DNA of 33,581 nucleotides from a virus. Made by a program: the position numbers and the translations under genes. The first letter of the stretch is position 1; each line of letters begins with the position of its first letter. The notes under the pieces were generated by a model. That model had not been told where the DNA came from and ran no database searches. It worked only from the letters and a program-made list of their open reading frames with translations. Of the stretch, positions 1-33,581 are shown in pieces. The stretch is from positions 1 to 33,581 of IMG/VR virus record IMGVR_UViG_3300046467_000767; one strand, written 5' to 3'.

Positions 1-2
1 GC

Positions 3-62
3 TCTGTCAACATGGCTCGTGTTGAAGGAGAGATGATTGGCTCTTGGAACCTTGATTTTTAA
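3..62 (+). CDS. C-terminal end of an upstream gene (partial)
   Basis: The window opens inside a reading frame that runs to a TAA at 60-62 and encodes about 19 residues ending SWNLDF. The other two plus frames close within the first 36 bases, and this frame ends six bases before the next gene, as expected for a compact phage block. Its place just before the adaptor gene would suit a capsid or other head protein, but too little is visible to say; that role is inference from gene order only. Confidence 0.45.
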   Translation, partial: SVNMARVEGEMIGSWNLDF

Positions 63-67
63 TTTTT

Positions 68-778
68 ATGAGTAACTTTCTTGAGTTGTGCCATGATATG
101 GCTAGAGATGTGGGCATCCCCGGAAGCGGCCCTTCTAGCGTAACATCAGCTACTTTATCTGAAGAAGAAAATTCCATTATTCGTTACATAAAAAAAGCAG
201 ATATTGATATTCAAAGTAGGTGGTTCGATTGGGACTTTCTTTGGAGTGAGGCAAGCATTTCCACAGTCATTGGAACTTCTACTTTAACTAGCGCGAATAC
301 AGGATTTCCTTCTGCTCTGGGTAATTGGAAAACGGACTCTTTGGTTTGGGAAAAAGCTACTGACAATTATTTGATTTTGGAGCATATGTTTTGGAACGAG
401 TACAGGGATACATATAAATATGGGACTGTTCTTTCTGATGCTCCAGAAGTTTATGCGATTAAGCCTGACAATAATTTAGATCTTTACCCCACCCCTGATG
501 CAGTAAAAACAATTTCTGCTGAATACTGGAAAACCCCTACTGAAATGTCAGTAGATGGATCTCATTCTGCTATACCTGATAGGTTCAGAAAGATCATTAT
601 TGCTAGAGCTAAAATCTACTATGCTGAAAATGAAGATGCTCCAGAAATTTTAGAAGGCGCTTTAACCGAGTTTGAAGACTTGTTAGATAAGCTTGAGGCC
701 GATCAATTGCCAAGACAAAAGAACAGGAGATTCGCTCAAACGCAAGATTTGTATAATTTTACGGTAGTTCCTGAATGA
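68..778 (+). CDS. Putative head-tail adaptor (tail tubular A / gp4-like)
   Basis: A 236-aa soluble protein. The middle (about residues 95-180) has aromatic segments such as FWNEYRDTY and LDLYPTPDA, followed by IPDRFRKIIIARAKIYYAENED, a pattern seen in the ring-forming adaptor proteins between portal and tail of short-tailed phages. It is first in the virion block and its last codons overlap the next gene by 4 nt (ATGA), suggesting translational coupling. Expected role: a dodecameric collar under the portal. The family assignment rests on pattern and gene order; a generic head-completion protein is the alternative. Confidence 0.55.
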   Translation: MSNFLELCHDMARDVGIPGSGPSSVTSATLSEEENSIIRYIKKADIDIQSRWFDWDFLWSEASISTVIGTSTLTSANTGFPSALGNWKTDSLVWEKATDNYLILEHMFWNEYRDTYKYGTVLSDAPEVYAIKPDNNLDLYPTPDAVKTISAEYWKTPTEMSVDGSHSAIPDRFRKIIIARAKIYYAENEDAPEILEGALTEFEDLLDKLEADQLPRQKNRRFAQTQDLYNFTVVPE

Positions 779-1308
779 GTAAATTAAGAGTTAGAAGTAT
801 ACCTCCAGAAAAGAGAAGGTCTACTTACTTTCCTTTTGAAGGTGGGGTAAATATGGTTGACCCCTCTTTGGCTTTAAAGCCCGGTGAGTTAGTTGCTGCT
901 GATAATTTTGAAATTGATATTCGTGGTAGGTATAGACGGATTGATGGATATGAGCGATTTGATGGGAGAGAACTTCCATCAGCCGTTGCTTATTATAAAA
1001 TGCCTTTTACAACCGGAACGGCTATAGCAAAAATGTTTAGCAGCGCTTTTGGTACGGCGTTTAGATTTAGCATTCCCTCTATTGGTGACATTATAAAAGG
1101 TGAAACCAGTGGTGCATTAGGATCTATTTTGACGGTAGTCATTGAAGATGTAACAGGAAGTGCTGCCTCTGGATCATTTGCTGCTGGGGATGCAGAAGGC
1201 AATATTTATTTTACAGTAACTAGCGGTACATTTCAGGATGGTGAAACACTATTCTTTCTTCATAAAGACAGCGCATTCGGCGCAGCTTTTTTCGTGGGGT
1301 TCAAATAA
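775..1308 (+). CDS. N-terminal part of a split tail-nozzle / DNA-stabilisation protein
   Basis: A 177-aa protein. Residues 20-65 (FEGGVNMVDPSLALKPGEL, then RRIDGYERFDGR) match what I know as the N-terminal signature of large phage tail-nozzle or stabilisation proteins (tail tubular B / gp10-like). Residues 103-161 form one copy of a roughly 50-residue module (GDIIKGETSGALGS ... GTFQDGETL) that recurs twice in the protein at 1928-3856. At 177 aa it is far shorter than that family (commonly 600 aa or more), and the rest of the family's expected sequence resumes in the second downstream ORF. It overlaps the adaptor gene by 4 nt and the next gene by 1 nt. It is most simply read as the N-terminal piece of a divided structural protein; a sequencing artefact is unlikely because a whole coupled gene lies between the pieces. 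Confidence 0.6.
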   Translation: MSKLRVRSIPPEKRRSTYFPFEGGVNMVDPSLALKPGELVAADNFEIDIRGRYRRIDGYERFDGRELPSAVAYYKMPFTTGTAIAKMFSSAFGTAFRFSIPSIGDIIKGETSGALGSILTVVIEDVTGSAASGSFAAGDAEGNIYFTVTSGTFQDGETLFFLHKDSAFGAAFFVGFK

Positions 1309-1928
1309 TGGCAACAGAAGCACTAAGGAAAACAAGAACGGTTTTAACTGGAACAAGTTTTTCAGATAACACCACAGGAGCGATCACTGCTCAGATGGTT
1401 CGTCAATATGTAGAATCAGCAATGGGGGCTTACGGTTGCATAAATAATGCGGCTGGTGATGGAGTTCCTGCCAATCAAGCGGTAGCAGCAGGAACAACAG
1501 TAACCGTAGACTGGTCGCTTGGCTCTTCTGGGTCAGATGTTAAGGATGATACCGGAACAGTTAGCGCAACAACTGTAGGAACTGATGCTGACTTTACTAA
1601 TGACAGAATTCGGATTTATGACAAAGGGATTTTTGTTGTTAATTTAGCTTTATCATTAAAACAGGAAGCAGTGGCTACAGACATTAACTGGACTGTAATG
1701 GTTTCAAGCGCTAACACTGGTGGGGCTACTACAGATTTGCCAGCAATAAAAGCGATTCAACTTTTAGGCAACGTTATTGATGCTGGTAATTTTTCAGTCA
1801 ATGGGATTATAGACACTACAGCCCATACAACCTATACAGATGTGTACGCTAGAATCAAGCAGGATAACGTAGGTTCACAAAACTTTAAACTTCACTTTGG
1901 GCAACTGTCTGTTTATCGAGTAGGCTAA
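1308..1928 (+). CDS. Inserted virion protein of unknown function, beta-rich
   Basis: A 206-aa protein rich in Thr, Ser, Gly, Ala and Val, with alternating hydrophobic and polar residues and no membrane segment. The C-terminal 110 residues (IRIYDKGIFVVNLALSLKQ ... FKLHFGQLSVYRVG) read like a compact beta-sandwich or jelly roll, as in decoration or fibre-tip proteins; this is inference from composition only. The first 60 residues (TGAITAQMVRQYVESAMGAYG) look helical and could attach it to the virion. It sits between the two halves of the split nozzle protein, with 1-nt TAATG overlaps on both sides, so all three should be made from one transcript in similar amounts. Function not recognised. Confidence 0.7.
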   Translation: MATEALRKTRTVLTGTSFSDNTTGAITAQMVRQYVESAMGAYGCINNAAGDGVPANQAVAAGTTVTVDWSLGSSGSDVKDDTGTVSATTVGTDADFTNDRIRIYDKGIFVVNLALSLKQEAVATDINWTVMVSSANTGGATTDLPAIKAIQLLGNVIDAGNFSVNGIIDTTAHTTYTDVYARIKQDNVGSQNFKLHFGQLSVYRVG

Positions 1929-3856
1929 TGGGGCTATATGCTACGTCAGTTACTTTTGGCGCTCCAGTAAAGCCTGTTGCTGCAACCGATGCTGAGGTAA
2001 GAGCTAGGATTGAAGATCAAAGAGCGCTTATAGATATTGTCCCCGGAGAAGGGGGCGTTTTAGGTGTTTGGGTTTTTGGAGCAAACACATACGCTTTTAG
2101 AAATAAAGAAGGGGGAGCCGCTGCTGGGATGTATAAATCATCCTCTACTGGATGGGTTGAGGTTGATCTTGGTCAGGTATTGAACTTTGATGGAACAACT
2201 CAGAATGGTGAACCTGTTCCCGGCAATATAGGAAGCCCTACTACAATCAGAGGAGGGACAAGCGGAGCAGAAGGGTCTCTCATGGGGATTTCTTACTACG
2301 GTCTTTGGGAGACTGGTGGTACAGGAGGCATGGTTTTGAAAGACGTTACCGGAACCTTTCAAGACAATGAAGATTTACAAATGCCTCTTTTAGCCTTTAA
2401 TACGGGCGCTATTGAAATTGTAGAAGGTGATGTTATTACTGGCGCTGTATCAGGACAGACAGCAAATGTTACTAACGTAAATTTATTAGGTGGGTCATGG
2501 GATGGAAGTGCGTCAGGGCAAATTTCTGTTAAAGACAATACAGGAACTTGGAATGCTAGTGAAGCAATTCAGGTTGGCGGAGTTACCAGAGCAAATGTAA
2601 ATGGAGCGTCACAACCTTCTAATGTTAAAATAGCTGTTGCGGACGGTGTTTTATATAATCAATCTATAAACCCCGGTGGCACTTATGAGTTTGTCAATTA
2701 TAATTTCAGAGGCGATACGTCTGGCATTTCGATGTACGGTGTTAATGGAGTCGATAAAGGTTTTGCTTTTGACGGAATAACTTTTGTTAAAAACTTTACT
2801 GGTCAAGAGGTGGATGAGCCACAACATGTTCACGCTCATCAAAAGCATTTATTTTACTCCTACGCCACTGGGTCAATTCAGAATTCTAGCATTATAGCTC
2901 CTAACAAATGGTCTACTATAACTGGCGCTTCTGAGTTATCTATTGGTGATGTGGTAAGTGGATTCTCCACTGAAGTTAATAATGTAATGTCAGTTTTTAC
3001 AAGAAATGATGCTTACATGCTTTATGGGACTTCTGCTGCTGACTGGTCTTTAAGAAGGTTTCATGCTGGTGCTGGTGCTATTCCATATACCATACAAAAA
3101 ATGGATCAGACATTTTTCTTAGATGATCGAGGACTAACATCAATTTTTACTGTGCAGTATTTTGGCGACTTTCAGTCTGCTGTTGCTTCGGATAAGGTTG
3201 ATCCTTATATACAGGCTAAGAAAGAAAGCACAGTTACCTCATTAAGGGTGCGAGGGAAAAACCAGTATCGTATTTATTTTAACGATAAAACTGGATTGGA
3301 GATGACCTTTATAAACAAAACGAATCAAGGCATGATGCCTTTTACTTTGCAAGATCAAATTGTTTGCACTTGCTCTGTGGAAGACACGAACGGCTTTGAG
3401 GTTTTGTATGGTGGTTTTGATGACGGTTATGTGAGAAGGCTAGATTCAGGAACAAGTTTTGACGGCGCTACTGTAGATTCATTTATACGGTCTGCTTATT
3501 ATCATTATGATGCGCCCGGAATGAGGAAAAGATTTAGGGAAGTAAACCTTGAAATTAATGCTGATACATCAACCACGCTTACAGTGTTTCCTGATTACGA
3601 TTTTGGTGGAACATTTGACCCAAGGACTTCTCCTGTATCTGACGCTTACTCGGTTAGTGTAACGGCAGATGGTTGGAACGAAGATGATATAAGCAACCCA
3701 GTTACGGGGGTTACTGTGGTTGCTTCTGAAAGATTGAAAATTAATGGTATAGGGACGAATATGAGTTTAATTATTAAAAACAGTTCTATCTACGATAAGC
3801 CCATAACTCTGCAAGGCGCTATTGTCGATTATTCACCACGAGGTATTAGACGATGA
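1928..3856 (+). CDS. C-terminal major part of tail-nozzle / DNA-stabilisation protein
   Basis: A 642-aa protein. It opens with the segment that in related phages lies inside the protein: VRARIEDQRALIDIVPGEGGVLGVWVFGANTYAFRN (residues 24-59), then YKSSSTGWVEVDLG. Two tandem beta modules follow at residues 101-151 and 166-226, related to the one in the 775-1308 protein. The rest has beta-propeller-like strands such as FFLDDRGLTSIFTVQYFGDFQ, and a C-terminal beta domain. Expected role: the tail tube or nozzle below the adaptor that holds packaged DNA in place. It shares 1 nt with the gene before and 4 nt with the gene after. Family identity is inferred from motif memory and position; confidence is good that it is virion structural. 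Confidence 0.65.
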   Translation: MGLYATSVTFGAPVKPVAATDAEVRARIEDQRALIDIVPGEGGVLGVWVFGANTYAFRNKEGGAAAGMYKSSSTGWVEVDLGQVLNFDGTTQNGEPVPGNIGSPTTIRGGTSGAEGSLMGISYYGLWETGGTGGMVLKDVTGTFQDNEDLQMPLLAFNTGAIEIVEGDVITGAVSGQTANVTNVNLLGGSWDGSASGQISVKDNTGTWNASEAIQVGGVTRANVNGASQPSNVKIAVADGVLYNQSINPGGTYEFVNYNFRGDTSGISMYGVNGVDKGFAFDGITFVKNFTGQEVDEPQHVHAHQKHLFYSYATGSIQNSSIIAPNKWSTITGASELSIGDVVSGFSTEVNNVMSVFTRNDAYMLYGTSAADWSLRRFHAGAGAIPYTIQKMDQTFFLDDRGLTSIFTVQYFGDFQSAVASDKVDPYIQAKKESTVTSLRVRGKNQYRIYFNDKTGLEMTFINKTNQGMMPFTLQDQIVCTCSVEDTNGFEVLYGGFDDGYVRRLDSGTSFDGATVDSFIRSAYYHYDAPGMRKRFREVNLEINADTSTTLTVFPDYDFGGTFDPRTSPVSDAYSVSVTADGWNEDDISNPVTGVTVVASERLKINGIGTNMSLIIKNSSIYDKPITLQGAIVDYSPRGIRR

Positions 3857-4965
3857 GTTATAAAAGTTATGTTGCCCAAAACCCTGATTTACAAGCAGCG
3901 TTTGAAGCGTCTGGTTCAAAAAGTGCAGCCGCATGGGGTCAGGCGCATTGGACTAAACATGGTTCTGGCGAGTCTCGTCAAAAGACTCCTCATAATACGA
4001 GATTGGCTGCGGCCCCCGCTCCCTCTCCTCAACCGGGGGGTAATCCTAATGCAGTCCATCCAACCTACACTCCGGGCCAACTCTCTGGGCAGAATGTCTT
4101 GCCAAGCGCTAATCCAGCGAACCCCACAAAGGCTCAGTATGCGTCTTATGTAGACAACGCTCTTACAGGAAAGTTTTCAACATGGGATTTAATTTCGGCA
4201 AAGTTGGCTGGTAAGGATATTAGCGGAATGACGGGTCATCAAAGCATGACTCCAGAAGCGACTGCTGATTATTGGATTAAAAGGATGGGGGGCGGTACAG
4301 ACAAATCAGCTTTTGGTAAAGCTCATTATGATGAATCTGTAGGTATGCACACAGGTGCATATAAGAGTGACTTTGTTCCTGCTGGAACGGGTGTAAGATC
4401 ATTTGGGCTTGCTGGAACTCCGGGCGCTGCTGCTGGAACTCCAGCCGCTGCTGCTACTCCGGGTGCTCCGGGTCCTGCTTCTGGCGGAGGAGGTATAACT
4501 CTAGACAATGTGCAGCCAATGGAGTTAGCAACAATAACTGACAATATGATGCTTCAAAATATGGTCGGTAATTTAATTAACACCAACAGTCCTTTGTTTG
4601 CTGCTGCCGAAACAAGAGCTTTGCAGGAGATGGCAAAAAGAGGAATTGTAAATAGCTCGTTAGCAAGAGAGTCTGTTATGAATGCTATTATGCAAGTAGC
4701 CCTTCCTATAGCACAAGCGGATGTGGCTACGCTTCAACAGAATCTGTACTATAACAATACTTGGACTAATAAGCAGAAGACGGATTACAACACTTATATT
4801 TATGATACTTTAAAGCAAAAGCTAGAAGGGCAGATTGCGTACACCTTGCGAAGAGGAGATTGGATTGCTGCTATTGGCTCAACGGCGGGAGCAAGCGCGG
4901 AAGCTACGAATTGGACATTAGGAAACTTGCCGAATTATCCATTCCAGAATACTTCGGGCATGTAA
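3853..4965 (+). CDS. Putative internal virion / structural protein
   Basis: A 370-aa protein. The N-terminus (NPDLQAAFEASGSKSAAAWGQAHWTKHG) is a short motif I associate with phage virion proteins, and a weaker echo appears near residue 155 (KSAFGKAHYDESVGMHTG). A Pro/Ala/Gly-rich linker spans about residues 180-215. The C-terminal half is helical: NTNSPLFAAAETRALQEMAKRGIVNSSLARESVMNAIMQ, then a long amphipathic stretch to residue 340. No catalytic motif or signal peptide is seen. Start at the ATGA overlap with the preceding gene. It begins a run of helical proteins that could form an internal core or tail-associated set; the role is inferred from order and composition. Confidence 0.6.
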   Translation: MSYKSYVAQNPDLQAAFEASGSKSAAAWGQAHWTKHGSGESRQKTPHNTRLAAAPAPSPQPGGNPNAVHPTYTPGQLSGQNVLPSANPANPTKAQYASYVDNALTGKFSTWDLISAKLAGKDISGMTGHQSMTPEATADYWIKRMGGGTDKSAFGKAHYDESVGMHTGAYKSDFVPAGTGVRSFGLAGTPGAAAGTPAAAATPGAPGPASGGGGITLDNVQPMELATITDNMMLQNMVGNLINTNSPLFAAAETRALQEMAKRGIVNSSLARESVMNAIMQVALPIAQADVATLQQNLYYNNTWTNKQKTDYNTYIYDTLKQKLEGQIAYTLRRGDWIAAIGSTAGASAEATNWTLGNLPNYPFQNTSGM

Positions 4966-4968
4966 TTA

Positions 4969-5412
4969 ATGATAAGAAAGGCTTTAGATAAAGATGTAAC
5001 GGGAATCATAAAAGTAGTTCAAGAAGCCCATGAAAAGTCTATCTCAAAGACGGTTCCATTAGACGTTAAAATACTAAGAAGCAATGTTCAGGTTTGTGTT
5101 CTTTCAGCAGAGCATTTGGTTATGGTGGTTGAGTTAGATGGGAAGATAGAGGGTGCGTTTATAGGCGTTACCCATCAATTGTGGTACTCAAGGAAAAAGC
5201 AATCGGCTGATCTCTTTTTTTATGTAACAGAAAAAGGAACAGGCTATGGGGCTAACTTAATGCGTCGGTTTATTACTTGGTCTAAGAAAAATAATGGCGT
5301 GAAAGAAATAGTCTTAGGTGTGAGTTCTGGTATAGGCGACTCTGATCGAGTCAAACAACTTTACGAAAGAATGGGCGCTACTAGAGTGGGCGACAACTTT
5401 GTAGTTTCATAG
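4969..5412 (+). CDS. GNAT-family N-acetyltransferase-like protein
   Basis: A 147-aa protein with the length and layout of a single GNAT domain. It begins MIRKALDKDVTGIIKVVQEAH (strand 1 and helix 1). The central VVELDGKIEGAFIGV forms the beta-2 to beta-4 region, DLFFYVTEKGTGYGANLMRRFITWSKK holds the acetyl-CoA loop (GTGYGANL, a variant of Q/RxxGxG/A), and VKQLYERMGATRVGDNFV is the usual C-terminal end. GNAT enzymes transfer an acetyl group from acetyl-CoA to an amine; the substrate here is unknown. It sits among virion proteins, so it may be a packaged core component or may modify a virion or host protein. Spacing is 3 nt after the previous stop and 8 nt before the next start. Confidence 0.8.
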   Translation: MIRKALDKDVTGIIKVVQEAHEKSISKTVPLDVKILRSNVQVCVLSAEHLVMVVELDGKIEGAFIGVTHQLWYSRKKQSADLFFYVTEKGTGYGANLMRRFITWSKKNNGVKEIVLGVSSGIGDSDRVKQLYERMGATRVGDNFVVS

Positions 5413-5420
5413 GAGCAATT

Positions 5421-6416
5421 ATGGGAAGTATAGTTAAATCAATTGGAAAAACAATCAAGAAGGTTGTAAAGAAAGTTGGTCGTTTTGTTAAGAAAAATGC
5501 TCCATACATCTTGTTAGCTGCCGCTATGTGGGCTGGAATGGGGGCTTACGGAGCCAGTTTAGGAACGAGCGGGACTGCCAATATCTTTTCATGGACTAAT
5601 GTAAAAGCAGGGGCATCCGCATTAGGATCTAATGTAATGGGCGCTTTCTCAGGAGGCGGTCAACCAACGGCTACGAGCGGCGTTACATCAGGACAAATTC
5701 TTGGGGAGCAGGTAGCTCTAGGCACTGGCACCCCGCCGGGAACATCCATTCTTGAGGGCGACATGGCTGGCGCAATGGGAGGTGGAACTAGCGAAGTAGC
5801 TGCCGGTACGCGGCCCTACGGAATGGGGATGGATCAGACGGTTATCCCCGGATTTCCAACTCAGGCATACGGGCAGTATGGAGGTCTTAACTACCTAAGT
5901 CAGGGATGGAGTCCATCTTCGACACTAAGTTCCACTCTTACTATGGCTAATGCAGGTTCTGCTATTGGCGGTGCTGGTGGGGGAGGACTGTTTAATTCAG
6001 CAACAAGCTTTATCAAAGGGATCGTAGCAAATGCTGCTGAAAAGCAACCCGCATTACTTCTGGCAACAATGGCTGGAATGGGTAGTGAGTTTTTAAAAGC
6101 TTTTGGAGAAGATGAAGAGCTTGCATTAGCAAAACAAGCGTTAGAACAAAAGTATACCTTTGCTGGGTTCAAGCCGGGAGAAGGAAGAACGCCTGATGAA
6201 ATGCCAGCAGACTCTCCTTTCTGGGCTAACTATAACCAGAATCAAAAGACTCAGAATCAATTCGTTCATGGCTTGAGACAGCCCACGATGGGCCGACAGG
6301 CTGTTAATTATAATTACAAGCCTAGAGGAGTTGTTCAGCAAAGAACAGCACAAACTCTTACTGATCGACCACAGGGTATGATTAATTTTAATAATCCGGG
6401 AGTTCTAAATGGCTGA
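5421..6416 (+). CDS. Putative internal virion protein with basic, membrane-active N-terminus
   Basis: A 331-aa protein with a GGAG ribosome site 7 nt before its ATG. Residues 1-27 are a lysine-rich amphipathic helix (SIVKSIGKTIKKVVKKVGRF), followed at about 28-48 by one hydrophobic segment (APYILLAAAMWAGMGAYGAS). The middle is Gly/Ser/Ala-rich and low in complexity, and there is a second small-residue hydrophobic patch around 170-220. The C-terminus is rich in Asn, Gln and Pro. Such basic-amphipathic-plus-hydrophobic N-termini suit a protein ejected into, or passing through, the host envelope during DNA entry. No enzymatic motif is seen. It overlaps the next gene by 8 nt. Function inferred from composition and neighbours. 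Confidence 0.55.
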   Translation: MGSIVKSIGKTIKKVVKKVGRFVKKNAPYILLAAAMWAGMGAYGASLGTSGTANIFSWTNVKAGASALGSNVMGAFSGGGQPTATSGVTSGQILGEQVALGTGTPPGTSILEGDMAGAMGGGTSEVAAGTRPYGMGMDQTVIPGFPTQAYGQYGGLNYLSQGWSPSSTLSSTLTMANAGSAIGGAGGGGLFNSATSFIKGIVANAAEKQPALLLATMAGMGSEFLKAFGEDEELALAKQALEQKYTFAGFKPGEGRTPDEMPADSPFWANYNQNQKTQNQFVHGLRQPTMGRQAVNYNYKPRGVVQQRTAQTLTDRPQGMINFNNPGVLNG

Positions 6417-7014
6417 AAAACCAATGGCTAGACCTATGGAGATCCCTTCTGGAAGACCTGTAGAAGATACTGATGACTTAGGTAGGCCATCGCAACCTAT
6501 GTCTCCTGAAATGTCTGAAAATCTACCATCGCCAACGCCAGAGGAAGATGGTCAAGTTGACATGCTCCTTGGAAGCCTTTTGGATTTTGTATGGGGTGAT
6601 GGTTATGAGGCAATTGTGGAAAGGATGCAAGCAAACCCGACGGGGCTTCAACAGACTATTGGTGAATGGGTTGGTCAGATGGTTAATGTAGAAGTTAAAA
6701 GCGCATCACAAGGGGGTGTGGATGTTTCTAGAGATATCCTCATAGGTGTCGCTGATGAGTTGATTAATAACATTGCTGAGATCGCTGTTAAAGAGGGGTT
6801 GTGGAACCCATCTAATGATAAAGAGCAAGAAGAATTTCAAGGAGAGGCTTTAATGTTTGCTATACAACATTATGGAGAAATGGGAGACGAAGGCTTGAAT
6901 CCAGAAGGAATGATGCAGAATGCAGTTTCTATATTAAGAGAAGACTACCCGGAAGAAGAGATGGCATCTAAGCTTGGAAGACGGGCTGAAGAGGAGGTGT
7001 CGATCAATGGTTGA
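6409..7014 (+). CDS. Acidic phage protein of unknown function
   Basis: A 201-aa, strongly acidic protein. The first 45 residues are Pro/Met/Ser/Glu-rich and probably disordered. Residues 50-190 are helical (VDMLLGSLLDFVWGDGYEAIVERMQAN, then an Ile/Val/Glu-rich helix pair near 105-125). No motif recognised. It starts inside the end of the previous gene (8-nt overlap), with GGGAG upstream, and overlaps the next gene by 8 nt. Position between internal-virion-type proteins suggests a chaperone, scaffold or core component; that is a guess from position and charge. Confidence 0.5.
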   Translation: MAEKPMARPMEIPSGRPVEDTDDLGRPSQPMSPEMSENLPSPTPEEDGQVDMLLGSLLDFVWGDGYEAIVERMQANPTGLQQTIGEWVGQMVNVEVKSASQGGVDVSRDILIGVADELINNIAEIAVKEGLWNPSNDKEQEEFQGEALMFAIQHYGEMGDEGLNPEGMMQNAVSILREDYPEEEMASKLGRRAEEEVSING

Positions 7015-9709
7015 TTTCTTTCAGGGGTTAATAAGAGGGGCTGCAGGCGCTGCTGGTGCGTTAGAAAAAGGTCTTATAAGAATAGATGCTGGCAATGTAA
7101 AAATAAGAGAAGCTGAAGAAAAAAGAAAAGAGCGTCTTGGCAGAAAAGAAGAAGCTGACACGCAAAGAAAATTTTTGAACGATCAGAGAATACAGTCTCA
7201 GATATTCGCCGATGATCAAAGGGAAAAATCAGATTTGTCTGCGTTGGAGAGAATTACGCGCACCGGGGAAGTAACCTCAAGAACTCAGCAAGAGATAGCA
7301 GGTGGAACCCAAAAAGAGCTTGCAGCAGCGCTGGCAAAAATAAACGCTGCTAATACAAATGATAGGGATATTTTGTTGGATAGTTTTAATTCAACAAATC
7401 GAGAGGACATGCAAGCGTTTCAAGCGGATCAATCTAAATTAACGAGAGCGCACCAATCAGCGGAAGCTATTCTGGTGAAGGGTCATCAGACCTCTATACA
7501 AAAATTGAAAGGATCGCAAACTATTGAGCAGATGAAAGAAGCTCAGAAAAATTATGTCACTAATGCTGAACAAAGTCTGCTTCATAGCAAACAACTAGAA
7601 GATTATGTTTTGAATGCTCGTGATGCTTTTTCTAAACTTGAAGAAAAGAGGAAAGCAGCGCAAAGTGTATTAGATGATGCTCGTGCATATCGATACACTG
7701 CGAAAGGGGCTGAGTTAAAATTTGGATATACTGTTAAAGAGTTAGAGAAACGAGTTGAGTTAGCTAAAGATGCTGAAAAGAGAGCTAATACAGAATGGGG
7801 AAGACGAGTAAAGATTACCCAGAAAGCAGAAATAGATAAGTTAGAAAGAATTGCTGAACTAGAAGACACCTATAAAGAGAAGTGGTCTAAGATTGAGACA
7901 GCGGCTGCACAGAATGCCCAGACAAAGAAAGATGCTGTCGCTTTTGCTAAATCGGTTTATGATAATTCTTATGCATCTCTAAAACAGTTGGAAAAAATAA
8001 GAGCTGAACTTGATAAAGAAGATGCAAATTATGCGGCAAATGCGAAACAGCTAGATAAATATATTGAAAAATACCATGAGGAGATTGTTGAACCCGCTGA
8101 AAATCGATATAGCAGATACTCTGGAATTGAGGTTCTTTTCCCCGGAAGTTATGAGATGAACACTTCTAATGAGTCTCGTGAACAACAAGCGATGGACGCT
8201 GATGCAGAGAGAACTGTAGCTGTTGTAGAGAGCATTTATAACTTGAGTAATAGAGATTCAACGCAGTCTAGGAATCTTCCTGAACGAGTAAGAACAGCGA
8301 TTGCAAACGGAACGATAGATAATGAAGATCTTTCAGGTGATGTGGCTGCATTAAGGGCTTCTTTCCTTGGTGATAATGATTTTTCTAAGCCAGAAGACGC
8401 AAACGCTTATTTGCTTGACGCGTATCCTAAAATATTTGAAGGCCCGGATGGAGAGTACACAGAGGAAAATCTAAAGCCTATGGTTGTGGGTGCATTAAGA
8501 ACCATAGCAGCACAAGGCGACACATTTAGAACCGTACAGCCCACCCCTCAAGAGCATCTAGGTCCATCAACTGGTATTTCTACGACAGCGCCCGGTGAGC
8601 CAATGCCCTTCACTACACCTGCTGAAGGTCCGCCGGGTAGCGCTACACCTGAAACAGCTACTGATGTTTCTCCCACAGCTATTCGTGAATCGGATGAGGA
8701 TTTAGGGATTGCTCAATTAACTTTAGAGCAAGCCAACAAAGAAATCGAAGCTATTCAGCTAATGGAAAGATATGTTCGGGCTGGGCAACCAATGCCCGGA
8801 AGGGAGTCTAAGCCTGACATAAATGAACGCAAGAGATATATGATCCGTCTTAACAAGTTAATGGACCATACAAGGCGCTTAAACGAAGAATCACAAGAAA
8901 CTGGAATGATTAATGAGACTCAAGAGAGGGGTCTTATCGCCCAAGCAGGTGATGCTGCTGCGGGGTTAGCCGCGACTATTGGAGGTGCTTTATTACCAGC
9001 AACGGCTGAAGCGGCTGATCAACCCGTTGAAATAGAGCAAGGCGTTATGGATGGTCAGGAAGTCTATGTGGTTTCAATAGCTGGTATGGATTCTCCAAAT
9101 GAGGCTGATGTTATGAATAGTGCTGGTTGGAGATTAAAGAATCCTTTAAATATTAAATTTAACCAAAAGAATGATTGGGAGGGAAGTGAAAGAAACGCCC
9201 AGACATCTCCTTTAACATTTGATGATGATCCAGAATTTGAACGATTTGAATCTCCAGAAATGGGTTATAGAGCGGCGGCTATCATTGTGGATAAGTACCG
9301 ACAAAGAGGAAACACCACTGCTGAAGGAATCATTACCGAATGGTTAGGGGGTAATCTGCAAGAAGGAGTTCCTGTTCCTTCCGAAGAGGGAAATTTAGAA
9401 TCATATTTGAATGTAATTAGTCAAATTACGGCTGGAGAAATACAACCAGACACGGTGATTGACACATCGGATTCTTTGAAGAAATTATTTCTGGGCATGA
9501 GTGTTATGGAGATGGGTGGTGTGATTTATAACAACCCGTTATCTGTAATAGAGGAGGGTATTTATATGTCTGACAAATGGAATGATAATGCAATGAGAGC
9601 GCCAACATCAGGATCTGGAGAAATCCCAAGACTCCCCACAGGGCCAGAATCTCAATTCACAGGCCGGATAAATAATTACCCACACGATGGCTTAATAGGT
9701 CAATACTAA
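7007..9709 (+). CDS. Large coiled-coil internal virion protein with C-terminal NPLNI...GYRA domain
   Basis: I chose ATG 7007 (GAGGAGGTG upstream) rather than 6974, giving 900 aa. Residues 20-400 are almost entirely charged heptad-like coiled coil (for example REAEEKRKERLGRKEEADTQ). A Pro/Thr-rich linker covers about 505-560, a short Ala/Gly hydrophobic patch about 645-670. The C-terminal domain contains RLKNPLNIKF (Asn712-Pro713), a Trp-Glu-Gly, FERFESPEMGYRAA (Gly753) and TTAEGIITEW. This NPxNI...F...GYRA pattern is familiar from phage virion-associated proteins, sometimes as the cell-wall-facing domain, but no catalytic pair can be assigned. Likely part of the internal core or ejectosome beside the giant protein that follows directly. 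Confidence 0.6.
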   Translation: MVDFFQGLIRGAAGAAGALEKGLIRIDAGNVKIREAEEKRKERLGRKEEADTQRKFLNDQRIQSQIFADDQREKSDLSALERITRTGEVTSRTQQEIAGGTQKELAAALAKINAANTNDRDILLDSFNSTNREDMQAFQADQSKLTRAHQSAEAILVKGHQTSIQKLKGSQTIEQMKEAQKNYVTNAEQSLLHSKQLEDYVLNARDAFSKLEEKRKAAQSVLDDARAYRYTAKGAELKFGYTVKELEKRVELAKDAEKRANTEWGRRVKITQKAEIDKLERIAELEDTYKEKWSKIETAAAQNAQTKKDAVAFAKSVYDNSYASLKQLEKIRAELDKEDANYAANAKQLDKYIEKYHEEIVEPAENRYSRYSGIEVLFPGSYEMNTSNESREQQAMDADAERTVAVVESIYNLSNRDSTQSRNLPERVRTAIANGTIDNEDLSGDVAALRASFLGDNDFSKPEDANAYLLDAYPKIFEGPDGEYTEENLKPMVVGALRTIAAQGDTFRTVQPTPQEHLGPSTGISTTAPGEPMPFTTPAEGPPGSATPETATDVSPTAIRESDEDLGIAQLTLEQANKEIEAIQLMERYVRAGQPMPGRESKPDINERKRYMIRLNKLMDHTRRLNEESQETGMINETQERGLIAQAGDAAAGLAATIGGALLPATAEAADQPVEIEQGVMDGQEVYVVSIAGMDSPNEADVMNSAGWRLKNPLNIKFNQKNDWEGSERNAQTSPLTFDDDPEFERFESPEMGYRAAAIIVDKYRQRGNTTAEGIITEWLGGNLQEGVPVPSEEGNLESYLNVISQITAGEIQPDTVIDTSDSLKKLFLGMSVMEMGGVIYNNPLSVIEEGIYMSDKWNDNAMRAPTSGSGEIPRLPTGPESQFTGRINNYPHDGLIGQY

Positions 9710-12700
9710 ATGCCTAATCCATATCGGTTGATGGGGTCTTCGTATATTAACCCTCCTAAGCCTATTGGCGCTTCATACGGATCAGTTGCTCCTCCCCCAT
9801 TGCCGGGGCTAGGGTCTCCAGAAGTTCCTAGATACGAACCTTCTTTTGGCGATGCCGCAAGTCGAAGCGTCAAAATGGGGTTGCGTCAGTCTGGAAACCT
9901 TGTTTACGAGTTTGGTGCTGGACTTGGATATAGCATGTTAGAGGGTATAGGCGCTAAAGATCTGGCTGATCGATGGACTTGGAGCCAGAAACAAAGGCAA
10001 CTAAAGACCGGCATTAGGGAAAGCTTAGAAGAAGAACTAATTAGTCAGTCTCTTCCAACTAAATTAAACCAAATTGATTCTGTTGGCGGTGCTTTCAAGT
10101 ATGGAATGTATCAGCTTGTAAAAGAAGTTCCTACAATGGCTACTCAGTTTGCTTTAGCTGCTGCCGCTGGGCTTGTCACAAAAAACCCAATGGCCCCAAT
10201 GTCAGTATGGGCAAGCACTAGCTACATACTAGGTGCTGGTGAAGTATATGCATCTGCACTAGCGGAAACTGGAGAAAGGCACGTTTCTGCAGCAATGGCT
10301 GCTGGTATCCCCATTGCATTGCTTGATACGTTACCTGTTTCAAAAGTTTTACGGGGTATGGGCAAAGGTGGTGATTGGGGTAATTGGGTAGGAAGGAATA
10401 TTCAAGGCAAATGGAAACGTCGCGCTATAGGCGCAATGGAAACCAGTGTCGCTGAAGGAACAACAGAAGCCTTTCAAAGCGTTATAGAGCAAATGGCTGT
10501 TGATTATGTTGCTCAACGTGGAATAAATTTTGAGAACTTTAAAGAAGCTTTAACAACTGAAGAGTTTAGAGAGTCTGCCGCCGCTGGCGCTACTATTGGT
10601 TTGGTCTTAGGGCCATTTGCAGCGGGTAGCTCTAGATCAAGGTCACGACTTCCTGACTTACCGCCTCCTCCAAAAGTTGAAGATGAAACAACAGTAGAGG
10701 CTCGTGATGCTCTCGCTGGATCAGGGACTGCTCTAGACGATGGCCCAGCGATTGGTCCTAGAACTGAAGTTGTTATAAAAGATCACCCAACCATTCCAGA
10801 CGGCACTTATGTTGGTGGTGCAATACTAAGGGATGAGGTTGCTCCTACAGAGGAGGCGGCTGCTCCTCCTATTCTTGAAGACTTGCCTGTTGTTGCTGCT
10901 CCTGTTGTCGAGCCATTAAACATAGAATGGAAAGGAGGAATATATTCTAGTCAGGACTCAGTAGGGACAGAAGATGAATGGTCTTTGCAACCCACTATAG
11001 ATAGCGGAATAATGATTCACCGCAATGGTGTCTTGGTTACAAACCATAAAGGAAACATTGAGGAAGCAAAGGGTGTTGTAGCTCAAATAATCGAGGAAGA
11101 AAGGGCCGCCTCTCCGGTAGAGGCCGCTCCAGTTGAGGAGCCGGTCCCATCGGGTCCAGTTATAGACTACATTGAGGTTGATGGTGGACGAATTGAGATT
11201 AAGTCTGATGGTGTTCTTTTAGAGGGCATTTCAAAAATTGATACATTTGCTGCGCCAAAACACTCAAGCGCGGTCAATGAATTTTTGAAGAGACTCTCTC
11301 TTTATTCAGAAGATTATGAAGGCATGGGTCAAACCATGAACTCCCTAGCGGCGGCTGCTTTGTCCTCACCGGGGAAAGGGACGGGAGCAAGACAGCAATA
11401 CGTTCCTGAATCAACTGAAACAGGACCAGTATCTCGCCCCTCTCCATCAGAATCTAGACAGGTAAGCCCAGAAGCATTGGAGGCTGACAGGCAATTCTGG
11501 GCAGCGTATGCAAAAATCAGAGAGTTAGAGAACGAGTTTTGGGGTGGATCTTTAAGCAGGGAAATGGGGCGCGATGATTACTCACCTCAAGCGGCAGAAG
11601 CCAAAAGAAGTAAAACATTAAAGGGCCAAGCCAAACTAAAAGATCAAGAGCGGCAACCTAAGTTTGACAGGGAGATTGATAAGCTTTCTAGAGACTTAGA
11701 TATCTCTGAAATCGAGCTTGCTATGACGGCTTTGAATGCTGCTCGTATCCAAGAAGAAGCCGGTGGTTCCGGTGTTTCTCCTGATAACAGGACAATAGAA
11801 GAGCTTGAGACTTTCCTATCGAAACTTCCTGATTACATTAGGTCAAAAGAAACACAAAGAGTCCGTCAGTTGCTTGAGGGAGAATGGACGCAGCTTGGAG
11901 ATAAGACTACTGGAACAAGGCGATCAACTAAGGTTGGCAAACTCGCACAGGTTGGCGCTAAGAAAGCATTAGAAGCAGCTAAAATAAGAGCCGGTCAAGA
12001 AACAAAAGGAACAGCCAGAAAAGTAAAACGAAAGTTAGTTAAAAGGGAAAAGAAAGCTGAATCAGATGAGGATCGTAGGCTGGCGGTTGGGTGGATGCTT
12101 GCTCCTCTTAACCTTGGCAACATTAAGCGACCAAAGGGTGTTGGCGAAACAACTAAATTAAAACGAGACTTGTTAAACAGTCTTGAAAAAATAGGCATCA
12201 GCGGAGAAGCTTTTAGAGATGTTCTCGGTGTCCCTAAAACGGTTAGTCTTAATAAGCTTATTGACGCAATGCAGTCTTATGTTGGTGTTGAAACATTGGC
12301 TAGTCTTGAGAAAAGTCGATCTGAGGCAGCAGCTATAGAAGAAGATACTTCTGAAGACCAAAAGGCAGCTATAGCAGAAGACGTTGAAAGGAGTCAAGTA
12401 AAGGCTATAGATGAAAACGTCATCAGAGAGGTTCAAGCTGCTGTTGATGCTGACCGTGCTGCCCTAGAAAAGGAAGAAAAGAAATCAGTTCTTGTTAGAG
12501 ACATAATGGAGAAAGGCAATGGCTCTTGGAAGTCCATTGAGAAGGGAGAGATATCGGAAAAAGATGTAAGAGATTTGGCTTCTGCGGTTGGAGTTGAAGG
12601 AGAAACTATAGAAGAAGTAGTAGAGGGGCTACATGCAGTTGATGATCGACATCCCATTACAGAGTTTGAAATACAGCAAGCCCTTGATCCAAACATCTTC

Positions 12701-15700
12701 AAAGCTGTTGGAAAAAGTGCGCGTGTCAAATTAAAAGAAAGACAAGCTCAGCTAAAGAAACGTGTTACTCTTATTAAAGGTAGAAAATATGTTGTAGAGA
12801 GAGAGGTTGATTACCGTGAAGTGGAAGTCACAGTTCCGTATACGAGAAGAGGCAAAGCTGGAGAAACACGGGATGTTGAAGATGTTGCTGAGGTGTTTGT
12901 TGTTGACGCTGGCACACAAGAAGAAAGGACTGTTTCTGGCAAGGAATTGGTAGAAGCAGCTAGTCCGTCTGATAGATGGCTCTTATCTAGAATGTTTGGT
13001 ATGCGACCAAAAGAAGGGCAGCAGCTTGATGGTGATGCTGAGAGATTTATATTCCCAGAGTGGCTTGTGTCAGCGTTGCAAGGATCAACTGAGGTAGATG
13101 CTCAGGCACAAGCAATTGACATCTTTTCTTCTTACGTTTCGTCAATCGTAGATCAGACGCTTCCTCTTTATCACACTTCTTTAGATGGCCCTCATTCTGA
13201 CCAACAAATAAAGGCAATCGTTAAAGAGATTATTAACTCTCAAAACGCTATAACAAGAGAGGCAAACAAAGATCTACAAAAGAGATTTTCGAAGCCCAAG
13301 CTTTTCCCAATGATTCGGAAGGGTGATTCACAACCGCTGCCTTATGCAAATGATAAAACATCAGATGAAGTTATAGAGCAAATTGAAAAGAGTGTAAATG
13401 ATTCTTTGGCAGAGCCTAAAGAAGTAACTGAAGCAAAAGATAAGGTTCAAAAAAGGTTAGCAAGAAAGGCCAAAGTAAAGAAGCCTACTGATAAGTCAAG
13501 CAAGCAAGATAAAGACGCATGGAATAAACTAAGGCCAAAGTTCGCCTCTCCAAGCGGGTTGTATGTAATGCTTGAATCAACCTACCAAGTTAAAGACGAT
13601 GCTGGTGAAGTTATAGCAAAAGCTAAAGAGCTTTATGTTGCATACGACCAGTCTGACGAGCAAATTGCTGCTCAAGATTTCAATCAAACTTTAAGAGAGT
13701 CTATTTTTGATGCTATAGATGCGCTTGCAGCGAAGTATGGTGTTATTCCGGGCAGCACTGTAAACACTTGGGAGAAGGTTCCGAAAGGAGAGATTGTAGA
13801 GATATTTAAACGGTTTAAACTTCCCTTGGATGCGTGGGGTCTTGTTTACAATGAGGGGCAAAAAGACTTTATTAATTTCAGTGAGCTTGCCTCTGGGACT
13901 TTAGAGGTTATAGAGGGGCGCGAAGTTCTTGATCTCTATTATGTTGGGAGAGCGGAAGCTGAGAAAGACTTAGGCTTTATGCCTGATTTAGAGAATGTCT
14001 TTGTTGGGGACTTTGTCGCATTTATACCTAAGACTTTACGCCCGTTTATGAGCCAGAAAAGAAAGGATGGGACTCGCGTAGTAAAAGAAGGAAAACAGGC
14101 AGAATTTAATAAGGCTTTTAATGCAGTTGGTCCAGATAAGAAGAATGCCGCTGGCGAGGCTATCCCCGGCGATCCTCTGATAACAGACAAAGAAAAGAAG
14201 AAGTTTGCGTCTTATTGGAGAAAAAGGTCTGAGGTTATTACTGTTACTACTCAGTTGTCTCCCGTGGTGGGCAAAGAAGAGACTGTTAAGCTTACTGGGA
14301 GGGTTACCAACTATACCCCCGCTATTCTCTCTGAAGACTTGGAGCCTAATAATCTGACCTTAATGTCTGAGGCTGAAAAGAATGAGGTCAAAGAGGTACA
14401 AAAGAAGTTAAAAAGACAGAGCAAACAATACAACCTAAAGGCCAAACAAAAGCAAGCACAAGAAGAGGTCGATAGGTTGGCGGACAGTTTGGAGAAGCTT
14501 GGCGGTTATGAGGGGATGACGGTAGAGCAGGTTGCAGAAATACGAGAGTTCGGCGGTTTTGATTTCAGTCGTTATGAAAAGCTTTTAATGCAGGTTAAAG
14601 AGCTTGCAGAAGGTGGCGGCAGAAGGGCGGTAAAAGAAGTAGAAAAAGCAGCAAAGATTGTGGAAGATGTCAAAGTAAGAAAGGCTCAAGTAGAATTGTG
14701 GCAAGCCGCTCAGGATTTAAATTTAATTAATTTAGAGGTTACGAGAGGTCAGCAAAAAGAATACAGCCTTCGCGTTGGTCGTTTCATTGTCACTCCAAAT
14801 AAAGTTTTGAGGGTGGTTAGTGACGAGTCTCTTGAGTTTGCAACTATTGATGAGAGAGTAAGAGATGTCACTGGAGATCGTCCATCCGATATTACTTGGG
14901 TTGAAAGAGAGACCAAGAGGAGAAGGGTTTACAAATTAAACCCAAATGAACTTTCTTTTGATTTAACAGTTATCGATACCCTTGCTCCCAAAAGAGAAAA
15001 AATTAGCTCCGCTGATTTAATAAAGATGTTGCGGGATAACGCCACTCAAGATAGAGAGTCGGTTCCTTCTTTTTTGGCGAGGGCTAGTGATGTTGGGAAA
15101 GCGCCAGTTCTATCCGTGAACTCAAAGGTAATTCTTTTAAACAAAGGGTTTGGTAAGAAAGTCAACAAGGTGTTGGATTATATTTATAACGAGAGGAAAG
15201 ACCTGTATCATGTTAGAGACACTTCTCTTTATGCTAATAATATAAGGTCGCTTATACCAAGCGCTATTATTCCAGCCAATCGATTTTTAAATATTTCCGA
15301 TCTTTCAAAAAGCGAAATAAAAGATCTATGGTTTGAGGGGGATTTAGTTTTTAGAAGGGAGGATGGCAAGCTTCAAAGTGTGCCTATCCCTGAATCAGAA
15401 TCAAGCAGCGAGGGGAGAACTTTCACTGTAACTTCTATTGACGCAACAGAGAAAGGAGTTATGGTCAGGCTTGAGGGGAAGCCTCAACCATATCCAGTCG
15501 AAGAGGTTCAAGTAATAAGGTCTGCTATTCAAGTTCCTGTGGTTGACCCTGATAGATCTAAACGCAATAAGGAAGCCTATGAAGCTGAGGTTATCGCTAA
15601 AGCGATTGCTCGTCCATTGCCGAAAGATACCTTTTACAAAGAGGAGCAGACAAGAAAACGTCGTCCGGGTGGAACAGTAAATCTCAACTATAAAACACTC

Positions 15701-18700
15701 TCCGCTATTAAGACTGAAGGCAGCCCTGCTCCCACCTATGTCAAGCTGCGTGGTGAAGTGCATTCAAGAAGGAAGAATTTTAGAGGCGCTGTTATCCATG
15801 AGGTAGCCAAAGATGAAAACGGCAAACCTATGGTGAGGGTTGTAAGCGCTGGATACAATCCCTCCTCTCCTAAAAACAGGGACAATGCTTATGTAGTGTT
15901 AAAGATGAATGCGGTTGGCGTTTGGTTGGGTGACCCCATTACTGGAAGGCTTCGGGTTATTGCGAACTACTCACGAATCAACGAGAAGTCAGTCAACTCT
16001 AAAACTGTTTTACAAGATGTTGCAAAAGAAGATCCTGCATCCTTTGGTTTTGTCGAAAAGAATCTTGGTTATAAAGAGTACAATAACAGAGACGCAAAAG
16101 GAAGATACCGTAGCGCCCCAAATCGAAGATGGGTTAATGGCGAAGGCACTGTCATTGAAGAGTACAGGCACAATCAATCAGATATGTTTGGGGCTGGTTG
16201 GTATTATTATACAGTCACTTGGAGTGCTGGCTCTCAAAACTTCACCTCTATTGCGGAGGCTTTTGATCATGGTCAAAACCTTTTCCCCAAGAGGGCTGAC
16301 GTTGATGTACAAGGGCATAATGACAATGAAGCTGCAGAAGGCGATGAAGTTTTTGAGGAACTAGGTGTCACGCCATTAGATAAAGAGAACGAGGAAGTTT
16401 CCGAAGAAGACAAAACTTTGGCTGATGCTGCTGCAATTGATGCTGGCGAGATAGTGGCTGAGGTGTCGGCTACAGGTGAGCCAATGAATTCTCTTATTCA
16501 AGAAAGCCAATATGACGAAGAAGGAATTAGTCGTGTTGTATCGGAAAGGAAAGAGAGAAAAGGCTCAACTGTTGAAGCGGTATTCAACAAGCTAAGGGAT
16601 GCTTTTGGTCCGGGAATTTTCAACATCATATCTATTGTTGAAACACAAGCTGATTTACCTGTTGGTCTTAATACCGATGAAGGTTATATCAGAGGGGTTG
16701 CATATAACAATCAGGTGTGGCTCGTTGCTGACAATGTTCCAGACCACAAGATAATTCCTGTTGCCATGCATGAAGTAGGAGCGCATGGAATAAGAGCGAT
16801 CATAGGGACAGTGGCTTATCAGAAATTGTTAACAGAGGTTGGTAGGCTGACAGAGACAGATGCTTCGGTTCGTGAAGCTTACACAATGGCGCAAGAATCT
16901 CTAGCTAAAACTCACCCGGATGCTTCGGAAGCTCTCATCCTTGAGGAGACGATGGCGTATTATGTTGAGAACAACACCCCATCCGAAACCTCAATGTGGA
17001 GAAAGATAATTGATGCTGTACTGGCAGGTCTGCATAGGCTCAAGCTAACTTACAGTAAAGACTTGAGTGGTTGGCAGATCATGGTGTTGGTGAGGTCTTC
17101 GATGAACACTCATTCAAGAGCGCTTTCCAGCCCCGGTAGTGAGTCAAGCGTCTACGTCGCTAACTACTTAAACATGCCGTTGTACCACACCAGCGAAGAC
17201 TGGCATTACCACAGCTCAGATGATGCGGCCTTGAGAGCGTCTGGTATTGAAGGCGGTGTTGACTTCATAAAGAATGCGTTGCCTGAAGCTAAAGGCTTTG
17301 GCAAGATACTAAGGATACGTTGGGGTTCAAACGAAGAGCTAAAAGGTGGAGAGCAGTTATCCTTTCCTGCGTGGATGGCGCGGAGAAGAGCAACTGAAAA
17401 ACAATCTCGGTTCGTGATCGAACCGGGGGAAGACATCCAACGTGCGTTGGTTGATTACTTTGCCATCATGGAAAAGTACGAAAAGTTGATAGTATCCCGT
17501 GGAGGGATGGTTACAGAAAGTGTATACAGATCCCACGGGGAGTACAAGAACGTAGTCAACGAGAGGCGCATTCAATTCCGAAGGGAGTACATTGAACCCT
17601 TTCAAGACTTCGCCAGAAACAACAACCTAAAAACAGGAGACGTTTCTGCGTACCTGTACGCTATCCACGCTAAGTCTGTCAACAATTGGAAAGACCCTAA
17701 AGGCAAAAAGAAAATCCCCCCTGCTGGCATTTGGAATACCAAAGAACAAGCTGCTAAAGAGGGTGGGGTAAGAGCTTCTGCTGATGGCATCTTAGAAGAG
17801 CTAGAAAGTCGGTTAGGAAAATCAGGCATTGAGAAGTTGGAGAAGGTTGCCCCTCTTGTTTACAGAATGAACGACTTCAAGTTACAGGTTCGTCTTGAAG
17901 GTGGCTTGATGAGTCAAAATGAAATCAACGAATGGATGGGGCTTGAGTATGTAAGCAAGACTGGAAAGAGGGTTCCAGCCAATGAAGCAAGAAAGGAATT
18001 TGCTAGAACCTATGTCCCCATAAAGGGTGACAACCTTAACGAAGCAGACTCTTTTATTACTGGAATTTTTGAAGATCCTCGTGGTGTTAGCGGCATGGGC
18101 ATTCGCGGCAGGGAGTCAGAAAAACTCATGGGTAGGCATTCGGCTGCTGAGAATGTTTGGGCATGGTCAATGTTTGATGCAATGGATGCTATTGATAGAG
18201 CGGAAAAGAATAAAGTGGATCAGGCTTTGGCTCGATTTGTTTATGAGAATCAAGAGATGTTGAAAAACCATATGATGGTTATCAAAGATTCTGACATGGG
18301 AGGAAAGGGAGAAAAGATTGACCTAGAAACTGGCAAGCTGTATTTGGCTGGAGAAGGTCTAGTTGGCTTACACTCTCCTCAGTTAAGAGATCCAGAACAC
18401 GTTGTTTCTTTTAAGCAAGGTGGGCAGCAGTGGCACATATTAGTACGGGACAAGCGCATAGGCCGCGCATTTAATAGAACCAAGGTTTATGAAACTGGAA
18501 AGTTCTTAAACACAATGGCCCAGATCAATAGATATTTTGCGATGATTCATACTTCGCTTTCTCCTGAGTTTATCCTCACCAACTTTAGTCGTGATTATCA
18601 AACTGCTTTGTTCAATGTAGTGCATGAGATTGAAACAAGAAAGGGGTTGAGCAAAACATCTGCAAAGCAGGTTGCCAGAAAGATAACTAAAGACGCATGG

Positions 18701-20317
18701 AAAGCTAACAGAGGCATTCATAAATATCTCACAACGCAAGAGACTGACACTGAGTGGTCTGCAATTGCTAGAGAGTTTACTGAGGCTGGGGGAAAGATTG
18801 AATTCTACGGCTTTAAAGATGTTGCCCATGTTGAGAAGACGATAGACGATTATGTAAAGCTGGGGGATGAAACCTCTGTAAAGAACTTTTGGAAAAAGCA
18901 CATTGTAAGAAGAGCGAAAGAAACTCCTTACGTTGGCTTGAATCCAATAAGCGATCTTAACTCTTCTGTTGAAAACACGATGCGTCTTTCAACTTATAAA
19001 ACAATGAAGGAAGAATTTATAAAGAACGGGATGACAGAATCTGAAGCCGTCCGTGAAGCGGCTGATGTAGCAAGAAACCTAACTGTCAACTTCACCATGA
19101 AGGGTGAGAAAACCCCCCTGTTTAACTCTTGGTTCCTCTTCTTTAACGCTGGAACCGCTGGCTCTTCTCGTGCCTTGCAGTCTTTTAATAAATCTAGGAA
19201 TGTGAGAAAGGTGGCGAAGTATGCTTTTCTTTCTTACATCCCTGTAGCTATAGCGAATTATCTTCTTGCTGGAGATGATGATGAGGGGAGAAACCGTTAC
19301 GCTCAGATCCCAATGAATCAACGGCATCGCCAGATTCACATCTATGTGCCGGGGGCAGATGGGTTTGCAAAAGTTCCTCTAGCCTACGGGTTCAATATGC
19401 CATTTGTTTTAGCAGACACATTGGTTGCAATGGGTATGGGTCAAATTAATCCAGCAGAAGCTGCGGTTCATATTTTAGGATCATTCGTAGAGTCCTTTGC
19501 CCCACTAAGCCCAGCCAACAGTGATCGATTCTTAGTTCAGTTAGCTAAGACCGTTTCTCCTACGATAGGAGATCCTATTGTTGATATCGTTTCAAATGAG
19601 AATTGGGTTGGTAATCCAATATTCAGAGAGCCTTTCCCCGGCGCTGTTGCTTCTCCCCCGGCCTATAGGTCTTGGGCAAGTACAACCGCGCCATCAAAAT
19701 GGGTTGCTGAAACTGTAAATAATTTCACAGGTGGGTCTAAATATGAGAAAGGGTTTATCAGCGTAGACCCAACTATTATTGATTACATGGCTGGATTTGT
19801 CACAGGATCTTTGGGGAAATTCCTCAAGAGGTCGGGTGATTACGGGATTGATATAGTTTCAAAAGGAAGAATCATTCCTCGTGACCACGTTACTGATGAG
19901 GTTAGCTTTAACAGAATTCCTTTGCTAAGACGGTTTATACTAGATGAATCCATAACGGGGAAGTGGGATGTGCGCGACAAGTACAACGCATATTCTTCAG
20001 AGATCCTTAGCGCGAGAGCATACAATCAAGGCATCATAGATGACTTTGGAGTTAACAGTGCCGAGTATCGATCCTTCAAAGAAAGTGACCACTACAGGCT
20101 ATCTAAGCTAGACAACTTCAGAAAATCTATCTCTGGAAAGATAACCAACCTTTACAAAGACAGAGCGAAGATAAAGAAAAATAGACTTCTTCGTAATGAC
20201 ATCAAAGAGGAAAGGATTAAAAAGATAGAGTTACGCATTAGAGATTTGAGAACCAAAATGGTTAAGATGCTTGAGGATAAGCTTGACAGGGGAATTCGAT
20301 TTAGAAAGGCGGCATGA
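9710..20317 (+). CDS. Giant polyvalent virion protein (3,535 aa) with zincin-like and LPD38-like domains
   Basis: One uninterrupted frame, with its ATG directly after the preceding TAA. Residues 143-205 and about 292-310 are Ala/Gly-rich hydrophobic segments. Residues 450-1150 and 1560-1650 are charged coiled coils. Around 1700-2230 several small beta domains follow one another. HEVGAH at 2354-2359, with Glu2412-Glu2413 about 55 residues later, fits a zincin-type metallopeptidase site (HExxxH, so the spacing differs from classical HExxH). Residues about 3123-3160 (NLTVNFTMKGEKTPLFNSWFLFFNAG) match my memory of large polyvalent protein-associated domain 38, followed by a hydrophobic segment at 3168-3188 and a charged C-terminal coiled coil. 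PLYHTS occurs twice (1152 and 2490). Polyvalent proteins are thought to enter the host with the DNA and carry several effector domains; which are active here cannot be seen. Codon usage turns C-ending in roughly 17140-17720. Confidence 0.7.
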   Translation: MPNPYRLMGSSYINPPKPIGASYGSVAPPPLPGLGSPEVPRYEPSFGDAASRSVKMGLRQSGNLVYEFGAGLGYSMLEGIGAKDLADRWTWSQKQRQLKTGIRESLEEELISQSLPTKLNQIDSVGGAFKYGMYQLVKEVPTMATQFALAAAAGLVTKNPMAPMSVWASTSYILGAGEVYASALAETGERHVSAAMAAGIPIALLDTLPVSKVLRGMGKGGDWGNWVGRNIQGKWKRRAIGAMETSVAEGTTEAFQSVIEQMAVDYVAQRGINFENFKEALTTEEFRESAAAGATIGLVLGPFAAGSSRSRSRLPDLPPPPKVEDETTVEARDALAGSGTALDDGPAIGPRTEVVIKDHPTIPDGTYVGGAILRDEVAPTEEAAAPPILEDLPVVAAPVVEPLNIEWKGGIYSSQDSVGTEDEWSLQPTIDSGIMIHRNGVLVTNHKGNIEEAKGVVAQIIEEERAASPVEAAPVEEPVPSGPVIDYIEVDGGRIEIKSDGVLLEGISKIDTFAAPKHSSAVNEFLKRLSLYSEDYEGMGQTMNSLAAAALSSPGKGTGARQQYVPESTETGPVSRPSPSESRQVSPEALEADRQFWAAYAKIRELENEFWGGSLSREMGRDDYSPQAAEAKRSKTLKGQAKLKDQERQPKFDREIDKLSRDLDISEIELAMTALNAARIQEEAGGSGVSPDNRTIEELETFLSKLPDYIRSKETQRVRQLLEGEWTQLGDKTTGTRRSTKVGKLAQVGAKKALEAAKIRAGQETKGTARKVKRKLVKREKKAESDEDRRLAVGWMLAPLNLGNIKRPKGVGETTKLKRDLLNSLEKIGISGEAFRDVLGVPKTVSLNKLIDAMQSYVGVETLASLEKSRSEAAAIEEDTSEDQKAAIAEDVERSQVKAIDENVIREVQAAVDADRAALEKEEKKSVLVRDIMEKGNGSWKSIEKGEISEKDVRDLASAVGVEGETIEEVVEGLHAVDDRHPITEFEIQQALDPNIFKAVGKSARVKLKERQAQLKKRVTLIKGRKYVVEREVDYREVEVTVPYTRRGKAGETRDVEDVAEVFVVDAGTQEERTVSGKELVEAASPSDRWLLSRMFGMRPKEGQQLDGDAERFIFPEWLVSALQGSTEVDAQAQAIDIFSSYVSSIVDQTLPLYHTSLDGPHSDQQIKAIVKEIINSQNAITREANKDLQKRFSKPKLFPMIRKGDSQPLPYANDKTSDEVIEQIEKSVNDSLAEPKEVTEAKDKVQKRLARKAKVKKPTDKSSKQDKDAWNKLRPKFASPSGLYVMLESTYQVKDDAGEVIAKAKELYVAYDQSDEQIAAQDFNQTLRESIFDAIDALAAKYGVIPGSTVNTWEKVPKGEIVEIFKRFKLPLDAWGLVYNEGQKDFINFSELASGTLEVIEGREVLDLYYVGRAEAEKDLGFMPDLENVFVGDFVAFIPKTLRPFMSQKRKDGTRVVKEGKQAEFNKAFNAVGPDKKNAAGEAIPGDPLITDKEKKKFASYWRKRSEVITVTTQLSPVVGKEETVKLTGRVTNYTPAILSEDLEPNNLTLMSEAEKNEVKEVQKKLKRQSKQYNLKAKQKQAQEEVDRLADSLEKLGGYEGMTVEQVAEIREFGGFDFSRYEKLLMQVKELAEGGGRRAVKEVEKAAKIVEDVKVRKAQVELWQAAQDLNLINLEVTRGQQKEYSLRVGRFIVTPNKVLRVVSDESLEFATIDERVRDVTGDRPSDITWVERETKRRRVYKLNPNELSFDLTVIDTLAPKREKISSADLIKMLRDNATQDRESVPSFLARASDVGKAPVLSVNSKVILLNKGFGKKVNKVLDYIYNERKDLYHVRDTSLYANNIRSLIPSAIIPANRFLNISDLSKSEIKDLWFEGDLVFRREDGKLQSVPIPESESSSEGRTFTVTSIDATEKGVMVRLEGKPQPYPVEEVQVIRSAIQVPVVDPDRSKRNKEAYEAEVIAKAIARPLPKDTFYKEEQTRKRRPGGTVNLNYKTLSAIKTEGSPAPTYVKLRGEVHSRRKNFRGAVIHEVAKDENGKPMVRVVSAGYNPSSPKNRDNAYVVLKMNAVGVWLGDPITGRLRVIANYSRINEKSVNSKTVLQDVAKEDPASFGFVEKNLGYKEYNNRDAKGRYRSAPNRRWVNGEGTVIEEYRHNQSDMFGAGWYYYTVTWSAGSQNFTSIAEAFDHGQNLFPKRADVDVQGHNDNEAAEGDEVFEELGVTPLDKENEEVSEEDKTLADAAAIDAGEIVAEVSATGEPMNSLIQESQYDEEGISRVVSERKERKGSTVEAVFNKLRDAFGPGIFNIISIVETQADLPVGLNTDEGYIRGVAYNNQVWLVADNVPDHKIIPVAMHEVGAHGIRAIIGTVAYQKLLTEVGRLTETDASVREAYTMAQESLAKTHPDASEALILEETMAYYVENNTPSETSMWRKIIDAVLAGLHRLKLTYSKDLSGWQIMVLVRSSMNTHSRALSSPGSESSVYVANYLNMPLYHTSEDWHYHSSDDAALRASGIEGGVDFIKNALPEAKGFGKILRIRWGSNEELKGGEQLSFPAWMARRRATEKQSRFVIEPGEDIQRALVDYFAIMEKYEKLIVSRGGMVTESVYRSHGEYKNVVNERRIQFRREYIEPFQDFARNNNLKTGDVSAYLYAIHAKSVNNWKDPKGKKKIPPAGIWNTKEQAAKEGGVRASADGILEELESRLGKSGIEKLEKVAPLVYRMNDFKLQVRLEGGLMSQNEINEWMGLEYVSKTGKRVPANEARKEFARTYVPIKGDNLNEADSFITGIFEDPRGVSGMGIRGRESEKLMGRHSAAENVWAWSMFDAMDAIDRAEKNKVDQALARFVYENQEMLKNHMMVIKDSDMGGKGEKIDLETGKLYLAGEGLVGLHSPQLRDPEHVVSFKQGGQQWHILVRDKRIGRAFNRTKVYETGKFLNTMAQINRYFAMIHTSLSPEFILTNFSRDYQTALFNVVHEIETRKGLSKTSAKQVARKITKDAWKANRGIHKYLTTQETDTEWSAIAREFTEAGGKIEFYGFKDVAHVEKTIDDYVKLGDETSVKNFWKKHIVRRAKETPYVGLNPISDLNSSVENTMRLSTYKTMKEEFIKNGMTESEAVREAADVARNLTVNFTMKGEKTPLFNSWFLFFNAGTAGSSRALQSFNKSRNVRKVAKYAFLSYIPVAIANYLLAGDDDEGRNRYAQIPMNQRHRQIHIYVPGADGFAKVPLAYGFNMPFVLADTLVAMGMGQINPAEAAVHILGSFVESFAPLSPANSDRFLVQLAKTVSPTIGDPIVDIVSNENWVGNPIFREPFPGAVASPPAYRSWASTTAPSKWVAETVNNFTGGSKYEKGFISVDPTIIDYMAGFVTGSLGKFLKRSGDYGIDIVSKGRIIPRDHVTDEVSFNRIPLLRRFILDESITGKWDVRDKYNAYSSEILSARAYNQGIIDDFGVNSAEYRSFKESDHYRLSKLDNFRKSISGKITNLYKDRAKIKKNRLLRNDIKEERIKKIELRIRDLRTKMVKMLEDKLDRGIRFRKAA

Positions 20318-20550
20318 AAAAGAATAAATTGCCACTAGTTGTTGTTGAGTGGAGAGATATTATAGGCACCAGCGGATGGGAAAAGCCTTCTGAGATAAAC
20401 CCTCCTACGTTTTGGACTGTTGGTTACATAGTTAAAGAGGATGATGAAACGGTCAAGGTTGCCCATACTGTAGACGAGAAAGGGAATTGGTCTGGAGTGA
20501 CAGCCTTTCCTTCTGGGTGTATAAAGACAATTAAAAAGTTAGAAATCTAA
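20314..20550 (+). CDS. Small phage protein of unknown function, end of virion block
   Basis: A 78-aa protein whose ATG overlaps the stop of the giant gene (ATGA). It has a compact beta-rich look: VVVEWRDI, FWTVGYIVKEDDETVKVAHTVDEKG, then a Gly-Cys-Ile-Lys end (SGCIKTIKKLEI). Small proteins with this WRD...TVGY...DDE...GCI pattern are common in phage genomes and I know no function for them. Its last four codons fall within a palindromic sequence (20534-20555), and only two bases separate it from the convergent metallophosphoesterase gene. Confidence 0.65.
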   Translation: MKKNKLPLVVVEWRDIIGTSGWEKPSEINPPTFWTVGYIVKEDDETVKVAHTVDEKGNWSGVTAFPSGCIKTIKKLEI

Positions 20551-20555
20551 CATTA
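20534..20555. promoter_or_regulatory. Palindromic site, copy 1 (convergent junction)
   Basis: Arms AAAAGTTAGA and TCTAACATTA flank a central AA; 8 of 10 arm positions are complementary. It covers the stop codon of the plus-strand gene and the stop codon of the minus-strand gene. The 18 bases GTTAGAAATCTAACATTA (20538-20555) recur exactly at 30644-30661. There is no U-tract on either strand, so it is not a standard hairpin terminator; protein binding is the better guess. Confidence 0.5.
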
Positions 20556-21335
20556 AGTATAGTCCCTCATTATCTTTCGTTGGGTTATTGCTCTGACCGA
20601 ATCGTAATATCCCTCCCCATCCAAGTCCTCTAGCATGATAACCCCTCTCCACCACTGATGCTCCGTATCGGCGCACCACGACTCTGAATACTGGGGGTGG
20701 GAGTAGCACCCTGCTGATAGGCCAAAAATCTTCTGACCGTCCGGTCTGGTGTGCTCAGCGTGGTTGTAGATATGGGAGTGTCCCTGAACAGCGGAACAAT
20801 GGAGTTTAGTGATCAGGGTGTGTCCTAAGTGGACTGAGGAGATTGGTCTTCCAGCTACCCCGCTGGTAAAGTAATGGGAGAAGGCTATCCCCTCTATGGT
20901 GATAGACCTTTTGAATGGGACAACCTCCCAGCCAAACTCTTTAAACCCCAGATCATTAATTCCTATAGTGCCTTCTAGTTCAGCCTGAGAGTTGACTGCT
21001 CTTGTGATGCGATCCTCATGGTTGCCAAGGCACATTACAAATCTAGGCTTGTATAGCTTCTTATTGCCTTTTCTTTTTCGGGCGTTGGAGCGATTAAATT
21101 CGTAGAAGAATTCCCTCTGCGCTTCTGCGGACGCTTCAACGTCCTTTTTATATCTCCTACCCTCAAAGCCCTTCGTCCCTCTATCGTAAGAGGACAGAGA
21201 CGGCAGGTCAGCCCAGTCCCCCAGACACACCACGCAGTCTGGTTGTTCAGCCAGAAGCAGCCGACCTAAGGCTCTGAACCTTTCATTGTTGTAATCAGGG
21301 TGTGCGTGTGGATCAGGGATTATCATTAGATTCAT
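20553..21335 (-). CDS. Metallophosphoesterase (calcineurin-like)
   Basis: A 260-aa protein with the full metallophosphoesterase motif series in order: DPHAH near the N-terminus (variant of DxHxH), GDWAD (GDxxD), GNHEDR (GNHE), a later SHYF histidine and GHSH (GHxH). These bind a two-metal centre that hydrolyses phosphate mono- or diesters. The substrate is unknown; phage members may process nucleic acids or nucleotides. It is last in the minus-strand operon and its start lies within the end of the zinc-ribbon ORF (overlap about 23 nt). A lysine-rich insertion (SNARKRKGNKKLYK) precedes the GNHE motif. Confidence 0.88.
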   Translation of the reverse strand: MNLMIIPDPHAHPDYNNERFRALGRLLLAEQPDCVVCLGDWADLPSLSSYDRGTKGFEGRRYKKDVEASAEAQREFFYEFNRSNARKRKGNKKLYKPRFVMCLGNHEDRITRAVNSQAELEGTIGINDLGFKEFGWEVVPFKRSITIEGIAFSHYFTSGVAGRPISSVHLGHTLITKLHCSAVQGHSHIYNHAEHTRPDGQKIFGLSAGCYSHPQYSESWCADTEHQWWRGVIMLEDLDGEGYYDSVRAITQRKIMRDYT

Positions 21336-21429
21336 TAGGCATCTCCTCTATGTTTGAAGAACCACATACCTCGCAATCATCTGGGTCGTTAACATATTCC
21401 ATCCCGCATTCAGAGCATACGAATATCAT
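21313..21429 (-). CDS. 38-aa zinc-ribbon / rubredoxin-like mini-protein
   Basis: A short frame starting ATG at 21429, directly after the TAA of the upstream gene, and stopping TGA at 21315-21313 inside the metallophosphoesterase start. It encodes CSECG, a 10-residue acidic spacer, then CEVCG, so Cys-x2-Cys ... Cys-x2-Cys with 10 residues between the pairs, as in a rubredoxin or zinc knuckle. The rest is acidic. It follows a ribonucleotide reductase and a nuclease-like gene in the same operon. It may be a structural zinc adaptor or a small electron carrier; the sequence cannot separate these. Confidence 0.6.
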   Translation of the reverse strand: MIFVCSECGMEYVNDPDDCEVCGSSNIEEMPNESNDNP

Positions 21430-21843
21430 TTACTCGCCCAAACTCATGGTCTGTTCAAACATATCGCTTAACCTGTAATGAACCATTGGCTCTTGATCAG
21501 CGCTATCGTTTCTATCTGATCTTCCGCCCCACTCAATATAGTAAGGGGTTTCAGTGAAGCGTAGCGTGTAAACTTTCCCCTCAATCTCTACAAGGGCGTA
21601 TGCTTTTATACCAAGCGACTCGTAATGTTGCGCCTTTAAAAGCTTTAATAGAGAAACAAACCATGTGGAGTATTTCTTTTTTCTACGTTTTACCTCCCAC
21701 ACTTCTGGGAGTTTTGGGCCGTGCTGAACCATAAAATCAAACCCATAAGATTTAGGAAGCTTACAGGGTTGATTAGATACATAATTTTTTATAAGTTCTT
21801 TCTCTATGATCCTGTCTTCTTTTGATTCGTATTGAACCCTCAT
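21430..21843 (-). CDS. Putative PD-(D/E)XK-type nuclease
   Basis: I chose ATG 21843, which overlaps the reductase stop as ATGA, giving 137 aa; a start 24 nt earlier is possible. GFDFMVQHGP (Asp36) followed by EVWEVKRRKKK (Glu50-Val-Lys52) fits the D...ExK core of PD-(D/E)XK nucleases, preceded by a helix rich in Glu and Lys. The downstream half is beta-rich (AYALVEIEGKVYTLRF). Small stand-alone members of this fold process phage DNA; the specific role is unknown. It is followed without a gap by the 38-aa zinc ribbon. The catalytic assignment is by eye only. Confidence 0.5.
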   Translation of the reverse strand: MRVQYESKEDRIIEKELIKNYVSNQPCKLPKSYGFDFMVQHGPKLPEVWEVKRRKKKYSTWFVSLLKLLKAQHYESLGIKAYALVEIEGKVYTLRFTETPYYIEWGGRSDRNDSADQEPMVHYRLSDMFEQTMSLGE

Positions 21844-23684
21844 ATCTCGCAAGCCCCTGCGGTGCAAGCCAGTTCTTGGCTGCCTATTGTGTTGTCATCC
21901 TCTTCGGCAACATTATCCCAATCAATTATAAAATTTGTTTTCTTTTTCATTTCAGAATATTCTTCTGAACTAATCTCCTCGTATGGAGCGGCCTCATATA
22001 TATGTGCATCGTCTGCTTTAGGCAGAAAGCTAACGCCGCTGAGGATGTCAAAGTTCTCCCAACACCATGCACCCACAGCCAGCCACTCATCCTCTGCAAC
22101 GTAGATGGTGACGCTTGGTTTGTGTTCACACCAATGAAGAGAGAACTTCTTCCATATCTCAAGATGCTCTATCGCACTAACCTTATCTTTGGTTATAGAC
22201 TTTGCTGGTGACTTCATCGGGAACTCAAACACCAGAGCATCTTTATTGTAGGGGTCAGGAAGAAAGGGCTGGCCTGAGTCAATCAAAGCGGTGTTGAGAG
22301 GGTCTTTTATGTCTTGCCTAACTCTCCTGACGTAATGCTTTGAGTAAGAAGGGTGTAGACCAGAGCCAGCAACCCCTACCAACTGACTAACCGTTCCCGA
22401 AGGCTTGATGCAAGTCACAGCTACCGATTGTTCTATCTTTAATTTTTTAGCCCAAAGCTGATTAGTCTCTACAGCGTTCATCTTTAGGTCTTCCAGTTCA
22501 GCGGGAGTAGCGTTTAGTATAGCTGGGCAATCAAACACCCCGGTAAAGCTAACACCAAGCAGTCTCTCTTCTTCTGCGTTGCGTTTCCACACAGGGCGCA
22601 CATACCTGAAGTCTGTGAGCGTGGACTGGTAAGTTCCTAGTATGGTAGCCAAGCGAACCTTGCGTAGAACATTATCAATCGTATCTGTTGGCCTAAGCAC
22701 AACTTCTGATAAATTGCACAAACCGCAACTACGAAGTATCACCTCAGAACAGGGATTGCAGCCAAACTCATGGTCTGTGTCTCTCCTTTCGGGGGCAAGT
22801 TTCTTTGCGGCTTGACGATTAAAGATCCCTCGTTCCCCGCTCTTGGATTCATAAAGAGCAATCCACTCCCTCATAAAGATTCCAATGTCTGGCTTCTCTG
22901 TATAGCAGACGGAGTTATTCGATAGCGCTCTTTGCGGCTCGTCAACCCACCACTGCCCCATCTTAGCCCTCTGCATTCTCTCGTCTGTGAGGTTGCTCAG
23001 GCTTAACTCTGCTGCACGACGCACACCCCCTACTACTACCGCTTCCCCGTTAAAGCAGAGAAGATCATGGCACTCTATGCTGGTAAGTTTTCTTCCAGAT
23101 GCGTTTTGAAATATGCGTATGTACTGATTGAAAAGCCTCTTCAATGGGTCAGGGCCAGAGGCTCTACCACCAAAGGTTTTAAGCCTTGCTCCTGACGGCC
23201 TGATCCTAGAGTAATCTATTTGTGGAATGCTTCCTTGATACAGGAGGCTGATTAACTCTCTAAGAGCATTCGCCCAACCAATCTTACTGTCACGCACCAC
23301 AATGGTTGTGTCTGTAGCGTGGAATGAATCCGATACATCAGGCAGCTTGCTTATGAATTGTCTCTCTACGCTAAAGCCAACACCTGTCCCGCAAAGAAGG
23401 ACGTAGAGGTTTTCATCAAACGCTCTAACATGATCAATAGAAATGAACGAGCAATTATATCCAGCCATGTTATCTCTCGACAACGCTGGCCCTGCTGTCA
23501 TTAAAGCTCTCATGCTTGGCATGATTTCCATGTCCAAGATCGCTTGCCTTACCTCATCAGGCAGAGGCTTCTCCCAGAAGTCACAGTATCTCTGCACTGT
23601 CTCTTCCCAAGTCTCGCGTCTGCCTTCAGAATCTAGGTAACGAGCATACCTGCTCTTGTGAATAAACTTTTGATATTCGTTCAT
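21840..23684 (-). CDS. nrdJ: Class II (adenosylcobalamin-dependent) ribonucleoside-triphosphate reductase
   Basis: A 614-aa protein. It reduces ribonucleotides to deoxyribonucleotides for phage DNA synthesis using coenzyme B12, without oxygen or a second subunit. Key residues match Lactobacillus RTPR in spacing: Cys78 in GYNCSF; Asn310, Cys312 and Glu314 in NPCSE; Cys323 in LCNLSEV; and the C-terminal relay pair Cys607/Cys612 in CTAGACEI. GTGVGFSVER and RIRPSGARLK are also typical. At 614 aa it is shorter than the about 740 aa of the Lactobacillus enzyme, with about 40 residues fewer before the first active cysteine and 55 fewer between it and NPCSE. Start ATG 23684 overlaps the previous stop by 4 nt with GGGAGAAG ahead. 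The host must supply or import cobalamin. Confidence 0.9.
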   Translation of the reverse strand: MNEYQKFIHKSRYARYLDSEGRRETWEETVQRYCDFWEKPLPDEVRQAILDMEIMPSMRALMTAGPALSRDNMAGYNCSFISIDHVRAFDENLYVLLCGTGVGFSVERQFISKLPDVSDSFHATDTTIVVRDSKIGWANALRELISLLYQGSIPQIDYSRIRPSGARLKTFGGRASGPDPLKRLFNQYIRIFQNASGRKLTSIECHDLLCFNGEAVVVGGVRRAAELSLSNLTDERMQRAKMGQWWVDEPQRALSNNSVCYTEKPDIGIFMREWIALYESKSGERGIFNRQAAKKLAPERRDTDHEFGCNPCSEVILRSCGLCNLSEVVLRPTDTIDNVLRKVRLATILGTYQSTLTDFRYVRPVWKRNAEEERLLGVSFTGVFDCPAILNATPAELEDLKMNAVETNQLWAKKLKIEQSVAVTCIKPSGTVSQLVGVAGSGLHPSYSKHYVRRVRQDIKDPLNTALIDSGQPFLPDPYNKDALVFEFPMKSPAKSITKDKVSAIEHLEIWKKFSLHWCEHKPSVTIYVAEDEWLAVGAWCWENFDILSGVSFLPKADDAHIYEAAPYEEISSEEYSEMKKKTNFIIDWDNVAEEDDNTIGSQELACTAGACEI

Positions 23685-23902
23685 CTTCTCCCAAACCTCT
23701 CCCTTAAATTATTCTCATTCGCCCACACCGAAAACTCTTGAAGAGACAACTTGTACTTATCCTTGAACCAAGTCTCCCAATTGTAACTTTTCTCCGGTAC
23801 TGTTTCGTACCTCATCTTCCAAATATGTTTCGCCCCGTAATAGATGATTTTTAATTTCGTTTCATCTTTCTCCCACCAGTAAGGTGAAGGGGATGCAGTC
23901 AC
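23681..23902 (-). CDS. Small hypothetical protein
   Basis: A 73-aa protein, Trp/Tyr/Lys-rich (YWWEKDETKLKIIYYGAKHIWKMRYETV ... WFKDKYKLSLQEFSVWANENNLRERF). No motif recognised; the C-terminal half resembles a small helical DNA-binding-like bundle only in a general way. The proposed start is GTG at 23902, because no in-frame ATG exists until residue 30 and the frame is open back to the SSB stop. The ribosome site before this GTG is weak, so the start is uncertain. Its stop overlaps the reductase start by 4 nt. Confidence 0.5.
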   Translation of the reverse strand: MTASPSPYWWEKDETKLKIIYYGAKHIWKMRYETVPEKSYNWETWFKDKYKLSLQEFSVWANENNLRERFGRR

Positions 23903-23953
23903 TATGGGAGACAGGGAGTTAGAAGGAGAAAGTGTGACCGCACCCCCATCAAT

Positions 23954-24340
23954 TTAAAACGGTATATCGCCATCCTCTCTGGGAGGAGTTGCCGGGGAGA
24001 AGTTGCTTGCAGCCGCTGCTCCTTTCCCCTTTTGTCCTAACTGCATCTGGTTGGCAATAATATCTGTGCTGAATTTTTCTACGCCTTGTTTGTCGGTGTA
24101 CTTTCGATACTGAATCCTACCCTCGACATAAATCTCTTGTCCTTTGACAACGTACTCTTGGACAGTCTCTGCCGTTTTCCCAAAGAAGGTTACCCTGTGC
24201 CAATCAGTTGTCTCCTTGTCCCCGTACCCACTGCTTGTAGCTAGGCTCAAGTTGCAAATCTTCAACTTCCCATCTTGAACCTCCCTTGTTGTCGGGTCAG
24301 ATCCCGCTCGACCAACCAACATCACCTTGTTTACATTCAT
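23954..24340 (-). CDS. ssb: Single-stranded DNA-binding protein
   Basis: A 128-aa OB-fold SSB. MNVNKVMLVGRAGSDPTTRE, the central WHRVTFFGKTAETVQEYVVKGQEIYVEGRIQYRKYTD and a short Ala/Pro-rich tail ending DGDIPF are all hallmarks of bacterial-type SSB. The acidic DIPF tip is the docking site for partner enzymes. It protects single-stranded DNA in replication and annealing, and its place next to a Rad52-like annealing protein and an exonuclease fits a phage recombination set. It overlaps the exonuclease stop by 4 nt (ATGA). At 128 aa the linker is short compared with E. coli SSB (178 aa). Confidence 0.95.
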   Translation of the reverse strand: MNVNKVMLVGRAGSDPTTREVQDGKLKICNLSLATSSGYGDKETTDWHRVTFFGKTAETVQEYVVKGQEIYVEGRIQYRKYTDKQGVEKFSTDIIANQMQLGQKGKGAAAASNFSPATPPREDGDIPF

Positions 24341-25185
24341 GCTGTGTACCCCTTTTTAAAATTGTTTTGAATTGATGAAAGACCATCAGATTTTGGCCCC
24401 ATTTCTGGATACCATTTTGGGTCATATTTTTTTATCAGCTTCCAAAGTTCTAAAGCGTGTTTAAACATATCCCAATACCGCTCTGTGTCTTCATGTTCCC
24501 ATTCTAACACAGCGCCAGACTGAACGTCTATATACAGGTTGATAAGCCTTCGTCCTGAGTCACCAAGACCCGTGTCATAAGCCGCTAACTGAACTCCGTG
24601 GTCATCAAACACCATTTTCTTTACGTCTTTAACCTTGTTCATGTCCTTCGTTTTGAAGTCAATAACAAACTCATCAGAACATAGATCAACCTGCCCTCCA
24701 TAGCCGTGGCTGTGGGAAAACGATTTCTCTGACTCCCATTTTTGTTTTCCACAGAGTTGATCTAACTTGGCTACTACATTCCTTATCATTAAAGCGTGGT
24801 CACCAAGATCAATAACATCACTACCCAAGCTGTTAAAGTAGATCGACAATGATTGGTGCGCGTTGATCCCTCGATCAGTCAGTTCTTTCTGATAAAAGGA
24901 GAATGTTTCCCTAGCCTCCTTTGTGAGGGCATCAATCAATGCTGGGTCATCAGAGAATGTTGAGTTCTTCTCTGCCCATAGGGTAGCACTGTGATGCATG
25001 AACTTCATTAGATGATTTTCCTTCCACCTCGTAAGCATGGGCTTGCTCACCACATCAGACCACACCGTAGAGACAGAGGGAATCCATCCGTTTTTCCGAG
25101 CATCACGCAGGTTGGTTGAGCGCATACCACTCTTGCCTCTAACCTCGTGACGAGCGTTTCCTTCTTGGTCGTACCAGTGTCCCAT
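24337..25185 (-). CDS. PD-(D/E)XK exonuclease (RecB/Cas4-like)
   Basis: A 282-aa protein. GYGGQVDL (residues 161-168, Asp167), VIDFKTK (Asp176-Phe-Lys178) and QLAAY (Gln199-Tyr203, the QxxxY motif) give the order seen in RecB/AddB/Cas4-type nucleases. The N-terminal half holds the GWIPSVSTVW element typical of phage exonucleases of this group. There is no cysteine set for a Cas4-type iron-sulfur cluster. Together with the Rad52-like protein and SSB it forms a Red-like two-component recombination system: the nuclease resects an end and the annealing protein pairs the strand. Start ATG 25185 lies 4 nt after the previous stop. Confidence 0.8.
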   Translation of the reverse strand: MGHWYDQEGNARHEVRGKSGMRSTNLRDARKNGWIPSVSTVWSDVVSKPMLTRWKENHLMKFMHHSATLWAEKNSTFSDDPALIDALTKEARETFSFYQKELTDRGINAHQSLSIYFNSLGSDVIDLGDHALMIRNVVAKLDQLCGKQKWESEKSFSHSHGYGGQVDLCSDEFVIDFKTKDMNKVKDVKKMVFDDHGVQLAAYDTGLGDSGRRLINLYIDVQSGAVLEWEHEDTERYWDMFKHALELWKLIKKYDPKWYPEMGPKSDGLSSIQNNFKKGYTA

Positions 25186-25189
25186 AGTT

Positions 25190-25588
25190 TTATTCCATCC
25201 CTAGTTTTTCAAGAACTTTATTGTACAGTGTTTTATTGTCAGCTACCTTCGCCCAACTGACACAATTAAAATCTTTGCAAAGCTGTGGTCTTCGGTTATA
25301 GATTCCACACTCCCATCCTTCTGTGTTGCTGCCCCTTAGATGAGAACACCAGACGCGAACGCCATCCCCTATAAACTCAAGACCTCGACTCGATACCCCT
25401 TCCTGAGAAACCATAGCCTCCAAGCAATCCAACATTCTTTGATCGCCATTCGGCCTCATGTCCATAGAGCAGCACAGCGCACACTGCTTGCAAACGTCGC
25501 TTGTTATGTCCTTCTCTTGCAGGGGCCAATCTACTTTGACAGATTGGGAAGCCAGCCATGCGTCACCTTTTTCGGTGCTGTCATTCAT
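25190..25588 (-). CDS. YkgJ-family cysteine-cluster protein
   Basis: A 132-aa protein with nine cysteines in the YkgJ pattern: CKQCALCC (residues 33-40), Cys55, Cys81, then CGIYNRRPQLCKDFNC (94, 104, 109). The family is annotated as a zinc- or iron-binding cluster of unknown chemistry. In phages it is rare enough to be notable and its job is not known to me. It lies inside the recombination operon, with a 4-nt overlap with the Rad52-like gene upstream (ATGA) and a 4-nt gap before the exonuclease, so it is probably made in step with both. A role as metal-cluster accessory to the nuclease is speculation. Confidence 0.78.
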   Translation of the reverse strand: MNDSTEKGDAWLASQSVKVDWPLQEKDITSDVCKQCALCCSMDMRPNGDQRMLDCLEAMVSQEGVSSRGLEFIGDGVRVWCSHLRGSNTEGWECGIYNRRPQLCKDFNCVSWAKVADNKTLYNKVLEKLGME

Positions 25589-26130
25589 ATTCTGTCTGAC
25601 ACTTCGTTAGTCCATTTGCCACTATCCGGGTCAGCCCATGAAGGGATGCTTCCGTTTTTGGGGAAGTAATAAAGATAACGACCACAACCCCACTTGACAG
25701 CCGATCTTTTAAAGGCATCGCTAATCCCGCCTTTGTCCCCTTCTATTTTGGTGTCTCCAGCCCCATCCTCTTTCGATACCCACTCATCTCCAAACCTGAT
25801 GCTGAGAGTACAGACGATTCTGCCCATCACTTCTTTGTAAGAGTCTTGCCAGTTAAGGGGGCCAACTACTTCATCGAGCCTGAACATTACATCACGAGCA
25901 TCAATGTAGTGCAAGGTGCCTCCACCATGCCCCTTGCGCGGCTTTACCCTGCTAAGGGCGAAGGGTTTTTTAAGCTCCCTCATCATGTAAATAACTTCTG
26001 GTTTTATTTTCGGCAGTGCCGCTTTCCTTAATTCAGAAACCTCTGCCTCATCAGAACTCTGCGCTTCTTGCCAATCAAAGTCCTCTGTTGGCCCCAACGC
26101 TTCAACCTCTCCTCTGCTCCCACTACCCAT
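25585..26130 (-). CDS. Rad52/Rad22-like single-strand annealing protein
   Basis: A 181-aa protein. After a Glu-rich leader of about 40 residues comes the Rad52-type core: LHYIDARDVMFRLDEVVGPLNWQDSY (about 75-100), CTLSIRFGDEWVSKEDGAGDT, then GGISDAFKRSAVKWGCGRYLYYFPK. The last is the most diagnostic stretch of Rad52/22 recombinases. These proteins anneal complementary single strands and drive phage recombination and end repair. It sits between NinB and the YkgJ protein, with SSB and exonuclease downstream. Its start overlaps NinB by 8 nt. It is shorter than eukaryotic Rad52 but normal for phage forms. Confidence 0.87.
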   Translation of the reverse strand: MGSGSRGEVEALGPTEDFDWQEAQSSDEAEVSELRKAALPKIKPEVIYMMRELKKPFALSRVKPRKGHGGGTLHYIDARDVMFRLDEVVGPLNWQDSYKEVMGRIVCTLSIRFGDEWVSKEDGAGDTKIEGDKGGISDAFKRSAVKWGCGRYLYYFPKNGSIPSWADPDSGKWTNEVSDRI

Positions 26131-26512
26131 ATGTCACCTCTGGGACTTCCGCCCCTAGTTCGATGCCAATTTGAATTGTCCTTTCCAACAGTTCGGACAT
26201 TTCCCCTACCTTCATTCCTGAAGTCTCTCTCAACCTTGTTCTGGCTCGTCCTTGGAGGTTTAAAAACTCCTCAGTGCCAAAGGTTGACTCCACCATGATC
26301 TGCTTTATCTCCTGCTTGGAGTGACCTGTCTTATCCGCTATTGTACCACACCATGCGTGGAACATGTCGTTCTGTTCAAGGCTTCGATTCTTTTTGTACG
26401 GTTTCACAAGCACTTCAAGGGGGTTGTCTTCATCCAACTCTATAGCGCTCAGCCAAGACAGACATAACTCTCTTATCGTCTCCTCTCTGAGAACCCAGCG
26501 CTTGTTCGTCAT
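26123..26512 (-). CDS. ninB: NinB-like recombination protein
   Basis: A 129-aa protein. PYKKNRSLEQNDMFHAWCGTIADKTGHSKQEIKQ (about residues 38-71) is the core signature of the NinB/Orf family, the lambda recombination mediator that helps load annealing proteins on SSB-coated DNA. Placement directly before a Rad52-like protein, and a short way from SSB, fits that role. It starts within the stop of the preceding small gene (TGATG) and its end overlaps the Rad52-like gene by 8 nt. The C-terminal third (GEMSELLERTIQIGIELGAEVPEV) is also typical. Confidence 0.88.
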   Translation of the reverse strand: MTNKRWVLREETIRELCLSWLSAIELDEDNPLEVLVKPYKKNRSLEQNDMFHAWCGTIADKTGHSKQEIKQIMVESTFGTEEFLNLQGRARTRLRETSGMKVGEMSELLERTIQIGIELGAEVPEVTYG

Positions 26513-26709
26513 CAGTTTAAATCCGTTCTTGAGATAAAGGAAACCGTATCAACGTAAGTGGAGAACCCTATGCCGCCTTCCTCGTGAACTTTAAAATGAG
26601 ATTCATGCAGGAGGGTGTCCAACTCTCCTTGGATGATTCTTTCTGCAACCTTCACAAGCGTTTCGTGGTTCTCACCATCATCAACCCAAAGGTCAACGAG
26701 CACTACCAT
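26512..26709 (-). CDS. Small hypothetical protein
   Basis: A 65-aa protein starting ATG at 26709, overlapping the stop of the HNH gene. A longer frame back to 26931 exists but runs antiparallel in sense to nothing real and would bury the HNH gene, so I reject it. Content: VVLVDLWVDDGENHETLVKVAERIIQGELDTLLHESHFKVHEEGGIGFSTYVDTVSFI, an alternating beta-alpha-beta pattern of a small soluble domain. No family recognised. Its stop forms TGATG with the NinB start, so it is probably coupled to it. Confidence 0.6.
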   Translation of the reverse strand: MVVLVDLWVDDGENHETLVKVAERIIQGELDTLLHESHFKVHEEGGIGFSTYVDTVSFISRTDLN

Positions 26710-26945
26710 TTTATAAGGCGTTCTGCTATTGCCCGGTTTTGGGTCTTGTAAAGCCAAGTCAGTTGATCCTCCTTTGAGTAGTCTAAAGCATGGCAAGCCT
26801 GATGACAAGCCCTGCATACAGGGATCACATGGAGGTCTGCGGGTTTCTTCCCCATCCCACTGCCTAGTCGAACATGATGCGCCTCGACCCCATATTTGCC
26901 ACACCCCCAGCATGGCTGTTTCCTGACCCACTCAAGGTATTTCAT
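26703..26945 (-). CDS. Ref-like HNH endonuclease
   Basis: An 80-aa protein if started at ATG 26945 (MKYLEWVRKQPCWGCG), the form I expect for this family; an in-frame ATG at 26969 would add eight residues. Motifs: CWGC (Cys12, Cys15), EAHHVRLGSGMGKKPAD (His23-His24), IPVCRACHQACH (Cys44, Cys47, His48). This CxxC...HH...CxxCH arrangement with GMGKKPAD is that of the HNH nuclease domain of phage P1 Ref and its relatives (including DUF968-type proteins). P1 Ref is a RecA-dependent DNA nuclease. It is first in the minus-strand recombination operon, directly at the divergent promoter region. Confidence 0.8.
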   Translation of the reverse strand: MKYLEWVRKQPCWGCGKYGVEAHHVRLGSGMGKKPADLHVIPVCRACHQACHALDYSKEDQLTWLYKTQNRAIAERLIKW

Positions 26946-26969
26946 TCCCCTATTATACTCCTCTTGCAT

Positions 26970-27056
26970 CTGAACACAAGGCCGGGTATACTACCCGTAA
27001 TAGGAACTACATAAGAGTATTATGATATGCTACTATACACGGAGAAAAAAACGCAT
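26970..27056. promoter_or_regulatory. Divergent intergenic promoter region
   Basis: The only gap between the minus-strand recombination operon and the plus-strand replication operon, so both probably start here. For the plus strand, TGCTACTAT around 27022-27035 reads as an extended -10 (TGn plus a -10-like hexamer) without a clear -35. A palindrome, arms CGGGTA and TACCCG around TAC, lies at 26983-26997 nearer the minus gene and could be an operator. GGAG at about 27042 precedes the plus-strand start. Promoter positions are by eye and moderate at best. Confidence 0.45.
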
Positions 27057-27305
27057 ATGATGTCGGTTCTTTTCCGAGCCAAGAGTTTAAACACATCTGA
27101 AAAGATTGTGGCTCTTTCCTTGATCTGGTTGACCAATGAGGAGGGTTGGGCATCTCCCTCTTCTGCGGAGTTGGCCGAGGTGTGCCGCCTCCACGAGAGG
27201 ACAGTTCGTTACACCATCAGGTCGCTTGAGAAAAAGGTTGACCTCTCTTTTGTCTCCTTTGGTAGGAGAAATCGTTATCGGTTTCCACAGTGGGATTACC
27301 TCTAA
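27057..27305 (+). CDS. Small helix-turn-helix protein, first of replication operon
   Basis: I chose ATG 27057 (82 aa), with GGAG about 11 nt upstream; an ATG at 27027 lies too near the predicted promoter. Residues 10-60 (KSLNTSEKIVALSLIWLTNEEGWASPSSAELAEVCRLHERTVRYTIRSLEKK) form a typical winged-helix HTH: the PSSAELAEVCRLHERTVRYTIRSL part is the turn and recognition helix. This resembles the N-terminal domain of phage replication organisers, so it may help load replication proteins or act as a repressor. It is divergent from the recombination operon, a common place for a regulator. It overlaps the next gene by 1 nt. Confidence 0.68.
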   Translation: MMSVLFRAKSLNTSEKIVALSLIWLTNEEGWASPSSAELAEVCRLHERTVRYTIRSLEKKVDLSFVSFGRRNRYRFPQWDYL

Positions 27306-27487
27306 TGAGCGAAGGATTCAAAGATGATTGCCCCTGTTGCGGAAGCTCAATTGAATACAATCTTCCAGACTGGTGCCAGTGGTGGTATAACCCTTTCTCT
27401 CTAGATAATGACAGATGGAGGTTAGAGAGGGTGAAGAAGGAAGTCAGGAGATTTGCAAGGGAGAAGATAGATGAACTCAGTTGGTAA
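27305..27487 (+). CDS. Small CPCC zinc-finger-like protein
   Basis: A 60-aa protein starting at TAATG with the preceding stop. It begins MSEGFKDDCPCCGSSIEYNLPDWCQWWYN: a Cys-Pro-Cys-Cys-Gly cluster, plus one further Cys, which could hold a metal incompletely. The C-terminal half is a basic helix (RWRLERVKKEVRRFAREKIDEL). No family recognised. It overlaps the initiator gene by 17 nt, suggesting coupled translation; binding to nucleic acid or to the initiator is plausible but not shown. Confidence 0.6.
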   Translation: MSEGFKDDCPCCGSSIEYNLPDWCQWWYNPFSLDNDRWRLERVKKEVRRFAREKIDELSW

Positions 27488-28169
27488 ATTTTGGGCGCAG
27501 GTTCCTGTTTACATACTGCGTGACCACAGGCACAGGGCTGGACACCTTAGAGTGTTGGGAGCGATTCTAAGCTGTCCCGCACCCCATTTCCCCAGCCTAA
27601 ATGAAATAGCCTCTAGATCTGGGCATCAGCCCAAGTATTGTAGCAATATGATATCCGAGATGGTCAAGTTCGGTACGCTGGAGAGAGAGCAGAGATATAA
27701 CTCAACCAACGTGTACCGTCTCACAGGGTATTCTGAGGAGTCCACAACTGTTGTGGATACAGAGTCCACAAGGGGTGTGGAACTAATAGAACCACTAAAA
27801 GAAGATAATATCTCTTCAAAAGGTACTAGTAATGACATAGCTTCAAAAGGTACCAGTAATGATACCTCGTCATTCGGTGCTAGTAATGGGATGAAGTCAA
27901 ATCTTAAGGGATTTGGATATTTCTGTTCTCTGTACCCTCGTCATCGTTTAGGCTCTGTCCGTAAGCTTCGTGACCTGTGGGTAACTTGCCGTATGGAGGA
28001 GTTTGGTGATGATATTGTCTCAGCCTTGAAATCGTTTAAACAGTCTGCTGACTGGACTAATGAAGAAGGCAAATGGGTTCCCGGTGCCTATCGATTTCTT
28101 GACGAGGAAAGGTGGAGAGTGTACGCTCACAAACCTGCCAACCCACTTTCTATTTACGAAGAGGATTGA
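27471..28169 (+). CDS. O-like replication initiation protein
   Basis: A 232-aa protein with AGGGAG ahead of its ATG. Residues 1-85 form a winged-helix domain (FPSLNEIASRSGHQPKYCSNMISEMVKFGTLERE is the helix-turn-helix). Residues about 90-145 are a Ser/Thr/Glu-rich linker with a nine-residue repeat (SKGTSND twice, then SFGASNG). The C-terminal 85 residues (FGYFCSLYPRHRLGSVRKLRDLWVTCRMEEFGDDIVSALKSFKQSADW) resemble the C-terminal domain of phage O-like or DnaD-like initiators. It lies directly before a DnaB-type helicase, as lambda O lies before its helicase loader. The linker DNA carries dyads and direct repeats, a probable origin. Domain homology is inferred by pattern. Confidence 0.7.
   Translation: MNSVGKFWAQVPVYILRDHRHRAGHLRVLGAILSCPAPHFPSLNEIASRSGHQPKYCSNMISEMVKFGTLEREQRYNSTNVYRLTGYSEESTTVVDTESTRGVELIEPLKEDNISSKGTSNDIASKGTSNDTSSFGASNGMKSNLKGFGYFCSLYPRHRLGSVRKLRDLWVTCRMEEFGDDIVSALKSFKQSADWTNEEGKWVPGAYRFLDEERWRVYAHKPANPLSIYEED
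27741..27781. repeat. Two 17-bp dyads in the O-like gene
   Basis: Dyad 1 (27741-27757) is TCCACAACTGTTGTGGA, with perfect 8-bp arms around one T. Dyad 2 (27765-27781) is TCCACAAGGGGTGTGGA, with 6-bp arms around AGGGG. Their starts are 24 nt apart. The right half of dyad 1 extends to TGTGGATAC, one base from a DnaA-box (TGTGGATAA on this strand). They lie in the linker-coding part of the initiator gene. Confidence 0.7.
27814..27888. repeat. Three 27-nt phased repeats (candidate iterons)
   Basis: The core GGTACTAGTAATG at 27822 recurs as GGTACCAGTAATG at 27849 and GGTGCTAGTAATG at 27876, exactly 27 nt apart each time. The first two units also share CTTCAAAA just before the core. In protein they read as a nine-residue repeat. 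The repeats follow the dyads directly and, like the iterons in the lambda O gene, lie in the linker of the initiator gene. Confidence 0.75.
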
Positions 28170-28171
28170 AA

Positions 28172-29140
28172 ATGCAGTTAATACGACCTTCACTTGAAGA
28201 CTACATGGAAGCCCGTGATGTTGCTGGTCATGTCTTCTCACCATCTCACTTTGAAGAGGAGACTCTGGCTTGGATAGCTAACAGGAATAAAAAGGCTGGT
28301 TGTCGCTTGCCTCTGGGTTCTAGCAGTAGGTGTGATGACTTACGCATCATCCCCGGATCCCTCTCTATCTGGGCTGGAGTCAACGGTCATGGTAAGTCGG
28401 CAATCATTCAACAGTTCTGCCTGTGGTGGGCTGATGGGAAGTACACCGACAAGGATGAGAAGGTTCTCTTCTGGTCGCCTGAGATGGCTTTCCATGTTCA
28501 GATAGAACGGATGGTTAAACAAGCCCTTGGTGTGGGTGAGCCTACTGTTGAGGCGGCTAAGTATATTATGAACTACCTTGAGGACAAGGTGTTTATCTAC
28601 GGAAAGGAAGAGCATGTTAAGGCTATGGAGATTATCGCCCTTGCTCGTTGGGCCTCAGCTAACGGGTTCACCCAGCTTGTGATTGATTCCTTGATGATGG
28701 TAGACTTGCAGACGGATCAGGCCAACCTAAACCTTGGTCAGAAGAACTTTGTTAGAATGTTAAAGGAGGCTGCTAGATCGACAGGACTTCACATTCATCT
28801 GGTCGCCCACATGAGAAAGGGTGAGACTGAGCATAAGATGGGTAACAAGATGGACATCAAGGGTAGCGGAGAGATTACTGACCTCGCTGATTACGCCTTT
28901 ATTGTCCACAAGGACGTTGAGAAGATCGATGCTCTAAGCTACAATAATATGGATGAAGAGGAAAAGGAGGAGTGGGAGCGCAAGCCTGATGGATATGTCA
29001 GGTGTGTTAAGAACCGTTATGATCCTGAGCATCCTACCATTCCAGTGTGGTTTACCGGAAAGCCCTTCTCCTTCAAGGGTAGCAGACGAGGAAGCGTACC
29101 AGTGTTGACGGAGTATTGGAATGACCCCCCAAAAGCGTAG
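28172..29140 (+). CDS. DnaB-type replicative helicase / RecA-like ATPase
   Basis: I chose ATG 28172, just after the initiator stop, giving 322 aa (an earlier in-frame ATG lies inside the previous gene). Walker A is GVNGHGKS at residues 69-76, Walker B QLVIDSLMM at about 168-176, and VAHMRKGE then DIKGSGEITDLADYAFIVHK form the later RecA-like motifs of DnaB/Twinkle ATPases. The N-terminal primase-interaction domain of full DnaB (about 450 aa) is absent or minimal. It should unwind the replication fork after loading by the O-like initiator encoded next to it. No DNA primase or polymerase is in this window. Confidence 0.83.
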   Translation: MQLIRPSLEDYMEARDVAGHVFSPSHFEEETLAWIANRNKKAGCRLPLGSSSRCDDLRIIPGSLSIWAGVNGHGKSAIIQQFCLWWADGKYTDKDEKVLFWSPEMAFHVQIERMVKQALGVGEPTVEAAKYIMNYLEDKVFIYGKEEHVKAMEIIALARWASANGFTQLVIDSLMMVDLQTDQANLNLGQKNFVRMLKEAARSTGLHIHLVAHMRKGETEHKMGNKMDIKGSGEITDLADYAFIVHKDVEKIDALSYNNMDEEEKEEWERKPDGYVRCVKNRYDPEHPTIPVWFTGKPFSFKGSRRGSVPVLTEYWNDPPKA

Positions 29141-29477
29141 CGAAGGAGAGCTTATCCTAGCCAAGCAGATGGGGCTGGTTAAGTTTCCTCCCTTTGAGGA
29201 GGAGTTTAAATTCCTTGAAGACCGTAGGTTTAGGTTCGATTTTGCATGGCCTGACAAAAAGGTTGCAGTTGAGATAGAGGGTGGTGTATACTCAAAATCT
29301 AGACACACCAGTGGTGCTGGCTTCACCAAGGATTGTGAGAAGTACAATCTAGCTGCTGCCAACGGCTGGTCTGTCTACCGTTTTACTACAGAAATGGTAA
29401 AAAATGGAAAGGCTGTAGAATTTCTTTCCTACAACGTATTTAGGCTTAATGCTTGCCTGTATTTTACAGGCGTTTAA
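29121..29477 (+). CDS. DUF559/Vsr-like endonuclease
   Basis: A 118-aa protein with GGAG ahead of the ATG. RRFRFDFAWPDKKVAVEIEGGVYS (Asp40, Glu51-Ile-Glu53) followed by KYNLAAANGWSVYRFT is the core pattern of DUF559 and Vsr-type endonucleases of the PD-(D/E)XK fold, which nick DNA at mismatches or act in phage DNA processing. It overlaps the helicase end by 20 nt and the next gene's C-terminal frame by about 29 nt at most, so it belongs to the replication operon. Substrate unknown. Confidence 0.72.
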   Translation: MTPQKRSEGELILAKQMGLVKFPPFEEEFKFLEDRRFRFDFAWPDKKVAVEIEGGVYSKSRHTSGAGFTKDCEKYNLAAANGWSVYRFTTEMVKNGKAVEFLSYNVFRLNACLYFTGV

Positions 29478-29484
29478 GGCAGAT

Positions 29485-29721
29485 ATGGGGCCAGTAATGG
29501 GAAGGGTTCTAAACGTACAATGGCAAAAGTTAATGGGTGGTGCGGAGTCTCCTTGTAGGCTTTGTGAGAAATATCATCAATGTGCTAGTCAAGAAACGGC
29601 TTGCGAACAGTTTCAGAATTACATTGAGACGGGAGAGGTTGAATTGATTATTCCACGGGAGCCAACAAAAGAGATATTCATGGAAATTTATTATGAGGAA
29701 GAGATCAAAGGAGAATTTTAA
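29485..29721 (+). CDS. Small cysteine-containing protein
   Basis: I chose ATG 29485 (AAGG six bases upstream), giving 78 aa; 29449 and 29497 are alternatives, the first of which lies within the previous gene. SPCRLCEKYHQCASQETACEQF holds four cysteines that could bind a metal. The C-terminus is acidic (EPTKEIFMEIYYEEEIKGEF). No family recognised. It overlaps the antiterminator-like gene by 29 nt. Confidence 0.55.
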   Translation: MGPVMGRVLNVQWQKLMGGAESPCRLCEKYHQCASQETACEQFQNYIETGEVELIIPREPTKEIFMEIYYEEEIKGEF

Positions 29722-30223
29722 ATCTCTAACGCCGCCATCCCCTTCGATTTGGAAGGAGTTTAACCCTAGAGTTCCTTGGGAAGAGATGGCTATGGTTCTA
29801 GCGCACTGCCCAGACATCGTATCAAAGTACGCCAGACTAAAATATGCTCTTGATCTGACCTGTATACCTCAAGTAATGTTTCACATTCATAAACACATAG
29901 ATAAATTTGAATGGGCTATGAATCATTGCCCAAAAAACTTCCATCAAAAACTTACTGAATTAGCAGTGCATGAAGCCACGATGAGTGATGTTTGCTCCCG
30001 ATGCAACTCAAAGGGTTACGTTAGCACTGGCTTTAAGTACATCCAATGTTGGGCTTGCGATGGGAGTGGAGTTTTAATTAGAACCGAAGGATTTAGGGCG
30101 AAGTATGTAAATATATCATCAGTATCTTGGCATAAAAAATGGAAGCGGAGGTTTAGGAGAGACATTATGAGTGAGTTTCAGGAGTTTGAATTCAAACTAG
30201 ACGATGCGCTCAGAAGGCTTTAG
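29693..30223 (+). CDS. Zinc-finger protein resembling Q-type late antiterminators
   Basis: A 176-aa protein. CSRCNSKG (Cys101, Cys104) and CWACDGSG (Cys119, Cys122) form a DnaJ-like or Q-like zinc ribbon, and the C-terminus is basic then helical (WHKKWKRRFRRDIMSEFQEFEFKLDDALRRL). Lambdoid Q proteins carry a comparable CxxCxGxG pair and load on RNA polymerase to read through a terminator. Here it would be the last main gene of the replication operon, next to a promoter-like site and repeats, as Q often is. But no late promoter and terminator pair facing the virion genes is in the window. A general zinc-binding protein is the alternative. Confidence 0.5.
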   Translation: MRKRSKENFKSLTPPSPSIWKEFNPRVPWEEMAMVLAHCPDIVSKYARLKYALDLTCIPQVMFHIHKHIDKFEWAMNHCPKNFHQKLTELAVHEATMSDVCSRCNSKGYVSTGFKYIQCWACDGSGVLIRTEGFRAKYVNISSVSWHKKWKRRFRRDIMSEFQEFEFKLDDALRRL

Positions 30224-30252
30224 GTTTGAACTGGTTTGAACTGGTTTGAACT
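30183..30252. repeat. GTTTGAA cluster: palindrome and three tandem 10-mers
   Basis: AGTTTGAATTCAAACT at 30183-30198 is a perfect 16-bp palindrome inside the end of the antiterminator-like gene. Starting at 30223 the unit GGTTTGAACT is repeated three times in tandem (30223-30252). All five half-sites share GTTTGAA. A -10-like TATACT lies at 30263-30268, placing the tandem repeats just upstream of a possible promoter, where an activator or repressor would bind. Confidence 0.7.
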
Positions 30253-30262
30253 GCGGCCCTTT

Positions 30263-30268
30263 TATACT
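30263..30268 (+). promoter_or_regulatory. Possible promoter -10 for the small gene at 30289
   Basis: TATACT matches the -10 consensus at five of six bases. No -35 stands at 17 nt; the TTGAAC in the tandem repeats stands at 11 or 21 nt. With the repeats centred about 25-40 bases upstream it looks more like an activator-dependent promoter than a strong unaided one. This is a guess from spacing. Confidence 0.35.
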
Positions 30269-30288
30269 ATCAACAATTAGGGGGGTGC

Positions 30289-30510
30289 ATGGCACAGTAC
30301 AAGAAGTACGAGAAGGAAGGCTGGCAAGGATTCTGGAGGCCAGAGGGAAAGAACTTGGATCTGTACCAGATGGAGAGGGATGACCAGTATGGGGAGGCGT
30401 TGATCCCAGAGAATACGGGGAGGATGGTTCCGTATTGGGTTCGGACGGTGAGCCTAAAATCTGAAAAGGAAGCGAAAGAATATTTTGAATCAGATAAGGT
30501 GAGGACATAA
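30289..30510 (+). CDS. Small hypothetical protein, Trp/Tyr/Lys-rich
   Basis: A 73-aa protein preceded by a GGGGGGTG ribosome site. Content: MAQYKKYEKEGWQGFWRPEGKNLDLYQMERDDQYGEALIPENTGRMVPYWVRT, then a Lys/Glu-rich tail. It is soluble, with no cysteine. No family recognised. It follows the GTTTGAA repeats and a possible promoter, so it may be the gene these sites control. Confidence 0.55.
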   Translation: MAQYKKYEKEGWQGFWRPEGKNLDLYQMERDDQYGEALIPENTGRMVPYWVRTVSLKSEKEAKEYFESDKVRT

Positions 30511-30511
30511 C

Positions 30512-30568
30512 ATGGACGCACTCAGCTTGGTGATGCTTGGGCTGGCGTTATTTATTTTTATAGGGTAG
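30512..30568 (+). CDS. Possible 18-aa hydrophobic peptide
   Basis: The frame MDALSLVMLGLALFIFIG follows the previous stop by one base, with GAGG upstream at a suitable distance. It would be a single membrane-spanning peptide. Many phages encode such tiny peptides, but at this length chance cannot be excluded; reported with low confidence. Confidence 0.3.
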   Translation: MDALSLVMLGLALFIFIG

Positions 30569-30596
30569 GTAAGTTATCAATCGAAGGGGGGGTATA

Positions 30597-30661
30597 TGGT
30601 ATAATGTAAGTATGAAGATGGAGGAATTGCAGCTTAGGTTAATGTTAGAAATCTAACATTA
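30597..30661 (+). promoter_or_regulatory. Extended -10 promoter, mini-ORF and palindrome copy 2
   Basis: TGGTATAAT at 30597-30605 is a perfect extended -10. ATG at 30612 opens a 14-codon frame that ends LEI and stops at 30656. The palindrome, arms TAATGTTAGA and TCTAACATTA around AA, is at 30640-30661, with all ten arm positions complementary. Downstream lie only minus-strand genes, so a short regulatory transcript or an antisense RNA is the likeliest product. Confidence 0.5.
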
Positions 30662-30676
30662 GGTGGGATTTAAGCC

Positions 30677-30702
30677 AAAAAAAAGCCCCGCCGAAGCGAG
30701 GC
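30677..30702 (-). terminator. Rho-independent terminator of the right-hand minus operon
   Basis: Read on the minus strand, the arms GCCTCGC and GCGGGGC (one T-G pair) close a TTCG loop, followed by eight T residues (30684-30677). It lies 18 bases after the stop of the last minus-strand gene (30720), exactly where an operon terminator is expected. It would also stop plus-strand transcripts poorly, since the T-run on that strand is 12 bases away. Confidence 0.85.
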
Positions 30703-30719
30703 TAATAGGAGGAGTTTTT

Positions 30720-31142
30720 TTATTTGCCTTTGGCTGTTATTTTTAAGTCGTGAACACCTGTAATGTGAAAGGCATCTTTAATTTCGGAAAGGTAGTATTC
30801 GGATGGTTTATTGTTTCTCCAGATACCATCTTTATACCTCGGCCCAGCGTCACGCACACTCTCAAATAAAATATCTATTTCAGTCTGTGGCGTAATCAAG
30901 CCCCATACCATACGCAATAACCTTATACGACACCTGCGTTCAGGTATTGAATCCAAAGCGTATTCAATATAGGCTTTTTCGGCTCTACCAAGTTGCTTCA
31001 CTTTCGATACCACCTCAATGTTTTCGGGCGTATGTATCTCAGCCCACGACACACGGGTAATACCGTTTGACACAACGTAATAAAACTCACGGGCCTTTCC
31101 GGTTATGAAAGTTTTACCGCAGTTGAAGCGTACCCCTCTCAC
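30720..31142 (-). CDS. Hypothetical protein, last of right-hand minus operon
   Basis: A 140-aa protein. The frame starts with GTG (31142-31140) immediately after the TGA of the DUF932 gene; an ATG four bases upstream is in another frame and soon stops. Content is mixed, basic in the middle (SIPERRCRIRLLRMVWGLITPQTEIDILFESVRDAGPRYKDGIW). The C-terminal half resembles a small winged-helix domain in outline only (PSEYYLSEIKDAFHITGVHDLKITAKG). No family recognised. It ends 18 bases before a hairpin terminator. Confidence 0.6.
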   Translation of the reverse strand: MRGVRFNCGKTFITGKAREFYYVVSNGITRVSWAEIHTPENIEVVSKVKQLGRAEKAYIEYALDSIPERRCRIRLLRMVWGLITPQTEIDILFESVRDAGPRYKDGIWRNNKPSEYYLSEIKDAFHITGVHDLKITAKGK

Positions 31143-32333
31143 TCATGCGGCCTCAGCAAATTTAAGCCATTGTCGCGGAGGAAAGGTAAGCACTTGACCA
31201 CCTAGCACCTCAAGTTCTGATGCACGGTCATAGTCTGACACGGTGTTAGCAGTGTGTGTGATTGCATTAACCATGCCCCACTTGGAATAGTCCCGGTTAC
31301 TGATCAGAGATTCGGTAATCTTCTCTGCTTCAGAGGAACTTAGAGACAATTCCTTGGCGGCATACTCGACTGCCTTGATTGGTCTAACAATCTTGTTACT
31401 AACTTGAGCGGTTCGGATAGATTCGGTGACTTGCTCAAAGGCTACCTCTGTGCTGGTGTCCTCAATAACGTCACGGATCATCTTGAACATTGCATCCTTA
31501 TAGGCAATTCTGGTGTCATCCCTCATGGATACCTCACCAAAATCATTGCGCTGTCCAAGGTGTCTGCGGTTGAGCGTCTTACCAACAACCATTCCGTTTG
31601 AGCATATCAACCTGTAAAGCAAACCATCCACATGGATGGCACCCTTACCGACCTCGGAATTGCCGATGCTTAAACCATACTGAACAATATCACCAACCTC
31701 ACCGTCCGTTGATACGTCTGCGCGGAGATGGGGAAAGGTCACCTTGAGATAGAAATGACTCGGTGTGACATTCATCGACACAATCTCTAACCCATACTTG
31801 CTTTGAAGGCGACCCAATGGTGACATCCCTCTGTAATGCTCTGCTGTTGCAGGGTCTTCGTGAGGTTGACCGAAGCAAGCGGCGAATAAATCCTCGTCAT
31901 CGAATATGCTGTACCGATCAGAGTGAAAGGATCGAAACCTAACTTCCTCGCTAGAGTTACGATCATCGAAGTCAGACTTCAACGATCTGAGCAGTCTGCC
32001 TTTTGATTTCTCAGGCACCCTAGACAACCAGTGGTTGAGGTTCTCACACAGCAACTCAGGCGCATCATTGTCACGCATCCGTTTGATGTATCGGAAAGGC
32101 ACATCAACATAGGTGGCGAACTGACTGAGACAATGATCATCAACTTGACCATAGACTCGCGGCCCCTCAAAGGGCTTGTGCTGCGGGTCTTGGATCAGGA
32201 GTTCGACTCGATCATTCTCTCCCGTTGTCATAAATTGCAAGTTACGCGCATTGAGTACAAAGTCACGTTTGGACATAGCCCTACGGGACAGATGAGAGGC
32301 TAACTCATTTACAGATTCCATGCCTTGTTTCAT
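31143..32333 (-). CDS. DUF932 phage/plasmid-like protein
   Basis: A 396-aa protein with AAGGAG ahead of its ATG. The pattern fits DUF932: LQFMTTGENDRVELLIQD, ATYVDVPFRYIKRM, then VRFRSFHSDRYSIFDDEDLFAA, PSHFYLKVTFP, GLSIGNSEVGKGAIHVDGLLYRLICSNGMV and the C-terminal WGMVNAITHTAN. DUF932 proteins are frequent in phages and plasmids and have no established function; a role in DNA metabolism or plasmid-type maintenance is often suggested. It is the main gene of the right-hand minus operon and its stop touches the GTG of the next gene. Confidence 0.82.
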   Translation of the reverse strand: MKQGMESVNELASHLSRRAMSKRDFVLNARNLQFMTTGENDRVELLIQDPQHKPFEGPRVYGQVDDHCLSQFATYVDVPFRYIKRMRDNDAPELLCENLNHWLSRVPEKSKGRLLRSLKSDFDDRNSSEEVRFRSFHSDRYSIFDDEDLFAACFGQPHEDPATAEHYRGMSPLGRLQSKYGLEIVSMNVTPSHFYLKVTFPHLRADVSTDGEVGDIVQYGLSIGNSEVGKGAIHVDGLLYRLICSNGMVVGKTLNRRHLGQRNDFGEVSMRDDTRIAYKDAMFKMIRDVIEDTSTEVAFEQVTESIRTAQVSNKIVRPIKAVEYAAKELSLSSSEAEKITESLISNRDYSKWGMVNAITHTANTVSDYDRASELEVLGGQVLTFPPRQWLKFAEAA

Positions 32334-32363
32334 TTTACTTATCTCCTTTTGAGATGGTTGATA

Positions 32364-32591
32364 CTACTTTGATCCACCGTAAGACCAGTGGGATTTATCG
32401 GGGTCGGCATTAGCAATGTATCCCTCATGCTCAGCCTCCATCATAACATCGTACAGCATATCGATTCCGATCGGTGTTAGATTGGGTAGTATTGCCTTAC
32501 CTAACAAGACCGGGTCGAGTACATCAAACAAATCGTCAAAGTTATTCATACACCAGCTTGCTTTTTCGGATACAGCAATCGGATCACTCAT
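32364..32591 (-). CDS. Small hypothetical protein
   Basis: I chose ATG 32591 (GGAAGGTG upstream), 75 aa, rather than 32612. Content: ASWCMNNFDDLFDVLDPVLLGKAILPNLTPIGIDMLYDVMMEAEHEGYIANADPDKSHW, helical and acidic, without a motif I know. It overlaps the preceding gene by 8 nt and is followed, 30 nt on, by the DUF932 gene. Confidence 0.6.
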   Translation of the reverse strand: MSDPIAVSEKASWCMNNFDDLFDVLDPVLLGKAILPNLTPIGIDMLYDVMMEAEHEGYIANADPDKSHWSYGGSK

Positions 32592-32826
32592 CACCTTCCT
32601 CCTCATGGTCATCGCCAGTTAGCCTGATATAGGGAGAGAAGTTTTCACGAATGAAGCTGACCGTATCCTCATACGGCATTGCTTTGAACTTGTCATAGAT
32701 ACAGTTCTGTTGGTACTTGGGATCGAAACCAAATATCTTTGTCTCAGTTTGTTTTGCGAGATCGATTGCAATTCCCCACAGGTTTATCGCGTTACCCCGT
32801 GGGCCATTTAGATCAACGTAGTTCAT
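32584..32826 (-). CDS. Small hypothetical phage protein
   Basis: An 80-aa protein with GGAG seven bases upstream of its ATG. It begins MNYVDLNGPRGNAINLWGIAIDLAKQ and ends in an acidic tail (GDDHEEEGDE). The GPRGNAINLWGIA phrase is one I have seen in small phage proteins of unknown function. It is first after the structured spacer 32827-32963 and after palindrome copy 3, so it may start a separately controlled unit. Confidence 0.65.
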   Translation of the reverse strand: MNYVDLNGPRGNAINLWGIAIDLAKQTETKIFGFDPKYQQNCIYDKFKAMPYEDTVSFIRENFSPYIRLTGDDHEEEGDE

Positions 32827-32841
32827 ATTACGCTCCGTGAA

Positions 32842-32863
32842 TAATGTTAGACTTCTAATATTA
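32842..32863. promoter_or_regulatory. Palindromic site, copy 3
   Basis: Arms TAATGTTAGA and TCTAATATTA around CT, nine of ten positions complementary, 16 bases before the ATG of the 80-aa gene. The left arm is identical to that of copy 2 (30640-30661). Position directly before an operon start fits an operator. Confidence 0.55.
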
Positions 32864-32867
32864 AATT

Positions 32868-32935
32868 GCGGCGGTTCAATCCTAGAGTAAAGGAGACATC
32901 CTTCGGAGGACTCTAAAACTGTTCGATGCCGCCGC
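32868..32935 (-). ncRNA. Structured element in the intergenic spacer
   Basis: On either strand the arms GCGGCGG and CCGCCGC (32868-32874, 32929-32935) can form a 7-bp stem. Inside, TAGAGT and ACTCTA (32883-32888, 32910-32915) form a second stem, and inside that AAGGA/TCCTT or TCCT/AGGA form competing small hairpins. Strand is given as minus because the flanking genes run that way. It could be a 5' leader element, a processed RNA or a protein-binding site; no known class recognised. It accounts for most of the 137-nt gap. Confidence 0.4.
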
Positions 32936-32963
32936 TCACCGTCCGATTACCTCCGATGGTGTG

Positions 32964-33275
32964 TTATCTTAATCTTGTTACAGTGAAGGCGACTCGATCC
33001 TTTATTCCATTGATTCCAACGGAAGTGAGGTATACCTTCTTTGTCGTGAATGATTTGCCGTCATTGGGGTAACCGCTATCACCCTTCGTTTTTGAATAAC
33101 GAGCGCTATTAACTGACGCACGGACTGAATGATCCAACTGGTGCAGGTCAATAGGCGAGATATTCCCTCTGGGTACAATGGTTGCCTTGTCACCCACTTG
33201 CATATCAGTGTATGGGTACTTAGCGTTAGAGGATGCTGGAGAAGTCCAGCGTTTATTGTTTACATATATTTGCAT
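32964..33275 (-). CDS. Small hypothetical protein
   Basis: I chose ATG 33275 with AAGGAG seven bases upstream (103 aa); the earlier frame start at 33413 lies within the next gene. Content: MQIYVNNKRWTSPASSNAKYPYTDMQVGDKATIVPRG, then HQLDHSVRASVNSARYSKTKGDSGYPNDGKSFTTKKVYLTS and a final TVTRLR. Basic, beta-rich, with an SVNSARYSKTK stretch that looks like a helix-turn-helix tail for DNA binding. Family not recognised. Confidence 0.6.
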   Translation of the reverse strand: MQIYVNNKRWTSPASSNAKYPYTDMQVGDKATIVPRGNISPIDLHQLDHSVRASVNSARYSKTKGDSGYPNDGKSFTTKKVYLTSVGINGIKDRVAFTVTRLR

Positions 33276-33312
33276 TTTAATCTCCTTGTAATGCAATGGT
33301 TGGTAACAGAAA

Positions 33313-33495
33313 CTAAACATCATCTCCATTCTCACGGTTAAGGTATGCGCTGTAGTCTCTAGACCAGACGAAACCACGCTCAACCCATGCCGAAAGCAGA
33401 GATTCATTATCAAGCAGTCTATCCTCTAGTACATCTTGGATTAACTCGCTTGCGTGATGGAGTAATACTGCTGGTGATTGGTTAATGTGAGCCAT
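33313..33495 (-). CDS. Small hypothetical protein
   Basis: A 60-aa protein starting ATG 33495 within the TGATG overlap of the upstream frame, with GGGAGG upstream. It is helical and acidic (SPAVLLHHASELIQDVLEDRLLDNESLLSAWVERGFVW). No family recognised. Start preferred over an ATG at 33549 because of the coupling and the ribosome site. Confidence 0.55.
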   Translation of the reverse strand: MAHINQSPAVLLHHASELIQDVLEDRLLDNESLLSAWVERGFVWSRDYSAYLNRENGDDV

Positions 33496-33581
33496 CAATG
33501 CAACCTCCCTGCTACGACGGGGACTGACTTGTCCCAACAGGCATAGCACTCAGCTTCAGCACACGAACTAGATATAGCACC
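33495..33581 (-). CDS. C-terminal end of a gene cut by the window edge
   Basis: An open frame runs from the window edge to a TGA at 33497-33495, which overlaps the start of the next gene as TGATG. The visible end reads SSCAEAECYACWDKSVPVVAG, with three cysteines. Coupling and reading direction support it as a real gene end; identity unknown. Confidence 0.5.
   Translation of the reverse strand, partial: GAISSSCAEAECYACWDKSVPVVAGRLH

Follow-up and report, generated by a model that had tools for sequence, protein, structure and literature searches.

A tandem decamer array behind a lambda-Q-like gene in a marine phage, a probable protein-binding address that recurs near the late genes of unrelated phages

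What does a dense cluster of short repeats do directly behind a candidate antiterminator gene of a marine phage, and which protein reads it? The window analysed here is a complete IMG/VR virus record of 33,581 bases, in which a sequence-only reading had singled out five GTTTGAA half-sites as an operator-like cluster next to an antiterminator-like gene. A scan of the window placed all five where that reading had them (30184+, 30191-, 30224+, 30234+ and 30244+, the signs giving the strand). Window-wide, GTTTGAA is not enriched (11 found against 7.5 expected, a count reached by 14 of 100 shuffles), and so only the cluster matters: five half-sites fall within 86 bp, compared with at most two in shuffles. 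The last three half-sites are parts of an exact tandem array of 3.1 copies of GGTTTGAACT on the plus strand at 30223..30253 (TRF, 100%), which confirms the three tandem 10-mers that had been described. At 31 nt, it is the longest exact period-10 run in the window, compared with no more than 21 nt in 200 dinucleotide shuffles. The array is real and far beyond chance. The search of the window for further arrays that had been proposed found no exact GGTTTGAACT elsewhere in the 33,581 nt. The unit is quasi-palindromic (GTTnnAAC) and reads GTTnnAACnn on both strands, a property that may explain why inversion of the array is tolerated among relatives (see below).

The first two half-sites make up a perfect 16-bp palindrome, AGTTTGAATTCAAACT, at 30183..30198. 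It exists as described, but it is not part of the element, because it lies in coding sequence inside the gene end, where synonymous changes have erased it in close relatives. The two closest relatives (L003 and L004, 83-88% nucleotide identity over the region) read GAGTTTGAGTTTAAACTTGAT at its position while keeping the EFEFKL peptide. The palindrome was therefore rejected as a regulatory site and judged to be coincidental coding sequence.

Behind the array, a GC-rich spacer leads into the C/T-rich stretch CCCTTTT (30253..30260, plus strand), which is followed by a conserved block, TTTATACTATCAACA (30261..30275, plus strand). The TATACT that had been noted after the array was found within this block at 30263-30268. 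In the family, the two elements take the form CYYTTTTTnn-AAATACTRTCAWCA, with the C/T stretch preceding the block in nearly all relatives, including those that lack the array. The block occurs once in the window, is present in most relatives, and is retained without the array in L064, L070, L074, L076 and L147; this persistence in array-less relatives makes it the more constant of the two. It is promoter-like by sequence, and we infer that it may serve as a promoter. As a sigma-70 consensus promoter, TATACT was rejected: no -35 hexamer lies 16-18 bp ahead of it, and it does not appear in the list returned by the consensus promoter scan. 

The element was followed across the family of the window using two samples, a helicase scan that yielded 30 relatives and a scan with the array-adjacent protein that yielded 21 loci (the DUF932 alignment A3 was too divergent and was left out). 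Behind the stop codon of the Q-like gene, the order in relatives is array, C/T-rich stretch, AAATACTRTCAWCA and an extended -10 promoter-like sequence, ACCCCCCAATATGNTATAATG. In the roughly 20 relatives compared, the array, where present, has 1-3.5 units, and its place is unchanged in relatives at approximately 70% nucleotide identity (L021, L056, L059, L069, L071 and L072). It is forward in L021/L072, L056, L059, L069, L071, L073 and L077, inverted in seven relatives (L052-54, L058, L065, L066 and L068), and absent behind the Q-like gene in L064, L070, L074, L075, L076, L078 and L147. Loss of the repeats in close relatives, which the sequence-only reading had named as an observation that would count against it, is found in part: L003 and L004 retain a single exact GGTTTGAACT where the last unit stands, with GGTTCGGGAACC ahead of it and TTTATACTATCAACA behind, while more distant relatives carry 2-3.5 copies. 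The idea of strict helical phasing against the promoter was given up, as the distance from array to block ranges from 27 to 35 bp in the family (an 8-bp variation) and seven relatives have the array inverted. In one subclade (L017/L078 and L038/L178), the array has been relocated together with a block of its own (AATCCTATCATCA / AAACCTATCATGC) and faces rightward late genes, which in L178/L017 lie 1.3-1.6 kb away.

Two coding features were recorded in passing. A cysteine-rich gene of approximately 210 aa (GGLSNxxKMPxxSxG) is common to the array phages L017, L038 and L026 (L178 516-1169, L078 10428-11087, L026 1615-2229). The window also encodes a 3535-aa ORF at 9710-20317 that takes up about one third of the record.

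The gene whose end adjoins the array (29693..30223, plus strand) encodes a 176-aa protein with a zinc finger of the form CxxC..CxxCxGSG and is a candidate late antiterminator. An AlphaFold (AF2) model built on a 19-sequence alignment had a pLDDT of 71. Searched against the PDB with Foldseek, this model matched three lambda Q entries, which include Q within antitermination complexes and Q by itself (probabilities: 7ubm_Q, 0.97; 7ubn_Q, 0.96; 4mo1_B, 0.60), with the next match at 0.05 and weak E-values of 0.3-1. Lambda Q is the only credible structural match of the modelled protein; because the E-values are weak, we take this likeness as a specific lead and not as proof. Pfam gave no assignment, a DnaJ-type zinc finger being the sole signal, and the Q families PF03589, PF06530 and PF06323 gave no match, although the PF06323 search was silent in every control genome as well. 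The earlier statement that no regulator is recognisable in the window is thus modified, since the adjacent 176-aa protein is itself a candidate. As for the proposed operator next to an antiterminator-like gene, what survives is a recurrent array that adjoins a Q-like gene and precedes a conserved TATACT block, and what falls away is the palindrome.

The reading we lean towards, at somewhat less than even confidence, is that the array provides several copies of a protein-binding site where a late module begins, here serving late-transcription control and probably read by the Q-like protein. In the proposed sequence of events, early transcription would lead to synthesis of the Q-like protein; this protein or a partner would bind the array; the bound protein would act on RNA polymerase at the block; and late transcription would then be switched on or become resistant to termination. 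Both the Q-like protein as the binder and the regulatory outcome are inferred from this arrangement. Evidence for late control comes from the array being beyond chance and holding its position in relatives at approximately 70% identity, from the lambda Q entries being the best PDB fold matches of the preceding gene, from the promoter-like block behind the array, from a Q homologue that also occurs with the array upstream of a late operon in L030, and from the array preceding a late operon in L016 and facing late genes in L178/L017. The quasi-palindromic unit, which would permit the flips in orientation, and the lack of a further exact copy in the window also count in its favour. Against it stand the relatives that have the Q gene and no array there, the off-canonical position of the array, the missing tR'-type terminator, the leftward genes behind the block in most relatives, and the weak Foldseek E-value (0.3). 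In the broader Q-bearing genomes, other genes come after Q, and neither array nor block is present.

Lambdoid Q proteins provide the natural comparison. They act via sites that lie within the late promoter as direct repeats or side by side (PMC6606751, PMC7171158); the Q-binding element (QBE) of phage 21 is a direct repeat (PMC6606751), and three Q families have been described (PMC7171158). The locus resembles the QBE and pR' of lambda and 21 in having repeated subsites behind gene Q and near a -10-like sequence. It differs in unit length (10 bp against 6 bp), in the position of the units, which lie ahead of the usual -35/-10 interval, and in their number of 1-3.5; the units can also be inverted or absent, and no tR' was found with them. 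Taking TATACT as the -10, the array in the window spans approximately -52 to -23 and is not placed between -35 and -10; in several relatives the last unit starts at -32 to -40, and its orientation varies. Over the 600 nt downstream, no tR'-type terminator (hairpin plus T-run) on the same strand is conserved among family members. In most relatives the genes after the block run leftward, as they do in the window, after which the record ends. Late genes lie downstream on the same strand in L030 and L016, as well as in L178/L017, where one leftward gene comes first.

Downstream of the block lies a second promoter-like element on the plus strand (30586..30606), a G-run followed by an extended -10, TATATGGTATAATG, with the family form ACCCCCCAATATGNTATAAT. 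The extended -10 promoter-like sequence ACCCCCCAATATGNTATAATG lies 60-90 bp past the block in relatives and 330 bp past it in the window, where a 73-aa ORF (30289..30510, plus strand; 89% identical in L005/L006) is found between block and promoter in the window's subclade. Most members of the window family carry the ACCCCCCAATATGNTATAAT element, in a single copy in each record checked, and it is also found in a broader set of marine phages that share terL (L152-L177). A terminator scan predicted an intrinsic terminator of the converging leftward genes on the minus strand at 30684..30703; it occupies the same place in L021, L004 and L060 and faces the rightward promoter. The rightward promoter could therefore give rise to a short, hairpin-bearing transcript (hairpin at 30640-30665) of approximately 90 nt.

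The array is not confined to this family. An IMG/VR scan found the exact two-copy array in 32 contigs of ten lineages: the window family (L017, L021, L038), an 18-contig group around L007, L031/32/37, L022, L023, L028, L016, L026, L030 and L008/33. The reversed control word gave no IMG/VR match, a null that is thin in that it consists of a single control decamer. The scan required exact copies and so selects for unchanged units, which also applies to the L007 group, where the unit is unchanged over arrays of 2 to 5 copies. Across 84,980 cellular genomes (257 Gb), the exact two-copy array occurred three times, once in the phage contig L026, once inside a coding sequence and once in a Tolumonas locus. 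A literature search for the decamer gave, among the papers listed, incidental oligonucleotide matches only. Tandem slippage without function is an unlikely explanation for a decamer that recurs while its reversed control scores zero and that is nearly absent from cellular genomes.

In the lineages where gene order can be read, the shared feature is a position at the start of the late module. The contig L030 has the order Q homologue, HNH, small gene, array, muramidase-like gene, terS and terL (names read from the sequences). Its Q homologue is distant (hmmsearch E 1.4e-8, in the N- and C-terminal parts) and its TerS and TerL are of other types. L030 is a bridge between the Q-adjacent and the terminase-adjacent settings of the array. 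In L016, the array lies ahead of a rightward lysozyme-terminase operon, and in L026 it lies 2.8 kb ahead of terL. No array was found among the broader TerL relatives except on the known L038 contig. Because the word recurs at the late-gene start or packaging cut site of unrelated phages, the array is very probably a real protein-binding address.

The terminase-adjacent setting is that of five HK97-like lineages (the L007 group, L031/32/37, L022, L023 and L028), whose TerLs are mutually homologous and whose TerS is phrog_83 in L007, L022 and L028. The array adjoins terS in all five, with a methylase-like gene between them in L023. In the L007 group, nine contigs start at one base (TG), 35 bp before the array, and three end exactly at ..GTATAAAC; intact junctions read GTATAAAC-CCCGATGCCC-TG, flanked by HNH on the left side and terS on the right. 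These ends point to a cos site with the 10-nt overhang CCCGATGCCC, its single strands lost at the contig ends. Similarly, L032 and L037 both begin at GTTTAGAAG, while L031 reads through AAACC-GGCCGCCAAG-GTTTAG. HK97-like cos sites with 10-nt overhangs (CCCGATGCCC; GGCCGCCAAG) can thus be read from metagenome contig ends (L010, L013, L018, L025, L029, L034, L031, L032 and L037).

Such junctions raise the alternative that the array is a packaging-initiation element of the cosB or pac kind, bound by TerS, with the cut marked by the conserved block at a distance of 16-28 bp. Words that terminase binds are also repeated close to the cut in the R-sites of lambda cosB and in the pac site of SPP1; the array is like them in consisting of repeated words and differs in sequence, length and spacing, and the window shows no terminus. 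The adjacency to terS in the five HK97-like lineages and the precise contig ends in the L007 group and L032/L037, which indicate a cos near the array, give packaging strong support in those phages. HK97 TerS binds +15 to +29 from its cut (PMC11331095), a comparable place, since in the array-bearing HK97-like phages the array lies tens of bp from a 10-nt-overhang cos and before terS. HK97's own TerS site, however, is another sequence, CTAACCCGATTTTTT, and the terS of the window family is of a different type (HTH) and far from the array: in L178 it lies approximately 8 kb away, and no gene in the window record was recognised as a terminase. Within this family, packaging is hinted at by three independent contigs, L066, L058 and L075, whose right ends all lie within 2 nt of one position in the block. 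None of 13 contigs starts on its far side, however, and the block at which L075 ends is without an array. A physical end at the block, as these contig ends suggest, was therefore not accepted: partner starts are lacking, and strain branching in the assembly could look alike. In cultured phages, the best match to the array is a degenerate one in Streptomyces Immanueltrevirus (L042 3501-3528; MG663582.1 521-548), situated between the left genome end and the terminase; it would fit packaging, albeit at an E-value of approximately 1. The array is absent from the TerS upstream regions of the 11 P27-TerS phages checked and was rejected as a general P27-TerS motif. Overall, we regard packaging initiation as the main rival to late control, though a doubtful one.

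A different reader could also be at work. The quasi-palindromic unit and its orientation flips fit an operator, and the array recurs in phages as unrelated as the window family and the HK97-like group, which share no protein detectable by BLASTP. Both would agree with a non-Q phage repressor or activator, or a host DNA-binding protein, acting on the TATACT promoter. No repressor gene was recognised nearby, however, the genome has no second array site, and in the HK97-like phages no promoter separates the array from the terS ribosome site that it adjoins, all of which leaves this operator reading with a low probability. The Q-based reading of late control has its own difficulty with these phages, as no Q could be detected in the array-bearing HK97-like members.

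The array could instead need no dedicated binding protein and be a short mosaic linker at gene ends that promotes module exchange. It does sit at gene boundaries, supplying the stop codon in L021 and L069 and abutting the terS ribosome site in L022, L028 and L031; contigs break at it, and its copy number varies from 2 to 5. The same decamer is nevertheless unchanged across unrelated phages and scarce in cellular genomes, and it lies near late modules, not at random gene ends, so that we rate a linker as improbable. Replication iterons were also considered and rejected, the O-like initiator genes being at 27027-28169, approximately 2 kb from the array.

Repeats recognised in late control or packaging are a known kind of element, and the surprising part is the recurrence of one decamer across phages. 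As a conjecture that we think unlikely, one address, (GTTTGAACTG)n, may mark the late-module start of unrelated tailed phages, the HK97-like cos included, and its reader may be a single conserved factor, possibly encoded by the host, through which late transcription or packaging is coupled to that point. That a decamer is common to phages with no BLAST-detectable shared protein poses the question whether recognition has converged, whether a host factor is shared or whether a control cassette has been exchanged. Should the array be an address for late control or packaging, it would offer a searchable 20-nt flag by which the beginning of the late module could be located in uncultured phages, and it would serve as a DNA bait for its reader protein.
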